The notes under the pieces were generated by a model that made no database searches, had not been told where the DNA came from, and saw only the letters and a list, made by a program, of their open reading frames with translations. The translations under genes and the position numbers were made by a program. Source: Bacteroidota bacterium (GTDB lineage: Bacteria > Bacteroidota > Bacteroidia > Chitinophagales > Saprospiraceae). Taken from it: a stretch of 64,000 nt of DNA. The DNA is taken from contig JASBVF010000016.1 of assembly GCA_030147525.1 (NCBI GenBank), forward strand, positions 124,001 through 188,000. The letters are read 5' to 3'. Numbering within the stretch: position 1 is the first letter of the stretch; every line of letters starts with the position of its first letter. This document shows positions 1-64,000 of this stretch, piece by piece.

Positions 1-1
1 G

Positions 2-1759
2 CCTGCTACCGATCTTTACGTTCGTTTCCTTCCCGCTGATCTTCAGGAATACAAAGAACTTCTCGAACTGGAAGAAACCCGTGACCTTGACTTCGACGAC
101 TATCCCCTTGATTATGAGATTATTGAGGAAGGTGGGTGGTATCACGATCCATCCATTCCGGATGACCGGCCGACCTGGCAATACACGGTGGTCCCGCCCA
201 ATTTTGAGTTTCCCAACATTCATTATGAAATACTGGAGGAGTTGGTACTGGCTCCCTATTATTCCTACCTCACAGCAGAGGCATACAGAATTACGGGCAA
301 TGACTATGAATCGGAGGGCAATCCGGAAATTCCCTGCGATCCACAGTATTGCGGCTCTTGGCCATGTTGTCTTTTGGTGGCTATGCCATGCAATGAACCT
401 TGCGGAAACGATCCGGCCTGTGTGCCCGGCGCTCCCGATTGGCCGAAATGCCTTGAGATTATCATCGGCGGTGGCGGTGGTGGTGGCCAGAGTACGAACG
501 ATTGTGATTGCCCCATACCCTCCAACACCAGATTCCCAGCCGGTTGTATCCAGGTAGAGGATACCCAATTGGGTAATGAAGGTGTGCGACACTTGAAAGT
601 AGTGGTCAAAGACGGGTTATTCCAACGGGTAAGGACGGAAACCGACGACAATGGCTGTTTCTTAGTAGAGAAACAGCATAGCAAGAAGGTGAAGATTAAG
701 ATCAAGTTTCAGAATGAGAAGGCCAGGTTTAGAGCGATACGGGAACTTGAAATCGATAATATTTTAGAGTATGCTCAGGTTATGAAGCATCGGATAATTT
801 TGAATAATCCGCCATACAATAATGTGCATGTTCTGTACAATCAAAACAACAATCTTTCATCGCACGAAAGAGCCAGATGGTATGCTTCAACGGGCAATAA
901 TGCTTTGCACGAATACTATGAGTTTGCTGGTCAGGACGGGATAACACTGCCACCACAAACACTAGATGTACTTATTACGCCAAGTGTAGAAGGCGAAGCG
1001 GCACCCATGTTCGACGAAATGAGCGTGAACCCTCTAACATTGATTAATGGAACTGCACAGTTATACTATTTTATGAACTGGGAGCAGGCATGGCCACCGT
1101 TTACACCTGGTCTTGGAGCATTCACCACGTTACTCACAGCGTATCTAGCTTTTTGGGCACCTGATATCGTCTATAATCACGGGGGCGAGAATGAACCATC
1201 TGATCAAATAAAGGATACCTACTACCATGAATTCGCTCATGCATCTCATTACAATGCATTGAACAGCAATCAGTATTGGATGAATAACATTCTTTACGTT
1301 TGGGACCAGGGAGGCTATGGAAATGGAACACAACCCGGAGCTGGAAGGTGTGCTGTAATCGAAATGTGGGGATTTCACATGGGGCCAACTTATGCTGATA
1401 GGCAATATGAGCTTGATCATAGCTTTGAACTACCGTCGGCCCCTTTGCTCGACAGACAACAAAACAGGCATGTCAATCGGCTTGAAAGAAGAGGAGACTA
1501 CCGAATTATTGCGGGATTCATACCTGGAGGGCTTTGTCACGATCTTATTGACGACAATTTTAATCCTTTACCAGGGGCCTCTGAAAACGTCAATATTACG
1601 AACGACGACGTAACTGGTTATCAAAATGCCAGTATTTTTACAAAAATGACGTCAAATATTTCCTCGCCGTCGAATTTGAGAGATCAATTGAAGACTGTCT
1701 TGCCAACTGGTATAACAGGAGTTGATATTGACGACTTATTTAGCGACTATGGTTGGTGA
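2..1759 (+). CDS. Secreted protein with HEFAH zinc-metalloprotease motif (5' end outside window)
   Basis: The reading frame is open from base 2, so the start lies upstream; about 585 codons are visible. The first GTG in frame (188) is not taken as the start because the upstream codons read as ordinary protein. In order one sees an acidic N-terminal stretch, a Cys-rich segment, a run of seven glycines (near base 470), a beta-rich segment resembling a carboxypeptidase-regulatory/transthyretin-like fold, and a C-terminal part with YYHEFAHASHY at about 1220-1250. HExxH is the zinc site of many metallopeptidases; a Glu about 40 residues further on (VIEMWGFHMG) could be the third ligand. I do not recognise a named family. 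A peptidase role is inferred from the motif and surface location is a guess. The next gene encodes a small lipoprotein. Confidence 0.6.
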   Translation, partial: PATDLYVRFLPADLQEYKELLELEETRDLDFDDYPLDYEIIEEGGWYHDPSIPDDRPTWQYTVVPPNFEFPNIHYEILEELVLAPYYSYLTAEAYRITGNDYESEGNPEIPCDPQYCGSWPCCLLVAMPCNEPCGNDPACVPGAPDWPKCLEIIIGGGGGGGQSTNDCDCPIPSNTRFPAGCIQVEDTQLGNEGVRHLKVVVKDGLFQRVRTETDDNGCFLVEKQHSKKVKIKIKFQNEKARFRAIRELEIDNILEYAQVMKHRIILNNPPYNNVHVLYNQNNNLSSHERARWYASTGNNALHEYYEFAGQDGITLPPQTLDVLITPSVEGEAAPMFDEMSVNPLTLINGTAQLYYFMNWEQAWPPFTPGLGAFTTLLTAYLAFWAPDIVYNHGGENEPSDQIKDTYYHEFAHASHYNALNSNQYWMNNILYVWDQGGYGNGTQPGAGRCAVIEMWGFHMGPTYADRQYELDHSFELPSAPLLDRQQNRHVNRLERRGDYRIIAGFIPGGLCHDLIDDNFNPLPGASENVNITNDDVTGYQNASIFTKMTSNISSPSNLRDQLKTVLPTGITGVDIDDLFSDYGW

Positions 1760-1762
1760 TAC

Positions 1763-1921
1763 ATATCAGCCCGATCAGTAACAAACTTTACCGGATTTAT
1801 AGAAGGATATGGATAGGTTGTACAAAGCCAGAGCCATGTACATTTATATACTTCTCAGTCTCAGTTGATGGAATGTACAAAACCTGATTCGTTGAAGTAT
1901 AAATACTGATCGGGCTGATAT
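1763..1921. repeat. 159-bp non-coding element bounded by perfect 18-bp inverted repeats
   Basis: Bases 1763-1780 and 1904-1921 are exact reverse complements (ATATCAGCCCGATCAGTA on the left). The left arm begins four bases after the HEFAH gene stop. Inside are further small inverted words: TATACTTC with GAAGTATA, and two TGTACA palindromes. There is no ORF of note. It could be a transcription terminator with a long loop, a MITE-like remnant or a folded RNA. Confidence 0.7.
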
Positions 1922-1962
1922 TATCTAAGAGCTTTCTTTATGCTTATCCAAAATATAAAAAC

Positions 1963-2604
1963 ATGAAACTGAATAAAGCCTTTTCTCTTTTATTTCTAAC
2001 TGGTTTTTTTTATTGCTCTACTTGTGAAACTGATAATAAAAGTTGTAGAGTAGATTACAAGTTTGAATTTCCTGTCGTAATATCACCGGTTTTGGATACT
2101 TTTCAAGATAACGACACGATTTGGATAGAAATAAAATTTCCATCTAAAGTTATGGATATGAATAGTCAGAATCAAATAGGAGTTGATAGCTTTGATTTCC
2201 TATTCACCGTAGGAATTACCAAGTTCACCCCTGCAACCATTGATTTTTATGGAATTGATCACTTTAACGTAGTTGAAAATATCGGGGAATTGACTAGAAA
2301 GGATTTATCAGGTGTTAGTGTTTACGATCTCAAGTCAGAGTATGAAAACGAAACCCATCAGATTAGTTTTGGACTCATTCCTATTAGTTCTGGCAACTTT
2401 TTGATTAGTTTTAACTCAGTAATAAATAAAGCAGATATTGTCACTTTTATTAAACCTGATTGTGAGGAACGCATTGAAATATTATTCAAAACCAATGAGG
2501 GCACTAATAATAATTTTGAGCTTTACAAAAATAACAGTCCAGATAAAGATGTAGCCCTTGATGGGTTTAACTACCGCGGTAGTTACGCCTTTGTCGTCAA
2601 CTAA
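1963..2604 (+). CDS. Small lipoprotein of unknown function
   Basis: 213 residues. The N-terminus is a signal peptide with a hydrophobic core followed by Cys (FYCSTC), which looks like a lipoprotein signal although the lipobox is not canonical. The mature part is beta-rich and acidic with no motif I recognise. The gene is visibly more AT-rich than its neighbours, which may point to recent acquisition. It follows the HEFAH protein on the same strand across the inverted-repeat element. A joint role, for example as an envelope partner or inhibitor, is possible but only inferred from position. Confidence 0.55.
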   Translation: MKLNKAFSLLFLTGFFYCSTCETDNKSCRVDYKFEFPVVISPVLDTFQDNDTIWIEIKFPSKVMDMNSQNQIGVDSFDFLFTVGITKFTPATIDFYGIDHFNVVENIGELTRKDLSGVSVYDLKSEYENETHQISFGLIPISSGNFLISFNSVINKADIVTFIKPDCEERIEILFKTNEGTNNNFELYKNNSPDKDVALDGFNYRGSYAFVVN

Positions 2605-2684
2605 TAAAGTCCATGCTATTTTACCCCGCTATTGTGCTGGGCATCATGTGAGGAAACTTCCCAACCACCCAGTCTCAAATCTGT

Positions 2685-2692
2685 TATATTTG
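2685..2692 (+). promoter_or_regulatory. Bacteroidota-type -7 promoter element (TATATTTG)
   Basis: TATATTTG matches the TAnnTTTG -7 consensus of Bacteroidota and lies 16 bases before the ATG of the DUF433 gene, which would give a very short leader. No clear -33 TTTG was found. Confidence 0.45.
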
Positions 2693-2708
2693 TTGAAAAT
2701 TGAAGCCA

Positions 2709-2942
2709 ATGGGAAAAGAAATTTTAAAGCGGATCACCATCGACCCGGAATTTTGCCACGGAAAGCCAACTGTCCGGGGTTCCCGCCTGATGGTTACTAC
2801 CGTTCTCGAATTGCTTGCGAGCGATATGACAATAGAGGAAATCCTGGCCGACTATCCTTCCCTTGAACGGGAAGACATACAAGCTTGTCTTCAATATGCC
2901 GCTTTGCTGGCTAAATTTCAAAGCATACCCCTTGCTGCATGA
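2709..2942 (+). CDS. DUF433 family protein, antitoxin-like
   Basis: 77 residues from ATG 2709; an in-frame TTG at 2700 would add three residues but ATG is preferred. The sequence RITIDPEFCHGKPTVRGSR is the hallmark of DUF433, followed by a helical C-terminus (MTIEEILADYPSLEREDI). DUF433 proteins are small winged-helix-like proteins often found upstream of DUF5615 PIN-like proteins and regarded as antitoxin-type partners (family knowledge). Its stop overlaps the next start (ATGA, 2939-2942), the usual arrangement of the pair, but the partner here is shortened. Confidence 0.8.
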   Translation: MGKEILKRITIDPEFCHGKPTVRGSRLMVTTVLELLASDMTIEEILADYPSLEREDIQACLQYAALLAKFQSIPLAA

Positions 2943-3091
2943 AATTTTTAGTGGACGAACAATTATCCGGCAATATCTCCAATAGCGATTTGCTTGCCCT
3001 TTTTCAATCCAACCTCCATCAAATTTTGCAGTTGTTTCATAATGCTGATGTGGTGGAAATGAACCGTCAAAACCTGCTGATCAGACTTTGA
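2939..3091 (+). pseudogene. Truncated DUF5615-type PIN-like partner (internally deleted)
   Basis: The frame starting in the ATGA overlap encodes 50 residues. MKFLVDEQL is the typical start of DUF5615 proteins, carrying the first acidic residue of the PIN-like active site. The rest, GNISNSDLLALFQSNL onward, resembles the usual C-terminus. About 60 central residues expected in a protein of about 110 (including the later acidic residues and the TKDxDF-type strand) are missing, with the frame kept. This reads as an in-frame deletion that destroyed the putative nuclease while leaving the DUF433 gene intact. Its last codon overlaps the TTG start proposed for the GHMP kinase. Confidence 0.65.
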
Positions 3092-4032
3092 AGCAAGCTA
3101 AAAAATCTTTTCACGCCCACGGCAAACTCCTCCTCACCGCCGAGTATTTCGTGCTCGACGGGGCGCTGGCGCTGGCGCTGCCGGCGAAGCTGGGGCAGTC
3201 GTTGGAATTAGAAATTGGAAATTGGAAATTGGAAATTCCGGCACTACACTGGCGGAGTTTTGATGAAAAAAAGCAGTGCTGGTTCGAGGCGAAGTTTGAA
3301 TTGGAAAATTTCGAAATCCTGAAAAATAGCGACCCTGCTGTTGCTGCCCGCCTGCAAAAAATCCTCCGGGAAGCCCGAAACCTGAACCCGGATTTTTTGC
3401 CTTCGGCCAAGAGCCAAGAGCTAACAGCCAAAAGCCAATTAGATTTCCCCCGTCTCTGGGGCCTCGGCACCAGTTCCACGCTCATTCACCTCGTTGCGCA
3501 GTGGGCGGAAGTGGATGCTTTCGAGCTGCAATTCCGCACCTTCGGCGGGTCGGGTTACGACATTGCCTGCGCCGGGGCAGCGGGGCCTATTTTGTATTTT
3601 TTAAAAAATGGAAAACCGCACGCCGAGCCTTGCGATTTTTACCCGCCATTTGCTAACCAGTTGTATTTCATTTATTTAGGTCAAAAACAGGACAGTCGGG
3701 AAGGCATCGCCAGGTACCGGTCGGCGGTGGATGGCCGGCAGTTGGCGGTGGACAGTATTTCAGCGTTGACGAGGGAATTTTTGACGGTGGCGACACTGGC
3801 GGATTTTGAAAAACTGATCGTGGAACACGAAAACCTCGTTTCAAAAACCATCGGGCTGCCGAGGGCGAAGGAGCTGTATTTCAGCGATTTTTGGGGTGAA
3901 ATAAAATCCCTTGGCGCCTGGGGCGGCGACTTCGTGATGGCCACGAGCGACCGAACAACCGAAGAAACCCGCCAATATTTCAACGAAAAAGGCTACGAGG
4001 TGTTCTTGCCGTATGAAACCTTGATTTTGTGA
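3088..4032 (+). CDS. GHMP-family kinase, mevalonate/phosphomevalonate kinase-like
   Basis: 314 residues. GHMP signatures are present: the N-terminal GKLLLTAEYFVLDGALALALP (residues 12-32), the phosphate-binding loop GLGTSS (125-130), a likely catalytic Asp in GGSGYDIACAG (about 158), and the C-terminal glycine motif GAWGGDF. The family phosphorylates small alcohols or acids with ATP. In Bacteroidota such stand-alone proteins are usually tied to the mevalonate route to isoprenoids, but the substrate cannot be fixed from sequence. The start is TTG 3088, since no ATG lies in frame nearby. Three heptamer-period arrays lie inside the gene (near 3207-3237, 3406-3440 and 3719-3753) and encode low-complexity inserts such as LELEIGNWKLEI. 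Confidence 0.75.
   Translation: MKQAKKSFHAHGKLLLTAEYFVLDGALALALPAKLGQSLELEIGNWKLEIPALHWRSFDEKKQCWFEAKFELENFEILKNSDPAVAARLQKILREARNLNPDFLPSAKSQELTAKSQLDFPRLWGLGTSSTLIHLVAQWAEVDAFELQFRTFGGSGYDIACAGAAGPILYFLKNGKPHAEPCDFYPPFANQLYFIYLGQKQDSREGIARYRSAVDGRQLAVDSISALTREFLTVATLADFEKLIVEHENLVSKTIGLPRAKELYFSDFWGEIKSLGAWGGDFVMATSDRTTEETRQYFNEKGYEVFLPYETLIL
3207..3440 (+). repeat. Two 7-bp-period arrays inside the GHMP kinase gene
   Basis: At 3207-3237 an ATTAGAA unit is followed by three ATTGGAA units. At 3406-3440 there are five units of GCCAAGA type (GCCAAGA twice, GCTAACA, GCCAAAA, GCCAATT). A third array (GGTCGGC, GGTGGAT, GGCCGGC, AGTTGGC, GGTGGAC) is at 3719-3753. All are translated. The word order ATTAGAA-ATTGGAA also occurs between genes at 20511. 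Confidence 0.7.
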
Positions 4033-4047
4033 AAAAGGAAAAATTTT

Positions 4048-4794
4048 ATGGCAACAACCTGGTACGATAGTAAAGTAATCCGAATCGAAGACGAGTCGCC
4101 GACGACGAAGCGGTTTTGGCTGCAAGTCGAAGGCGTGGATTCGTTCGATTTCAAAGCCGGGCAGTTCGTGACGATGGACCTGCCCATCGGCGAACGGCGG
4201 CGGCAGCGTTGGCGCAGCTACTCCATCGCCAATGCGCCCGACGGCTCGAACGTGCTCGAATTTTGTATCGTTCATCTCGACGGGGGCGTGGCTTCCGGTT
4301 ATTTTTTCAACGAAGTGAAAATTGGAACAGAGATCAAATTCAAAGGTCCGGACGGTAATTTCGTTTTACCTGAAAATATTGAGAAAGACCTCGTTTTTGT
4401 TTGCACGGGTACGGGTGTTGCGCCTTTCCGCAGCATGATCTGGGATTTGAAAAAACAGGGAAAGCCGCACAAAAATATTCATCTGATTTTCGGCACCCGT
4501 TACAGCGATGGCATTTTATACCAAAAAGAATTTGAGCAACTGGCCAGGGAAATGCCTGGTTTTCGCTACTCCGTGACGCTGTCGAGAGAGGAGGAACTTC
4601 ACCTGAACGGGCAGCCGTTTGACCTGAAAAAAGGATATGTTCACCAGATTTACCTGGAAGACTACCCGCCGAAAAGCCCCGGCGTCGATTTCTATCTCTG
4701 CGGTTGGACGCAGATGGTAGACGAAGCAGTCGCAAATTTAATCGTGAAAATGGGCTGCGATCGTACGCAGGTGAAATACGAATTGTATGGTTGA
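4048..4794 (+). CDS. Ferredoxin-NADP+ reductase-type FAD oxidoreductase
   Basis: 248 residues, a complete FNR-like two-domain flavoprotein. The FAD domain has the RxYS motif in RWRSYSIAN (about residue 52-60). The nucleotide domain has GTGVAPFRSM (about 127-136) and a C-terminal FYLCGWTQMVDE segment that normally contacts NAD(P)H. The protein ends in an aromatic-Gly (YG), as plant-type FNRs often end near an aromatic residue. It should pass electrons between NAD(P)H and a small iron-sulfur or flavin carrier in the cytoplasm; the partner is unknown. It follows the GHMP kinase by 15 bases, so co-transcription is likely. Confidence 0.8.
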   Translation: MATTWYDSKVIRIEDESPTTKRFWLQVEGVDSFDFKAGQFVTMDLPIGERRRQRWRSYSIANAPDGSNVLEFCIVHLDGGVASGYFFNEVKIGTEIKFKGPDGNFVLPENIEKDLVFVCTGTGVAPFRSMIWDLKKQGKPHKNIHLIFGTRYSDGILYQKEFEQLAREMPGFRYSVTLSREEELHLNGQPFDLKKGYVHQIYLEDYPPKSPGVDFYLCGWTQMVDEAVANLIVKMGCDRTQVKYELYG

Positions 4795-4819
4795 TAAAAC
4801 TTGAAAAGCATTTTTCTGT

Positions 4820-4827
4820 TACTTTTG
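4820..4827 (+). promoter_or_regulatory. Bacteroidota-type -7 element upstream of nfu (TACTTTTG)
   Basis: TACTTTTG fits TAnnTTTG and lies about 105 bases before the Nfu start. The leader then carries an imperfect inverted repeat of TTTAAAAG-like words (about 4845-4922). Confidence 0.4.
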
Positions 4828-4844
4828 TGGACAAAATCTAAATA

Positions 4845-4922
4845 AGAAGTTTAAAAGTTGAATGGTTTAAAAGTTTATGAGTGCGAACCTTGGCTTCATC
4901 AATTTTTAAACCCTTAAACCAA
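4845..4922. repeat. Imperfect inverted repeat of TTTAAA words before nfu
   Basis: Units of about 8 bp (GTTTAAAA, GTTGAATG, GTTTAAAA) on the left face TTTTTAAACCCTTAAACC on the right and can pair across a loop of about 30 bases. The words are like those of the perfect hairpin at 45924-45964. Confidence 0.5.
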
Positions 4923-4932
4923 CCAAAAGAAT

Positions 4933-5541
4933 ATGAATACCGCCACTTCATCTCCCGTCATGCTCTACACCGAGCAGACGCCCAACCCTGAATCACTGAA
5001 ATTCGTGACTAATCGCATGCTCTACCGTGGTACGGCTGATTTCAAAGAGGAGTCATTTGCCCGTGAATGGTCGGCGCTGGCTTCCGGATTGTTCGATCAC
5101 CCTTTTGTAAAAGGCGTTTACATCACGAATAACTTCGTTACGGTGACGAAAGAATTCAACTACGAATGGGCTGATATTATGCTCAAGTTGAAGGATTTCA
5201 TCAAAAAACACGTCGAAGAAGGCAATGAGATCATCAAGGACGGTTTTGCGGAAGCAATGGAAAAACTGGATGCTGAGCGTGCAGCCGAACAGTTTACCGG
5301 TGAAGATGGCGAGCTTGCCCGCCGTATCAAGGAATTGATCGATACATACGTGAAACCTGCCGTCGAAATGGATGGCGGTAATATCGAATTCAAAGCCTAC
5401 GACAAGGGTGTCGTGCACGTTACGATGCAAGGTTCTTGCAGTGGCTGTCCGTCCTCAACGGTTACGCTTAAGGCCGGCATCGAAGGCATGCTGAAGCGCA
5501 TGGTGCCGGAAGTGACGGAAGTCGTGCAGGAAATGGGCTAA
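4933..5541 (+). CDS. nfuA: Nfu/NifU-type iron-sulfur cluster carrier
   Basis: 202 residues with two domains. The N-terminal Nfu domain (about 8-95; YTEQTPNPESLKF) is joined through a helical linker to a C-terminal NifU domain (about 125-200) with the cluster-binding GSCSGCPSS (Cys169 and Cys172). Such proteins carry a [4Fe-4S] cluster between two subunits and deliver it to apo-enzymes in the cytoplasm. The order of domains matches mitochondrial/bacterial Nfu rather than E. coli NfuA, so the symbol is by function. A hairpin with a T-run ends the gene at 5561-5626. Confidence 0.85.
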   Translation: MNTATSSPVMLYTEQTPNPESLKFVTNRMLYRGTADFKEESFAREWSALASGLFDHPFVKGVYITNNFVTVTKEFNYEWADIMLKLKDFIKKHVEEGNEIIKDGFAEAMEKLDAERAAEQFTGEDGELARRIKELIDTYVKPAVEMDGGNIEFKAYDKGVVHVTMQGSCSGCPSSTVTLKAGIEGMLKRMVPEVTEVVQEMG

Positions 5542-5560
5542 TTTTTTAGCGGTTTCAAAA

Positions 5561-5626
5561 GGTGTTCAAAGTCCGGGTGAAGGCGGTTTTTAATGAAACT
5601 TGCTGCCGGACTTTGAACATCTTTTT
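5561..5626. terminator. Rho-independent terminator between nfu and the convergent aspartic protease gene
   Basis: GGTGTTCAAAGTCCGG (5561-5576) pairs with CCGGACTTTGAACATC (5606-5621) at 15 of 16 positions and is followed by six T. It can serve the plus strand and, less well, the minus strand gene that ends at 5626. Confidence 0.7.
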
Positions 5627-6585
5627 TATTTGAGGCCGTTTGGAAAGCCTTCTTTTTTTGCAGTTAGTGTTTTTTCAGCCAGTGCATTTTCTGTCTCTTC
5701 CCATAGGTAAAGTTTCTTCTGTTTGTAATTGATGGCCATTTTTCCCTGCATTAAAAATGGCGTGCCGAGCATACCGTCAAGGCGGCTGTCAAGTTCGTTG
5801 TTCAGAAGGCTGAGGTCTGCGATAGCAACTTTTGCAGGTTCCATTTTCCAGTTTCCAATCGTCAGCCCGGCCAAACTTCCCTGTTCGCAGGTTTTACTTC
5901 CTTTTTTCATTCCTTTTAAAACGAGTGGGCGGCTCGACTGGATAGTCAGCTTTTTTTTGTCAACGATTCGCTTGTTCAGTACGTTGATTTCGGCGCCGGA
6001 GTCAAGTCCAAGCCGTAGTTTTTGATCATCGACCTGAGCGATGATGCAGGGGAAATGTCCGCTCATTTTCATTTCAAAGGAATCGACCAGGGTGTATTCC
6101 AGCGTAGCACAGGTTCTGTGGCCCTTTCGGGTCAGCGGGAACAGTAACAAGTGCTTTTTATCAAAATCGATTAAAATCTCCAAATCCTTGAAGGCCGGAT
6201 AGCCCATGATCCCAGCGATTGAAATGCCTTTGCTTTCTTCAAGGCCTCTCAAATCCGTCACGAGGCCATAGCCCCGGGGCAGCGGGTAGCCCGACAGGGT
6301 CATTTTTTTTATGGCATAATGTGAGACTCTGGAGGTTTCTCCATTGATGTCGATGACTGCGTCGCCCTGCCAGGGGATTTCCCTTCCTTTAAAGTAGGCA
6401 CTGTTGAGAAATGTTTCCGGAGCGCCGGTATCAAGAATGAAGTTGCCTGGCTTCCCATCGATCACAATTTCAATAAAAATCGTGTTGCCGATGAGCGTGA
6501 ATGGAGCAATCACAGGCTGCGACTGTGATTGACAGTAGGTATTTGTGGTCGTGGCGGACAGTAGTAAAAATAGAATGCACTTCAT
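5626..6585 (-). CDS. Two-lobed retropepsin-like aspartic protease, secreted
   Basis: 319 residues with a signal peptide (MKCILFLLLSATTTNTYCQ). Two aspartic-protease half-sites occur in one chain: FILDTGAPETF (Asp52) and LGLDSGAEINV (Asp195). Each is followed by the hydrophobic-glycine strand expected of retropepsin folds (IAGIMGYPAF and LDGMLGTPFL). Retroviral proteases dimerise, whereas this one could close a full active site by itself. Related Bacteroidota proteins are annotated as 'aspartyl protease/clan AA'. The location is probably periplasm or surface; the substrate is unknown. It stands alone and converges on nfu. Confidence 0.75.
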   Translation of the reverse strand: MKCILFLLLSATTTNTYCQSQSQPVIAPFTLIGNTIFIEIVIDGKPGNFILDTGAPETFLNSAYFKGREIPWQGDAVIDINGETSRVSHYAIKKMTLSGYPLPRGYGLVTDLRGLEESKGISIAGIMGYPAFKDLEILIDFDKKHLLLFPLTRKGHRTCATLEYTLVDSFEMKMSGHFPCIIAQVDDQKLRLGLDSGAEINVLNKRIVDKKKLTIQSSRPLVLKGMKKGSKTCEQGSLAGLTIGNWKMEPAKVAIADLSLLNNELDSRLDGMLGTPFLMQGKMAINYKQKKLYLWEETENALAEKTLTAKKEGFPNGLK

Positions 6586-6933
6586 AGTTCGGGATTTGAA
6601 GCATGAAAAAATGAGAATTCGTTGCAGCTTTTTCGATACTAATTTTGGAAAAAGGGATCCTGGGAAAGACCGTTTCGTTATGGCTTTTTTCTGTTGGGGC
6701 GTAGCGATTTTTCGTTGGCGATTACAAGTTTGGAATAGTGCTCGTCAGAGAGTAGTAGTTCAGTGATAGGATAGACGCAAAAAGACAGGCTTTCTAAATA
6801 AATGTTGCCCACCTGGGAGGTTTTACAGATAAAAGTGCTGTATTTTAATGTTATTGCAAAATATTTGCCAAATTAAATTGCTTTGGTAATTTCTTTTATC
6901 CTGACTAATTTCACCCGAACCAAATTTTGTCGA
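6586..6933. other. Intergenic region between divergent genes, no gene seen
   Basis: About 350 bases between the minus-strand protease and the plus-strand hydrolase. It becomes AT-rich after 6780. I see no convincing TAnnTTTG box, RNA gene or repeat; it presumably holds both promoters. Confidence 0.5.
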
Positions 6934-7773
6934 ATGGATTGGATTTCACCTCTCACGGCGGCTGGCCTTGTTTACTTTGTTATTTGTGTGATATTTTATT
7001 TTACGCAAGACTTTTATTTTTTCCGGCCGGAGATATTGCCAAGCTCATTTCAGTACCGGTACCCATTCCCGTTTGAGGAGGTACATTTTGAAATGGAAGA
7101 CGGCGGCTACATCAACGGGCTTCACTTCAAGGTGCCCAATGCCCGTGGCGTTGTTTACTACCTCAAGGGCAATTCAAAAAGCGTGAAAGGGTGGGGGAAG
7201 TTTGCCAAGGACTTTGTTAGCAAGGGCTATGATTTTTTCATGGTCGATTACCGGGGCATGGGCAAGAGCAGCGGCCGGCGCACGGAGTCAACTCTTTACA
7301 ACGATGCTCAACACATCTACCGGTGGCTGGAGGAAAAATACGGCGAAGAGCGAATCGTGCTCTACGGCCGCTCGATGGGTAGCGGTGTTGCTGCCCGCAT
7401 TGCATCCTGGAATCAGCCCAAAATGCTTATCCTGGATTCGCCTTACCTGAGTTTTTTGTACCAGGTCCGGCGGTACGGATTCTGGTTGCCGCTTCGCTGG
7501 CTGTTGAAATATAAAATCCGAACGGATCATTTTATCCGAAAAATAACCTGCCCGGTTTTTATTCTTCATGGTAAAAAAGACAGGCTCATTCCCTTTTCCC
7601 AAAGCGAAGCACTGAAAGAGGAAGCCCCCGGCGTAGTAAACCTTTTGCCCATCGATGAAGCAGGGCACAACGACCTGCCAACCTTCGCCGAGTACCACGA
7701 GCTGCTGTACGACATTTTGAATGACGAAGAGGTTATTTTGAATTGGGAGGGAGGGATGAAAGCTGTGGCGTGA
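6934..7773 (+). CDS. Membrane-anchored alpha/beta hydrolase
   Basis: ATG 6934 is chosen over the TTG at 6883, giving 279 residues. Residues 8-24 form one hydrophobic segment (LTAAGLVYFVICVIFYF), an N-terminal anchor. The hydrolase core follows: oxyanion-side strand GVVYYLKGN, nucleophile elbow GRSMGSG (Ser147), acid in GKKDRLIP and histidine in EAGHNDLP. This is the BEM46/ABHD13-like arrangement of esterase/lipase-type enzymes facing the periplasm. The substrate is unknown. It converges on the CYTH gene with 16 bases between. Confidence 0.75.
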   Translation: MDWISPLTAAGLVYFVICVIFYFTQDFYFFRPEILPSSFQYRYPFPFEEVHFEMEDGGYINGLHFKVPNARGVVYYLKGNSKSVKGWGKFAKDFVSKGYDFFMVDYRGMGKSSGRRTESTLYNDAQHIYRWLEEKYGEERIVLYGRSMGSGVAARIASWNQPKMLILDSPYLSFLYQVRRYGFWLPLRWLLKYKIRTDHFIRKITCPVFILHGKKDRLIPFSQSEALKEEAPGVVNLLPIDEAGHNDLPTFAEYHELLYDILNDEEVILNWEGGMKAVA

Positions 7774-7789
7774 GTATTTTTTAAAAACT

Positions 7790-8311
7790 TCAAACCTGCC
7801 AGTCCGGCAATAAATCCGAGTACGAAACTTCCACCAGGTCGCCGGCTTTTACGCTGAACAGTTGCTGGTAAAACCGGCATTGTTCCTCCAGCTTTGCGAG
7901 GCCGATAGAGCCATCAAGGTCAATGGCTTCGATTTCGATGAAACTGCCAAGGCCTGCTACTTCGTCGATGTGAAACTTGACATTTTCAATGAAAAAAATA
8001 CTGCGTTTTTTATCCACGACCGTCAAAACTCCGAGGGCGGCGGTGAGGGCCGTTTTCAGGCTGGAGTTGGGTTGACTCTGGTAGAGCGTGACGGTGGATT
8101 GCTTTGGGCCTGCCTGGTTATTGCGATGGTAGTGGATCAGGTTGTTTTCAATATTGCCTTCCCGGAGTTTCAGTCTGCCGTTGGGTACTTTGAAGTAGGT
8201 GTCGACCTGATGATCGAGGCCGACGAACCGGGCGTTCCTGCTTTCCAGCAGTTGCCGGATTTTTTCAGGCTGGCTGCAGCGAGCCTTGATTTCTACGTTG
8301 AGGTGAGGCAT
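7790..8311 (-). CDS. CYTH-domain protein, class IV adenylate cyclase-like
   Basis: 173 residues, a single CYTH domain. It starts with NVEIKAR, the position of the ExExK metal/triphosphate signature; the first Glu is Asn here, but the EIK part is kept. Basic strands NGRLKLREG and LIHYHR and acidic strands KFHIDEVAGLGSFIEIEA fit the triphosphate tunnel. CyaB-type members make cAMP and others hydrolyse thiamine or inorganic triphosphate, so activity is open. Its ATG shares one base with the stop of the upstream class III cyclase gene (TGATG at 8309-8313), so the two are translationally coupled. That supports a shared nucleotide or cAMP role. Confidence 0.8.
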   Translation of the reverse strand: MPHLNVEIKARCSQPEKIRQLLESRNARFVGLDHQVDTYFKVPNGRLKLREGNIENNLIHYHRNNQAGPKQSTVTLYQSQPNSSLKTALTAALGVLTVVDKKRSIFFIENVKFHIDEVAGLGSFIEIEAIDLDGSIGLAKLEEQCRFYQQLFSVKAGDLVEVSYSDLLPDWQV

Positions 8312-11300
8312 CAGTCAGTGTGTTCTGAAAGTTCCTTGATACGTAGCAGGTAGTTGAACATGGGCGTTTCTTCGTGAAGTTCTCTGAAAAGGGCCAGTGC
8401 TTTTTTTCTGTATTCTTCGTTACCATTGATTTGGCCTAATTCATAGCATAGCGCTGCCTGCTCCTGCTTGCCTACTGCATCATTGAGTAGCGCTTCAAAA
8501 AGGTTGATCGCTTGTTTAACGTTGCCTTTTTGGGCAGCGATTTTCCCGGCCATGAGTTTTGTTTCAAAAAGCAGATCCGGATGGTTAAGTTCCCCGGCCA
8601 GTTTAGTCGCCTGTTGGAGGTGCACTTCTGCTTCGTCGATTCGCCGGATGGCGAGCAGGACATTTGCCTTTTCGACGAGGCTGAAGCCAAGCACCAGTTT
8701 GTTGCCGATGCTTTTCGTGACTTCGATGGAGCGGTCGTAGTATTCCAGCGAGGATTGGAATTCGTTTTTATAAAAATAAATGTCGCCCAGCGTGTTGAGG
8801 GCTTTGGCCACTCCTTTTTTGTAGCCGAGTTCTTCGCCGAGTTTCAGATTGCGCTGGAGGTATTCGATGGCATGTTCGAAATTTCCCATTACGCTGAACA
8901 AATCGCCCATCAACCCAAGCGCAATGGAGATGCCCTGTTTGTCGCCCAGTTCTTCGGTCAGCGCCAGATCTCGTTCGAAGTGTTGCATGGCGATGTCGAA
9001 CCGTCCTTTCTGCTGCCAAACGCTTCCGATACAACCAATGGCGATGGAGGTGAGTTGTTTATTGCCGAGTTCTTCACTCAGGGCGAGCCCTTTTTCGTAG
9101 CATCCGAGCGCTGCATCGTAGTCGCCTTTTTCAAAATAAACGATACCCATGTTGGTGTAGAGGGTGGCCATTCCCTGGCGGTCGTTCACTCGTTTGCAGA
9201 TGTCGAGCTGACTTTGTTGCCAGCGGATGCCGTCGTCGTATTTGCCCAGGTTCATGTAGGTCAAACCCAGGGTGGCGACGATTTGTGCGTTGCTGGGGGT
9301 ATGCTTGTAGAGCTGCGCAAGCTGAATACTACGGATGAAATAGAGTTTAGCGTCCTCGTATTTTCCCTGCCGGAAGTAAAGCGTTCCGAGGTTGCCGTAG
9401 ACCTTTGAAGTGCCCCGGTTATCATGGATGGAGCCAAAAAACGCAGCGGCTGTTTCCAGAAATTCATCAGCCTCTTCGTATTTTCCTTTGAGCATGAGGA
9501 GGTAGCCCAGGCTGTTGTTGGCATGTCCGAGCAGTTTGCTGTCGTTGGTTTGGCGGGCGATTTCGAGCGCCTTGCGGTTGATTTTCTCGCATTCGTCCCA
9601 GCGGCCGATGAGTTCGAGAATGCTGGCTTTTCTGAGGAGTGTACGAGCCTGGCCGGGGGTGTCGCCTTTTTTTTCAAGTATGGCGAGCAGCTTGTTGTAA
9701 AAATGGATCGCCTGCTGGTTTTGGTAGTAGGCCTTGGCGTGGTCGGCTGCTTTTTTCAGGTATTCCTGCAATTTTGGTTCAACGTCAGCCTGTTCGTAGT
9801 GAAAAACCAGATCGACGTAGCGTTCTTCCAGGTTGTTCTCGTATAATTTTTCGATTGCTTCCGCAATGAGTCGATGGAGCTCCCGGAGCCGGGTATTGAG
9901 TTGCATGTCGTATACAGCTTCCCGCAGCAGCGAGTGCCGGAAGATGTAGCGAAGCTCGTTCATAGCTTGCCAGATCTGCGCCCGCTCGGCTGTTTTAACC
10001 TGCTCCTTCAGCACGGCCTGGGTATTGCCGTTGAGCAGAGACAACTCTTCGTTTTTCTTCATAATTTCCGAAAGTACGGGTAGCTCGAACTCTCGCCCGA
10101 TGACGGCGGCGGCTTTGATGGTTTCTTTGACGAGGGTGGAGAGCCGGTCAATTCTTGCTGTAAGCACCGCCTGGATACTGTTGCTGATGCGAACGTTTTT
10201 ATCCTTCACCGACCAGCCGTTTTTCCCTTTTTTCAGCAGGTTGCTTTCGTTAAAATACTCCAGCATCTGCTCGGCGTAAAATGGATTGCCGTTGGTTGTT
10301 CGCATGAGCAGTTCCAGCAGGTCGGGATGGATTTCCCCTTTCAGATGCTGGTGGGCGAATTCATGGATCGCCTCGTTGTCCAGAATGTTGAGGTCAACCT
10401 CTGTTTGCCGGAGGTCATTTTTTATCAAAACATTTTCATCACAAATCCTGGGTTTATTCCCCTCATCGTCGTAGCGGGAGGTGACGAGGAGGAAAACCGG
10501 GTAATTTTTGATACGCCCGGCGAATTCGTTCAGGAATTCAACGGAACTGGCGTCGTACCAATGTCCGTCTTCCAGTTCGATCACCACCGGGCAAAGCAGG
10601 GCTTCGGCCTGAAAAATATTGGCCAGCGCTGAAAGTGTATTCAGGTAACGGCCCTTGGCGTCCAGGTTTTCCCAGAGGGAGTTGGAAGTTTTGAGCCCGG
10701 TAAGCGCAGCGAGTACGGGCTTGGTTCGAATGACCTCCCGCTTGATGGTCTCCGATTCGGGCAGGTTGACGTCGATGATGTCGTTGATCAGGTCGGCAAA
10801 AATGCGTTCAAAGTTTTTAAGGTTCTTTTTCGGCGTATTGTCCGGTGATTGCTCGAAGTAGTTTCGAAGGAATAAAATGAACGGGTTGAAGGGTTTTCTC
10901 AGAATTTGGTCGCTCTGGCAAGTCAGCCAGCTCAGTTTCCGCTTTCGCCGCAGGCGTTGACGAAGCTCGAATGCAAGCCGTGTTTTGCCGATGCCGGCTT
11001 CTCCGTATACGTAGGCTATGCCGGCGGTTGATTTTTCGAAAACCTGCAGGGCAAAGTTTTCCAGCCGTGTTATTTCTCTTTCCCGCCCGACCATCGCACC
11101 TTCAAAAACCTGCCGCTGTTCCTGGTTTCTACCGGTGAGCCGGTAGGTAGGGATGGGGGCATTCAAGCCTTTGTAGGTGATGTCGCCGGTATGCTGGAAG
11201 CGGAAGTGGCGATTTTTTTGAACGGATTCATCCACCAACACTTCACTCCAATCGGCATGCATCATCAGCCTGGCGGCAATGTTGACCCGGTTGCCGACGG

Positions 11301-12339
11301 CTGCGTACTGGGCCCGCTCCTTTCCGCCCACGATGCCTGTGTAGGCGATGCCTTCGGCAATGCCTGCCTTGAACCGAAGGTCGGTTGCCTGTTGCATCGG
11401 CACGAGGTCGTCCTGAAGTGTGCTGACGAATTCGAGTGCCCGCTCGATGTTGTTTTCAAAAGAAACCGGCGCTCCAAAAATCGCTACGAGTACGCCGCCC
11501 TTGTCGCCAAAATCGATTTCCTTGAAATAGCCTGAAAAGTTATAAATGTGATCGAGTACGATGGTTGAGAATTGGTTTAACGATTCGAAATCGTTCAATC
11601 CTTCAAATGAAATGAATACAGAAACCACCGTCCTGAACTCTCCCCGCTGGTTGAATTCAATGACTGATTTGGGTAAAAACTGGGAAACTATTTCCGGCAA
11701 AAGCTCCGGCAATTCTGGGGGTGTATTTTTTGACAGTGGTTTGACATGGGCTGCTTCTTTCAGGCTGGCGAAGCCATTCAGGGTGCATGGTTCGAGTTTA
11801 ACAGAGGCAGGCAGCCGTCTTGCAAAGGCTTCGTCGATGATGATCTGGCGCTGCCCAGCCTGCGACTGAGCATTGGCGCAGCCTTCGATAGCGGCGCCCC
11901 GGAAGAAAAATGATTTGCATTTGTCGCCGACAATGCCCCATTCCACCATGCCGAATGACAATCCGGTTTTGATGCCGATTTGAAATTCCTCAAACTGCGA
12001 TGAGGCTTCGTCGAGCAACTCGAAAAGCCGCTGGGCATGGTTGAGTACTTCGGGCGCATGGCATTCGCAAATTTCTACCGGAAAAATTCCAATGAACGCA
12101 TCCCCGGCAAAGTAGGGGATGAACCCGCCGTGCTCATACACGAGGCTGACCATCGGTTCAAAAATGGCATTCAGGATATCGGAAAGCCTTTCGGCTCCAA
12201 CGGTGCCTTCTTTCAGGAGCGTCTCTGTCAGGCGGGTGAAACCGGACATATCCACGAACATGCCATAGGCTTCAAAGCTGCCATTTCTGACGCCTGCCAG
12301 TTGCTGTTCCTGTATGAAATGTGGAAGTAAATTTTTCAC
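8311..12339 (-). CDS. Soluble-adenylyl-cyclase-like protein: two class III cyclase domains, AAA-type ATPase, TPRs
   Basis: 1342 residues. Cyclase domain 1 (about 22-200) has both metal Asp: FVDMSGFTRLTE (Asp30) and YFAGDAFIGIF (Asp80). Domain 2 (about 235-400) lacks them but has the transition-state pair in VGNRVNIAARLM (Asn353, Arg357), so one active site could form between the two. An ATPase follows with Walker A GEAGIGKTR (446-454), and about ten TPR units fill residues about 860-1300. Order and local sequence match animal sAC (ADCY10). From memory, the sAC adenine/bicarbonate Lys (ILKFAGD) is Tyr here (IPYFAGD) and the bicarbonate Arg is also missing, so base choice and bicarbonate response are doubtful. 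No signal peptide. The CYTH gene overlaps its stop. Confidence 0.85.
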   Translation of the reverse strand: MKNLLPHFIQEQQLAGVRNGSFEAYGMFVDMSGFTRLTETLLKEGTVGAERLSDILNAIFEPMVSLVYEHGGFIPYFAGDAFIGIFPVEICECHAPEVLNHAQRLFELLDEASSQFEEFQIGIKTGLSFGMVEWGIVGDKCKSFFFRGAAIEGCANAQSQAGQRQIIIDEAFARRLPASVKLEPCTLNGFASLKEAAHVKPLSKNTPPELPELLPEIVSQFLPKSVIEFNQRGEFRTVVSVFISFEGLNDFESLNQFSTIVLDHIYNFSGYFKEIDFGDKGGVLVAIFGAPVSFENNIERALEFVSTLQDDLVPMQQATDLRFKAGIAEGIAYTGIVGGKERAQYAAVGNRVNIAARLMMHADWSEVLVDESVQKNRHFRFQHTGDITYKGLNAPIPTYRLTGRNQEQRQVFEGAMVGREREITRLENFALQVFEKSTAGIAYVYGEAGIGKTRLAFELRQRLRRKRKLSWLTCQSDQILRKPFNPFILFLRNYFEQSPDNTPKKNLKNFERIFADLINDIIDVNLPESETIKREVIRTKPVLAALTGLKTSNSLWENLDAKGRYLNTLSALANIFQAEALLCPVVIELEDGHWYDASSVEFLNEFAGRIKNYPVFLLVTSRYDDEGNKPRICDENVLIKNDLRQTEVDLNILDNEAIHEFAHQHLKGEIHPDLLELLMRTTNGNPFYAEQMLEYFNESNLLKKGKNGWSVKDKNVRISNSIQAVLTARIDRLSTLVKETIKAAAVIGREFELPVLSEIMKKNEELSLLNGNTQAVLKEQVKTAERAQIWQAMNELRYIFRHSLLREAVYDMQLNTRLRELHRLIAEAIEKLYENNLEERYVDLVFHYEQADVEPKLQEYLKKAADHAKAYYQNQQAIHFYNKLLAILEKKGDTPGQARTLLRKASILELIGRWDECEKINRKALEIARQTNDSKLLGHANNSLGYLLMLKGKYEEADEFLETAAAFFGSIHDNRGTSKVYGNLGTLYFRQGKYEDAKLYFIRSIQLAQLYKHTPSNAQIVATLGLTYMNLGKYDDGIRWQQSQLDICKRVNDRQGMATLYTNMGIVYFEKGDYDAALGCYEKGLALSEELGNKQLTSIAIGCIGSVWQQKGRFDIAMQHFERDLALTEELGDKQGISIALGLMGDLFSVMGNFEHAIEYLQRNLKLGEELGYKKGVAKALNTLGDIYFYKNEFQSSLEYYDRSIEVTKSIGNKLVLGFSLVEKANVLLAIRRIDEAEVHLQQATKLAGELNHPDLLFETKLMAGKIAAQKGNVKQAINLFEALLNDAVGKQEQAALCYELGQINGNEEYRKKALALFRELHEETPMFNYLLRIKELSEHTD

Positions 12340-12503
12340 CTGATGGGCTGTAATTGTTCATTTGGTTAATGCGGGCACTGCAAATTAACGGGTAAATTAC
12401 GAATTGTGGATTTAAGAAAAGACATTTTAAGTAAGCCTGAGTGGCGAATTTGGGATTATTTTTTTGAAAAAAATGACTGATTCTCCTTTGCACCTCCGGT
12501 GAT

Positions 12504-13493
12504 TCAAAGTTGCCAGGGTGCGAATTGCAAAGCCAAAACTACAACCAGCATGATAAAATGTACGGACTCTGCCCATTGGGTTTTCATACTGGAAAATGTG
12601 AACGAAAGGAGTATGCCCAGCGCCGGGGCCAGCATGAGAAAATGCTCAAAGGTGATGTTGTTTTGAAATGGAACGGCAATGCCTGCAACGATCAGAATCC
12701 AGTATAAAATATTGATTTTCTTTTGAACCTGAATGTTTTTCTTGATCAGGTAGCTCCCGCTGTTGATCAGAACGAGCAGGGTTAAAAGTGCAAATATTGA
12801 AATTTTGATATAAGTGTCCCAGTCGTCCGCTCTATTCCCAAAATCTAAAAATCCGAGGTTCCTTTCCAGCTGCATCTCCCAGAAAAAGTCGAGCCGATCG
12901 AACCAGAAGAAATAAACTCCGATCAGGAAATAAGGCAGCAGCATGCCCATCAGGATCATCAGTACTTCCTGAAGGTTGAATGCCCTTAAAATGCTGAGGG
13001 CGGCCAGCATAACGAGAATAAAAAAAGCAAAAGGAAAATAGAACAAGCTCGCCACGCCCGTCCACAACCCGGCATTGAAAATACGGTCGGCGCAAGCGGG
13101 GTTTTTGTAGGTGTCAAACATTTCGTTTAGTGCAATGAGGAAAAAAGTATTGCCCATCAGCACCGGGGAGAGGTACAGAAAGTCAGGAAGCATGCAACAG
13201 ATCAGCACGTAAAAAAGACCCGGGAAAAGATTTATATCATTGGCCAGACGATGATTGATGGAAATTGTGTTGACCAGAAACCCCTGCACCAACAACAGCA
13301 CTATCGCAATGGCATGGGAAAGGAATTGCTGCGATCCAACCCAACTGTAAACCAGCTCACTGAAAATGCCGTGGCCGGATGGCGTCCATCTAAACACATC
13401 TTGGGCCAGGAATACGGAAAACCTAAGCAAGACAATGTAAAAAATGAGGAGTACACTGTAAAAAACCTGGTTGGTTCGGAAAATTGTCAGCAC
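12504..13493 (-). CDS. Polytopic membrane protein, DUF6427-like
   Basis: 329 residues with roughly nine or ten hydrophobic segments spread along the chain and few charged residues between them. The pattern (N-terminal FRTNQVFYSVLLIFYIVLL, a loop LERNLGFLDFG, a C-terminal FEHFLMLAPALGILLSF) resembles the DUF6427 family of Bacteroidota, whose function is unknown. It stands 164 bases downstream of nothing on its strand and upstream of the cyclase gene. A separate transcript is suggested by a TAnnTTTG box at 13564. Confidence 0.6.
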   Translation of the reverse strand: MLTIFRTNQVFYSVLLIFYIVLLRFSVFLAQDVFRWTPSGHGIFSELVYSWVGSQQFLSHAIAIVLLLVQGFLVNTISINHRLANDINLFPGLFYVLICCMLPDFLYLSPVLMGNTFFLIALNEMFDTYKNPACADRIFNAGLWTGVASLFYFPFAFFILVMLAALSILRAFNLQEVLMILMGMLLPYFLIGVYFFWFDRLDFFWEMQLERNLGFLDFGNRADDWDTYIKISIFALLTLLVLINSGSYLIKKNIQVQKKINILYWILIVAGIAVPFQNNITFEHFLMLAPALGILLSFTFSSMKTQWAESVHFIMLVVVLALQFAPWQL

Positions 13494-13804
13494 TTACGAG
13501 AGGTAGGTTTATGAATGGTTGCTTATTTTTTTTTATCGGACGAAAGCACTTTCCATCCGGCGTCAAAAGTAGTAAAAAACTAAGCGCACGGAAAAATTAT
13601 GATGCCTGCCTCTGCGAAAGCAGGAAGAATTATTTTCAAAAAAAAATGAAATGACTTATGGAAATGTCTGAAAGCGGGCGTCTTACCTGTGTTTTTATTC
13701 AATCTGGCTTATTTAGCCCCTGGCAGTTTGAAATTCAGGTGTTTGAATATACTAACGCTCTGAAAGAAAACCCCCCCAAATGCCAGCCCCAATCAACCAT
13801 GTTT
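13494..13804. other. Intergenic region, 311 bases, no gene seen
   Basis: Contains a minus-strand promoter-like box (13564-13571) and a run of seven C near 13771. No RNA gene or convincing hairpin was seen; an ORF at 13658 has no gene-like features. Confidence 0.5.
13564..13571 (-). promoter_or_regulatory. Bacteroidota-type -7 element for the DUF6427-like gene
   Basis: On the minus strand the bases read TACTTTTG, fitting TAnnTTTG, 71 bases before the ATG at 13493. Confidence 0.4.
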
Positions 13805-14923
13805 TTATCTCCCGTTTTTTACTTCGTACATCACATCCAGCAATCCTCCTTCCGGTAAATCTTCAGCCAATTGCCAAAACATGATGCCTCCCAGTTTTTT
13901 ATCCAGGGCGTACTGTGTTTTTAGTCGTACCGACGCTGTGTCATCAAACGTTGCAAACAGTTTTTCCTGAAAATGATAGCGGTAGGGTGCCTGTGCGATT
14001 GAATCCCAGAAGTTTGTAAAGTCCTGACTTTCGGAGATTTCGCTTTTAAATTTTTTGAAAGGAACTCCTTTCTTAAACTTTCCGGGCCGGTGCAGGCCAT
14101 TGTTCAGGCTGTCAACTCCTTCCCAGATTCGGGCATACATCGCAGCACCAATGATGATTTTACTGGCCGGAACGCCGATGGAATCCAGAAAACGAACAGC
14201 CCGGTCAGTTGATTCCAGCTGCTCAGGGGTGGAGTAGAGTGGCGTATGGTGGCCTGTTACCGGGCTGTATCCGCTCGTCAGGTCGTAGCTCATAACGTTG
14301 ACCAGGTCGAGATCAAGCATTACTTTTTCCCACTCGATGGATTCTTCCAGGAATTTTGTGAAACCACCGCCGGCAAAGGAGAGCACGAATTTTTTCCCCA
14401 TCACCTGGCGGATTTCTTTGACCAGCACAGTAAAATTTTCTTTGTCCTGCGGTAAAAACTGGTGACCCGGGTAGCCCTCGATGGCCGGGTACTCCCAGTC
14501 GAGATCGAGGCCGTCGGTTTGGTAAGTTGCGGTCAAATCCCTGACTGATTGTGCAAATTCTTTTCTCCCGTCTGGTGTGTTGAAAACCTCTGAGCAGGTT
14601 TTGCAGCCGCCCCAGCCACCGAGCGAGAGCATGACCTTCAGTTGAGGATTTCTGCCTTTAAGTGAAACGAGTTTGCGGATGGTCAGGCTGTCGTCCGCAT
14701 TGTCAACTGCGAGGCGATTACCCATCAAATGACAAAAACTGTAGATGATGTGAGTCAGCTTTTCAACGGGGTAAGCGTCAATATTTTCCGCATTCCCGGC
14801 GTAGTAGCCAATGATGAAAAACTCGTTCTGTGGAGTGGTGTTTTCGGCCGGCGAGCAACCCGATAAAAAAGCAGAAGCCAGTAAAATGGAATATACTTTG
14901 AAAAAGGCCACGTGGTTTTTCAT
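13805..14923 (-). CDS. GH18 family chitinase-like lipoprotein
   Basis: 372 residues from the ATG at 14923; an upstream ATG would put 25 basic residues before the signal and is rejected. The lipoprotein signal is MKNHVAFFKVYSILLASAFL followed by SGC (Cys23). The GH18 catalytic signature DGLDLDWEYP is complete, with Glu144 as the acid. The SxGG strand is present as MLSLGGWGG (99-107), and MSYDL and QLAE strands follow. GH18 enzymes hydrolyse chitin or related beta-1,4 GlcNAc polymers. As a lipoprotein it probably works at the cell surface. It is divergent from a T9SS-exported hydrolase (15060). Confidence 0.85.
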   Translation of the reverse strand: MKNHVAFFKVYSILLASAFLSGCSPAENTTPQNEFFIIGYYAGNAENIDAYPVEKLTHIIYSFCHLMGNRLAVDNADDSLTIRKLVSLKGRNPQLKVMLSLGGWGGCKTCSEVFNTPDGRKEFAQSVRDLTATYQTDGLDLDWEYPAIEGYPGHQFLPQDKENFTVLVKEIRQVMGKKFVLSFAGGGFTKFLEESIEWEKVMLDLDLVNVMSYDLTSGYSPVTGHHTPLYSTPEQLESTDRAVRFLDSIGVPASKIIIGAAMYARIWEGVDSLNNGLHRPGKFKKGVPFKKFKSEISESQDFTNFWDSIAQAPYRYHFQEKLFATFDDTASVRLKTQYALDKKLGGIMFWQLAEDLPEGGLLDVMYEVKNGR

Positions 14924-15016
14924 TTTAAAATAACCTGTATTGAAAGGATTCAGGCGAGCCTTGCCCTTGGTTTTTGATTTAATTTTTGCCATGCACAAAG
15001 TTCAATTTTCGAAACC

Positions 15017-15024
15017 TAACTTTG
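15017..15024 (+). promoter_or_regulatory. Bacteroidota-type -7 element (TAACTTTG)
   Basis: Perfect TAnnTTTG box 36 bases before the ATG of the T9SS hydrolase, giving a leader of about 30 bases. Confidence 0.55.
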
Positions 15025-15059
15025 ACACATTTTTTAAATAATCTCAAGCGAAAGACTTT

Positions 15060-16247
15060 ATGAAAAAGTATTCATTTCAAAAACGGAGCCTGACGCTCGC
15101 CACTTTGTTTTTTTCTTTCGCAAGCCTTTTTTCACAACCCTTTCAGATAGGCCACTCCTCCCTCACCTTCACCGACCCGGCCCGCAGCAACCGAAGTATT
15201 CCCTGTGAAATTTACTACCCGGCAGATGCGGCTGGCGACAATGTACCGCTGGCAGTTTCCGCCGGTGAAAAATTCCCGGTACTTAGCTTCGGGCACGGCT
15301 TCGTTATGACCTGGGACGCCTACCAAAATATTTGGAACGCCGTCGTGCCGGAGGGTTTCATCATCGTTTTTCCAAAAACGGAAGGGAGCTTTTCGCCTTC
15401 GCATGTTGAACTGGCCAGAGACCTGGCGTTCGTCATCTGGCAAATGCAGACGCTCGGACAGGATGGGAATTCCATTTTTTTCAACCGGGTGGATTCGATG
15501 AACTGTGTGATGGGGCACAGCATGGGCGGCGGGGCGGCATTCCTGACCGCTTCGCTCGATGCGAACATAAAAACGCTGGCAACGCTGGCGCCTGCCGAGA
15601 CTTCCACTTCTGCCGTGCAGGCAGCGGGCGGGCTGCAAATTCCGGCGCTCGTTTTTGCCGGTGCCAACGATTGCGTGACGCCGCCTTCCATTCACCAGTT
15701 GCCGATGTTCAACGCCCTGGCAAGCGAGTGTAAAACTTATGTGAGCATCACCGGTGGCAGTCATTGTCAAATGGCCAACAGCAATTTTTTCTGCAACATC
15801 GGTGAAGCGACCTGCACGCCAGCACCGGCGATTACCCGTGCTGAACAGCATGAAATCATCAACCGCTATTTGCTGCCGTGGCTGAAGTTTCAGCTAAAAA
15901 ACGATTGTGCGGCAGGCGCTGCGCTCGACTCGCTCATCGGAGTGGATGCGGCGATTACTTTTGAAAAAACCTGTGTGCTGTGCAATATCAATGATGTGGA
16001 AGAAAGTAAACGAGGTGTGGAGGTTTCCGTGTTTCCAAATCCGTTCAGCGAAGTTTTACAAGCGAAGTTGGCAGGCGGTCATTTGGCTGAAATTTTCCTC
16101 TACGACATGGACAGCCGGATGGTGCTGCAACGCAGCTTTCAGGATTCCGTTTCCATCGATACCCGTCCGCTGGCGGCAGGGGTTTATTTTTATGAAATAA
16201 AAAATAAATTTGAAACACTGGCCACCGGAAAGTTGCTAAAACATTGA
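15060..16247 (+). CDS. Secreted alpha/beta hydrolase with T9SS sorting domain
   Basis: 395 residues. A signal peptide (to about residue 25, LFSQ) is followed by an alpha/beta hydrolase of the chlorophyllase/PET-hydrolase-like group. It has strand FPVLSFGHGF, nucleophile GHSMGGGAAF (Ser154), acid in FAGANDCVTPP and His in GGSHCQM. Residues about 315-395 are a type A T9SS C-terminal domain (VSVFPNPFSEVL ... GVYFYEIKNK ... GKLLKH), which targets the protein for export across the outer membrane and usually surface anchoring. Paired cysteines suggest disulfides. Likely an extracellular esterase; substrate unknown. Confidence 0.85.
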   Translation: MKKYSFQKRSLTLATLFFSFASLFSQPFQIGHSSLTFTDPARSNRSIPCEIYYPADAAGDNVPLAVSAGEKFPVLSFGHGFVMTWDAYQNIWNAVVPEGFIIVFPKTEGSFSPSHVELARDLAFVIWQMQTLGQDGNSIFFNRVDSMNCVMGHSMGGGAAFLTASLDANIKTLATLAPAETSTSAVQAAGGLQIPALVFAGANDCVTPPSIHQLPMFNALASECKTYVSITGGSHCQMANSNFFCNIGEATCTPAPAITRAEQHEIINRYLLPWLKFQLKNDCAAGAALDSLIGVDAAITFEKTCVLCNINDVEESKRGVEVSVFPNPFSEVLQAKLAGGHLAEIFLYDMDSRMVLQRSFQDSVSIDTRPLAAGVYFYEIKNKFETLATGKLLKH

Positions 16248-16304
16248 ATAAATAGCATTTTGCGCTATTCGTAAGCGAATGAACCTGAATCAAAATTTCT
16301 TATC

Positions 16305-17171
16305 ATGCCCAGAAAAATAAAATCCGGCCTCATCCAGATGTCCCTCCCCATGACGGAGGGCGAAGGCAGCATCGAAGAAATCAAAGAGGCGATGCTACAA
16401 AAGCACATCCCCTTCATCGAAGACGCCGGCAGGCAGGGCGTGCAAATCCTTTGCCTGCAGGAGATTTTCAACACGCCCTACTTCTGCCCGGGGCAGGATG
16501 CCAAGTGGTACAACTCCGCCGAACCCATCCCCGGCCCCACCGTAGAGCGCATGGCGGAGTTTGCGAAGAAGTACCAGATGGTGATGATTGTGCCCATTTT
16601 TGAAAAAGAGCAGGCGGGCGTGCTGTACAACACCGCCGCCGTCATCGATGCCGACGGCACTTACCTCGGCAAATACCGCAAGAATCACATCCCGCATACG
16701 TCAGGTTTTTGGGAAAAATTTTTCTTCAAACCCGGCAACCTTGGCTATCCTGTTTTTGAAACCCGCTACGCCAAAATCGGCGTGTACATCTGCTACGACC
16801 GCCACTTTCCTGACGGAGCAAGGATTCTCGGACTGAACGGCGCCGAGATTGTGTACAACCCTTCCGCCACCGTCGCAGGCCTGTCGCAATACCTCTGGAA
16901 ACTGGAGCAACCCGCCCACGCCGCTGCCAATGGTTACTTCATGGGCTGCATCAACCGGGTCGGCACGGAGAAGCCCTGGAACATCGGCAAGTTTTACGGT
17001 TCATCCTATTTCGTGGACCCTCGTGGGCAGATTTTTGCGCAAGCCTCGGAGGACAAGGACGAACTGCTCGTCGCTGAGTTCGACCTGGATATGATTGAGC
17101 AGGTGCGCTCGACCTGGCAGTTTTTCCGGGACAGACGGCCGGAGACGTATGGGAAGATTGTGGAACTTTAA
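16305..17171 (+). CDS. Carbon-nitrogen hydrolase, probable beta-ureidopropionase
   Basis: 288 residues, nitrilase superfamily with the full Glu-Lys-Cys triad: LCLQEIF (Glu53), GKYRKNHIP (Lys126) and VYICYDRHFPD (Cys163). The length and the HIPHTSGFWEKFFFKPGN segment are those of N-carbamoyl amidohydrolases, including beta-ureidopropionase. That enzyme splits N-carbamoyl-beta-alanine to beta-alanine, CO2 and ammonia. N-carbamoylputrescine amidase is a close relative, but the neighbours preT and preA argue for pyrimidine breakdown. The enzyme is cytoplasmic. A palindromic repeat lies in the gap before preT. Confidence 0.85.
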   Translation: MPRKIKSGLIQMSLPMTEGEGSIEEIKEAMLQKHIPFIEDAGRQGVQILCLQEIFNTPYFCPGQDAKWYNSAEPIPGPTVERMAEFAKKYQMVMIVPIFEKEQAGVLYNTAAVIDADGTYLGKYRKNHIPHTSGFWEKFFFKPGNLGYPVFETRYAKIGVYICYDRHFPDGARILGLNGAEIVYNPSATVAGLSQYLWKLEQPAHAAANGYFMGCINRVGTEKPWNIGKFYGSSYFVDPRGQIFAQASEDKDELLVAEFDLDMIEQVRSTWQFFRDRRPETYGKIVEL

Positions 17172-17186
17172 CCGCTCCTTTCGACC

Positions 17187-17276
17187 GCCCCTGACCCCCT
17201 AAAGGGGGACCATACCTGCTACTTCCCGAATTCTTTTCGCAGAAGAGGCTTTGGTTCCCCTTTAGGGGTCAGGGGC
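17187..17276. repeat. Palindromic repeat element, copy 1 (intergenic)
   Basis: Left arm 17187-17211 (GCCCCTGACCCCCTAAAGGG...) and right arm 17253-17276 (...CTTTAGGGGTCAGGGGC) pair almost fully around a loop of about 40 bases that contains CTTCCCGAA. A near-identical copy lies in frame inside a coding region at 58313-58395. Confidence 0.8.
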
Positions 17277-17298
17277 AGTTAGGGGTCAAACAGCCAAC

Positions 17299-18621
17299 AT
17301 GCCCGAATTCAAACAACCCACCACCGAACAAGACCTCGAACTCGCCTTCGAACAGCTCAAACCCTACATGAACCCCACGATGGCGTACTACGAAAGTTCG
17401 AGGTGCCTTTTCTGCTACGACGCCCCCTGCGTGACGGCCTGCCCGACGGGTATCGACATCCCGCTGTTCATCCGGCAAATCAACACCGGAAATGTGGACG
17501 GGGCGGCGAAGACCATCTACGATTCCAACTATTTCGGCAACATCTGCGGGAAAGTCTGTCCGACGGAGGTACTCTGCGAAGGCGCCTGCGTCTATAACCA
17601 TCAGGACGTGAAGCCCATCGAAATCGGGCGCTTGCAGAGCTACGCCACTTCGCAAGTGATTGAAAAGGAAAAACGACTCTACCATCCCGCCCCGCCGAAT
17701 GGCAAAAAAGTCGCCGTCATCGGCGCAGGTCCGGCGGGCATTTCCTGTGCATGCGAGCTGCGGTTGATGGGTTATGAGGTGACCATTTTCGAAGCAAAAA
17801 AACATCCGTCCGGGCTGGCGATTTATGGTTGTGCGCCCTACAAGGTGACCAACGAGGACGTGCTGGATGAAATCGTCTGGCTGCAGGAGCAGTTCGGTTT
17901 TGAAATTTTATACAACCACCCCATCCACTCGGCGGAGCAAATCAAAAGCCTGGAGGCATACTTCGACGCCATTTTCCTCGGCATAGGTCTGGGAGCTACC
18001 CGCCCGATGAGCATCCCCGGCGAAAATCTGGAAAATTGCTACGGCGCCACTGAATACATCGAGCAGGTGAAAATCAGCCCGCTGAAAGTGCGGGTAGGCA
18101 AAAAAGTCGTCGTCATCGGAGGAGGAAATACGGCGATGGATGCCGCTTCCGAATCCGCCCGGCTGGGAGCGGAGGAGGTGACGCTGGCATACCGGCGCTC
18201 GAAGGAAGAAATGGGCGCTTACGAGTTCGAATATGAACTGGCGAAAGGCGTCGGGGTGAAAGGCATTTTCAACGCTGTGCCCACCGCCATCCTCGGCAAC
18301 GGGCAGGTGGAAGGGGTGCGTTTTATCAAAACTAACTCTGAAAACGGGCGGGTGATTACAGTGCCCGGCAGTGAGTTTGAGCTACCCTGCGACGCAGTGA
18401 TTCTGGCGACCGGGCAGGAAAAAAAGACCGGTTTCCTCTCGCTCATCGAAGGGCTGGAATGGAACAAGGACGGCAGCATCAAAGTAAATGTGGAGACTTT
18501 TCAAACGACAAACCCGAAGTACTTTGCTGGCGGCGATGCGGTGAACGGCGGGGCGGAGGTGGTAAATGCGGCGGCGGAGGGGAAGATGGCGGCGAGGGGT
18601 ATAAATTCCATTATGGCTTAG
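17299..18621 (+). CDS. preT: Dihydropyrimidine dehydrogenase, NAD(P)H-flavin subunit PreT
   Basis: 440 residues. The N-terminal iron-sulfur domain has Cys36, 39, 44, 48 (CLFCYDAPCVTAC) and Cys83, 87, 93, 97. The FAD fold has GAGPAGISC (142-150) and the pyridine-nucleotide fold has GGGNTAMDAA (about 273). The closing FAQTTNPKYFAGGDAVNGG-like segment is typical of glutamate-synthase small-subunit/PreT proteins. With PreA it reduces uracil or thymine to the dihydro form using NAD(P)H. In mammals both parts are one chain (DPYD). preA follows, separated by an inserted four-helix-bundle gene. Confidence 0.9.
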   Translation: MPEFKQPTTEQDLELAFEQLKPYMNPTMAYYESSRCLFCYDAPCVTACPTGIDIPLFIRQINTGNVDGAAKTIYDSNYFGNICGKVCPTEVLCEGACVYNHQDVKPIEIGRLQSYATSQVIEKEKRLYHPAPPNGKKVAVIGAGPAGISCACELRLMGYEVTIFEAKKHPSGLAIYGCAPYKVTNEDVLDEIVWLQEQFGFEILYNHPIHSAEQIKSLEAYFDAIFLGIGLGATRPMSIPGENLENCYGATEYIEQVKISPLKVRVGKKVVVIGGGNTAMDAASESARLGAEEVTLAYRRSKEEMGAYEFEYELAKGVGVKGIFNAVPTAILGNGQVEGVRFIKTNSENGRVITVPGSEFELPCDAVILATGQEKKTGFLSLIEGLEWNKDGSIKVNVETFQTTNPKYFAGGDAVNGGAEVVNAAAEGKMAARGINSIMA

Positions 18622-18622
18622 A

Positions 18623-19160
18623 TTTGATTGACGATTGCAGATTACATGATTGCAGATTTTTGATGTTTTTAAACGACGGTAACTATGAGCAAAACTGCCA
18701 AAAAGAAAATGACGCCGCAGGAAATCGAGCAGCGTCTGATAGACTTTGCTTCCCGAATTCTTGATCTTGTAGAGGCACTGCCTAAAAAGGCGACAGCAAA
18801 ACACATTGGTGGACAGCTGATGCGGTCAGGCACTTCGCCCGCTCTCAACTACGGGGAAGCCCAAGCGGCAGAATCAAGGAGTGATTTTGTCCATAAAATG
18901 AAAGTGTGCCTGAAAGAGCTACGTGAAACGCACGTTTGTTTGAGAATAATTGAGAAACGAAACTGGTTTCAACCAGCAAGATTAACTCCCTTGTTGGTTG
19001 AAAATAATGAACTGATTTCCATGTTTGTTGCCAGTTTGAAAACTGCCACCGGGAATAATGATGGAAAGCCCTCTTCTTAATCAAAACGATAAACAAAAAA
19101 TCGAGCCCACTTCAAAACATCAAAAATCTGCAATCATGTAATCTGCAATCGTCAATCAAA
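18623..19160. repeat. Cassette bounded by perfect 47-bp inverted repeats carrying a four-helix-bundle gene
   Basis: Bases 18623-18669 and 19114-19160 are exact reverse complements over 47 bp. The left arm starts right after the preT stop and the right arm ends 26 bases before the preA start. Arms are built from GATTGCA-like words of about 7 bp. In the preT-preA transcript the arms would form a long duplex with the 131-residue ORF in the loop, the same layout as intervening sequences of bacterial 23S rRNA. Confidence 0.9.
18685..19080 (+). CDS. Four-helix-bundle protein (23S rRNA intervening-sequence protein type)
   Basis: 131 residues, all helical in character, with the family signatures SRILDLVEALPK, HIGGQLMRSGTSPALNYGEAQAAESRSDFVHKMKVCLKELRE and a final helix LVENNELISMF. 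The family was first seen in intervening sequences of 23S rRNA in Leptospira and Coxiella. Related bundles include Avd of diversity-generating retroelements, which binds nucleic acid. The molecular role is not established. Here it lies outside rRNA, between preT and preA, and within perfect inverted repeats. It has a Lys-rich start (SKTAKKKMTPQE). Confidence 0.85.
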   Translation: MSKTAKKKMTPQEIEQRLIDFASRILDLVEALPKKATAKHIGGQLMRSGTSPALNYGEAQAAESRSDFVHKMKVCLKELRETHVCLRIIEKRNWFQPARLTPLLVENNELISMFVASLKTATGNNDGKPSS

Positions 19161-19186
19161 AAACATCTCCAATAAAAAAATCAACC

Positions 19187-20509
19187 ATGCCAAACATCAG
19201 CTCCAACCTCGCAGGAATCCGCTCCCCCAACCCCTTCTGGCTTGCCTCTGCACCGCCAACCAACTCCGGCTACCAGGTCATGAAAGCCTTCGACGCCGGG
19301 TGGGGAGGCGCCGTTTGGAAAACCCTCGGCGTGCCCATCATCAACACGTCGAGCCGGTACGGGGCGATTAACTACCGTAGCAGCCGGATGGTGGGTTTCA
19401 ACAACATCGAACTCATCACCGACCGGACGCTGGCGGACAACCTGCGTGAAATCGAAGAGGTGAAAAAATACTTTCCTGAACATGCGGTCATTGCCTCGCT
19501 GATGGTCGAATCGAGGGCGGAGTGGCACCAGATTGTGAAGGACGTGGAAAACGCCGGCGCCGACGGGGTGGAACTGAACTTCGGCTGCCCGCATGGTATG
19601 TGCGAACGGGGCATGGGGTCGGCAGTCGGGCAGGAGCCGTCCGTGCTGGAGACCATCACCCGCTGGGTGAAGGAGGTCGCCAAAGTGCCGGTCATCGTGA
19701 AACTCACACCCAATATCACCGACATCACCGAACCGGCGGCAGCAGCTGCCCGTGGTGGGGCGGACGCCATTTCCCTCATCAACACCATCCAGAGCCTGAT
19801 GGGTGTTGACCTCGATACTTTTGTGCCTACGCCCATGGTGGACGGCAAGAGCACCAACGGCGGCTACTGCGGTCCTGCCGTGAAGCCCATCGCTTTGAAC
19901 ATGGTGAAAAACTGCGCCCAGGACCCGGACGTGCGCATCCCCATTTCCGGCATCGGCGGTATCGAAAATTGGCGGGACGCCGTGGAGCACATGCTGCTCG
20001 GTGCCAGCAATGTGCAGGTCTGCACGGCGGTGATGCACTACGGCTTCGGCATCATCCGGGAGATGATTCCGGGGCTGGAAAATTTTATGCGGGAAAAGGG
20101 TTTTGAAAAACTGGACGATTTCATCGGAAAAGCCCTGCCCAACGTGAAGACCTGGGAAAATCTGAACCTGAAATACAAAGTCATCGCTGACATCAGTGCC
20201 GAAAAATGCATCGGCTGTCAGCTCTGTTACACCGCCTGTGAGGATGGGGCGCATCAGGCGATTGCTTTGCCAAAAAACGGAAATCGTGTCCCTGAAATCA
20301 TCGAGGGAAACTGCGTCGGCTGCAACCTCTGCTCGCTCGTTTGCCCGGTGGAGGAGTGCATCACAATGGTGCGCAAGGACGACGGTAAAAAGCACGAATC
20401 CTGGAAAGATTACATGGCGGCGGACAAAGCGCCAACTACTTTTAACGATGACCGGGCAGGCGGAAAGGGGCATTGGGTGCCTGAGCCGGCGGCGGCGTTG
20501 AAGAGATGA
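19187..20509 (+). CDS. preA: Dihydropyrimidine dehydrogenase, FMN/iron-sulfur subunit PreA
   Basis: 440 residues. Residues 1 to about 320 are a dihydroorotate-dehydrogenase-type FMN barrel (FWLASAPPTNSGYQV, NFGCPHGMCERGMGS, VKLTPNITDI, ISGIGGIENW). The C-terminal part (about 335-400) is a two-cluster ferredoxin: CIGCQLCYTAC and CVGCNLCSLVCPVEEC. This matches the pyrimidine-binding half of mammalian DPYD and E. coli PreA. It reduces uracil or thymine with electrons from PreT. A GEKEWGG-free but conserved Cys loop (GCPHGMCERG) contains the likely proton donor Cys. The IVP cassette separates it from preT by about 565 bases. Confidence 0.9.
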   Translation: MPNISSNLAGIRSPNPFWLASAPPTNSGYQVMKAFDAGWGGAVWKTLGVPIINTSSRYGAINYRSSRMVGFNNIELITDRTLADNLREIEEVKKYFPEHAVIASLMVESRAEWHQIVKDVENAGADGVELNFGCPHGMCERGMGSAVGQEPSVLETITRWVKEVAKVPVIVKLTPNITDITEPAAAAARGGADAISLINTIQSLMGVDLDTFVPTPMVDGKSTNGGYCGPAVKPIALNMVKNCAQDPDVRIPISGIGGIENWRDAVEHMLLGASNVQVCTAVMHYGFGIIREMIPGLENFMREKGFEKLDDFIGKALPNVKTWENLNLKYKVIADISAEKCIGCQLCYTACEDGAHQAIALPKNGNRVPEIIEGNCVGCNLCSLVCPVEECITMVRKDDGKKHESWKDYMAADKAPTTFNDDRAGGKGHWVPEPAAALKR

Positions 20510-20577
20510 AATTAGAAATTGGAAATTGGGAAATTTTGGCCGAGCTGACGGTCAATTTTCAGTTTCCAATTTCAATT
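20508..20577. repeat. Hairpin of AATTGGAA words after preA
   Basis: ATTAGAA, ATTGGAA and ATTGGGA units (20511-20531) face TTTCCAATTTC (20563-20573) around a loop with GCCGAGCTGAC. It probably ends the preTA transcript. The same heptamer words occur inside the GHMP kinase gene at 3207. Confidence 0.55.
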
Positions 20578-20656
20578 CAGGCAGCGTCTTTCCCACTTCG
20601 GCAATCTTCTTACCTTTAAGCTGCTAACTCAACTATTTCACGAAAAATCAACAATC

Positions 20657-21115
20657 ATGAGAACAGAAACAAAATGGGCCGTCATCGCCTCCGTCGCAGT
20701 TTTTCTGTGGCTGTGGCTGGAAAAACTGCTGGGCCTGCAAACAGCGGAAAATTTCGAAACCTGGGCACTCGTTGACATCATCGCCAGCATCGTCATTTTC
20801 ACCGTAGTGTACTACCTTTTTTGCCGTGAAAAACGGGAGCTTGACCTCAACGGCGTTATGTCCTGGAAGGAAGGGTTTTGGTCAGCGGCCATCATGACGC
20901 TAATTTTCATCCCGCTCAGCACGTTGCTGATTTACATTTTTGCCACCTGGGTCAACCCCGATTTTGTTCATATCATTGCGGAGCGAAGCAGCGGCGGCAG
21001 TATTGCCACGGAAGAGGTCAGCCTGTTTTTGACCCAACACACTGCTTCGGCCATCGTTTTCGGGCTGGTGTTTTCGGCGGTTTTCCCGCTGTTCACCCGC
21101 AGAAGTCCGAGGTGA
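20657..21115 (+). CDS. DUF4199 membrane protein
   Basis: 152 residues with four hydrophobic segments (about 8-26, 36-54, 72-97 and 128-145). The layout, the FCREKRELDLNGVMSWKEGFWSA loop after the second segment and the ending FTRRS are typical of DUF4199, a Bacteroidota inner-membrane family with no known function. It lies 30 bases ahead of the M28 protein on the same strand, so the two may be co-transcribed. Confidence 0.75.
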   Translation: MRTETKWAVIASVAVFLWLWLEKLLGLQTAENFETWALVDIIASIVIFTVVYYLFCREKRELDLNGVMSWKEGFWSAAIMTLIFIPLSTLLIYIFATWVNPDFVHIIAERSSGGSIATEEVSLFLTQHTASAIVFGLVFSAVFPLFTRRSPR

Positions 21116-21144
21116 TTTGAACCTTAATTTTTGAAAAAACTGAA

Positions 21145-22161
21145 ATGCATTTTTTTAAAAAACTATTCATCGTGAGTTCGACCGGCATTTTACTGGCGCT
21201 GGCAGGTTGCAAAAGTGACAGCTCCACTTCTTCCACCACCCAGATTTCGGAGGAAGATTTGCAGCCGGTGGCTGTCCCCAAATTCGAGCGGGATTCTGCT
21301 TTTGTTTTTGTTGAAAAACAGGTGGCATTCGGTCCCCGTGTGCCCAACACCGAGGCCCACAAGCAGTGTAAAAACTGGCTGGTTGAAAAATTCAAGTCCT
21401 ACGGCCTGAAGGTGACGGAGCAGCCTTTCCAGGCCAAAGCCTACACCGGCAAAACGCTCAACGGCGTCAACATCATCGCCCAATACAAACCCGAAGCAGC
21501 GAAGCGTATCCTGCTCGCAGCCCACTGGGACAGCCGCCACATCGCCGACTCGCCGCTCAACGTCGATCGCAGCAACGAACCCATCCTTGGCGCTGACGAC
21601 GGTGGCAGCGGGGTGGGGGTTTTACTTGAAATAGCCCGCCAGTTGCAGGCCACCCCTGCCGATGTGGGCGTGGATTTCGTCCTCTTCGACGCCGAAGACC
21701 ACGGCAACGACAGCGACGTGAACCCTGACCCCGAAAGCTGGTGCCTCGGCTCGCAGCACTGGGCCAGGAACCTTGTGCCTGCCGGCTACCGGCCCAAGTA
21801 CGGCATCCTGCTCGACATGGTCGGGGCGAAGGGCGCCCGTTTTCCGAAGGAAGAAGTCTCCATGACTTTTGCGCCGCAGGTGATGAACAAAGTCTGGAAA
21901 CTGGGACAGAGCCTCGGCTACACGAATTATTTTGTAAATGAAACGGCCGGCCCCGTCACTGACGACCACTACTTCGTGAACGTCATCGCCAAGATCCCCA
22001 TGATCGACATCATCGGCAAACCTGCCAACACGCAGACCGGCTTCGGCGCTCATTGGCACACCCACAACGACAACATGGACGTGATCGACGTGCGCACGCT
22101 GCGGGCGGTGGGGCAGACGATGCTGGAGGTGATTTACAGGGAGGCGGCGGGGAGGTTTTAG
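21145..22161 (+). CDS. M28-family lipoprotein, glutaminyl-peptide cyclotransferase-like
   Basis: 338 residues with lipobox LALAGC (Cys22). Zinc-site segments are in order: AAHWDSRHIAD, GADDGGSGVGVLLE, FDAEDHGNDSD and HWHTHNDNMDVID. The SWCLGSQHWA segment and single-zinc-style residues match bacterial glutaminyl cyclases, which form pyroglutamate at protein N-termini, better than M28 aminopeptidases. In T9SS bacteria exported proteins often begin with Gln after signal cleavage, so an envelope glutaminyl cyclase makes sense (family knowledge). A hairpin follows the stop. Confidence 0.8.
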   Translation: MHFFKKLFIVSSTGILLALAGCKSDSSTSSTTQISEEDLQPVAVPKFERDSAFVFVEKQVAFGPRVPNTEAHKQCKNWLVEKFKSYGLKVTEQPFQAKAYTGKTLNGVNIIAQYKPEAAKRILLAAHWDSRHIADSPLNVDRSNEPILGADDGGSGVGVLLEIARQLQATPADVGVDFVLFDAEDHGNDSDVNPDPESWCLGSQHWARNLVPAGYRPKYGILLDMVGAKGARFPKEEVSMTFAPQVMNKVWKLGQSLGYTNYFVNETAGPVTDDHYFVNVIAKIPMIDIIGKPANTQTGFGAHWHTHNDNMDVIDVRTLRAVGQTMLEVIYREAAGRF

Positions 22162-22174
22162 AATTGTTTGATTT

Positions 22175-22249
22175 GTTTGAGGGGTTTGAATTGTTTGAGT
22201 TGCCTCGGTTTTCACCTCAAACCCCTCAAACAATTCAAACTCCTCAAAC
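22175..22249. terminator. Large hairpin of TTTGA words between the M28 gene and the aldehyde dehydrogenase
   Basis: 25-base arms (22175-22199 and 22225-22249) pair at 24 positions; units read as GTTTGAGG and GTTTGAATT. The second arm ends eight bases before the ATG at 22257, so it could be a terminator/attenuator or cover the ribosome site of the next gene. Confidence 0.6.
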
Positions 22250-22256
22250 GAAAAAA

Positions 22257-23696
22257 ATGCAAATCCAAAATTACATCAACGGCCAACTCCACCCCGCCCA
22301 ATCCGGCGGCTGGCTCGACAATTTCAACCCCTCCAACGGGCAGGTTTATTCCCAAATCCCCGACTCCGACGCCGCCGATGTGCAGGCCGCCGTCGAAGCA
22401 GCGGAGGCAGCGTTTCCGGCCTGGTCCACCTGCGGCGTGAACGAGCGCTACCGCATCCTCCACCGCATCGCTGACCTCATCCGGGAGCGGCTGGAAGAAT
22501 TGGCGCAAGCCGAAAGCAAAGACTCCGGCAAGGCCATCACCACTTCCCGCACGGTGGACATCCCGCGGGCGGAGGCGAACATCCGGTTTTTTGCGACAGC
22601 GATCCTGCACTTTGGCTCGGAGTCGCACCAGATGGAGGGCATGGCTGTGAACTACACCCTGCGCCAACCCATCGGCGTGGTTGGCTGCATCTCACCGTGG
22701 AATTTGCCGCTCTACCTGTTCACCTGGAAAATCGCACCGGCGCTGGCGGCGGGTAATTGCGTGGTTGCCAAGCCATCAGAACTCACGCCCATGACGGGGT
22801 TTTTATTGTCAAAAATCTGCATCGAAGCGGGGCTGCCTGCGGGCGTGCTGAACATCGTCCACGGCCTCGGCCCGAAGGCCGGACAGGCCATCGTCGAGCA
22901 TCCTAAAATCAAGGCCGTCAGTTTCACCGGTGGCACTTCCACGGGCCGCATCCTCGCCCGCACGGCTGCGCCGATGTTTAAAAAACTGTCGCTGGAGTTG
23001 GGTGGTAAAAACCCGAACGTCATTTTCGCCGACTGCAATTTCGAGGAGGCAGTGAGTACGACCGTGCGTTCCTCGTTTGCCAACAATGGTCAGATATGTC
23101 TCTGTGGATCAAGGGTTTACATCGAAAGGCCGATCTATGAAAAATTCCGGGACGAACTCGTCCGCCGGGCAAAAAACCTGAAAGTCGGCGATCCGTTCGA
23201 TGCCGGTACCGACCTCGGTTCACTCGTTTCAAAACAACACCGGGAAAAAGTGCAGGGCTACCTCGCCCTCGCCAGGGAAGAGGGCGGGACGGTACTCTGC
23301 GGCGGCGAACCCGTCGAACTGCCGGGCGAATTGTCGGGCGGTTACTACCTTAGCCCTGCCGTCGTCGAGGGCCTGCCGAACGCCTGCCGCACAAACCAGG
23401 AGGAAATTTTCGGCCCAGTCGTCACGCTCCAGCCTTTCGATACGGAGGAGGAAGCCCTCGCCCTGGCCAACGGCGTTGAGTACGGTCTCGCTTCCACGAT
23501 CTGGACGAGCGACATCAGCCGGGCGGCACGGGTGGCCGAGCGCATTCAGGCGGGCATCGTCTGGATCAATTGCTGGATGGTGCGGGACTTGCGGACGCCG
23601 TTCGGCGGGGTGAAAAACTCCGGCGTGGGGCGGGAAGGCGGCACGGAGGCGTTGCGGTTTTTTACCGAGGCGAAAAATGTTTGTATAAAATATTGA
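22257..23696 (+). CDS. Aldehyde dehydrogenase, ALDH8/2-aminomuconate-semialdehyde type
   Basis: 479 residues from ATG 22257; the upstream open frame only covers the previous gene and hairpin. Active-site residues are Glu247 (LELGGKNPN) and Cys281 in NNGQICLCGSR. The QICLC form and WINCWMVRDLRTPFGGVKNSGVGREGG are typical of ALDH8 / 2-hydroxymuconate- and 2-aminomuconate-semialdehyde dehydrogenases. They oxidise semialdehydes with NAD+ in aromatic or kynurenine breakdown. No other gene of those routes is visible here, so the substrate is open. A role in malonate-semialdehyde oxidation is possible but mmsA (36445) is the better candidate. Confidence 0.8.
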   Translation: MQIQNYINGQLHPAQSGGWLDNFNPSNGQVYSQIPDSDAADVQAAVEAAEAAFPAWSTCGVNERYRILHRIADLIRERLEELAQAESKDSGKAITTSRTVDIPRAEANIRFFATAILHFGSESHQMEGMAVNYTLRQPIGVVGCISPWNLPLYLFTWKIAPALAAGNCVVAKPSELTPMTGFLLSKICIEAGLPAGVLNIVHGLGPKAGQAIVEHPKIKAVSFTGGTSTGRILARTAAPMFKKLSLELGGKNPNVIFADCNFEEAVSTTVRSSFANNGQICLCGSRVYIERPIYEKFRDELVRRAKNLKVGDPFDAGTDLGSLVSKQHREKVQGYLALAREEGGTVLCGGEPVELPGELSGGYYLSPAVVEGLPNACRTNQEEIFGPVVTLQPFDTEEEALALANGVEYGLASTIWTSDISRAARVAERIQAGIVWINCWMVRDLRTPFGGVKNSGVGREGGTEALRFFTEAKNVCIKY

Positions 23697-23742
23697 GAAT
23701 CAAGGGTGCATTTAAGTCAGACAACTGAATGCCTTGTAAATT

Positions 23743-23780
23743 AAAAGCCGAACATTCAGGTAAAAGGTTGTTCGGCTTTT
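23743..23780 (+). terminator. Rho-independent terminator after the aldehyde dehydrogenase
   Basis: AAAAGCCGAAC (23743-23753) pairs perfectly with GTTCGGCTTTT (23770-23780), loop 16 bases, ending in T. Confidence 0.75.
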
Positions 23781-23857
23781 CATAAAAACAGGATAGAAAC
23801 GACCGGAAAAGCCTTACAGAATGAAACCTGTCTGACTACTTTTTTTAGGAAATCCCT

Positions 23858-23865
23858 TACTTTCG
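23858..23865 (+). promoter_or_regulatory. Possible -7 element (TACTTTCG) for the S9 peptidase
   Basis: One base off TAnnTTTG, 38 bases before the ATG at 23903. Confidence 0.3.
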
Positions 23866-23902
23866 GCGCTCAACCATTTTCAAAAATAAACGCCGGACAA
23901 AT

Positions 23903-26788
23903 ATGAGACTCATTTTCACCCTTGCCTGCCTGCTCAGCCTAACCGTTGCTTTCGCCCAAAGCCCGGCGAAAAAGCAACTCGAAATCGAAGACCTCGTCGC
24001 CTGGAAGCAAATCAAAAGCCCGCAAATCTCGAACGACGGAAACTGGGCCGCCTACTCCCTGAAAGCGGAAGAAGGCGACGCCGTGTTAAAGGTCTGGGAT
24101 GCCCGCTCGGGCAAAACCTTTAGCTTCGACCGGGGCGAAGACCCCGCCTTCAGCGCTGATAATCAGTATCTTATTTTTAAAATAACGCCCTTCGAAGACA
24201 CGCTGAAAGCGCAGCGCCGCCGCAAGGTGAAGAAGGACGACCTGCCCAAGGATACCCTCGGGATCCTGCAACTGAGTAACCAGAGTTTGGTGAAAATCGC
24301 CAACGTAAAATCCTTCTCCGTCCCCGAAAAATGGGCCGGTTGGGTGGCCGTTCACAAGGAAATCGAGAAGCCTGCCGAGGAGAAAAAGCCGGAAGCTGAC
24401 AGCACCGCCGTTGCACCGCCCGACACAACTGCCGTTGCCGAAGCCCCCGCTGAAAAACCGGAAGCTGACAAAAAAAAGAAGCCGAAAAAAGAAAGTAAAG
24501 ACAACGGCACCAAACTCGTCATTCGTGAGCTGGCCACCGGCAGCGAGGAGGTGATAGGCTTCGTCAAAGATTACCGGCTGGCGAAGGAAGGGCCTCGCAT
24601 CCTGCTCACGAGCACCGGCGATCCTGACAATGAGGCGAATCCGCTGCTCGAAGGCGTTTACCTATTCGACTGCACCGCCCGCTCGCTCAAGCCCATGTGG
24701 CGGCAGAAGGGCGAGTACAAGCAGTTGAGTTTCAATGAAAAAGGAACGCAGGTCGCATTCTTCGCCAATCTGGACACGACGAAGGCGCAGATACCGCCAT
24801 TCGGATTGTGCTACTGGACCGACGGGCTGGATTCGGCGCAGATCATTGCCGACACGGCTGCCGGTTTTTTACCTGAAAAATGGCTGGTGAGCGAAAATGC
24901 CCGCCCCACGTTCAGCAAGGACGGCTCGAAACTTTTCTTCGGAATGGCGCCGCCGCCCATCCTCCAGGATACGAATTTGCTGGACGACGAGATCGTGAAC
25001 GTGGAAGTCTGGAACTACACCGACGACCGCCTGCACACCAACCAGAAAACGCTGGTCGATCAGGAGAAAAAGCGCAGCTACGACGTGGTGTGGCATGTTT
25101 CACAAAAAAAATTCGTACCGCTCGCTTCTGAAGACATGCCCGACATGACCTTCGAAAGCGACCGCAACGCTGACGTAGCGCTTGGCTACACCGAAGAAGG
25201 CTACCTGCAACTGCTGTCGTGGGAAGGCGCTTCCCGCCGTGATCTCTGGCTGGTGGATTTGAACACGGGCAGCCGCAAGGAAATCGTGAAAGGCCTGCGG
25301 GGCTACCCCCGCCTGTCGCCGGGCGGCGAATTTGCCTACTGGTACAGCGAGCCGGACAGCGCCTGGTATACTTACAACATCAAAACCGGGGTCAGAGCGC
25401 AGGTCACGACCAACGACAAGCACCCATTCTACGATGAGTTGAACGACGTGCCCGACTACCCCAACCCTTACGGCATTGCCGCCTGGACGAAGGACGACCG
25501 CCATGTGCTCATCTACGACCGCTACGACATCTGGCAGGTAGACCCGACGAGCGCCACGCCGCCTGTCAACCTGACGAACGGCCGGGCCAATCGTACGGTT
25601 TACCGTTACATCCAACTCGACCCGGAGGAGCGGTTCGTGACGCCGGGGCAGCGGCTGATGCTGCATATTTTCGATGAAAAAACCAAGGCCAGCGGGTACG
25701 GATTCCTGCACCTCGGAGCTGGGCAGCCGATCCAGTTGGTGAAGGAAAATTTTGCCTACACCCGCCGCCCGCAAAAGGCGAGAGACGCCGAGCGGCTGCT
25801 TTTCACCAAAGAAAATTTCCAGACCTTCCCCGACTTGCAGTACTCGGATTTCACTTTTCAAAAACCAAGAAAAGTTAGCACGGCCAACCCGCAGCAAAGC
25901 CAGTACCGTTGGGGTACGGTTGAACTCTACGAATGGACTTCGCTCGACGGTCAACCCTTGCAGGGGCTTTTGGTGAAACCGGAGGGTTTTGACCCAAAGA
26001 AAAAGTACCCCATGATGGTCAATTTCTACGAGCGCAGCAGCGACGACCTGCACGACTACCGCACGCCGCTGCCGGGCCGCTCGAGCATCAACTACTCGCA
26101 CTACGTGAGCCGGGGCTACGTGATTTTCAGCCCGGACATCCCTTACCGGGACGGCTATCCCGGTGAAAGTTGCTACAACTCCGTCGTGGCCGGCGTTGCA
26201 TCGCTCATCGACAAGGGCTTCGTGGACCGGGACCGCATCGGCGTACAAGGGCACAGCTGGGGCGGCTACCAGGTGGCTTATCTACTCACGAAGACGAATA
26301 TTTTCAAATGCGCCGAAAGCGGTGCGCCGGTGGTGAATATGTTCTCGGCTTACGGCGGCATCCGCTGGCAGACGGGCCTCAGCCGCATGTTTCAATACGA
26401 ACACACGCAGAGTCGCATCGGCGGCACGATCTGGGAGTACCCGCTACGCTACATAGAAAATTCGCCGCTGTTCGAACTGGACAAGGTGAACACGCCCGTA
26501 CTCATCATGCACAACGACAGCGACGGGCACGTGCCGTGGTACCAGGGCATTGAATACTTCGTAGCCATGCGCCGCCTCGGCAAACCTTCTTGGATGCTGA
26601 ACTACAACGACGAGCCGCACTGGCCGCTGAAACTGCAAAACCGCAAGGATTTCCAACTGCGCATGAGCCAGTTTTTCGATTACTACCTGCTCGGGGCGCC
26701 TAAGCCTAAGTGGATGGAGCGGGGCGTGCCGGCGATCGAAAAGGGAATTTTGCAGGGGCTGGAGGCGGTGGAAAGCGACAACGACTGA
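23903..26788 (+). CDS. S9-family (prolyl oligopeptidase) serine peptidase, secreted
   Basis: 961 residues. Signal peptide MRLIFTLACLLSLTVAFAQ. The long N-terminal beta-propeller region is interrupted at about 150-200 by a Pro/Ala/Lys/Glu-rich insert (EKPAEEKKPEAD ... KKKKPKKESKD). The C-terminal alpha/beta hydrolase has the nucleophile GHSWGGYQVA (Ser about 785), Asp in HNDSDGHVPW (about 872) and His in NDEPHWPLK (about 907). S9 enzymes cut peptides, usually short ones, in the periplasm. The charged insert is unusual and may be a flexible linker. It stands alone between a terminator and a hairpin. Confidence 0.85.
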   Translation: MRLIFTLACLLSLTVAFAQSPAKKQLEIEDLVAWKQIKSPQISNDGNWAAYSLKAEEGDAVLKVWDARSGKTFSFDRGEDPAFSADNQYLIFKITPFEDTLKAQRRRKVKKDDLPKDTLGILQLSNQSLVKIANVKSFSVPEKWAGWVAVHKEIEKPAEEKKPEADSTAVAPPDTTAVAEAPAEKPEADKKKKPKKESKDNGTKLVIRELATGSEEVIGFVKDYRLAKEGPRILLTSTGDPDNEANPLLEGVYLFDCTARSLKPMWRQKGEYKQLSFNEKGTQVAFFANLDTTKAQIPPFGLCYWTDGLDSAQIIADTAAGFLPEKWLVSENARPTFSKDGSKLFFGMAPPPILQDTNLLDDEIVNVEVWNYTDDRLHTNQKTLVDQEKKRSYDVVWHVSQKKFVPLASEDMPDMTFESDRNADVALGYTEEGYLQLLSWEGASRRDLWLVDLNTGSRKEIVKGLRGYPRLSPGGEFAYWYSEPDSAWYTYNIKTGVRAQVTTNDKHPFYDELNDVPDYPNPYGIAAWTKDDRHVLIYDRYDIWQVDPTSATPPVNLTNGRANRTVYRYIQLDPEERFVTPGQRLMLHIFDEKTKASGYGFLHLGAGQPIQLVKENFAYTRRPQKARDAERLLFTKENFQTFPDLQYSDFTFQKPRKVSTANPQQSQYRWGTVELYEWTSLDGQPLQGLLVKPEGFDPKKKYPMMVNFYERSSDDLHDYRTPLPGRSSINYSHYVSRGYVIFSPDIPYRDGYPGESCYNSVVAGVASLIDKGFVDRDRIGVQGHSWGGYQVAYLLTKTNIFKCAESGAPVVNMFSAYGGIRWQTGLSRMFQYEHTQSRIGGTIWEYPLRYIENSPLFELDKVNTPVLIMHNDSDGHVPWYQGIEYFVAMRRLGKPSWMLNYNDEPHWPLKLQNRKDFQLRMSQFFDYYLLGAPKPKWMERGVPAIEKGILQGLEAVESDND

Positions 26789-26861
26789 TTTTTTTCACTG
26801 AAGCTCCGGGCAATGTCAAACAATCGCCGGCGTTAGTGGTGTTGTTGAGGCAAAAATAGCC

Positions 26862-26897
26862 AGCGGATACCCGTTTCGAGGGTATCCGCTAACTTTG
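26862..26897 (+). promoter_or_regulatory. Perfect 11-bp hairpin running into a -7 element (TAACTTTG)
   Basis: AGCGGATACCC (26862-26872) pairs with GGGTATCCGCT (26880-26890). The last T of the stem is the first base of TAACTTTG (26890-26897), a perfect TAnnTTTG box 17 bases before the next ATG. It may end the S9 transcript and start the next, or form an operator-like palindrome. Confidence 0.5.
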
Positions 26898-26913
26898 CCC
26901 TTAAATTTTTTTA

Positions 26914-27609
26914 ATGAAAAAACATTCGTTCCTATTCCTCCTGACCGTTGCTGTTTTTGTTTTTGAAACACAAGCCCAGACTATCAACGGCGTTCCTTTC
27001 CAATCCATCGAGCAGCGGCTGCTGGCGGACACTTCCATTTACACGGGTATTGCAAAACGTTTTCAGCAGGGTGACACATTGCTGACTGCCGATGAAATGA
27101 CGCTGCTTTATTACGGCAGTGTTCTCCGTAATCAATTCAACCCATACCAGGAAAACCGGGTGATCCAGGCAGGCAATTCACTTTCCCGCAGGGGCAAACA
27201 CGAAGATGCACTGCGGCTGTTCGACAACCTCCTTTCCAGGCAGCCGGCGAGCCTTTCAGGCTGGTTGGAAAAATCGTTTGCACTTTGGGAAGCCGGACAA
27301 CAGGAGGCTTCGGATAGCACCTACAGTCAGTTTCTGCGGCTATTGAAAGTGCCGATGAGCAGCGGAAGCGGGGAGTCGTTTGAGTCGGCCATCGTGGTGA
27401 GGATGATTGAAGATGAGGAGTTGATTTTGATCGAAAAAGGCTACGTAGCTACCGAACCGAAGCTCATTACCCGGCAGGGACAACGCTACCACATGGTGCC
27501 TTGCCTGAAAAAAGACGATGCCAACGTGCAGAAGAACTTTTATTTCAATGTGCATTTGCCATTTGAACACGGGGTACAGCAGTCGTTGAAGAGGAATCGG
27601 GGGAATTAA
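26914..27609 (+). CDS. DUF4919 family secreted protein
   Basis: 231 residues with a signal peptide (MKKHSFLFLLTVAVFVFETQAQ). A helical central part with TPR-like alternation (LSRRGKHEDALRLFDNLLSRQPASLSGWLEKSFALWEAGQQ) is followed by a beta-rich end containing GSGESFESAIVVRMIEDEELIL and FYFNVHLPFEHG. This matches DUF4919 of Bacteroidota, function unknown. It is probably periplasmic. It has its own promoter-like box upstream, and the next gene (MoxR) has another, so it looks monocistronic. Confidence 0.7.
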   Translation: MKKHSFLFLLTVAVFVFETQAQTINGVPFQSIEQRLLADTSIYTGIAKRFQQGDTLLTADEMTLLYYGSVLRNQFNPYQENRVIQAGNSLSRRGKHEDALRLFDNLLSRQPASLSGWLEKSFALWEAGQQEASDSTYSQFLRLLKVPMSSGSGESFESAIVVRMIEDEELILIEKGYVATEPKLITRQGQRYHMVPCLKKDDANVQKNFYFNVHLPFEHGVQQSLKRNRGN

Positions 27610-27664
27610 CGGCGGAGACCGAAGATTCAGTTAATTAGACTTCGTCGCTGTGCACCTTGTTGGC

Positions 27665-27672
27665 TATCTTTG
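27665..27672 (+). promoter_or_regulatory. Bacteroidota-type -7 element for moxR (TATCTTTG)
   Basis: Perfect TAnnTTTG box 52 bases before the MoxR start. Confidence 0.55.
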
Positions 27673-27723
27673 CCCGGCTACAGCTGTAATTACAAATTTC
27701 ACTAATCTACCAATTCACCAGAG

Positions 27724-28719
27724 ATGCACTCCATCGACATCGAAGCACTTAACCAGCAGATTTACCACGACAGTGCTTTTGTAGAACAACTGAATGCCGA
27801 AACCGGCAAAGTCATCGTCGGTCAGCGGCTCATGATTGAGCGGCTGATGATCGGGCTTTTGACCAAAGGCCACATCCTGCTCGAAGGCTTGCCAGGCCTG
27901 GCTAAAACACTGGCGATCAAAACGCTGTCGAATACCGTTCACGCCAAATTCCATAGGATTCAGTTCACACCCGATTTGCTGCCCGCCGACATCATCGGCA
28001 CGATGGTGTACAACCCGGCGACGACCAAATTTGCCGTGCACAAAGGCCCGATCTTCGCCAATTTCATTCTGGCGGACGAGATCAACCGGGCGCCGGCAAA
28101 GGTGCAGTCGGCCCTGCTGGAAGCCATGCAGGAGCGGCAGGTGACCATCGGTGGTGAAACATTTCATCTGGAGGAGCCTTTCCTCGTGCTGGCAACGCAA
28201 AACCCTATCGAGCAGGAGGGAACTTACCCCCTGCCGGAAGCGCAGACGGACCGTTTCATGCTGAAAGTGAAAGTCGGCTATCCTACGAAAGAAGACGAGC
28301 GTGAAATCATGCGCCGCAACCTGGGCGACGACAGCTTCGGAGAGGTGAAACCGATCGTTCAACCAGCAGACATTTTGCGGGCGAGAAAATCAGTGCGCAA
28401 AATTTACATGGATGAAAAAATCGAGCGCTACATCCTCGACATCGTGTTTGCGACCCGCAACCCGAAGGAATTCGGTTTGGGCAACCTCGAACCACTCATC
28501 AACTACGGCGGCTCGCCCCGTGCAAGTATCAACCTTGCACTGGCAGCTAAGGCATTGGCTTTCCTTAAACGTAGAGGATATGTCATTCCCGAGGACGTCC
28601 GGAATATTTGCCACGACGTCATGCGCCACCGGATAGGCCTGACCTACGAAGCTGAGGCTGAAAATATCACCCAGGAGGATATCATCAACAGGGTATTGAA
28701 CAAAGTGGAGGTGCCTTAG
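27724..28719 (+). CDS. MoxR-family AAA+ ATPase
   Basis: 331 residues. Walker A is EGLPGLAKTLAIK, Walker B and MoxR signature is ADEINRAPAKVQSALLEAMQE, and the sensor 1 region is ATQNPIEQEGTYPLPEAQTDRF. MoxR ATPases act as chaperones that activate or assemble metal-dependent or von Willebrand-type partner proteins, often beside DUF58 and VWA genes. None of those partners is in this window: the next gene faces the other way. So it either works with genes elsewhere or acts alone. Cytoplasmic. Confidence 0.9.
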   Translation: MHSIDIEALNQQIYHDSAFVEQLNAETGKVIVGQRLMIERLMIGLLTKGHILLEGLPGLAKTLAIKTLSNTVHAKFHRIQFTPDLLPADIIGTMVYNPATTKFAVHKGPIFANFILADEINRAPAKVQSALLEAMQERQVTIGGETFHLEEPFLVLATQNPIEQEGTYPLPEAQTDRFMLKVKVGYPTKEDEREIMRRNLGDDSFGEVKPIVQPADILRARKSVRKIYMDEKIERYILDIVFATRNPKEFGLGNLEPLINYGGSPRASINLALAAKALAFLKRRGYVIPEDVRNICHDVMRHRIGLTYEAEAENITQEDIINRVLNKVEVP

Positions 28720-28797
28720 TAGAAGCAGGCGAGTAGGCGAAAAAACTTCCTTTCGGGGAGGCTGTTTTTTTATGAAAATGAAAGGTTTCAGGTAAGC

Positions 28798-30174
28798 TCA
28801 AACTACCTTAGACACTTTGCCCCTTTTTACAAACTCGCCGTATCCCTTCTCAATCAGCACCTTACCGCCGTCTATAGCCACCTTACCACGCAGCAGCACC
28901 TTGTCGCATTTGCCGGTCAATTCCCAGCCTTCGTAGCTGGAATAGTCCACGTTCATGTGGTGGGTTTTGGCGGAAAGGGTGTGCTTCACGTTCGGGTCGA
29001 AGATGACGAGGTCGGCATCGGAACCGGGAGCGAGACTGCCTTTTTTCGGGTACATGCCGAAGATTTTTGCCGGGTTGGTCGAGGTCACTTCCACGTATTT
29101 ATTCGGGCTGATGCGGCCCTTCGCTACGCCTTCTGACCAGAGCAGTTCCATGCGGTTTTCGATGGCGGGGTGGCCGTTCGGGATTTTTGAAAAATCGTCC
29201 TTGCCCATCATTTTTTGCTCCCAGCGAAAGGGGCAGTGGTCGGTGGCGACGATTTGCACCAGGCCCTGGTTGATGCCCGCCCACAGCGTTTCCTGGTCTT
29301 TTTGCTTGCGCAATGGCGGACTCATCACCCACTTATGCCCGTCTTCCCGCTCGTAGAGCGAGGCGTCGAGCAGCAGGTACTGGATGCAGGTTTCAACAAA
29401 AATCTTCTGGTTACGGCGGGTGGCGTTGCGTACGGCGTTGAGCGCCCCTTCGCAGGTCAGGTGAACGATGTAGGCAGGCACGTCCGTGTAGTCCGCCATG
29501 TCGGAGAAGCGGCCGGACGCTTCAGCCTCAGTGACTTCGGGTTGGGAAAGCCAGTGGTAGAGCGGCGAGAGCTTGCCCTCGCTTTTGTGCTTCGCAATGA
29601 GTTTGTCAATCATGTCGCCGTTCGTGGCATGGACGGTGACCATGCCGCCCTGTTTTTTCACCTCGAACATCAGCTCCACCATTTGCCCGTCGTCAATCAT
29701 CAGGGCGCCTTTGTACGCCATGAAAGTTTTGAAGGAGGTGATGCCGGTTTCCACCATTTCCCGGATTTCCTTTTTGGTGTTTTCGTTGAAATCCGTCACC
29801 GCCATATGGAAGGAATAATCGCCGTAACAATTCCCGTCGGAACGTCCCTGCCATGCTTCAAGGGCATGGCGGAGCGACTTGCCCTGCGTTTGCAAAATAA
29901 AATCAATCACCATCGTAGTGCCGCCGTGCAGGGCAGCGAGCGTACCGGTTTCGTAGCTGTCGCTCGACCAGGTGCCCATGAACGGCATTTGCAGGTGCAC
30001 GTGCGGGTCGATGCCGCCGGGGAAGACTACCTTGCCGGTGGCGTCGATGGTTTGGTCGGCTTTGACGTCGAGTTCAGCGCCGACGCTGTGAATGGTTTCA
30101 CCTTCGATGAAAATATCGCCGTGGAAGTCACTGTCGGCGGTGATGATTCTGGCATTTTTGATGAGGAGGGACAT
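28798..30174 (-). CDS. hydA: Dihydropyrimidinase
   Basis: 458 residues, cyclic amidohydrolase family. Metal-site segments are GGIDPHVHLQMPFMG (first two His), TSFKTFMAYKG (the Lys that is carbamylated), VHATNGD and VHLTCEGAL (His), and TDHCPF (Asp). It opens dihydrouracil or dihydrothymine to the N-carbamoyl-beta-amino acid, the second step of reductive pyrimidine breakdown, between PreTA and the ureidopropionase. Hydantoinase and allantoinase are relatives; the surrounding pathway genes support dihydropyrimidinase. It is followed upstream on the same strand by the permease gene (91 bases). Confidence 0.9.
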   Translation of the reverse strand: MSLLIKNARIITADSDFHGDIFIEGETIHSVGAELDVKADQTIDATGKVVFPGGIDPHVHLQMPFMGTWSSDSYETGTLAALHGGTTMVIDFILQTQGKSLRHALEAWQGRSDGNCYGDYSFHMAVTDFNENTKKEIREMVETGITSFKTFMAYKGALMIDDGQMVELMFEVKKQGGMVTVHATNGDMIDKLIAKHKSEGKLSPLYHWLSQPEVTEAEASGRFSDMADYTDVPAYIVHLTCEGALNAVRNATRRNQKIFVETCIQYLLLDASLYEREDGHKWVMSPPLRKQKDQETLWAGINQGLVQIVATDHCPFRWEQKMMGKDDFSKIPNGHPAIENRMELLWSEGVAKGRISPNKYVEVTSTNPAKIFGMYPKKGSLAPGSDADLVIFDPNVKHTLSAKTHHMNVDYSSYEGWELTGKCDKVLLRGKVAIDGGKVLIEKGYGEFVKRGKVSKVV

Positions 30175-30264
30175 GGCTGGATTTATTTTAAAAACGTGAA
30201 ATAGCCGGTTAATTTGGGTAAAATTTTCTTCGAAAACAAATTTCCTGCGGCTGCTTTGCCAGCT

Positions 30265-31722
<1,458 letters not shown>

Positions 31723-31748
31723 TGGTTGGCGATTCGTTTTTCTTTATG

Positions 31749-31814
31749 AACGCAGAGGCGCTTAGACGCAGAGTTTTTGAAAATAAGATCTCTGCGTCTC
31801 AGCGCCTCTGCGTT
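31749..31814. terminator. 25-bp hairpin between the aminotransferase and the NCS1 gene
   Basis: Arms 31749-31773 and 31790-31814 pair at 24 of 25 positions (words AACGCAGAGGCGCT and GACGCAGAG), with a loop of 16 bases. It sits in the gap of a minus-strand gene series and could stop or attenuate transcription or stabilise RNA ends. Confidence 0.65.
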
Positions 31815-31824
31815 TATTTTAATA

Positions 31825-33144
31825 CTAAATCTTCACTTTCTGAAACGCCTTATCCAGCAAATCCAACGCTACCACCACATCCTCCTCTGTCGCCGTCATG
31901 GGCGGGGTGATGCGGATGACGTTGCCGTTCAGGCCGCCCTTGCCGATGAGCAGCCCCAGTTCACGGGTCGCTTCGAAAAGCTGGGCGGTGGCTTGCGGCG
32001 AAGGCTCCTTGCTCGTGCGGTCTTTCACCAATTCCAGTCCCTGCATCAGGCCCATGCCACGCACCTCGCCGATGACGAGGTATTTTTCCTGCAATTTCTC
32101 CAGACCGCTGCGCAGCAGCTTGCCCACTTTGGCGACGTGCTGCGGGTCTGCTTCTTCTTCCAGAACAGAAATGGTAGCGAGCGAAGCAGCGCATGCGACC
32201 GGGTTGCCGCCGAACGTGCTGATGGTTAAACCGGCGCCACGGGTGCTTTCGGCGACCTCCGGGGTGGCGATGCAGTTGCCGAGCGGGAAGCCGTTGGCGA
32301 TGCTTTTTGCCATTGTCATAATGTCGGGTTCCACACCCCAGTGTTCGATGCCGAACCACTTGTCGCCGGTGCGCCCGAAGCCCGTCTGCACCTCGTCAGC
32401 GATGAACAGGCCGCCGTAGTGTTTGATGATTTCACTCACGATTTTGAAATACTCCGGTGGCGGGGTGATGAAACCGCCCACACCCTGAATCGGCTCCGCA
32501 ATGAAGGCGGCGATTTTGCCGGAGGTGGTGGTTTTGATGGTGTCTTCGATGTCCTGCGCACAAGCGACGCCGCAGCTTGGGTAGGTCATCTTTAGCGGGC
32601 AGCGGAAGCAGTAGGGGTTCAGCGCATGTTTTATGCCAGCGATGTGCGTACCGCCAATGCGCCAGGTATGCTGCCCGGTGAGGCTCATGCCGATGGCGGA
32701 ACGCCCGCTGTAGCCGTGCCGCAGGGCGATGATTTCCTGCCTGCCGGTGTGCAATTGCGCCAGGAAAACGGCGGTCTCGTCCGCATCGGTGCCGGAGGGC
32801 GTGAAGTAGGACATCTGGAGTTTACCGGGCGCCAGCGCTGCTATTTTTTCAGCCAAATCCACGTGCGCCTCGTTGGGGTACAGCGTGGAGGAGTGGATGA
32901 GTTTTTCGGTTTGCTCCTGCACGGCCTGGTTCACCTCCGGGCGGTTGTGGCCGACGCTGGTAGTGAGAATGCCACCGAAGAAATCGAGGTATTTTTTGCC
33001 TTCCACGTCCCAGACGTACATGCCGTCGCCCCGCTCCAGCGGTAGCGGCTCGGTGTAGTACAGCAGGTGGTTGGGCATCAGGTACTTCTGCTGTTTGTCG
33101 AGGATTTCGGTGGTTTTGGATTGTGTGGTGGATTCGGTATGCAT
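31825..33144 (-). CDS. Class III PLP aminotransferase, probable beta-alanine aminotransferase
   Basis: 439 residues, aspartate-aminotransferase-fold class III family. Signatures are YVWDVEGKKYLDFFGG at the start, FTPSGTDADETAV, IADEVQTGFGRTGDKWFG, and the PLP lysine in DIMTMAKSIANGFPLG (about residue 276). It resembles AGXT2/beta-alanine-pyruvate aminotransferases. In the pathway here it would turn beta-alanine (or beta-aminoisobutyrate) into malonate (or methylmalonate) semialdehyde. The amino acceptor (pyruvate, glyoxylate or 2-oxoglutarate) cannot be read from sequence. Cytoplasmic. Confidence 0.85.
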   Translation of the reverse strand: MHTESTTQSKTTEILDKQQKYLMPNHLLYYTEPLPLERGDGMYVWDVEGKKYLDFFGGILTTSVGHNRPEVNQAVQEQTEKLIHSSTLYPNEAHVDLAEKIAALAPGKLQMSYFTPSGTDADETAVFLAQLHTGRQEIIALRHGYSGRSAIGMSLTGQHTWRIGGTHIAGIKHALNPYCFRCPLKMTYPSCGVACAQDIEDTIKTTTSGKIAAFIAEPIQGVGGFITPPPEYFKIVSEIIKHYGGLFIADEVQTGFGRTGDKWFGIEHWGVEPDIMTMAKSIANGFPLGNCIATPEVAESTRGAGLTISTFGGNPVACAASLATISVLEEEADPQHVAKVGKLLRSGLEKLQEKYLVIGEVRGMGLMQGLELVKDRTSKEPSPQATAQLFEATRELGLLIGKGGLNGNVIRITPPMTATEEDVVVALDLLDKAFQKVKI

Positions 33145-33283
33145 GATATTTCGTTTGATGCGCCAGCCTACCGGCAGGCAAGGTTTGAATAGTTAGGGAT
33201 TGTTGAGGTTGCCGGGCTTAAAATTATTTCATATTTGAATATGATTAGAAAAAAATATTCAGGCATTATGAGTGGCAAAAATT

Positions 33284-36265
33284 TCAGTCAGCGCTTTTTA
33301 TCAGCTTTGCGTAGTATTTCCCACCCCCTTCACTGGTAACGAGTACAATGTACAAACCATCCGGCCATCCCTCCGTTGAAATTTCCAAACTGTGTTTTCC
33401 GGCTGCAAACATTTCATCATCAGCCACCGAGGCATGAAGGCGTCCAACCGCATCGGATATTTTAATATTTAACCGGGTGGATTGGAGAAGGTTGAAATCG
33501 ATGAAAAACTCCCCGCCCGTTGGGTTGGGAAATACATTCAACCCAATCACCCCAGTCTGTTTTTCTGTTGCACTTGACACTATATAATAATCCCAACACA
33601 CTACATTGACGCACCCAAACGCAGTCGTATCATACGTGCAAAATGAAGTATCCGAATAAAGTGCATAGCCATTAACCATGTACCCATAAGGAAACAGCCC
33701 CCAGCCAGTCAAATAATATTGTTCGTGGACTGTTATGGTAGCGTTGACCACACTGTCGCAGCCGTACTGGTTTTGAAAAATAACCTGCTCGGTGAAGGTA
33801 CCTTCGTCGTTGTACACCGTGCCTGTGAGGGGGCTGGGTTCGCCTTCGCACAGCGAGATTTCCACACTATCCGATGAAACAGGCAACACGGAAACGTGAA
33901 AAATCAAAACGCTGTCGCCCATCAGGGCTGCAAGCGTATCAGTCAAGGTCGTATCTACAAAAACCTGTTGGCCGACAATCGCATCACCTGCGCAGATTGC
34001 TGTGTCTATTTCGTTGAAAACCAACGAGTTGAAAGTATTATGGAATACCGTATTGGTCAAAATCGCCTCGTTGAAATCGAAATAAATGCCAGCTGAATTT
34101 TCGATGAGGGAATAGTTCGGGATGCCATACCGTGGCTTAATTTCAAACTGGACAAATCCATGCGAAGCCGCTTCGTTCACGTTGCTGTCGGGCAGCATGA
34201 TGTCGTCGAAAATGAATTTCAGGACGCCACCGTTCAGGATTTCCCAAGTGTAAGGATGGCTTGCCGGGCCGGGCTGCACCGTTGCCAGGTCGAGGAAGGC
34301 GGAGATGGTGTCCCGGATGACCACCCGGAAGGCGGTGTCAGTACCCGTATTTTGAAAATCAACGAGATAGGCAATGGTCGAATCTGCTGGCAACCAATGG
34401 TTTGTACCTTCGCCGGGCGGGAAGGCGGACTTTTGGTTCGGGTCAAACGAATTGGTGGCAATCCGGCATATTTCGGTGAAAAATGGAGAGCCCGTGACGG
34501 CTGCGGAGCAGATGGTATCGGGAAGTGCATGTGCCTGCATGCACACCTCGTCCCCAATTTCCACGTCGCATCCTACATCGAAGTAAACAAAAAACTGGAC
34601 AGTCTCGCCCGCTCCCAAATCGCCAATTTCAAAAACCAGCTCATTACCCGATTGACTGACAATGGGTGCAGTGGCTGATACAAATTCCAAATCGCCCGGA
34701 AAGGTCAGCCGCAAGGAGGCATTGGCGGCGGTGGCTGTGCCAAAATTGCCGCAACTGACCGTACAGGTAGTCGCTATGCAGGGTCTGACCCTTTGCAGCG
34801 TGAGTTGGGGCTTCATCAAAGGGCACTCGTGCAGTACCTGCACAGGGACCAACACCGTATCTGCCACCAAGGTGTCAGTCAACGTGAGGGGGAAGGTGTC
34901 TTGGCAAAGCTGCACGTAGGGGTTGGCTGGCGAGAAAACGAGACTGGCGTTGCCACCCACAACTGGGATGGTGAAATACCCCGCACTGCCCGGCTGCCCA
35001 TATTGAATCCCAAGGTCGTTGACGACGGTGTAGGAAGCCAGCGGCGCAGTTTGTTCGGCAGTGTCGAACTGGCAATTCATGTTTTCATCAACAAAAACCT
35101 GCCCGTAGGCCGTGCCGAAAAAAAGGCATCCAATGGAATCGGTCGCCAGCAGGAACACCTTATTCTGCGGGGTTTTCCCGGTCATCACAAACTGTCCCTG
35201 TGAATTTTGGAGGCCGTCCTGAACGGTCAACTGGCCAGGGAAAGATTTTTCCCAGACCAAATCGCCATTGTTGTCAATCATCCTCAACTCAATCCGGCTC
35301 TGCGGCAACAGAAAATGGTAAAACTGTCTGACAAGGAGGATTTGGTCGTCCTGGGTCGGTATCTGAATCTGTGGCGGGAATGCAATCGGGGACTGCGGTA
35401 CGCCAGCGCTTCCGGCGTAGGTATCGAAAACTACCGAACCATCCGCATTTCTTTTCTGCAATTCGAAGTCGGTAGAGGAAGTGGAAATGTAAGTGTGTCT
35501 GTTCAAAAAACTGACACTGCCATTCGGGGCAATGCGGATGTCAAAAAGGGTTTCACCACTTTGGGTGCTGCCGGAGCCAAAGCCCTCCTGCCAGACCTTG
35601 TTGCCATCGCTGTCCAGTTTTAACAAGCCACATAGGTTATGATTAGAGGTGAATACTTGCGGGTGTCTGAAATATACGAGCGGCGTTCCGTCAGGATAGA
35701 AAAATACCTCGTTGATGGAGAGGTGGTAGCTGGCATTTTGCAGGTGCTAATTGAAGGAAATCAAATTGCCCAAAGCATCGGTTTTCAGGGCGTAAAGGTA
35801 GTACGACGAGTTGATGCCTGCCGCAAAAAAGGTGTGGAGGCCAATGGCCATCAGTTCCCCATTGGGCAGTTCCAATACCGTATGGGGCGGCCCTTGGGGT
35901 TTCAGTCTGGGATAAATCATCGCCCAAACCGTGTCCCCATCCGGTGTTTTTTTGACGAGCGTGACATCGCTTTCAAAATCAGGGGCGGGGTTTTGCGTCG
36001 TTCCGCCGGCCAGGTAATTTCCATCGGACAATTGCAAACCGGGCATGGCAGGTGGCTGAACCGGATTGGCCTGGACGAAATCACCGTCCTGGTCAACCAA
36101 CATTTCGTTCTGTCCAGCGATGCGGTAGCCGCCGGGGATTTCTTCCACCTTGCCGTTGTTCCCTCCGGGGAAATCATACACCTTTAGCCAACCTTGTGCA
36201 TGGCCGGAATAGGCCGCAATGGCAATCAGCAGGATGAGTATCGGGCGAAAAACTTGTTGGTCCAT
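33284..36265 (-). pseudogene. T9SS-sorted surface protein split by one in-frame amber codon
   Basis: The N-terminal piece starts at ATG 36265 with a signal peptide (FRPILILLIAIAAYSGHAQ) and beta-propeller-like repeats (YDFPGGNNGKVEEIPGGYRIAGQ in two parts). It stops at TAG 35747-35749. The same frame then runs on without stop through 35746-35627 (HLQNASYHLSINEV..., 40 codons) into the C-terminal 780-codon part. That part has more repeats, an SdrD-like insert, a DUF7619/DUF11-type domain (NTGTDTAFRVVIRDTISAFLDL) and a type A T9SS sorting domain (LNVFPNPTGGEFFIDF ... GLYIVLVTSEGG). The whole would be about 993 residues. Either a nonsense mutation (for example CAG to TAG), a sequencing error, or read-through. 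Confidence 0.8.
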
Positions 36266-36340
36266 ACCGTCAGTGTTTGATTATTTTTTTTGAAAACGAG
36301 TGGCCTTCTGTTTGGAAATGTGAAGATAAATGCCTGGCGG

Positions 36341-36480
36341 TCAACCTCTTTCCTCCACTTTTATTTGCTGTTTCCCTTTTTGAAAAAACTCATTTTTCGA
36401 AACAACGGCCACCTGCCTGCCGAGTAAGTCCACCACCTCGATGCTCAACTCGCCCAATCCTTCCACGCCTTCGGGTCCCA
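36341..36480 (-). pseudogene. Orphan fragment of a T9SS C-terminal sorting domain
   Basis: In a frame different from mmsA, and overlapping its last codons, the minus strand reads GELSIEVVDLLGRQVAVVS then KNEFFQKGKQQIKVEERG and a stop at 36341-36343. SIEVVDLLGRQV is the middle strand of type A sorting domains; the final G-x-Y-x strand is missing. It looks like the remnant of a neighbouring T9SS cargo gene truncated by rearrangement. Confidence 0.45.
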
Positions 36481-37914
36481 CTTCGTCGTCCGTTTTTTTA
36501 GCTTGGTCCAGAAGGCGATGGAGCTTTTACCGGTGATGTCGCCCACGCCGAAGCGGCTCTCATTCCAGCCGCCAAAGCTGAACGGTTCACGGGGCACCGG
36601 CACGCCGATGTTCACGCCGACCATGCCTGCGCTCACCCGCTCCATCACGTAGTTGGCCATGCCGCCGCTTTCGGTGAAAACGGAGGAGGCGTTACCGTAA
36701 TTCGAGCTGTTTTCGATGCGGATGGCCTCGTCCACGTCGTTCGTGCGCATGATGGCGAGCACGGGGCCGAAGACTTCCTCTTTGGCGATGGCCATGTCCG
36801 GCGTCACGTTGTCGATGACGGTGGGGCCGACATAAAAGCCGCCTTCCTTGCCGGGTACGGAGGCGTTCCTGCCGTCCACCAGCACACGGGCACCAGCGGC
36901 TTCGGCTTCGGCGATGTAGCGTTCGATGCGCTCTTTTGCTTCTTTTGAAATGACCGAACCGAGGTTTTTCCCTGGTACTATTTTTTTCGATTCTTCGCAA
37001 ATCTGCTGCACGATGTGGTCAATTTTACCCACCCCGACCATGGCGGAAGCGGCCATGCAACGCTGCCCGGCGCAGCCCGACATGGAGGCGGCGATGTTGG
37101 CGGCAGAGATTTCCGGGTTGGCATCTTCCAGCACGATGAGGTGGTTCTTGGCGCCGCCGAGGGCGAGGCAGCGTTTGAGGTTAGCGGTGGCCCGTTGGTA
37201 AACAATCTTCGCCACTTTGGTGGAACCGACGAACGACACCGCCTCGATATCCGGGTGGTCGCAGATGGCCTCCACGATTTCCCGGTCGCCGTTGACGATG
37301 TTGAAAACGCCGTCGGGCAGGCCGGCTTCTTTCAGTAGCTCCGCAATGCGCTGCGAACTGAGCGGCACCAGTTCGGATGGTTTTAAAATCATGCAGTTGC
37401 CAAGAGCGAGGGCGTTGGGAATCGTCCACAATGGCACCATGAATGGGAAGTTGAACGGGGCAATGCTCGCTACCACGCCCAGCGGCATGTGCGAGGTGCG
37501 GCACTCCACGCCTTTGCTTACTTCCTGGATTTCATCGTTGACCAACGTGGGCAGCGAGCAGGCAAACTCAGAGAGTTCCATGCCTTTAAGCACCTCGGCC
37601 TGTGCCTCGCCGAAGGTCTTGCCGTTTTCATGAGAAACGAGTGCGGAAAGTTCCTGCATGTTCGATTCGAGCAGATTTCGGAATTTATAAAAAACCTGCG
37701 TGCGCTCTTTCAGTGTCAGGGCTGACCAGGCGGGGAAGGCGGCCTGGGCAGCTTTGACAGCTTCGTCGAGATCACTTTTTGATGAAAGCGGAACGGAAGA
37801 AATTACTGTGCCGTCCAAGGGGCTGATGACGTCCATCGTGCGGCCATTGGCTTCCTGAAAATTTCCCTTGATATAGTTTTTAACTGGTGGATAGGTTTCG
37901 AGTATTGCTTGCAT
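36445..37914 (-). CDS. mmsA: (Methyl)malonate-semialdehyde dehydrogenase, CoA-acylating
   Basis: 489 residues. The typical start YPPVKNYIKGNFQEANGRTMDVISPLDG is followed by VASIAPFNFPFMVPLWTIPNALALGNC and by the catalytic Cys in SGCAGQRCMA (about residue 285). The Arg next to it and the C-terminal WTKLKKRTTKWD are MmsA features. The enzyme turns malonate semialdehyde into acetyl-CoA (or methylmalonate semialdehyde into propionyl-CoA) with NAD+ and CoA, releasing CO2. It thus closes the pyrimidine route after the aminotransferase; it also serves valine breakdown. Cytoplasmic. Confidence 0.9.
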   Translation of the reverse strand: MQAILETYPPVKNYIKGNFQEANGRTMDVISPLDGTVISSVPLSSKSDLDEAVKAAQAAFPAWSALTLKERTQVFYKFRNLLESNMQELSALVSHENGKTFGEAQAEVLKGMELSEFACSLPTLVNDEIQEVSKGVECRTSHMPLGVVASIAPFNFPFMVPLWTIPNALALGNCMILKPSELVPLSSQRIAELLKEAGLPDGVFNIVNGDREIVEAICDHPDIEAVSFVGSTKVAKIVYQRATANLKRCLALGGAKNHLIVLEDANPEISAANIAASMSGCAGQRCMAASAMVGVGKIDHIVQQICEESKKIVPGKNLGSVISKEAKERIERYIAEAEAAGARVLVDGRNASVPGKEGGFYVGPTVIDNVTPDMAIAKEEVFGPVLAIMRTNDVDEAIRIENSSNYGNASSVFTESGGMANYVMERVSAGMVGVNIGVPVPREPFSFGGWNESRFGVGDITGKSSIAFWTKLKKRTTKWDPKAWKDWAS

Positions 37915-38087
37915 GAGGCTGGAATATTAGCTCATCCAAGAGTTCGGGCCAATGCTGCGAATCCCTGGATGTTCGGTTTTGAAATTATGAAATTGATCGG
38001 GCGATCAATTTTACGACAAATAATGATAAATGTAAAGGGAAGAGAAGAATTGAAAACGCCGGTGTAAAATGACCCGGGAGGGGATTT

Positions 38088-38137
38088 AAGCGTCGAGTGT
38101 CAAATCGGGATGCGCTGAATCAGCTGAGCTATGCGCC
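38088..38137 (-). pseudogene. tRNA remnant (5' half only)
   Basis: On the minus strand the sequence begins GGCGCATAGCTCAGCTGATT, the acceptor 5' strand and D arm of a tRNA like the complete tRNA-Val 45 bases upstream. It then runs into a poor anticodon arm (CCGATTTGACACTCG) and has no T arm or acceptor 3' strand. Non-functional; it lies just past the terminator of the intact gene. Confidence 0.6.
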
Positions 38138-38140
38138 AAT

Positions 38141-38173
38141 AAAAAAAGCCTCCATGGAATGTCCATGAAGGCT
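38141..38173 (-). terminator. Terminator after tRNA-Val
   Basis: On the minus strand AGCCTTCATGGA pairs with TCCATGGAGGCT (one G-T) around three bases and is followed by seven T. Confidence 0.8.
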
Positions 38174-38181
38174 AATTTTTG

Positions 38182-38256
38182 TGGGCGCAGAAGGATTCGA
38201 ACCTCCGACCCTCTGCTTGTAAGGCAGATGCTCTGAACCAACTGAGCTATGCGCCC
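38182..38256 (-). tRNA. tRNA-Val (anticodon TAC)
   Basis: 75 bases with a full cloverleaf: acceptor GGGCGCA/TGCGCCC, D arm AGCTCAGTTGGTTCAGAGC, anticodon stem TCTGC/GCAGA with loop CTTACAA (anticodon TAC), and T arm with GGTTCGAATCC. The discriminator is A and CCA is not encoded. A terminator follows and a promoter-like box lies upstream. Confidence 0.93.
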
Positions 38257-38298
38257 TTTCGAATTTGTTTTTGATGCGCCTTTCTTCAAAAGCGGGTG

Positions 38299-38306
38299 CA
38301 AATATA
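38299..38306 (-). promoter_or_regulatory. Bacteroidota-type -7 element for tRNA-Val (TATATTTG)
   Basis: The minus strand reads TATATTTG, 43 bases before the tRNA 5' end. Confidence 0.5.
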
Positions 38307-38448
38307 GACGCATCTTTGATTTGACACAATACCTTTGAAAAAAAAATGAAAAAATATTTTGGGGCTGTCGTCGAACACTCGGTCTTACTCTTTGCTTTAT
38401 CTTTACTTGGCATTGCCAAAAACACACTCGAACAAAAGATTTTAGAAA

Positions 38449-41019
38449 ATGAAGAAAGGTCTCAAAAGAATATTGATCAGCCTGCTGGTACTGGTGCTCA
38501 CGCTTGTTTTGTCGGCTGTAGTAATAGCGGGTTTCTTTCAGGAAGCTGTCGGTAGAAAGTTGATCAGGGAAATCAACAAGCAACTGAAAACGGAACTTAT
38601 CGTCAATGATTTTGATCTCTCGCTGCTCAAAAATTTTCCGGATGCAACCGCCAGTCTCAGGGGTGTCGTGGTAATGGGTGTCGATAACGAACGTCTGCTC
38701 GAAGCTAACGACGTTGCTTTTAATTTCCGTCTGCTGAGCCTTTTTGGGTCAAATGTAAAAGTGCATTCCGTCACCATTCGGGATGGTGCGCTCAATATTC
38801 ATATCAACAAAAGTGGGAAGGCCAACTACGATATTTTCAAGGAAACAACTGACGAAACAGAAAGCGACTTCAACATTTCACTGGAAAAAGCCCGACTGGA
38901 AAGCATTGAATTGGCCTACCGGGACGATAAACTCAAGCAGGAAGTGTTGACCCAGGTGAGTAAGGCTGACTTTTCCGGCGAATTTTCCAACAAGCAGTTT
39001 GATCTGAAAAGCAAGGCTGAGTTTGTATCAAACTTCATGGACTTTGATGGCATCCGCTATTTTGCCGGAAAAAAATGGGGCTACGATGCTGTTATTTCCG
39101 TTGATTTGGAAATTGGTAAATATGATTTTAAGCAAGCCCGGATCACGGTGATGGACAATACTTACAACGTGCAGGGCTATGTGCAATCCTATAAAAATTT
39201 CTCTGATTTCGACCTGACGGCCATGGCCGAAGATGCCAATCTGGAGTCTGTCATTGCACTGCTCCCCGAACAATATCTGAGCACACTGGGCGATTTTTCC
39301 AGTACTGGCAAGTTCCAGTTCGATGCCATCGTTAAAGGAAAATTGAGCGCTGCCGAACGACCTTCTATTAATTTTGAGTTCGGTCTTGATGACGGCAAAC
39401 TTACCAGCCCTCGCCTGCGAGAGCCATTCAAGGATGTGTCGTTTCAGGCTAATTTCACCAACGGGGAAGGCCGTAGCAATCAAAATTCCATTTTTGAAAT
39501 AAAAAATTTCAAGGGATACCTCAACCGGGAGCTTATCACGCTGGATTTGACCATCAAAAACCTCGACAACCCCATGGTCGATTTAAAAGCTGACGGGGCT
39601 CTGCCGATCAGGGATATTTACGGGTTGTTCAACAACCCCGCCATCGTGGATGGCAGTGGTGAAATTGAGATCAGGAACCTGAAAGTCAACGGGCTTTACA
39701 AGGACATGATCAACACCAACAATATTTTTTCAGTGGCAATGAGTGGAGATATCAATTTTGATGATGCTACGCTTAAGATCAACGAAGAAAAAATGGTCAT
39801 CGACCGGGGGCTCTTGCATTTTCAGGATAACCTGATGACGCTGGAAGGCCTTAAAATTGAAGGTGCAGGAAGTGAAATCATCCTGAAAGGTTTTGCTAAA
39901 AATCTGCTGCCTGTATTACTGGCCGACTCACTCAACTCAAAAAACGCCGTGCTCGAATTTCAGGCAGAGCTTGAATCGCCGGTTATGGATATTGCCCGGC
40001 TGATCAAACTGACGGATGTGCCGGTGAAGGAGGGAGAAGTGCAGCAGGAAGTTTTTGACTCACTCACGGTCAAGAAAAATGAAAAACGTGAACGTGTCAC
40101 CGATTTTCTCAAAGGCACTTTCAACGCCCGGGTCGGAGATTTTACCTACAATAAAATAGAAGGGAAGGATTTTTCCGGAAAACTGACGATCGAAAACTCC
40201 CAAATGCGCATCGAGGGAAACGCAAAAGGTATGGACGGCACTTTCGCACTTGACGGAACGCTATTTTTCGAAAAAGAGCCCCGCCTGGAAGCCAAACTTG
40301 ACTGTGACCGCATCAACGTCAAAAAGTTTTTTCAGCAAACCAACAATGCCGGACAGGATGTCCTCAAAGCAGAAAATATCAACGGCTCCATGAACGCCAA
40401 GATGCTCATCCATACGTTCTGGGATTCAACCGGGAATTTTCTGATGGATAAAATGCACGTTTGGGCTGGCGTCGGCATCAAGAACGGCGAGTTGAAAAAC
40501 TTTAAAATACTGGAAGAATTCTCTGACTACGCCCGCATCAGCGATCTGCGAAACGTTATGCTCGAAGACATGCAGAACTGGCTGGAGATAAAAAACAGCA
40601 CATTTTACCTGCCCGCCATGTTCATTCAGAACAACGCCATGAACATGACCGTCTCCGGAGAACAGACGTTTGATGATAAAATTGACTACAACATCAAGGT
40701 GAATGCCGGGCAGGTGCTGGCCAATAAGTTTAAGAAGCAAAATAACAAGCTGGAGCCAATACCGGCCAAGGAAAACGGCTTTTTCAATATGTATTTTAAC
40801 GTATCGGGTACGCTCGATAAGTTCAGTTACGAGTCCAACAAACGGAAGGTGAAAGATAATTTTGAAAAAAGTGAGAGCCAGAAACGCCGCATCCGGGCAG
40901 AGCTGATCAAGGCATTCGGAGCGCCGCTCAATATGTTGAGAGAGCCAAAAGGCTGGGAGGATGAAGGCGAAGTGGTACCTGTGGTCGAAGATGATGTTGA
41001 GTACATTCCGGGGTTTTGA
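38449..41019 (+). CDS. AsmA-like envelope protein
   Basis: 856 residues. One N-terminal membrane segment (about 9-29, LISLLVLVLTLVLSAVVIAGF) is followed by the AsmA-type opening: helix GRKLIREINKQLKTELIVNDFDLSLLKNFPDATASLRGVVV. A very long repeating beta region and an AsmA_2-like C-terminal part (MKMLIHTFWDSTGNFLMDKMHVWAGVGIKNGELKNF-like) come after it. AsmA family proteins form grooves that bridge inner and outer membranes and are thought to move phospholipid (family knowledge). The ATG at 38449 has a purine-rich stretch (GAAAATGAAGAAAGG) around it. It is transcribed away from the tRNA. Confidence 0.8.
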   Translation: MKKGLKRILISLLVLVLTLVLSAVVIAGFFQEAVGRKLIREINKQLKTELIVNDFDLSLLKNFPDATASLRGVVVMGVDNERLLEANDVAFNFRLLSLFGSNVKVHSVTIRDGALNIHINKSGKANYDIFKETTDETESDFNISLEKARLESIELAYRDDKLKQEVLTQVSKADFSGEFSNKQFDLKSKAEFVSNFMDFDGIRYFAGKKWGYDAVISVDLEIGKYDFKQARITVMDNTYNVQGYVQSYKNFSDFDLTAMAEDANLESVIALLPEQYLSTLGDFSSTGKFQFDAIVKGKLSAAERPSINFEFGLDDGKLTSPRLREPFKDVSFQANFTNGEGRSNQNSIFEIKNFKGYLNRELITLDLTIKNLDNPMVDLKADGALPIRDIYGLFNNPAIVDGSGEIEIRNLKVNGLYKDMINTNNIFSVAMSGDINFDDATLKINEEKMVIDRGLLHFQDNLMTLEGLKIEGAGSEIILKGFAKNLLPVLLADSLNSKNAVLEFQAELESPVMDIARLIKLTDVPVKEGEVQQEVFDSLTVKKNEKRERVTDFLKGTFNARVGDFTYNKIEGKDFSGKLTIENSQMRIEGNAKGMDGTFALDGTLFFEKEPRLEAKLDCDRINVKKFFQQTNNAGQDVLKAENINGSMNAKMLIHTFWDSTGNFLMDKMHVWAGVGIKNGELKNFKILEEFSDYARISDLRNVMLEDMQNWLEIKNSTFYLPAMFIQNNAMNMTVSGEQTFDDKIDYNIKVNAGQVLANKFKKQNNKLEPIPAKENGFFNMYFNVSGTLDKFSYESNKRKVKDNFEKSESQKRRIRAELIKAFGAPLNMLREPKGWEDEGEVVPVVEDDVEYIPGF

Positions 41020-41090
41020 GAAGTTCGGCGGAGGATGCAACGGTCGATGGAGCCTGGCTAAATCCCTGCAAAGGTTGAATCTCCCGAACT

Positions 41091-41552
41091 TCAAACCTCC
41101 ACTTCAAAATGCTCGATGACTTTATCGCAAGCTTCGTCCAGCATTTGAAATACCTGCTCGAAGCCGTTGTCGTCCCAGTAAGGGTCGGGCACGTTCTGGT
41201 TTCGGCCGGGATTGACAAAGTTCATGATGAGGTGAACCTTCTGTTTTTGATCTTCTGAAATTGCGTATCGCAGGATGTTCTGGTAGTTAGAACTATCCAT
41301 TGCGAGGATCAGGTCGAAGCGATCGAGGTCGTGCGGCTTCAACTGGCGGGCACGCTGCCCGGTGATATCAATACTATACTTTCGGGCGGTCGCAATCGAG
41401 CGCCGGTCGGGGAGTTCTCCGACATGCCAGGCTCCTGTGCCGGCAGAATCTATCTGCCAGTTCAGGTTAAGTTGTTTTACTTTGTGCGTCATTATGCCTT
41501 CGGCAAGCGGGGAACGGCAAATATTGCCAAGGCAAACCATCAGAATTTTCAT
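41091..41552 (-). CDS. Low-molecular-weight protein tyrosine phosphatase
   Basis: 153 residues. The P-loop is at the N-terminus, VCLGNICRSPLAEG (Cys7, Arg13), with the family Asp in VPDPYWDDNGFEQV (about 120). It cleaves phosphotyrosine or related phosphoesters. Bacterial members act in surface polysaccharide control or arginine-phosphate removal; nothing here tells which. It converges on the AsmA-like gene with 71 bases between and is divergent from the lipid kinase. Confidence 0.9.
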   Translation of the reverse strand: MKILMVCLGNICRSPLAEGIMTHKVKQLNLNWQIDSAGTGAWHVGELPDRRSIATARKYSIDITGQRARQLKPHDLDRFDLILAMDSSNYQNILRYAISEDQKQKVHLIMNFVNPGRNQNVPDPYWDDNGFEQVFQMLDEACDKVIEHFEVEV

Positions 41553-41646
41553 AGTTCCAGACTTTCATTTTTTAAAAAAGCTGAAAATTAGCCAATTAAA
41601 CATTTTCAACTTTTTAACACTTAAACAATGCAATCCTCATACCACG

Positions 41647-42597
41647 ATGAGGTTAGAACAAAACGAAAATAACCATCGTCACTGGCGTTTCATCGTCAAC
41701 CCCGCTGCAGGAAGCGGGCGGGCACTCAAAAAATGGCCTGCATTGGAAGACTCGCTCAAAAAAGCAGGGATCTGCTATGACGTTGTTTTTACCGAAAAGA
41801 AACTTCATGCTGCCGAACTGGCAGGCAGAGCCATTGCCGAAGGCATTCGCCACCTTGTGGCTGTGGGAGGCGATGGTACGGCACACGAAGTTGTCAACGG
41901 AATTTTTCAACAAACCACCTGCCCTGCGGAGGAAGTTACGTTTACTCTCCTGCCCATTGGCACGGGTAATGACTGGATAAAAACGCACCGGATTCCAAAA
42001 AATTCCGGGCAGTGGCTCCAGTTTTTTCAACAAGGGAGAACGTCATTTCAGGATATTGGTTGGATGGTATTCCAAAAAAACGGTGAAGAACACAAAAGAT
42101 ATTTCCTCAACGTCGCCGGATTGTCCTACGATGGGTACGTGGCAAATAAGGCGGACGAGTACAAATCACGGGTATCCAACACGCTGCTTTACCTTTTCCT
42201 CGTTTTTCGGTGTCTTTTTCAGTTTAAAATTCCTCATTCAAGCATTTTGTTCGATGGCCGGGAGGTCGATAACAAATTTTACACGATCAATATCGGTGTC
42301 TGCCGCTACTCCGGCGGTGGCCTGCAGCTTGTGCCGCATGCCGAGCCCAACGACGGCAAACTGGCACTGACGCTGGTCAAGCGGGTGAGTAAGCTGGAAG
42401 TTCTGCTTATCACCCCACTTTTTTACCTGGGTAAAATCGGTTGGCACCCGGCGGTTTCTCTGCATCAGGCGGAGGAAATTTTGGTGAAATCACTCGACGG
42501 TCAGCCGGTTTTGGCAGAGGCAGACGGAGAGTTTTTGGGGGAAACGCCCGTGAAGATGGGCATTTTAAAAAACAGCCTGAAGATCATGATTCCCTGA
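41647..42597 (+). CDS. Diacylglycerol/lipid kinase family protein
   Basis: 316 residues from ATG 41647; the open frame further upstream is antisense to the phosphatase gene and not coding. DAGK catalytic motifs: VNPAAGSGRALKKWP, VAVGGDGTAHEVVNGIF and LPIGTGNDW. The second domain has the YegS/DgkB-type beta sandwich (GRSIDNKFYTINIGVCRYSGGGLQLVP-like, with ADGEFLGETPVKM near the end). It phosphorylates diacylglycerol or a related lipid (or sphingoid base) on the cytoplasmic face of the membrane. Confidence 0.85.
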   Translation: MRLEQNENNHRHWRFIVNPAAGSGRALKKWPALEDSLKKAGICYDVVFTEKKLHAAELAGRAIAEGIRHLVAVGGDGTAHEVVNGIFQQTTCPAEEVTFTLLPIGTGNDWIKTHRIPKNSGQWLQFFQQGRTSFQDIGWMVFQKNGEEHKRYFLNVAGLSYDGYVANKADEYKSRVSNTLLYLFLVFRCLFQFKIPHSSILFDGREVDNKFYTINIGVCRYSGGGLQLVPHAEPNDGKLALTLVKRVSKLEVLLITPLFYLGKIGWHPAVSLHQAEEILVKSLDGQPVLAEADGEFLGETPVKMGILKNSLKIMIP

Positions 42598-42625
42598 AAA
42601 TCTTCAATGTTAAAACCTGCACTTG

Positions 42626-43471
42626 TCATTCAACAACGTGGACCTGATGGGCTTGCAACACATCTTTATTTGCACCTGACAGGCTTACGAATGCTACGAT
42701 TTCGCAGTTTTCCTCTTTCCACGTGTCGGGCAGGGTGAAGTTGAAAGTCTTGGTAATTTCGGCGCCTTCGACCAGCGATTCCGTTAGTTTCAGGCCGTCA
42801 AAATTGGTCACCATGTCTCTCAGCACATGTTTGTGGATGTAATCAGCCTTGGGCTCGGAGCTGGATGGCGTTAGCTGCAAATCCACGATATTATTTTCAG
42901 TAATCATCACGCTAAGGCGCACATCGGGCTCAGTGATGGTTTCGTCCACCAGCAAAGTCACTTTGATTTCGAGGTTGCGATTGGCTCCGTTGAAGTCCGG
43001 CTCGATGCCGATGCGGACTTTTGGCGGTATCGCTTTTTCTTCGGCGATATAGCCGGCCCATTCGCTTTTCCCCAACTGGAGGTCAAATTGCCCGTCAAAC
43101 AACCGGCGGTTTACAACGGCCGTCGGGTATCCGAACGGTTCGCCGAGGTAGCTCAGAATGCCGTTGCCTTCCGGAGTTCTGAAGTCGTATTTGCTGGCCT
43201 GGTAAGGCGGTGCAAAATCGCCGGCGTGTATGGAAACAGCGATGAGTTGCGACTGATGTATGCTCAGGAGCACATCAATTTCCTGGCTGCCTGCCGGGCA
43301 GTTCACACATTTTACGCCCGTAAATTCTTCGATTAAAACCTGGCGCTTCTGGTTGCCGAGGTCGGGTCCGGGGTCTGTCGGCCCCATGGATCCGGTGACA
43401 ATCGGAGAAACTTCATCGCAGGCAGCGAAAAGAAAAACAGCAGCTACAAAAAAGATAATACGAGATATCAT
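42626..43471 (-). CDS. Omp28-family outer-membrane lipoprotein with thioredoxin-like fold
   Basis: 281 residues. Lipobox FLFAAC (Cys18). EEFTGVKCVNCPAG (Cys55, Cys58) is a CxxC at the start of a thioredoxin-like domain, as in Omp28 of Porphyromonas. GYPTAVVNRRLF supplies the cis-Pro strand. The C-terminal half is an immunoglobulin-like beta domain. It may handle disulfides or bind a ligand at the surface; function is not settled. It follows the DUF6029 gene by 20 bases, the pairing commonly seen in Bacteroidota. Confidence 0.8.
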   Translation of the reverse strand: MISRIIFFVAAVFLFAACDEVSPIVTGSMGPTDPGPDLGNQKRQVLIEEFTGVKCVNCPAGSQEIDVLLSIHQSQLIAVSIHAGDFAPPYQASKYDFRTPEGNGILSYLGEPFGYPTAVVNRRLFDGQFDLQLGKSEWAGYIAEEKAIPPKVRIGIEPDFNGANRNLEIKVTLLVDETITEPDVRLSVMITENNIVDLQLTPSSSEPKADYIHKHVLRDMVTNFDGLKLTESLVEGAEITKTFNFTLPDTWKEENCEIVAFVSLSGANKDVLQAHQVHVVE

Positions 43472-43491
43472 GATTGGCGATTTTTTCGATT

Positions 43492-45231
43492 TTAAAATGT
43501 TGAGTTCACCGTCATTTTCACCCCGCTGAAGGCCGGCTCAAGCCGGCAGATACCACCGGAGCAGACGATACCTTCCACTTGTTTTACATAACTCAGTGAA
43601 AAACGGTTGGCCTTGTTGGTATAAAAAACGTCGAAACGGGGGTAATGAATTTTCTTTTCCTCGCCGGTTTGTCCGTCAACTGGCGAAATCTTTCCGGGAG
43701 CGATGTTAAACATGTCGGACACCGTAAATGACCAATGTGGTGCAAGACTGAATTCAACGAGTCCAAACACCCAGCTGCCGTAATCCTCCCGAACTGATTC
43801 CGTGGGTGAAACTTCAGTTTTAGCCACATGCATGTATTGCGCTTCGAAACGGATGGAGGTCTTGCGGTCAAATTTGTAAAGAAAGTCAGCGTATGGCGTC
43901 ACCGATTTGATAGGTTTAGCCTTAGGTTTTCCGAAGTAAATCTCCTGGTTGTAGTCCTGAAACTGCACGCCGGCAGTCAGCGTCCATTTGCGTTTGTATT
44001 TATAATAAAATTCCGTAAAAATTTCCCGGTAGAGCTGCTCGTCTTTCAGGTTGGTGATGTTGGAAAAATTGACCAGCAGGCTCAGGCTTTTATTCACCCG
44101 GTAGCGCACATCGGCCTGAACGGCCATTTCACCAACAAACTGCGTGGCCGCTGCGTAGCGGGCTGGCAGGCGGTAAGTGTTCACCCTTGCCATCGGCGGA
44201 ATGTAGTGCAGGAGCCCTCGCACGCCTTCCTCCTGTGGGCGGGTACGAAAATCAAAATTTTCGGTTCGCTTGCCTTCCACGGTTATGCCAAGTCCTTTGT
44301 TGGCATAGCTGAGGCTGGTGTAAATGACGCTACCTGCCTTGTTGATGTACCTTCCCAGGATGGTGTCTCCTGTCACGGCGACTCGTTCTTCGAAGGGGTC
44401 GACGATGACATCCTTCGTTTTATAGGCTCCTTCGAGATACCAGGCGAAAGGCCCGGCCGTGAGCGTATTGTAAAATGAAACAGCGTAAGTATTGTAATTC
44501 GGGCCGGCGTTTCCGCCGGGGAGGGTGTCCGGGAACATTTCAACAATATCTTCCTTCCGGTAAGTGTTGAGCGTTGCTACCAGGTTATTCATCGAGCCAT
44601 CATCGATGGTACGGCTAACAACACCAAAGCCTGGCGCCAGGGTCACGCCAGATGAATCGAGACTGATGAACCCGTCAAGATTCAAACCCCTAAGCACACT
44701 TTTGTAAGTGTCGAATTGCTGTTTTTGGCGACCCGTGAAGGCTTTGATTTTCCAGTCGGGCAGGATGTCATAAGTCAGGCGGACACCATACAGTGCCTGG
44801 TCGATAGCCAGCGGCCGCTCCTCGTAGGCCCGGAAGATGATACCGCTGCCGATAATGTCATAAATATACCCGCCGGTGATGCCGAGTTTGTGGATTTTTT
44901 TACTCACATACCACTGCCCGATGCCGGCGCCATTGAATGATCCGATCGGATTGAGCAGGTTTGAATTGTTGAACATATCGAAACGCAGGCCGATGTCGAA
45001 GCCCCAGTTTTGATAATTCAGATTGAGCCAGGAGTCAGCGCCGAAGAGTTGCCGGTCGTATTGTGGAGTGTTGGAAGCTCCGATGACTGTATCTCTCATG
45101 AAAAAATTACCGTTGAGAGAAAGGTTGCCGCTGAGGCGTCCTCCATCATTATTTGCATTTTCATTCTGCGCCGTGACCATTTGCAGCATGCACGTCAAAA
45201 ACACGAATGAAAGCCAAAGTCTTGTGCCCAT
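43492..45231 (-). CDS. DUF6029 outer-membrane beta-barrel protein
   Basis: 579 residues with a signal peptide (WLSFVFLTCMLQMVTAQ). The body alternates aromatic/hydrophobic and polar residues with Gly/Asn/Asp turns throughout (for example WLNLNYQNWGFDIGLRFDMF, FAWYLEGAYKT), and ends in the aromatic MTVNSTF, an outer-membrane barrel ending. LNPIGSFNGAGIGQWYVSKK and IYDIIGSGIIFRAYEERPLAID are DUF6029 hallmarks. First gene of a two-gene unit with Omp28; a promoter-like box lies at 45349. Confidence 0.75.
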   Translation of the reverse strand: MGTRLWLSFVFLTCMLQMVTAQNENANNDGGRLSGNLSLNGNFFMRDTVIGASNTPQYDRQLFGADSWLNLNYQNWGFDIGLRFDMFNNSNLLNPIGSFNGAGIGQWYVSKKIHKLGITGGYIYDIIGSGIIFRAYEERPLAIDQALYGVRLTYDILPDWKIKAFTGRQKQQFDTYKSVLRGLNLDGFISLDSSGVTLAPGFGVVSRTIDDGSMNNLVATLNTYRKEDIVEMFPDTLPGGNAGPNYNTYAVSFYNTLTAGPFAWYLEGAYKTKDVIVDPFEERVAVTGDTILGRYINKAGSVIYTSLSYANKGLGITVEGKRTENFDFRTRPQEEGVRGLLHYIPPMARVNTYRLPARYAAATQFVGEMAVQADVRYRVNKSLSLLVNFSNITNLKDEQLYREIFTEFYYKYKRKWTLTAGVQFQDYNQEIYFGKPKAKPIKSVTPYADFLYKFDRKTSIRFEAQYMHVAKTEVSPTESVREDYGSWVFGLVEFSLAPHWSFTVSDMFNIAPGKISPVDGQTGEEKKIHYPRFDVFYTNKANRFSLSYVKQVEGIVCSGGICRLEPAFSGVKMTVNSTF

Positions 45232-45320
45232 GTTGGAATAATTTCGTTTTATTTTATCTGAAAAGTCGTTAATGGCAGGTTAATTTTGCTGCCTGAAATA
45301 GATTAGAATGGAATTCGGGA

Positions 45321-45328
45321 TAGTTTTG
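45321..45328 (+). promoter_or_regulatory. -7 element for the TlpA-like gene (TAGTTTTG)
   Basis: Fits TAnnTTTG on the plus strand, 86 bases before the ATG at 45407. Confidence 0.45.
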
Positions 45329-45348
45329 CGCTCTTACTTAGAGGGGCT

Positions 45349-45356
45349 CAAAGTTA
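45349..45356 (-). promoter_or_regulatory. -7 element for the DUF6029-Omp28 unit (TAACTTTG)
   Basis: Perfect TAnnTTTG box on the minus strand, 118 bases before the DUF6029 start. The boxes of the two divergent genes cross over each other. Confidence 0.5.
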
Positions 45357-45406
45357 GCCAATCAACTTTCGCAATTAAGTTTTTCACCAAATAAAAAAAA
45401 GGAAAT

Positions 45407-45904
45407 ATGAAGCAAGCGACATTTTCTCTTCTGTTTTTCATCTGTCTCGTATTCAGTGTACAGGCTCAGAAAACAATCCCGAATGTAAACGTTAAAACCC
45501 TCGACGGCCAAACCGTCAACCTCCAGGAATACGCCAAAAAAAGCGGCAAAGTCATTATCATCGACTTCTGGGCTACCTGGTGTTCGCCCTGCAAAAAAGA
45601 ACTGGACACGGTGGCTGAATACTACGAAGAGTGGCAGGAAAAATACAATGTCGAATTGCTTGCCATTACCATCGACAATCAGCGGGCGCTGCCGAAAGTA
45701 CCCGGCATCGTAGAGTCGAAAGGCTGGGAGTACACTATTTTTGCCGGTAATGAAGAAGCCATGCGCACTGCTTTTAATTTCCAAACCATCCCCCAAACTT
45801 TGGTCGCCGATAAAAAAGGAAATATCATCTACGAACACAATGGCTACGTGCCCGGTGACGAGGAAGAATTGGAGAAGGCTGTCGCTAAGGCTGCCGGGAA
45901 GTAA
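45407..45904 (+). CDS. TlpA-like periplasmic thioredoxin
   Basis: 165 residues. Signal peptide (FSLLFFICLVFSVQAQ), then a TlpA/ResA fold with FWATWCSPCKKEL (Cys59, Cys62) and cis-Pro region TIPQTLVADKKGNIIYEH. It is a thiol-disulfide reductase or reductant carrier of the periplasm, for cytochrome c maturation or repair of exported proteins. It is divergent from the DUF6029-Omp28 pair, which also carries a CxxC protein, so a shared envelope redox role is possible. A perfect hairpin follows the stop. Confidence 0.85.
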   Translation: MKQATFSLLFFICLVFSVQAQKTIPNVNVKTLDGQTVNLQEYAKKSGKVIIIDFWATWCSPCKKELDTVAEYYEEWQEKYNVELLAITIDNQRALPKVPGIVESKGWEYTIFAGNEEAMRTAFNFQTIPQTLVADKKGNIIYEHNGYVPGDEEELEKAVAKAAGK

Positions 45905-45923
45905 CTTCAGTGTAAAATTGAAT

Positions 45924-45964
45924 AGTTTAAGGGTTTAAAAGATTGCTGTTTAAACCCTTAAACT
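45924..45964. terminator. Perfect 16-bp hairpin between convergent genes
   Basis: AGTTTAAGGGTTTAAA (45924-45939) and TTTAAACCCTTAAACT (45949-45964) are exact reverse complements around nine bases. Placed between the convergent TlpA-like and symporter genes, it can end both. Confidence 0.7.
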
Positions 45965-45972
45965 CTACCCTT

Positions 45973-47706
45973 TTAAACCTGTCCCTCAGGCTTCTTCCCT
46001 GCAAATTGCTGCAGGATAAAACTCACACCAATCACCACCGCACACCCGATCGGGTTCAGCCACAGAAATCCGATATCCTCCACTCCGTCAGCACGGTCCC
46101 AGAAATACACGGCTATCACCGCTGCTTCAGCAACGAGGCCACCGATAAAAACGGGCGTGGCCGAAATTCTTTTAAAGAAAAATGCCACCAGGAAAATCCC
46201 CAGGATTGTGCCGTAGAGCAACGACCCGACGATGTTCACCGCCTGGATCAGGTTCTCGAAAAGCGAAGCGATGGCCGCAAACATGATCGCCACCACGCCC
46301 CACCCGAACGTAAATCCTTTCGATACTTTCAGGTAATGCTCGTCTGTTTCGTCGGGCCGGAACGAACGGCGGTAGAGATCCACCACACTCGTTGTGGACA
46401 AGGCCGTCAACTCCGAAGCCGTGGAGGACATGGCCGCACAAAAGATCACGGCAAACAACAGCCCCACCACGCCCCTCGGCAGGTAGTTGATGACGTAGGT
46501 AATGAAAACATAGTCCCGGTCATTGGTCTCGATGGGCGTGCCTTTTTCGTTTGCAATTTCCGTCAGGAGGTTATCCACTTCCGCCCTCACCTGGCGGTCC
46601 TGCTGCTCCATCGACATCACGTTGGCCCTCGCTTTTTCGATAGCCGAAGGATCGTCCTGGCGAAGCGCCCCGACGAGATCGAACACCGCTGCCTGCTTTT
46701 TTTCAAAAACATCATCGTGTTGTTGCTTCAGGCTTTCGTACTGTGGCTGGTAGTTGGTCGCAGCTTCGAGTTTTGTCAGGTTGGCCTGGTTGAAATGAAT
46801 TGGCGGTTTTACAAACTGAAAAAAGATAAAAACCATCACGCCTGTAAACAGCACCAGGTACTGCATCGGAATTTTGATGAAACCGTTCATCAGCAGCCCC
46901 ACCCGGCTCTGCCGCAGCGAGCGCCCCGTCAGGTAGCGCTGCACCTGCGACTGGTCGGTGCCGAAATACGACAGGAAAAGGAACAGCGCAGCGATCATCC
47001 CCGACCAGATATTGTAGCGATTCGACAGGTCGAACTCCACGTCGAGGGCTTCCATTTTACCCATCTCACGGGCCACGCCGACTGCTTCCCCAAACGACAG
47101 GTCTTTCGGCAGGTTGAAAACGATGAGGATCGCCGCCAGTATCAGCCCGCCGAGCATCACCGTCATCTGTTGCTTTTGGGTGAAACTCACCGCTTTCGTG
47201 CCGCCCATCACCGTGTAAAAGGTGACGGCCAGACCAATCAGCACAATGGTCGTGTGCAGGTTCCAGCCCATGATGTTGTTCAGAATGATCGATGGAGCGG
47301 AGATGGTGAAACCCGCCGCCATACCCCTCGAAAACAGGAACAGCACCGCCGCCAGCGTCCGGGTTTTTTGATCAAAACGATTCTCCAAGTACTCGTAAGC
47401 CGTGTAAACATTGAGCCGGTAGTAGATCGGCAGGATGAAAATGCAGATCAGGATCATGGCCAGCGGCATGCCGTAGTAAAACTGCACGAAGCGCATACCG
47501 TCGTCGTAACCCTGGCCCGGCGTACTGAGGAAAGTGATCGCACTGGCCTGCGTGGCCATCACGCTCAGGCCGATCGTCCACCAGCTTAGTTCCCGGTCGC
47601 CTTTGAGGTAACTCTGTGCAGTTCGAACGCTGCGGGTTTTCCAAATGCCGTAAGCGATGATGCCGGCCAGAACGGCAAGCATGACAGTCCAGTCGATCCA
47701 ATGCAT
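45973..47706 (-). CDS. Sodium:solute symporter (SSS family)
   Basis: 577 residues from the ATG at 47706; the open frame above it to 48048 covers the intergenic region and is rejected. About thirteen hydrophobic segments, beginning MHWIDWTVMLAVLAGIIAYG. Segments SWWTIGLSVMATQASAITFLSTPGQGYDDG and FAVIFCAAMSSTASELTALSTTSVVDLYRR are SSS signatures with Na+-site Ser/Thr residues. A soluble, charged insert of about 80 residues (KLEAATNYQPQYESLKQQHD ... VRAEVDNLLTEI) lies in the middle, longer than in sugar or proline carriers. The substrate is unknown. Inner membrane. Confidence 0.85.
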   Translation of the reverse strand: MHWIDWTVMLAVLAGIIAYGIWKTRSVRTAQSYLKGDRELSWWTIGLSVMATQASAITFLSTPGQGYDDGMRFVQFYYGMPLAMILICIFILPIYYRLNVYTAYEYLENRFDQKTRTLAAVLFLFSRGMAAGFTISAPSIILNNIMGWNLHTTIVLIGLAVTFYTVMGGTKAVSFTQKQQMTVMLGGLILAAILIVFNLPKDLSFGEAVGVAREMGKMEALDVEFDLSNRYNIWSGMIAALFLFLSYFGTDQSQVQRYLTGRSLRQSRVGLLMNGFIKIPMQYLVLFTGVMVFIFFQFVKPPIHFNQANLTKLEAATNYQPQYESLKQQHDDVFEKKQAAVFDLVGALRQDDPSAIEKARANVMSMEQQDRQVRAEVDNLLTEIANEKGTPIETNDRDYVFITYVINYLPRGVVGLLFAVIFCAAMSSTASELTALSTTSVVDLYRRSFRPDETDEHYLKVSKGFTFGWGVVAIMFAAIASLFENLIQAVNIVGSLLYGTILGIFLVAFFFKRISATPVFIGGLVAEAAVIAVYFWDRADGVEDIGFLWLNPIGCAVVIGVSFILQQFAGKKPEGQV

Positions 47707-47934
47707 GTCAGTGGGTAGTTTTAGTGTGCAGCTTGCAGTCAGGCAGGGGTTGTTTATGGTCAGGGTTGATCTGCAAACTACGGTTTCGTTTACCTGCAAA
47801 ACAAAGGCGTTTTTTCGGAAGGCAGGAAATATTAAGCTTTTTTTAAAAAGAAAACCGGCGCCCAACCCTGCCAGAACGGTTTTTTTACAACAAAACACAC
47901 CTCGCAGCCTGCCTTTGCACCTTACCTTCGCCCC

Positions 47935-49029
47935 ATGAAAATCCTCCTCCTCGAACCATTTTTCACCGGCAGCCACCGCCAATGGGCCGAAGGCTATCAA
48001 CGCCATAGCCGCCATGAGGTGGAAATCCTCTCGCTGCCGGGCCGCCACTGGAAGTGGCGCATGTTCGGCGGGGCCGTCACACTGGCGGAGCAGTTTTTAC
48101 AACTAAAATACCGTCCTGACCTCCTCCTCGCCACCGACCTGCTCGACCTGACGGCCTTCCTCGCCCTCACCCGCTCGAAAAGTTCAGGCATCCCGGCGGC
48201 CATTTATTTTCATGAAAACCAGATCACCTACCCCTGGTCGCCCACCGACGAGGACGTAAAACTCGACCGCAACAACCAGTACGGCTTCATCAATTACACC
48301 GGCGCCCTGGCGGCTGACCGGGTGTTTTTCAACTCCGGTTTTCATCGAAATGCCTTCCTCGGTGCGCTGCCCGGTTTTTTGAAACAATTCCCCGACCACC
48401 AGGGGTTGGAAAACGTGGAGCGGATCGCCCGCAAAAGTGAAACCCTGCACCTGGGCATGGACCTTCAGCGGTTTCTTCCTTTTTTTGAAAAACGGCAGGA
48501 CGGCCCGCCCGTCGTCCTCTGGAACCATCGCTGGGAGTACGATAAAAATCCGCAGGCGTTTTTCGAGGCGCTGCTGCGGCTGAAGGCGGAGGGCTGCGAC
48601 TTCCGACTGGTGGTTTTGGGTGAAAAATTTCAGAAAAGCCCGCCCGTTTTCACCCAAATAAAAAATGAACTGGCCGGGAACATCCTGCATTTCGGCTACG
48701 CCAAAGATTTTGAAACCTACGCCCGCTGGATCTGGCAGGCCGACATACTGCCCGTCACCAGCCGCCAGGATTTTTTCGGCGGCAGTGTGGTGGAGGCGAT
48801 TTTTTGTGATACTTACCCCATCCTTCCCCGGCGGCTGGCCTATCCTGAACACCTGCCGGCTGGCCTGCACGAGCAGCATTTTTATGAAAATGAGGCGGAG
48901 TTTTACCCCATGCTCAAACGGGCCGTTCTGGAATATGACCGAGCCCGCCCCTTCGCCGGCCGGGCGCTGATGGAGCGCTATGACTGGACTTCTTTAGCTG
49001 AAACGTACGATCTCCGCCTCGCCTTTTAA
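47935..49029 (+). CDS. Glycosyltransferase of the tRNA-queuosine alpha-mannosyltransferase (DUF3524) type
   Basis: 364 residues, GT-B fold. The N-terminus KILLLEPFFTGSHRQWAEGY and the segments SLPGRHWKWRMFGGA, YFHENQITYPW and NQYGFINYTGALAADRVFFNSGFH are those of DUF3524 and the animal QTMAN/GTDC1 protein, which mannosylates queuosine in tRNA-Asp. The C-terminal half has the donor-site strands VVLWNHRWEYDKNP, HFGYAKDF and DFFGGSVVEAIFC. Function is taken from the animal enzyme; in bacteria the product is less studied. The likely substrate is Q34 of tRNA-Asp, in the cytoplasm. Confidence 0.8.
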   Translation: MKILLLEPFFTGSHRQWAEGYQRHSRHEVEILSLPGRHWKWRMFGGAVTLAEQFLQLKYRPDLLLATDLLDLTAFLALTRSKSSGIPAAIYFHENQITYPWSPTDEDVKLDRNNQYGFINYTGALAADRVFFNSGFHRNAFLGALPGFLKQFPDHQGLENVERIARKSETLHLGMDLQRFLPFFEKRQDGPPVVLWNHRWEYDKNPQAFFEALLRLKAEGCDFRLVVLGEKFQKSPPVFTQIKNELAGNILHFGYAKDFETYARWIWQADILPVTSRQDFFGGSVVEAIFCDTYPILPRRLAYPEHLPAGLHEQHFYENEAEFYPMLKRAVLEYDRARPFAGRALMERYDWTSLAETYDLRLAF

Positions 49030-49078
49030 TATTTCTCCCTCAATTTTTGATGTAAAAAACCGCAAACGGATACTTGAG

Positions 49079-49372
49079 AGGTCCAAACGAGTACCTTACA
49101 GGTCCATACCTGCACTTAAAAGGTCCAAACGAGTACCTTACAGGTCCATACTCGCACCTAAAAGGTCCAAACGAGCACCTTACAGGTCCATACCCGCACC
49201 TAAAAGGTCCAAACGAGTACTTTAAAAGTACTTTACTCAAGCTTTAAAGTATATTACCCGACTTCAAAGGTCCAAACGAGTACTTTACAGGTCCATACTC
49301 GCACCTAAAAGGTCCAAACGAGTACCTTATAGGTCCATACTCGTAGTAAAAAGGTCGAAACGAGTAGCTAAA
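49079..49372. repeat. Tandem array of fourteen 21-bp units
   Basis: Each unit begins AGGTCCA. Two types alternate: one continues AACGAGTACCTTAC, the other TACTCGCACCTAAA, so the period is really 42 bp. CGAGTA of one type pairs with TACTCG of the next, giving a row of possible hairpins with 13-base loops. The two middle units (49226-49267) are degenerate. On the minus strand it can be read as a heptapeptide repeat (S/Y)FGP(F/V)(R/K)(C/Y), but no gene signals are seen. The rest of 49030-49455 holds only the insertion-sequence left end. Confidence 0.9.
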
Positions 49373-49455
49373 GAGTACGGTAAAAAGTACTTTAAAGAGT
49401 CACTTCATTAAACGGTGTCAAGAAAATTTTTTATCATTCCGCATAAACTTGACAC

Positions 49456-50679
49456 ATGAAAGAGGAATTTGATTTTAAAAAATTTGAAGAAGAAGCGATT
49501 GAGCGATTAAAGCAAGGCGAAGCGCTCTTAGGAAAAGAGGGGATCATGACGCCTATCCTCAAGCGCTTTTTGGAAAAAGCCCTGGAAGGGGAAATGGCCC
49601 ACCACCTTAGTGACGCTGAGCGTCAAAAAGGCAACCGCAAGAACGGTAAGCGCAGCAAACAGGTCAGGACCAGTAGTGGCCAGTTTGAACTGGACACGCC
49701 CCGTGACCGGGAGGGGAGTTTTGAACCGGAGATTGTCCCTAAAAGAGCGATATTTTTAGGAGATGATTTAGAGCATAAAATCATTCGTTTATATGCCCGT
49801 GGCATGTCGTACGAAGATGTAAAAGCCCATTTGTCAGAGATTTACGATCTGGACATTTCACATGGTAAAATCAGTCAGATTACGGACAAGGTGCTTCCAG
49901 AGATGACAGCATGGCGCAACCGCCCGCTGGATGCAGTCTATCCTATTTTATATTTAGATGCGATCCATTTTAAGGTCCGGGAAGATGGCCGGGTAAAAAC
50001 GAAGGCGTTGTACAATATCATTGGGATAAAAACGGACGGGAAGAAAGAATTGCTGGGCTTGTATATTGGAGAAAATGAGAGTTCGAAATTTTGGTTGAGC
50101 GTACTGAGCGACCTGCAAAGCCGGGGTCTGGAGGACGTTTTGATAGCCTGTACGGATAACTTGACGGGTTTTACCGAGGCCATTGAAAGTCTGTTTCCCA
50201 AAGCCCGTGTGCAGTTGTGCATCGTCCATCAAATCCGAAATTCCCTGTGCTACGTGACCCATGAAGATAAGCGCAAAGTCCTGGAGGATTTAAAAGCTGT
50301 TTATCAGGCTACGAGCCTGGACCGGGCTGAAAACAGCTTAAAGGAATTGGAGATAAAATGGAAAAAGAAATACCCGGTGGTAGTGCGTTCATGGAAAAAT
50401 AACTGGGTCAATCTGAGTACTTATTTTGATTTTCCACTGGCGATTCGTAAAGCTATTTATACCAATAATGCAATTGAAAGTTACCATCGGCAGATACGCC
50501 GGCACACTAAAAACAAAGGCGTATTTCCTTCCGATACTGCTGTTCTGAAACTGGTTTATCTGCTGTCCATGGACATCACCCAAAAATGGACAAAGCAGGC
50601 TGTCAACGGTTGGCCTTTGGTCATACAGCAGCTGTCCATTATCTTTGAAGAAAGGCTGACGAAGTATTTGAAAATATAA
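49456..50679 (+). CDS. IS256-family (mutator-type) transposase
   Basis: 407 residues, full length. Catalytic triad: Asp168 (YLDAIHFKV), Asp about 234 (ACTDNLTGFTEAI) and Glu about 340 (TNNAIESYHRQIRRHTK). RNGKRSKQVRTSSGQFELDTPRDREGSFEPEIV is the family N-terminal DNA-binding part, and CIVHQIRNSL the C-x2-H signature of IS256 proteins. It moves the element by copy-out/paste-in. The ATG is preceded directly by a hairpin that could limit translation from outside transcripts. It appears intact. Confidence 0.95.
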   Translation: MKEEFDFKKFEEEAIERLKQGEALLGKEGIMTPILKRFLEKALEGEMAHHLSDAERQKGNRKNGKRSKQVRTSSGQFELDTPRDREGSFEPEIVPKRAIFLGDDLEHKIIRLYARGMSYEDVKAHLSEIYDLDISHGKISQITDKVLPEMTAWRNRPLDAVYPILYLDAIHFKVREDGRVKTKALYNIIGIKTDGKKELLGLYIGENESSKFWLSVLSDLQSRGLEDVLIACTDNLTGFTEAIESLFPKARVQLCIVHQIRNSLCYVTHEDKRKVLEDLKAVYQATSLDRAENSLKELEIKWKKKYPVVVRSWKNNWVNLSTYFDFPLAIRKAIYTNNAIESYHRQIRRHTKNKGVFPSDTAVLKLVYLLSMDITQKWTKQAVNGWPLVIQQLSIIFEERLTKYLKI

Positions 50680-50682
50680 AAC

Positions 50683-50785
50683 CCCTGGCGGGGACATCAA
50701 CTTGGGTCATCCAATCATAGCCCCTCCCTTTCCCGCCAGGCCTTCCCTTCGAGGGGTGAGATGAGTTGAATGACCCAAGTTGATG
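50683..50785. repeat. Interleaved inverted repeats downstream of the transposase gene
   Basis: CATCAACTTGGGTCAT (50695-50710) is an exact reverse complement of ATGACCCAAGTTGATG (50770-50785). Crossing it, CCTGGCGGG near 50684-50692 matches CCCGCCAGG near 50734-50742. The two pairings interlock, so the RNA could form alternative stems. It lies within the insertion sequence, in its 3' untranslated part. Confidence 0.6.
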
Positions 50786-50910
50786 GTTGGATAATGTTCC
50801 GACCATGTTTAAAATTAAATTAGTAAATTTTATATAGCACCGTTTAGTGTAGTCTTCCACTTTAAAAGCACTTTTTAAAACGTAAGTTCCTGATAATCAA
50901 TTTTTAATAA

Positions 50911-50945
50911 AAAAAACCTGCCTTGGGTGCCAAGGCAGGTTTTTT
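50911..50945. terminator. Rho-independent terminator downstream of thiL
   Basis: ACCTGCCTTG and CAAGGCAGGT form a perfect 10-bp stem with loop GGTGC, flanked by A on the left and T on the right, so it works on both strands. It ends the minus-strand thiL gene and shields it from the insertion sequence. Confidence 0.85.
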
Positions 50946-50971
50946 CAAGAGACCGGTCAGGTTGGCAATTC

Positions 50972-52006
50972 CTAAAAATGCTTCCACCCCTGCGCCGTCA
51001 GGTCGTGGCGTTTGCCGCCGCTGGTGTGCAGTTTCAGCCCCTCGCTCGCCTCGGTGATTTCACCCATGATGTAGATGTCGGGCAGCACCCGGAGTTTATC
51101 CAAATCCTTCGGGTCGATGGTGAAAAGCAACTCGTAGTCCTCGCCGCCGTTCAGGGCGCAGGTGACGGGGTTGAGTTGAAATTTCAGGGCCAGCATTTTC
51201 GTGTCGTTGTGGATGGGGATGCCCGTCTCCTCGATGATGGCGCCCACGCCGGATTGCTTGCAAATGTGCATCAGGTCGGAGGAAATGCCGTCGGACACGT
51301 CGATCATGGCCGTGGGTACGAGGTTGGCTTTTTCAAAAATTTCGACCATGTCCTTGCGGGCCTCCGGCTTCAGGAAACGGCCGATGATGTACTGCTGGTC
51401 CTCCAGTTCGGGTTGGATGCCGGGGTTTTCGAGGTAGAGTTTTTTCTCCCGTTCCAGGATTTGCAGGCCGAGGTAGGAGGCGCCGAGGTCGCCCGTCACG
51501 CAGAGCAGATCGCCGGGTTTGGTGCCGTTGCGGTAGGTGAGTTTATCCTTTTCGCCCTGCCCGATGGCGGTGACGCTGATGATGAGGCCTTTGAGCGAGG
51601 AGGTCGTGTCGCCGCCCACGAGGTCCACGCCGTAGTGTTCGCAGGCGAGGCGCATGCCTTCGTAAATTTCATCCAACGCCTCCACGCTGAAGCGGTTGGA
51701 AATGGCGATGCTGACGGTCACCTGCTTCGGCTGGGCGTTCATGGCGTAAATGTCGGAGAGGTTGACGACGATGGATTTGTAGCCGAGGTGCTTCAGCGGG
51801 AAATACATCAGGTCGAAGTGAATGCCCTCCACGAGCAGGTCGGTGGAGACGACCGTGAGGTGGCTGCCGTTGTCGATCACGGCGGCGTCGTCGCCCACGC
51901 CTTTGAGGGAGGAGGGGTTTTGAATTTTAAAATGTTGGGTCAAATGGTCGATGAGGCCGAACTCGCCGAGTTCGTTGATTTCTGTGCGCTTTTTTTCTTC
52001 TGCCAT
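50972..52006 (-). CDS. thiL: Thiamine-monophosphate kinase
   Basis: 344 residues. ThiL/PurM-like fold: N-terminal LGEFGLIDHLTQHF, then GVGDDAAVIDNG (metal/ATP Asp), STDLLVEGIHFDL, NLSDIYAMNAQPKQV, VGGDTTSS, CVTGDLGASYLGLQIL, MIDVSDGISSDLMHI and ALNGGEDYELLFT. It phosphorylates thiamine monophosphate to thiamine diphosphate with ATP, the last step of thiamine cofactor synthesis, in the cytoplasm. Promoter-like box at 52032. No other thiamine genes are near. Confidence 0.93.
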   Translation of the reverse strand: MAEEKKRTEINELGEFGLIDHLTQHFKIQNPSSLKGVGDDAAVIDNGSHLTVVSTDLLVEGIHFDLMYFPLKHLGYKSIVVNLSDIYAMNAQPKQVTVSIAISNRFSVEALDEIYEGMRLACEHYGVDLVGGDTTSSLKGLIISVTAIGQGEKDKLTYRNGTKPGDLLCVTGDLGASYLGLQILEREKKLYLENPGIQPELEDQQYIIGRFLKPEARKDMVEIFEKANLVPTAMIDVSDGISSDLMHICKQSGVGAIIEETGIPIHNDTKMLALKFQLNPVTCALNGGEDYELLFTIDPKDLDKLRVLPDIYIMGEITEASEGLKLHTSGGKRHDLTAQGWKHF

Positions 52007-52031
52007 TGGATGAGTTTAAAATTTTGACCTG

Positions 52032-52039
52032 CAAAGGTA
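52032..52039 (-). promoter_or_regulatory. -7 element for thiL (TACCTTTG)
   Basis: Perfect TAnnTTTG on the minus strand, 26 bases before the start codon. Confidence 0.55.
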
Positions 52040-52045
52040 GGGAGA

Positions 52046-52173
52046 TGATGGTTGGATTGTTGGATTGTTGAATTGTTATTTTGCCAATTGTTCATACGGG
52101 AACCGTTGCTAAACCTTCTCCTGGTGCAGGTGTTTCCAAAAACAACAATCTAACAATCGAACAATTCAACCAT
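52046..52173. repeat. Inverted repeat of GGATTGTT words between thiL and the pirin gene
   Basis: Units of 8 bp (GGATTGTT, GGATTGTT, GAATTGTT) at 52054-52077 face their complements (AACAATCT, AACAATCG, AACAATTC) at 52145-52169. About 26 of 30 positions pair across a loop of about 65 bases. Confidence 0.55.
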
Positions 52174-52180
52174 CCATTTT

Positions 52181-52945
52181 ATGTCCATCCAGATCATTCC
52201 GAAAGAAAGACAAGCCCGTGGCGCCTTCAATGGCGGCGAAATCGTTGAAAACAAACCCATCGGCTTCCCACGGGAGGGCGGTATCATCCGGCCTTACTCC
52301 AACCTGTTTTACTGGGCTTACGCCGAGGCAAACACCGACAGTACCATCGGTCTGCACCCGCACGAGGGTTTTGAAATCATGTCCTTCGTTCTCAAAGGCA
52401 ATATCCGCCATTACGACACCGGCCTGCGTGAATGGCGTCCATTGACCACCGGCGACGTTCAGATCATCCGGGCCGGCAACGGCATCAGCCACGCCGAACA
52501 CCTGGAAAACGGAGGCGCTATTTTTCAAATCTGGTTCGACCCGAACTTGTCCAAAACCATGAATCAGCCTGCCTCCTACGACGACTACAAGGCTGAGAGC
52601 CTGCCCGTAACGAAAGACGGCGACGTATCCGTGCAAACCTACATCGGCGACGGTGCGCCTATTACGCTCGATACGCCGGGACTGGAAATTCTTCGTTTCC
52701 GTTTTGAAAATGCAGATTACAGACGGCCTGTTTCAAAAGAGAAAGTCCACTCGCTGTACGTGATCAGCGGCAGTTTCAAAATCAACGGCGAAGCGGTCAA
52801 GGCGGACGATTTTGTTATCGTGAAAGAGACTGACGAACTGCATGTCGAAAGCAGCGAAGCAGGCGATATTTTCATGGTTTCCTCACCGGCCAGCCTGGAT
52901 TATAAAACTTATGCGGAGATCATGCAGGAGCGGATGCGGGTGTGA
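52181..52945 (+). CDS. Pirin-family bicupin
   Basis: 254 residues. The N-terminal cupin holds the metal site GLHPHEGFEIMSFVLKG and GNGISHAEHL (His-His-His-Glu set) plus the usual IWFDPNL end. The second cupin (about 160-250) is shorter and lacks those ligands, as in YhaK-like members. Pirins bind Fe and several oxidise quercetin; others affect transcription or stress. The role in this organism is unknown. It is probably cytoplasmic, with no signal peptide. Followed by a perfect 17-bp hairpin (52953). Confidence 0.85.
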   Translation: MSIQIIPKERQARGAFNGGEIVENKPIGFPREGGIIRPYSNLFYWAYAEANTDSTIGLHPHEGFEIMSFVLKGNIRHYDTGLREWRPLTTGDVQIIRAGNGISHAEHLENGGAIFQIWFDPNLSKTMNQPASYDDYKAESLPVTKDGDVSVQTYIGDGAPITLDTPGLEILRFRFENADYRRPVSKEKVHSLYVISGSFKINGEAVKADDFVIVKETDELHVESSEAGDIFMVSSPASLDYKTYAEIMQERMRV

Positions 52946-52952
52946 AGTGGTC

Positions 52953-52989
52953 ACAACATTCCGAAATCTTCGAGATTTCGGAATGTTGT
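52953..52989. terminator. Perfect 17-bp hairpin after the pirin gene
   Basis: ACAACATTCCGAAATCT (52953-52969) and AGATTTCGGAATGTTGT (52973-52989) pair fully around a three-base loop. No long T-run follows, so it may be an RNA-stabilising or REP-like hairpin rather than a true terminator. Confidence 0.6.
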
Positions 52990-53050
52990 CTTGGGTAATG
53001 CAGGTAGTTTTTCTTTTTGAAAAAAATTATCTTGCGAAAAATTCTCCATT

Positions 53051-53701
53051 ATGTCAGTGACAGCAGCAGCAAAACCACTGGGAAACGAAAAGCGGGATAG
53101 GTTGTACACCATCGAGGAGTACCTCCAAATGGAAGAATTGTCCATGGTAAACCACGAATACTATAAAGGAAAACTTATCCCTATGGCAGGCGGAACCGCA
53201 TCTCACAGCAAAATCAAAGGACTCGTAATTACAGAGCTCAATATTACCCTTGAACAAGCGGGAAAAGATTGGGACGTTTACAACAGCGACATCCGCATTT
53301 ACCTACCCGAATTCGACAGGGCTGTGATGCCTGATGGGGCCGTCGTTGCCGGGAAGCCTGAATTCAGAACTGACCGGGTGGGCATGTTACTAAACCCTAC
53401 GCTGGTAGTCGAGGTAATTTCACCCGATTCCGAAGCTTACGACCGGGGCGATAAATTCCGGCGTTACCGCACCCTGCCCAGCTTGCAGGAATACGTACTC
53501 GTCACGCAGTCCAAACCATTAGTGGAGACTTTTATCAAAAAAGATGGCAAATGGCTCATCGGTGAAATTGCAGAGGGGCTGGAAGATTCCATCGAATTAA
53601 CAAGTCTTGGCATCAGTCTTTCTTTGTCCCGCATTTACAGGGGTGTTGTTTTTGAAGAAACTACTCCATCTGCACCTGCTGCCAAAAAATCCAAACGATA
53701 G
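53051..53701 (+). CDS. Uma2-family (DUF820) putative nuclease
   Basis: 216 residues. The fold and order match Uma2 proteins: YTIEEYLQMEELSMVNHEYYKGKLIPMAGGTASHSKI, then VYNSDIRIYLPEF, MPDGAVVAG (active Asp) and NPTLVVEVISPDSEAYDRGDKFRRYRTLPSLQEYVLV (Glu and Lys of a PD-(D/E)xK-like core). Such genes are highly multiplied in Bacteroidota and cyanobacteria and are often stand-alone. The function is unproven, and links to transposons or defence are inferred in the literature. The C-terminal tail is Pro/Lys-rich. Confidence 0.85.
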   Translation: MSVTAAAKPLGNEKRDRLYTIEEYLQMEELSMVNHEYYKGKLIPMAGGTASHSKIKGLVITELNITLEQAGKDWDVYNSDIRIYLPEFDRAVMPDGAVVAGKPEFRTDRVGMLLNPTLVVEVISPDSEAYDRGDKFRRYRTLPSLQEYVLVTQSKPLVETFIKKDGKWLIGEIAEGLEDSIELTSLGISLSLSRIYRGVVFEETTPSAPAAKKSKR

Positions 53702-53707
53702 CGTAAT

Positions 53708-54670
53708 TCACTTCCTCACAAACACCGGCGCCTGTTCATACGTCGGATCATTCGTCAGACGCACCTTGCCAGTTCCATCTTTTTTCATCAGATAGACATC
53801 GTAGTTGTCCTTCTCGTTTTTCATTTCCACGGCAATCCAGTTGCCGCCGGGCGACCAGGCGTGCCAGCCTTCGCTCATGGTTTCACCGGGGAATTTGGGT
53901 TCCACCTTGCCGCCCGGCGTTACGGTGAAAATGTTGTACTTGCCTTTTTGTTTTGAAATGTAAGAGATGAAATTGCCGTTCGGCTCCCAAAAGGGTGGCC
54001 CGGCGTGGTAGTTGTGCCATTGGGCAGTCGTGTCGGTGGCTGGGTAGGTGGTCAATTGACGCAGGTTTGTGCCATCGGCATTGATGATAAAAAGCTCATC
54101 GAGGTGGGTTCTTTCTTTGGTAAATTTCGAGTGAGAACCCCGGAAAACGATTTGCTTCCCGTCCGGTGAAAAGATCGGGTCGGTCTGGTATGGCAGGCCG
54201 GGATTGACCGTCGAGACCAGCTTCCCCGTTTGAATATTGATGATGTAAAAAACGCTGTCGAGCTTGCTCCATGGCTTGATAATCAGTTCTTTGCCGTTGA
54301 AGCGGCTGCCCATCCAGCTATCGGCGAGGCGGTAGTCCGTCACCTTTCGGATGTTCTCGCCTTCGGCATTTGTTTCATACAAAAAATAGCAACGGTGGCA
54401 GGTGTCCCGGTCGGAGATGAAATAAATTTTGTCCTTCCAGGCGTAATAAACCCAGTCCACGCCGGGCGAGTTGGAGATGTTCTTTTTGCCGGTGCCGTCG
54501 GGATTCATGGTGAAGACTTCGTAGTCGTCTTTTTCTTCATCGTGAAAAACGTTGTAGGCGATCTTGTAATCGTTCAGGCTTTCCGATGCGGCGTTTTTCG
54601 GGGCTTTGGTGAAACAGGAGGTAAGGGCAATACCGGCCGCTGCTGCCCAGCATAGTTTGTTGAAAATCAT
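53708..54670 (-). CDS. TolB-like PD40 beta-propeller lipoprotein
   Basis: 320 residues from the ATG at 54670; the upstream ATG would precede the signal with a second hydrophobic stretch and is rejected. Lipobox IALTSC. The body has WD40-like PD40 units: YEVFTMNPDGTGKKNISNSPG, CYFLYETNAEGENIRKVTDY, DPIFSPDGKQIVFRGS, LFIINADGTNLRQLTTYP and DVYLMKKDGTGKVRLTNDP. This is a periplasmic or surface propeller for protein binding, like TolB without the Pal-binding N-domain. It ends seven bases from the convergent Uma2 gene. Confidence 0.8.
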   Translation of the reverse strand: MIFNKLCWAAAAGIALTSCFTKAPKNAASESLNDYKIAYNVFHDEEKDDYEVFTMNPDGTGKKNISNSPGVDWVYYAWKDKIYFISDRDTCHRCYFLYETNAEGENIRKVTDYRLADSWMGSRFNGKELIIKPWSKLDSVFYIINIQTGKLVSTVNPGLPYQTDPIFSPDGKQIVFRGSHSKFTKERTHLDELFIINADGTNLRQLTTYPATDTTAQWHNYHAGPPFWEPNGNFISYISKQKGKYNIFTVTPGGKVEPKFPGETMSEGWHAWSPGGNWIAVEMKNEKDNYDVYLMKKDGTGKVRLTNDPTYEQAPVFVRK

Positions 54671-54748
54671 AACGTTGTTTGCTTTTTTGATAAAAAGAGA
54701 AAGCAAAGTTGGCAAAAACAAGCCGGAGAGTATTGTAAAAAATTGACC

Positions 54749-55564
54749 TCAAACAGGGAGGTAGTTGATGCTTTCACCCCTGACGTCAAAATAACTGGTG
54801 GGGTTGATGCCCGAAAATTGCTGAAATTCTTTGATGAAATGCGCCTGATCAAAATAGCCGCAGTCGTAGGCGAGGTCGGTCCATTTGACGGTCTGGCGTT
54901 GTTCGAGCAGGTGGATGGCTTTCTGGAACTTGAGGATGCGGGCCAGCATTTTTGGCTTCACGCCAATGCATTTGTCGAATGTGCGAATGAGGTGCTTGTG
55001 GCTGATGCCGGTTTTTTGCGTGAGCCATTTTATCGAAAAATCCTCGCCGGGATGTTGCAGTGCCTGCACGGCGAAGTCGATGTAGGGATTGGCGTCGAGC
55101 TGCCCGTTTGCCCAGTCGAGCAGGAAGTTTTCAAGCAGGTGAAACTTCAATGCCGGAGAACTTGCTGCCACCAGTTTTTCCTGTAAAAAATGCGCTTCCC
55201 GGCCCCAGATGAGGTCGAGTTCCACCACGCCGTTCTGTATTTCCGACATGGGAAAAGGGAAAAACGGCCAGCCCCCACCCGGCTTGAAACGGATGCCCAT
55301 CATCGACGACTCACCCGCCACGTCGATAACGATATAGCCCTCCTGCTGTCCCGAAATCCAGCTTCGTTTAAACTCGGTTGCCTTGCCCTGGTCGTGATTA
55401 TCGAAGAGCAGTTTTGGCTCTTCCCGCAGGTTGATGAGCAATTCGACGGCGCCATCGGGCAGGCGCTTCTCCTTTGTGTGAGGCGGCGCAAAGCCCTCGT
55501 AAAAAAAGAACCACTCGACGAAGTGGGAGAGGGGCGGAAGTGGGATGTGAGTCAGGTATAGCAT
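54749..55564 (-). CDS. AraC-family transcriptional regulator with DUF6597-like sensor domain
   Basis: 271 residues. The N-terminal half (HIPLPPLSHFVEWFFFYEGF, KRLPDGAVELLINL, GIRFKPGGGWPFF) is the cupin-like DUF6597 domain. The C-terminal half (about 165-260) is the double helix-turn-helix: FSIKWLTQKTGISHKHLIRTFDKCIGVKPKMLARILKFQ and WTDLAYDCGYFDQAHFIKEFQQFSGINPTSYF. It binds DNA, probably in response to a small ligand. The target may be its own or nearby genes; nothing in the sequence shows which. Confidence 0.85.
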   Translation of the reverse strand: MLYLTHIPLPPLSHFVEWFFFYEGFAPPHTKEKRLPDGAVELLINLREEPKLLFDNHDQGKATEFKRSWISGQQEGYIVIDVAGESSMMGIRFKPGGGWPFFPFPMSEIQNGVVELDLIWGREAHFLQEKLVAASSPALKFHLLENFLLDWANGQLDANPYIDFAVQALQHPGEDFSIKWLTQKTGISHKHLIRTFDKCIGVKPKMLARILKFQKAIHLLEQRQTVKWTDLAYDCGYFDQAHFIKEFQQFSGINPTSYFDVRGESINYLPV

Positions 55565-55597
55565 TTCCGGTTTGAAAAGACTGAAGTGTTATTTGAA

Positions 55598-56023
55598 TCA
55601 CCCCGGCGGATGTACCCCAAAGGGAATAACAGCTTCCCGGTAGGCAATCAATTTAGAGCGATTGAGTTGCAGCACATCGACCATTACCCTACCGACAGCA
55701 CTCAAGCCAATAATTTTAGTCAGATCTTCACTCCATGCAAAATGCTCGTTCCAATCCTGTATTCTTGGGTTAAAAAGGTTTGTCCAGTTATTGGAGACGG
55801 CATCCAGAATGTTTGATTTATCGGATTTCAACCTGTTGCAAAGGAAGCAGGCATAAGCAAGGTTGTCAAAAGCATCCGTTCCTCCCTGCGATTCGGGCGT
55901 GATGTGGTCAATGGTAAAATCGGTAGGTGAAAATTTATCCATGCTCTTGCAGTACTCGCAGCAATGCATGGCTCTTTCGGCAACCTGTAGCTTTGTCTCA
56001 GGGAGGCTGGAAAACTTAGGCAT
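55598..56023 (-). CDS. HNH endonuclease
   Basis: 141 residues from the ATG at 56023 (an upstream ATG at 56059 is less likely as it lies inside the previous gene). A zinc-type HNH fold is visible: CCEYC, FTIDHITPESQGGTDAFDNLAYACFLCNRLKSD with the His, Asn and second Cys pair. It is a small stand-alone nuclease. Its start lies eight bases inside the end of the 136-residue gene upstream, so the two are translated together. The C-terminal half (RIQDWNEHFAWSEDLTKIIGLSAVGRVMVDVLQLNR) is conserved with HNH proteins in cyanobacteria and Bacteroidota. Confidence 0.85.
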   Translation of the reverse strand: MPKFSSLPETKLQVAERAMHCCEYCKSMDKFSPTDFTIDHITPESQGGTDAFDNLAYACFLCNRLKSDKSNILDAVSNNWTNLFNPRIQDWNEHFAWSEDLTKIIGLSAVGRVMVDVLQLNRSKLIAYREAVIPFGVHPPG

Positions 56024-56426
56024 TGGAGGCAGGACTGTTGAGATTGAATTGCGCAGCAAGTTCTTCGATACCGACCTGACGAATGTTTGCCAATGCAGCG
56101 AGCGCTTTTACACGTTCCACATAATAGTCCTCATACTCCGAAGCCAGGGCGAGGGATTCCGTTTCCTCTTCGCTGGTCAACTGGCCATTTTCCATCTTCC
56201 AATCCAGAAATTGCAAGCGTTCCCATTTGTCTTCAGGAAACTTGAGGTTAATTTTCTCAATCAGGCTTGCTTCTTTGGCCGGAAGTATTTTTTGCCCCTT
56301 ACGCTTCGCCCGCAAAAGGGAAAGTTCCTGGTACAATTTCTCGAAAGCACCCAGGTCCAGTTTAGCTGCATTGGCCACAAAATCTGAAATTGTCATTGTT
56401 TTATATTTTGCTGCATTGTCTGCCAT
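56016..56426 (-). CDS. Small acidic helical protein coupled to the HNH nuclease
   Basis: 136 residues, predicted helical and charged (LGAFEKLYQELSLLRAKRKGQK, EASLIEKINLKFPEDKWERLQFLDWKMENGQLTSEEETESLALASEYEDYYVERVKALAALA), without signal peptide. I do not recognise a family. It overlaps the HNH gene by eight bases. Such a pair (small helical protein, then nuclease) could be an antidote-toxin or a regulator-nuclease unit, but that is inference from layout only. Confidence 0.65.
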   Translation of the reverse strand: MADNAAKYKTMTISDFVANAAKLDLGAFEKLYQELSLLRAKRKGQKILPAKEASLIEKINLKFPEDKWERLQFLDWKMENGQLTSEEETESLALASEYEDYYVERVKALAALANIRQVGIEELAAQFNLNSPASNA

Positions 56427-56592
56427 AGCTTACAAATATGGGTATTATTTGGCACTTTAAATGGTACAAAGTTGCGTTTTTTAAAAAGCCTTAAAATGAA
56501 TACCGCTGAAAAGCAAGTGGCAACCATGAAAACATTTCAAGGTCATAAAGTACCGTAATTTGCGTTAGTAACCCAAACCCGACTGACGGCGA

Positions 56593-60261
<3,669 letters not shown>

Positions 60262-60328
60262 GGGAAGGTTCCTGTTCTGACGGGGTTGGTACTTGAAGAA
60301 ACCTGGCTGAAGTTGAAAGCCGGGTAGT

Positions 60329-60898
60329 TTAATTTTTGAAATCCTGCATCAAATTGTTCGCCTTGATCCTGCCTTCAATAGCCCGGATACGCCATTGGGT
60401 GAATTTTTGATTGGACTCGAAACCATGCCCGTAAATAATCTCGTCGGGCCGGCGGATGACGACGAATTTTTTGGTGTGTACCCTGTCGGTTTCTTCCTCC
60501 CAAATCAGCTCTTCTGATTCCAGACGCTCGCCTTGTTCACTGATCCACACGACGCTGTCCTGAATGATGAATTTGTTTTCGTTTTCGTAGCGCTCGGCGT
60601 AGTTGGCGGTCAGTCGACTCGTTACGGTTTTCCCATCCTCGCTGAAAAACTCGACCTGCAAACCCTCCGGGAATTCCTGATAGGCCTCCCGCTGGTCGAG
60701 GTGCCTGACCAACTTGGGCGCCACGATGCGGAGTTTCAAAATAGCGGAGTCGCTGTACAGCATTTCCACGCCGATGGCTGTTTCCACCTGCGTTTCCTCT
60801 TTTGAAAAAAGTCGGTTGACTTCGCTCATGTCGTTTTCACAAGCAGACAAAAGGGCGAGCCCGAGAAGGATGTAAAAAATGTTTCTCATAAAAATCAT
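60329..60898 (-). CDS. lptC: LptC-like LPS export lipoprotein
   Basis: 189 residues (ATG at 60898 or, six-nine bases in, 60889). Lipobox LALLSAC replaces the membrane anchor of proteobacterial LptC. The beta-jellyroll pattern is VEMLYSDSAILKLRIVAPKL, GLQVEFFSEDGKTVTSRLTANYAERYENENKFIIQDSVVWISEQGERLESEELIW, DRVHTKKFVVIRRPDEIIYGHGFESNQ, as in OstA/LptC proteins. It would hand lipopolysaccharide from LptBFG to LptA across the periplasm. It overlaps the SET-protein stop by four bases. Confidence 0.8.
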   Translation of the reverse strand: MIFMRNIFYILLGLALLSACENDMSEVNRLFSKEETQVETAIGVEMLYSDSAILKLRIVAPKLVRHLDQREAYQEFPEGLQVEFFSEDGKTVTSRLTANYAERYENENKFIIQDSVVWISEQGERLESEELIWEEETDRVHTKKFVVIRRPDEIIYGHGFESNQKFTQWRIRAIEGRIKANNLMQDFKN

Positions 60899-61305
60899 GC
60901 GTCCCGTTTCTTGTTTTCATCAAACCAAACCGGCGTTTTTACGTCTGGTTCGCCGTTGTAATTCACGGTGATTTCCTCGCCAGGTTCAATGTTTTCGATA
61001 CAGTAAAAATCAATGGTATCGTGCTCGTAATCAAGTAAATAGCGAGCATTCGGTTCGTAAGAGTGATTGTAGAGTGAACCGTTGCCCAGAGCGATGGCGC
61101 ACTGTTTTTGATCGTCGCCCCAAAGAAAATAATAATCGTGCAGCCTCGTGCCATGAATCACCGGCAAATCTTCCTCCGGCAGCACGATGACCGGGCAAAT
61201 TTCAATCAAACTTCCTGCCTCCAGTGCCTCGCCGGTAAAAACGCCCCGGCCGCCAAGCGGGCTCTCGGTAATGAAAAGGGAAGGAACTCGTTGGGACATT
61301 ATCAA
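60895..61305 (-). CDS. SET-domain protein
   Basis: 136 residues (start at 61305 or the next Met at 61299). A compact SET fold: SPLGGRGVFTGEALEAGSLIEICPVIVL, then the S-adenosylmethionine/knot motif GNGSLYNHSYEPNARYLLDY and GEEITVNYNGEP. Small bacterial SET proteins methylate lysines; the target here is unknown. The gene overlaps lptC by four bases (ATGA-type), so the two are co-translated. Confidence 0.85.
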   Translation of the reverse strand: MIMSQRVPSLFITESPLGGRGVFTGEALEAGSLIEICPVIVLPEEDLPVIHGTRLHDYYFLWGDDQKQCAIALGNGSLYNHSYEPNARYLLDYEHDTIDFYCIENIEPGEEITVNYNGEPDVKTPVWFDENKKRDA

Positions 61306-61400
61306 TGAGAGAATGAGAAAATGAGAGAATGAGAGAATGAATGATGGAATAAGAGGTAAAACGCAGTGCCCGCCTATTCTCTCATTCCATCATTCCATCA
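61304..61400. repeat. Inverted repeat of GAGAGAAT words between porX and the SET gene
   Basis: Left part: 8-bp units GAGAGAAT, GAGAAAAT, GAGAGAAT, GAGAGAAT (about 61308-61338). Right part: their complements, ATTCTCTC ATTCCATC ATTCCATC ATTCTCTC (about 61376-61400). They can fold into a long hairpin with several pairings. Confidence 0.6.
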
Positions 61401-61408
61401 TTCTCTCA

Positions 61409-62965
61409 TTATTTTGACCTTAGCCTGATCACCGGGCAAATCATCTCTTCGAGGGAAATACCGCCGTGCTGGAAGGTGTTTTTGTAGTAATTGTTATAAT
61501 AATTGTAATTATTCGGATACAGGAAAAAGATGTCATCCTTCGCAAAAATAAAAGTCGAACTGACGTTCGGGCGAGGCAGTCCTGCATTTTTTGGATCCCG
61601 GAAATCAAGTACATCCTTGCGTTCGTATTGAAGGTTTCGGCCCACCTTGTAGCGAAGATTGGTCGTCGTGTCCCGGTCGCCGACGACCCTGGATGGTGTG
61701 TTTACCCGAATAGTTCCATGATCAGTAGTTACGATGAGTTGAACGTCACGTTCAGCGATGCGTTGGAGGGCAGTCCAAAGCGGGGAATTGATGAACCAGG
61801 AACGGGTGAGCGAACGGTAGGCCTTCTCGTCGCCGGCCAGTTCTTTCAACACTTCCATCTCCGTGCGGGCGTGGGAGAGCATATCGATGAAATTATACAC
61901 GATCACCGTCAGGTCGTTGTTCAGGTAGTTTAAAATATTGTCATTCAACTCCTTAGCGTTGGCGACCGTGGTGATTTTTGTGTAGTCTGACTTGATGGGT
62001 TTGCGGATTGTTTTGGTAATCTGGGCTTTCAGAAACTCATCTTCGTGCAGGTTTTTACCGCCCTCGTCCGTGTCGTTTTTCCACAAAGCCGGAAACATCC
62101 GTTCGATATCGACCGGCATCATACCGGCAAAAATGGCATTGCGGCTGTACTGCGTCGCCGTTGGCAGTATGCTGAAAAAATAATCCTCGTCTTCCACCCG
62201 GAAAAGTTCGGAAATGATCGGCTCAATAACCCGCCACTGATCGTAGCGGAGGTTGTCGAGCAGCAGCATGACGGTCGGTACTTCTTCGCTCAACTGCGGG
62301 AAAACCTTGCGACGCATAAGGTTATGGGACATTACCGGTGCTTCGGCTTTATCATTCACCCAGTTTTCATAATTTTTGACCACGTAGCGGCTGAACTCCG
62401 AGTTCGCCTCGCTTTTTTGGGTGGATAAAATATCGCCCATTGCAGTGGATTCGGAATGGTCGATTTTGATTTCCCAGTTGATGAGTTTGCGGTAAATCTC
62501 CACCCATTCTTCGTAGCGTGGTCCGCTGTTGATCTGCATGGACAACATGCGAAACTCCTGCTGGTAGTCGGAAGTGGTTTTTTCCCGAACGAGGCGTTTA
62601 TTGTCGATGATTTTTTTCAACGTCAGCAGGATCTGGTTGGGATTCACCGGTTTGATGAGGTAGTCGGAGATCTGGGAGCCGATCGCTTCCTCCATGATGT
62701 CTTCCGCCTCGTTTTTTGTGATCATCACGACGGGCAGGAGCGGATTGTTCTCTTTGATTTTTGCGAGGGTCTCCAATCCGGTGAGGCCGGGCATACTTTC
62801 ATCGAGGAAAACGACGTCGAAATCTTTTGCCGTATCGCATTCTTCCAGCGCATCGTGGCCGTTGGTGACGGTGACGACGTCGTAGCCTTTTTTCTCCAAA
62901 AACATGAGTTGGGGTTTAAGTAAGTCAATTTCGTCGTCTGCCCAGAGGATTTTTATTTTATCCAT
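61409..62965 (-). CDS. porX: PorX, response regulator with PglZ domain (T9SS regulator)
   Basis: 518 residues, the length of Porphyromonas PorX. The receiver domain has ILWADDEIDLL (Asp10, Asp11), the phospho-acceptor VVFLDESMPG (Asp55) and LIKPV (Lys105). A helical linker (about 120-200) is followed by an alkaline-phosphatase-fold PglZ domain: VMLLLDNLRYDQWRVIEP, ILPTATQYSRNAIFAGMMP (nucleophile Thr region), and IVTTDHGTIRVNTPS with His/Asp metal ligands. PorX with PorY and SigP controls T9SS genes, and its PglZ domain is a phosphodiesterase acting on (oligo)nucleotides (published for P. gingivalis). This fits the several T9SS cargo genes in the window. Confidence 0.93.
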   Translation of the reverse strand: MDKIKILWADDEIDLLKPQLMFLEKKGYDVVTVTNGHDALEECDTAKDFDVVFLDESMPGLTGLETLAKIKENNPLLPVVMITKNEAEDIMEEAIGSQISDYLIKPVNPNQILLTLKKIIDNKRLVREKTTSDYQQEFRMLSMQINSGPRYEEWVEIYRKLINWEIKIDHSESTAMGDILSTQKSEANSEFSRYVVKNYENWVNDKAEAPVMSHNLMRRKVFPQLSEEVPTVMLLLDNLRYDQWRVIEPIISELFRVEDEDYFFSILPTATQYSRNAIFAGMMPVDIERMFPALWKNDTDEGGKNLHEDEFLKAQITKTIRKPIKSDYTKITTVANAKELNDNILNYLNNDLTVIVYNFIDMLSHARTEMEVLKELAGDEKAYRSLTRSWFINSPLWTALQRIAERDVQLIVTTDHGTIRVNTPSRVVGDRDTTTNLRYKVGRNLQYERKDVLDFRDPKNAGLPRPNVSSTFIFAKDDIFFLYPNNYNYYNNYYKNTFQHGGISLEEMICPVIRLRSK

Positions 62966-63385
62966 AATAATGAGTGGTTTACGATTGGTTTATAAAAAAA
63001 TATGTAAATGTATTGTTACTTTTCTTGAAATACTGGTCTTAACGTTAACCTGTATGATTCATCAAAAACACCATTTCGAAACTCCCCTTGAAGCATCAAT
63101 TAGATTCCCATGCTTTATGAGCCAAGCCTCAAAACATCAGATGCGATTTTCTGCTAAGTTAAACCTTTGAAAGCAAAAGCCCGGCGACTGTTTGCCGGGC
63201 TTTATCTTTTTCTGAACGACCGCCCTTCCGCCTTTATTTTAACATTTTCCAAATCAAATCGATCGACCGTCCAAATCTCATTGGTCGCAAAAAACAAAGG
63301 TTTTGTAAAAATTCCGGTAACACTTCCGGAAAGATTCTGTTTTTTCGGACAAAACTTTCATTTCGAAAACAAAATTATTTCAAAC
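62966..63385. other. Intergenic region, 420 bases, with an orphan terminator
   Basis: Divergent gap between porX and the LolA-like gene. An AT-rich first half is followed by a hairpin (63176-63203) that no annotated gene uses. A 66-codon frame (62970-63170, plus) ends six bases before the hairpin but has no ribosome site or family resemblance. Confidence 0.5.
63176..63203. terminator. Orphan rho-independent terminator
   Basis: AAAGCCCGGC (63176-63185) and GCCGGGCTTT (63194-63203) form a perfect 10-bp stem, loop of eight, followed by a T-rich stretch on the plus strand. The genes on either side point away from it. Confidence 0.75.
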
Positions 63386-64000
63386 ATGAAAAAACTCTCC
63401 GGAATCCTCACCCTCGTGGCTTTTCTGTGTGCAGCCACCCTTACGCAAGCTCAAAGCGTGGATGAAATTTTGAAAAACTATTTCGAAGTCGTCGGCAGTC
63501 CTGACATCTGGAAAGCTAAAAAAACCATGAAAATCACCGGTTCTTCCGAAAACATGGGCATGACCTTTCCCGTCACTGTTTCTTCCATGCGGCCCAACCT
63601 GCAAAAAGTTGAAGTCAGCATCCAGGGCCAGCAATACGTCGAGGCTTTCGACGGCGAAACAGCCTGGACCATCAACCCGTTCATGGGCAGCACCGAGCCT
63701 TCCAAAAAGACCGATGATGAGACGAAAGAAGCCGCCAAGCAAATGTTCGAAGACGAACTCATCGACTGGAAAGCCAAAGGCCACACCCTGACCGTGGAAG
63801 GCAAAGAAGAAATCGACGGCGCCGAAACCATCAAACTCAAAATGGTCAAAAAATCGGGCGACGAGGTCATCTACTTCTTCGATGCCGAAAACTACGTGCC
63901 CATCATGATGCGCAGCTACGTGAATTTTGGCCCGATGAAAGGCAAGGCCGTGGATGTTTACGTCAGCGATTACCAGGAAGTCGGTGACGTGATGATGCCC
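63386..64000 (+). CDS. LolA-like outer-membrane lipoprotein-sorting family protein (3' end outside window)
   Basis: 205 codons are visible from ATG 63386; the frame runs off the end. Signal peptide MKKLSGILTLVAFLCAATLTQAQ. The fold reads as LolA/LolB-like: SVDEILKNYFEVVGSPDIWKAKKTMKITGSS, QKVEVSIQGQQYVEAFDGETAWTINPFMG, EEIDGAETIKLKMVKKSGDEVIYFFDAENYVPIMMRS, then DVYVSDYQEVGDVMMP. In Bacteroidota many such proteins are periplasmic and bind lipid or lipoprotein acyl chains. Whether this is true LolA cannot be told; the missing C-terminus is short. Confidence 0.75.
   Translation, partial: MKKLSGILTLVAFLCAATLTQAQSVDEILKNYFEVVGSPDIWKAKKTMKITGSSENMGMTFPVTVSSMRPNLQKVEVSIQGQQYVEAFDGETAWTINPFMGSTEPSKKTDDETKEAAKQMFEDELIDWKAKGHTLTVEGKEEIDGAETIKLKMVKKSGDEVIYFFDAENYVPIMMRSYVNFGPMKGKAVDVYVSDYQEVGDVMMP

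Follow-up and report, generated by a model that had tools for sequence, protein, structure and literature searches.

The window, by which we mean the whole 64,000-nucleotide stretch of DNA that was analysed, contains a small gene enclosed by inverted repeats at the junction of preT and preA (Table 1). The inverted arms are 50 nt long and 98% complementary, with a perfect core of 47 bp, and the enclosed open reading frame lies on the coding strand. Its product matches two families of four-helix-bundle (4HB) proteins, TIGR02436 with 79.3 bits (cut-off 24) and PF05635 with 52 bits (cut-off 33.8). The first-pass annotation had described perfect 47-bp inverted repeats around such a gene, starting right after preT and ending before preA. 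This is borne out, the preT stop codon being separated from the left arm by one base and the right arm from the preA ATG by 26 nt. The name preT is that of the earlier annotation, and the table gives what its protein carries; the downstream gene has an NCBIfam PreA match of 6.5e-199. By eye, the window arm is itself repetitive.

Table 1. Features of the cassette and its host operon, in window coordinates.
Feature	Position	Strand	Basis or remark
preT-like gene, upstream, host operon	17299-18621	+	Fer4_20 and Pyr_redox_2
5' arm, about six GATTNNN-like units	18623-18672	+	perfect core 18623-18669; related copies elsewhere in the genome
4HB gene, TIGR02436 / PF05635, 23S rRNA IVP / S23 family, 131 aa	18685-19080	+	profile matches, predicted fold
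3' arm, reverse complement of the 5' arm	19111-19160	+	perfect core 19114-19160; RNA fold
preA gene, downstream, host operon	19187-20509	+	NCBIfam PreA

In the predicted RNA fold of positions 18600-19200 the arms are paired end to end, and the fold has an energy of -192.3 kcal/mol, whereas 20 shuffles average -133.7 (z = -11). This agrees with the earlier suggestion that the arms pair in the transcript and hold the gene in the loop. The genome of the window (G000) was scanned for inverted repeats over 768 kb, made up of the whole of contig C31 plus 400 kb of C19, in 4-kb windows. The scan gives 62 merged inverted repeats that score at least 22, 53 of them with a loop no longer than 60 nt. Only two of the 62, the window cassette and C31:89504-90021, have a loop in the range of 301-700 nt. 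The latter lies outside the window (L102) and has perfect arms of 32 bp around a GxxExxY gene (TIGR04256, E 1.6e-39); the one other gene of this family within the 768 kb (C19:34950) scores only 12 and has no such arms. Since these loops are so rare, we do not regard the arms of the window cassette as a product of chance. Domain profile searches found no transposase or other catalytic domain in the cassette gene. The window protein has no PADLOC or PHROGs match at E<=0.01, so a known defence or phage family was dropped as an identity for it. The 4HB protein of a further locus (L071) is unmatched in phage records.

The preA gene is present in 12 relatives (L002-L013) and has an adjoining preT in eight of these. 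Four of the eight junctions (G018, G029, G017 and G030) consist of a short gap with neither hairpin nor gene. The junctions of G034 and G033 hold hairpins of other motifs without a gene, the loop in G033 being longer, and that of G010 holds a different small gene, which is DUF433-like by eye. In G009, which belongs to the same genus as G000, the junction contains an orthologous 4HB gene (68% over 125 residues) together with a 15-bp remnant of the left arm, and a complete hairpin of similar motif lies behind the gene. Because half of the related junctions are short and lack both hairpin and gene, the window cassette is, judged from these alignments, an insertion into the preT-preA junction. The junctions hold differing hairpins, and different hairpins have therefore entered preT-preA in different lineages. 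The first-pass annotation had proposed comparing the spacing in relatives, and had named arms conserved in every preTA operon as an outcome that would refute it; the four short gaps rule that outcome out. It had also taken the perfection of the arms as a sign of recent insertion or selection. Recent insertion is not needed as an explanation, and a recent one-off event was dropped, as the orthologous gene is already at the G009 junction.

The search for further copies that the first-pass annotation had suggested finds eight 4HB loci in G000, one of them broken, and matches to the window arm elsewhere in the genome. All eight loci lie between inverted arms, the motif of which varies by copy while the style, tandem short units, is alike. 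To score the pairing of arms we used the local complementarity of the two 300-bp flanks of each gene, with a threshold of at least 16, and the flanks of mismatched locus pairs as the control. The genus has 135 4HB rows, from which loci were picked roughly by profile score, 95 in a first batch (five without flanks) and 20 in a second (two without flanks); the remaining rows include fragments. In the first batch the locus's own flanks reach the threshold in 71 of 90 cases, compared with 1.55% of 7984 mismatched pairs. In the second batch 17/18 loci pair against a high mismatched control of 15.7%, which is due to one motif common to many loci. The genus total is 88 of 108 loci with paired flanks. 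A wide set from many phyla, for which the 80 best relatives of one 4HB subfamily were taken out of 587 (one lacking a flank), has 39/79 loci at the threshold and 0.57% of mismatched pairs. Six loci on cyanobacterial plasmids, chosen by hand among the best rows of 44 records and scored with no control, give 31, 24, 15, 22, 24 and 29, i.e. at least 22 in five of six. One of the plasmid loci, in Pseudanabaena (L531, 1285-1966), has the order cas6-4HB-cas4 with AAAGCTA-type heptads on both sides. Arm pairing around 4HB genes is not universal, or it decays, since only 6 of the 30 top-scoring loci in a phylum-wide sample reach the threshold; 19/90 genus loci and 40/79 wide loci also fall below it.

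Cold-shock genes of the same genomes have paired flanks in 0/19 cases (19 of 22 rows), with a mismatched control that is inflated to 12.3% at the threshold, we think because orthologous loci in opposite orientation match. Genes of the GxxExxY family are nuclease-like. In the genus they are flanked by paired arms in 19 of 28 cases (28 of 32 rows), compared with 4.2% of mismatched pairs. This second gene family with the same layout favours an explanation in which slippage, template switching or recombination creates and spreads the heptad hairpins. The 4HB gene would then be a passenger with a separate function in the cell, carried from hairpin to hairpin by homologous recombination through the arms. 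We consider such hitch-hiking unlikely. The upstream neighbour, taken from open frames, is co-directional in 58/71 4HB loci, and this fits expression of the 4HB gene by read-through.

The arm motif was compared with protein identity in pairs of loci on different contigs and without similar neighbours. Arms match in 19/23 pairs at 75% protein identity or more, 5/25 at 65-75%, 4/30 at 55-65%, 2/106 at 45-55% and about 0.1% of 3775 pairs below 45%, the pairs being non-independent. Two loci (L229 and L232, with 71 and 75% protein identity) have the gene and the arm motif of the window element at another genomic place. Shared descent combined with hitch-hiking could, as far as these comparisons go, be the source of the match between arm and protein.

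One site is seen with and without the gene. The genes that flank a G007 element (L212) also adjoin in G001, G004 and G012. At this site G001 and G012 have a bare hairpin of the same TTGGCAGT motif and no gene, and in G004 the hairpin has decayed. The G011 contig extends past the upstream gene as far as the 3' arm of a TTGGCAGT hairpin, inside which it ends. Both G001 and G004 have an 88-90% identical gene elsewhere, within arms of the TTGGCAGT motif. One family thus occurs in two states, with the gene or as a bare hairpin, and gain and loss at the G007 site are not polarised. The sites compared, at the preT-preA junction and at the G007 element, are too diverged or already filled by a hairpin for a target-site duplication to be readable. 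A tandem array at G007:C125:5646-6565 has units of about 42 bp that match the right-arm region of L212.

Copies of the arms also occur without a gene. The window arm has 40 matches at E<=10 in its own genome, its own two arms included, most of the better matches being short inverted pairs. These short hairpins often lie, by eye, behind stop codons, as would ordinary bidirectional terminators that flank a small gene by coincidence. Such terminators are an extremely improbable explanation, given that the arms pair across the gene, that the arm motif goes with the protein subfamily and that the cold-shock genes of the same genomes have no such flanks. Across the genus, at E<=1e-4 and with own arms included, the window arm has 31 matches in G011, 13 each in G000 and G012, eight in G001, six in G013, four each in G004 and G007, three in G008, one in G006 and none in the others. 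Relatives of the window protein at about 70% or more are found, among the 110 of 135 rows compared, in G009, G001, G011 and G012 (74% over 105 residues in the last). The four highest arm counts belong to G000 and three of these four genomes. The fourth, G009, has the orthologous 4HB gene, yet it has zero copies of window-type arms at E<=1e-4.

Own and foreign arms were compared in samples of three genomes (768, 390 and 384 kb) with the 4HB loci masked. Gene-less copies are present for 17/23 own arms and 27/159 foreign arms (Fisher p 7e-8, a generous value as loci and pairs are non-independent), and arms whose protein has a relative of at least 60% in the sampled genome are intermediate (17/31). 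The better representation of own arms argues against hitch-hiking. The copies of 27 foreign arms show that some hairpin families are without a matching gene; likewise, TTGGCAGT arms are present in G008 and G011, where the candidates scored (33 of 148 and 33 of 202) include no match to the gene. In Rhodanobacter the heptads of a 4HB element have at least 69 matches in the genome, own arms included, which form at least 28 inverted pairs and at least 13 singles, and the 28 inverted pairs are all of one polarity. In Thiohalocapsa two of five other arm matches are in hairpins found by script (L429, L431) and a third (L430) in one found by eye. From these comparisons, the copies with and without a gene look like one dispersed hairpin family, of which the cassette is the gene-bearing form. 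The Rhodanobacter record L398 has its 4HB element with GGGATTC heptads at about 1950-2410, between genes that by eye are accB and accC.

The arms have a regular composition. Among the 81 genus loci that pair at 14 or more, 56 have a periodic 5' flank, as have 50 of the 79 wide loci, and no shuffle mean reaches the periodicity threshold. The commonest period is 7 (34/56 genus and 39/50 wide loci), followed by 8, and a periodic arm has a median of about five units, mostly of 7-8 nt. In gene orientation the 5' arm contains more G than C in 69/71 genus loci and 37/39 wide loci, a single polarity that a passenger would not need and that counts against hitch-hiking. Gene-less hairpins are less strict. 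Among 25 longer hairpins of the G000 sample 19 have a G-richer 5' arm and six a C-richer one, and in the window family two of the five closest hairpin pairs are reversed in polarity (C46 and C31:308766). At orthologous loci the own arms are more complementary than exchanged arms in 15/19 cases, equal in two and reversed in two; the mean scores of 26.1 and 21.9 differ modestly, and one of the pairs consists of two loci of one genome.

Dispersed hairpins beside a gene are known from REPIN-RAYT systems, in which extragenic repeats form inverted pairs and a repeat class corresponds to each partner gene (PMC3116915). The window-arm repeat is similarly dispersed as inverted pairs, and the 4HB gene is flanked by its own repeat family. 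Unlike in those systems, the partner is a four-helix bundle and not a Y1 tyrosine transposase, the arms consist of tandem 7-8-nt units, and a genome holds several 4HB genes and motifs. A rival explanation is that a Y1 (RAYT) transposase moves the hairpins as REPINs and that the 4HB gene plays no part. Y1 genes are present in 12/14 genus genomes, and 13 of 15 tested (the longest matches of 47 rows) have inverted repeats of their own in their flanks, compared with 8.6% of mismatched pairs; these also serve as a positive control. Among the 30 Y1 flanks, L475 has a strong 7-nt period (20.6) and L484 a weak 8-nt one (12.6). The other 28 are below the periodicity threshold, set at 12, whereas most 4HB flanks are above it. 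G002 and G013 (89% and 78% complete) have no Y1 match, and both carry 4HB genes. Y1-driven REPINs were dropped on these two grounds and are a very improbable source of the hairpins.

The 4HB gene is under strong purifying selection. dN/dS is 0.02-0.13 in all unsaturated 4HB pairs bar one (0.22, from long fused frames); many pairs are saturated in dS. Because of these low values the 4HB protein is very likely translated and kept, to judge from the codons, and the same selection would fit the host function that hitch-hiking proposes. At two loci, L190 (G005:C77) and L192 (G003:C40), the 4HB domain is part of an open frame longer than 500 aa, which may encode a fusion protein. The predicted fold of the window protein has a pLDDT of 91.9. 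Its best matches are 2rld and 2gsc, followed by Avd 4dwl (TM-score 0.69 by query, 15% identity), and 8ub7 is also among the matches. Avd proteins of diversity-generating retroelements resemble the window protein in their 4HB fold (4dwl and 8ub7); a likeness of Avd to PF05635 has been noted (PMC10053308). The depositions 2rld and 2gsc have five chains each. A Xanthomonas protein of the family is a homopentamer, and the account that reports it gives the function of the S23/IVP family as not known (PMC4990558). The pairing of an arm of about five units with a protein of five chains suggests, as a guess by analogy, that one unit is bound per subunit. Ring binding in TRAP is somewhat similar.

The first-pass annotation compared the cassette with the intervening sequences (IVS) of rRNA, as an element of the same type in a metabolic mRNA, one that possibly separates the PreT and PreA messages. 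Part of this comparison stands. As in the IVS of Coxiella and Leptospira, the protein belongs to the S23/IVP family and its gene lies in the loop of a long stem, here a perfect one of 47 bp into which the cassette ends pair (z -11), and the insertion is in the sense direction within an operon. The Coxiella IVS is excised by RNase III and has GACAGAT heptamer repeats 5' of its ORF (PMC4990558). The two share the protein family and the stem-loop anatomy, as would be expected of an rRNA-type IVS that had been copied into the preTA operon and is removed by RNase III. Other parts of the comparison need revision. The cassette lies between preT and preA and not within an rRNA gene, and none of 20 scanned non-Bacteroidota 4HB loci (of 80 fetched) is inside rRNA; a search of 20 4HB loci against Rfam gave one riboswitch and nothing else. 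Embedding between arms is common for the gene family across many bacteria, the iterated arms of the eight G000 copies differ, and gene-less hairpins exist, the window arm itself matching dispersed intergenic families. The cassette ORF is strongly conserved, whereas that of Coxiella is described as being under reductive evolution (PMC4990558). We consider a true IVS in the mRNA to be improbable. The cassette is neither an IVS by its location nor a RAYT element by its enzyme, although it would work like both.

Intergenic arrays of heptamers have been described in several groups, including GGGAATC in Xanthomonas, GGGGATT in Nostoc and TAACTGA in Beggiatoaceae and others (PMC4679880, PMC4692102). 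In two Xanthomonas genomes there are 70 and 75 cases in which two heptamer repeats face each other as inverted repeats (PMC4692102). Their unit length is that of the arms described here. The sections of the two papers that treat the arrays differ from our results in describing no partner gene or mechanism (PMC4679880, PMC4692102), and one states that 'no mechanism is evident' (PMC4679880). These widespread arrays, with no partner protein described (PMC4679880, PMC4692102), speak for hitch-hiking. Heptamers similar to the published ones flank 4HB genes in our material, with GGGATTC in Rhodanobacter and others on cyanobacterial plasmids.

We favour, as probable though with modest confidence, a hairpin family with a dedicated 4HB partner that works like REPIN-RAYT minus the transposase. 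The cassette would be the gene-bearing form of dispersed hairpins whose arms are tandem 7-8-nt units, and the 4HB protein the dedicated partner of its own hairpin family. Read-through from the upstream gene would supply the message for the protein, which may assemble as a five-membered ring and in this form could bind the units repeated in the G-rich 5' arm. With its help the family would spread, or the gene would move from the loop of one hairpin to that of another with matching arms. Once preT-preA is transcribed, the two arms would pair into a duplex of 47 bp; RNase III probably cuts it, and such a cut would release the 4HB message from the neighbouring messages. If this is true, a protein that is no transposase would be tied to a dispersed hairpin family, here within a metabolic operon.

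A broader proposal is possible and we make it tentatively. Heptad hairpins and 4HB proteins may constitute one widespread class of elements, in which a ring protein acting on RNA or single-stranded DNA recognises the tandem units of the 5' arm, each subunit taking one of them, and makes its own hairpin family spread. To this class would belong the IVS of rRNA, the IVP genes found in cas loci, and also the intergenic heptamers known from Xanthomonadaceae, cyanobacteria and Bacteroidota. IVP genes in cas loci have been reported as 18 genes (PMC3936711). In the openly licensed literature searched we did not find a link of 4HB/IVP genes to dispersed hairpins. Such a link would name for each genome both a protein and its target, and both questions, the function of the protein and the mechanism of the heptamers, would be reducible to one of binding.

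Other repeats are present in the window. A second type of hairpin, CCCCTGACCCC...GGGGTCAGGGGC, is found by eye at about 17188-17280, just upstream of preT, and also at 58310-58399. This type has a C-rich 5' arm, the polarity opposite to that of the 4HB arms. Short gene-less hairpins with arms of iterated motifs are located at 22167-22257, 31746-31817 and 45910-45978 and perhaps represent other such families. A repeat with a 21-nt period, in twelve overlapping copies, occupies 49030-49378.
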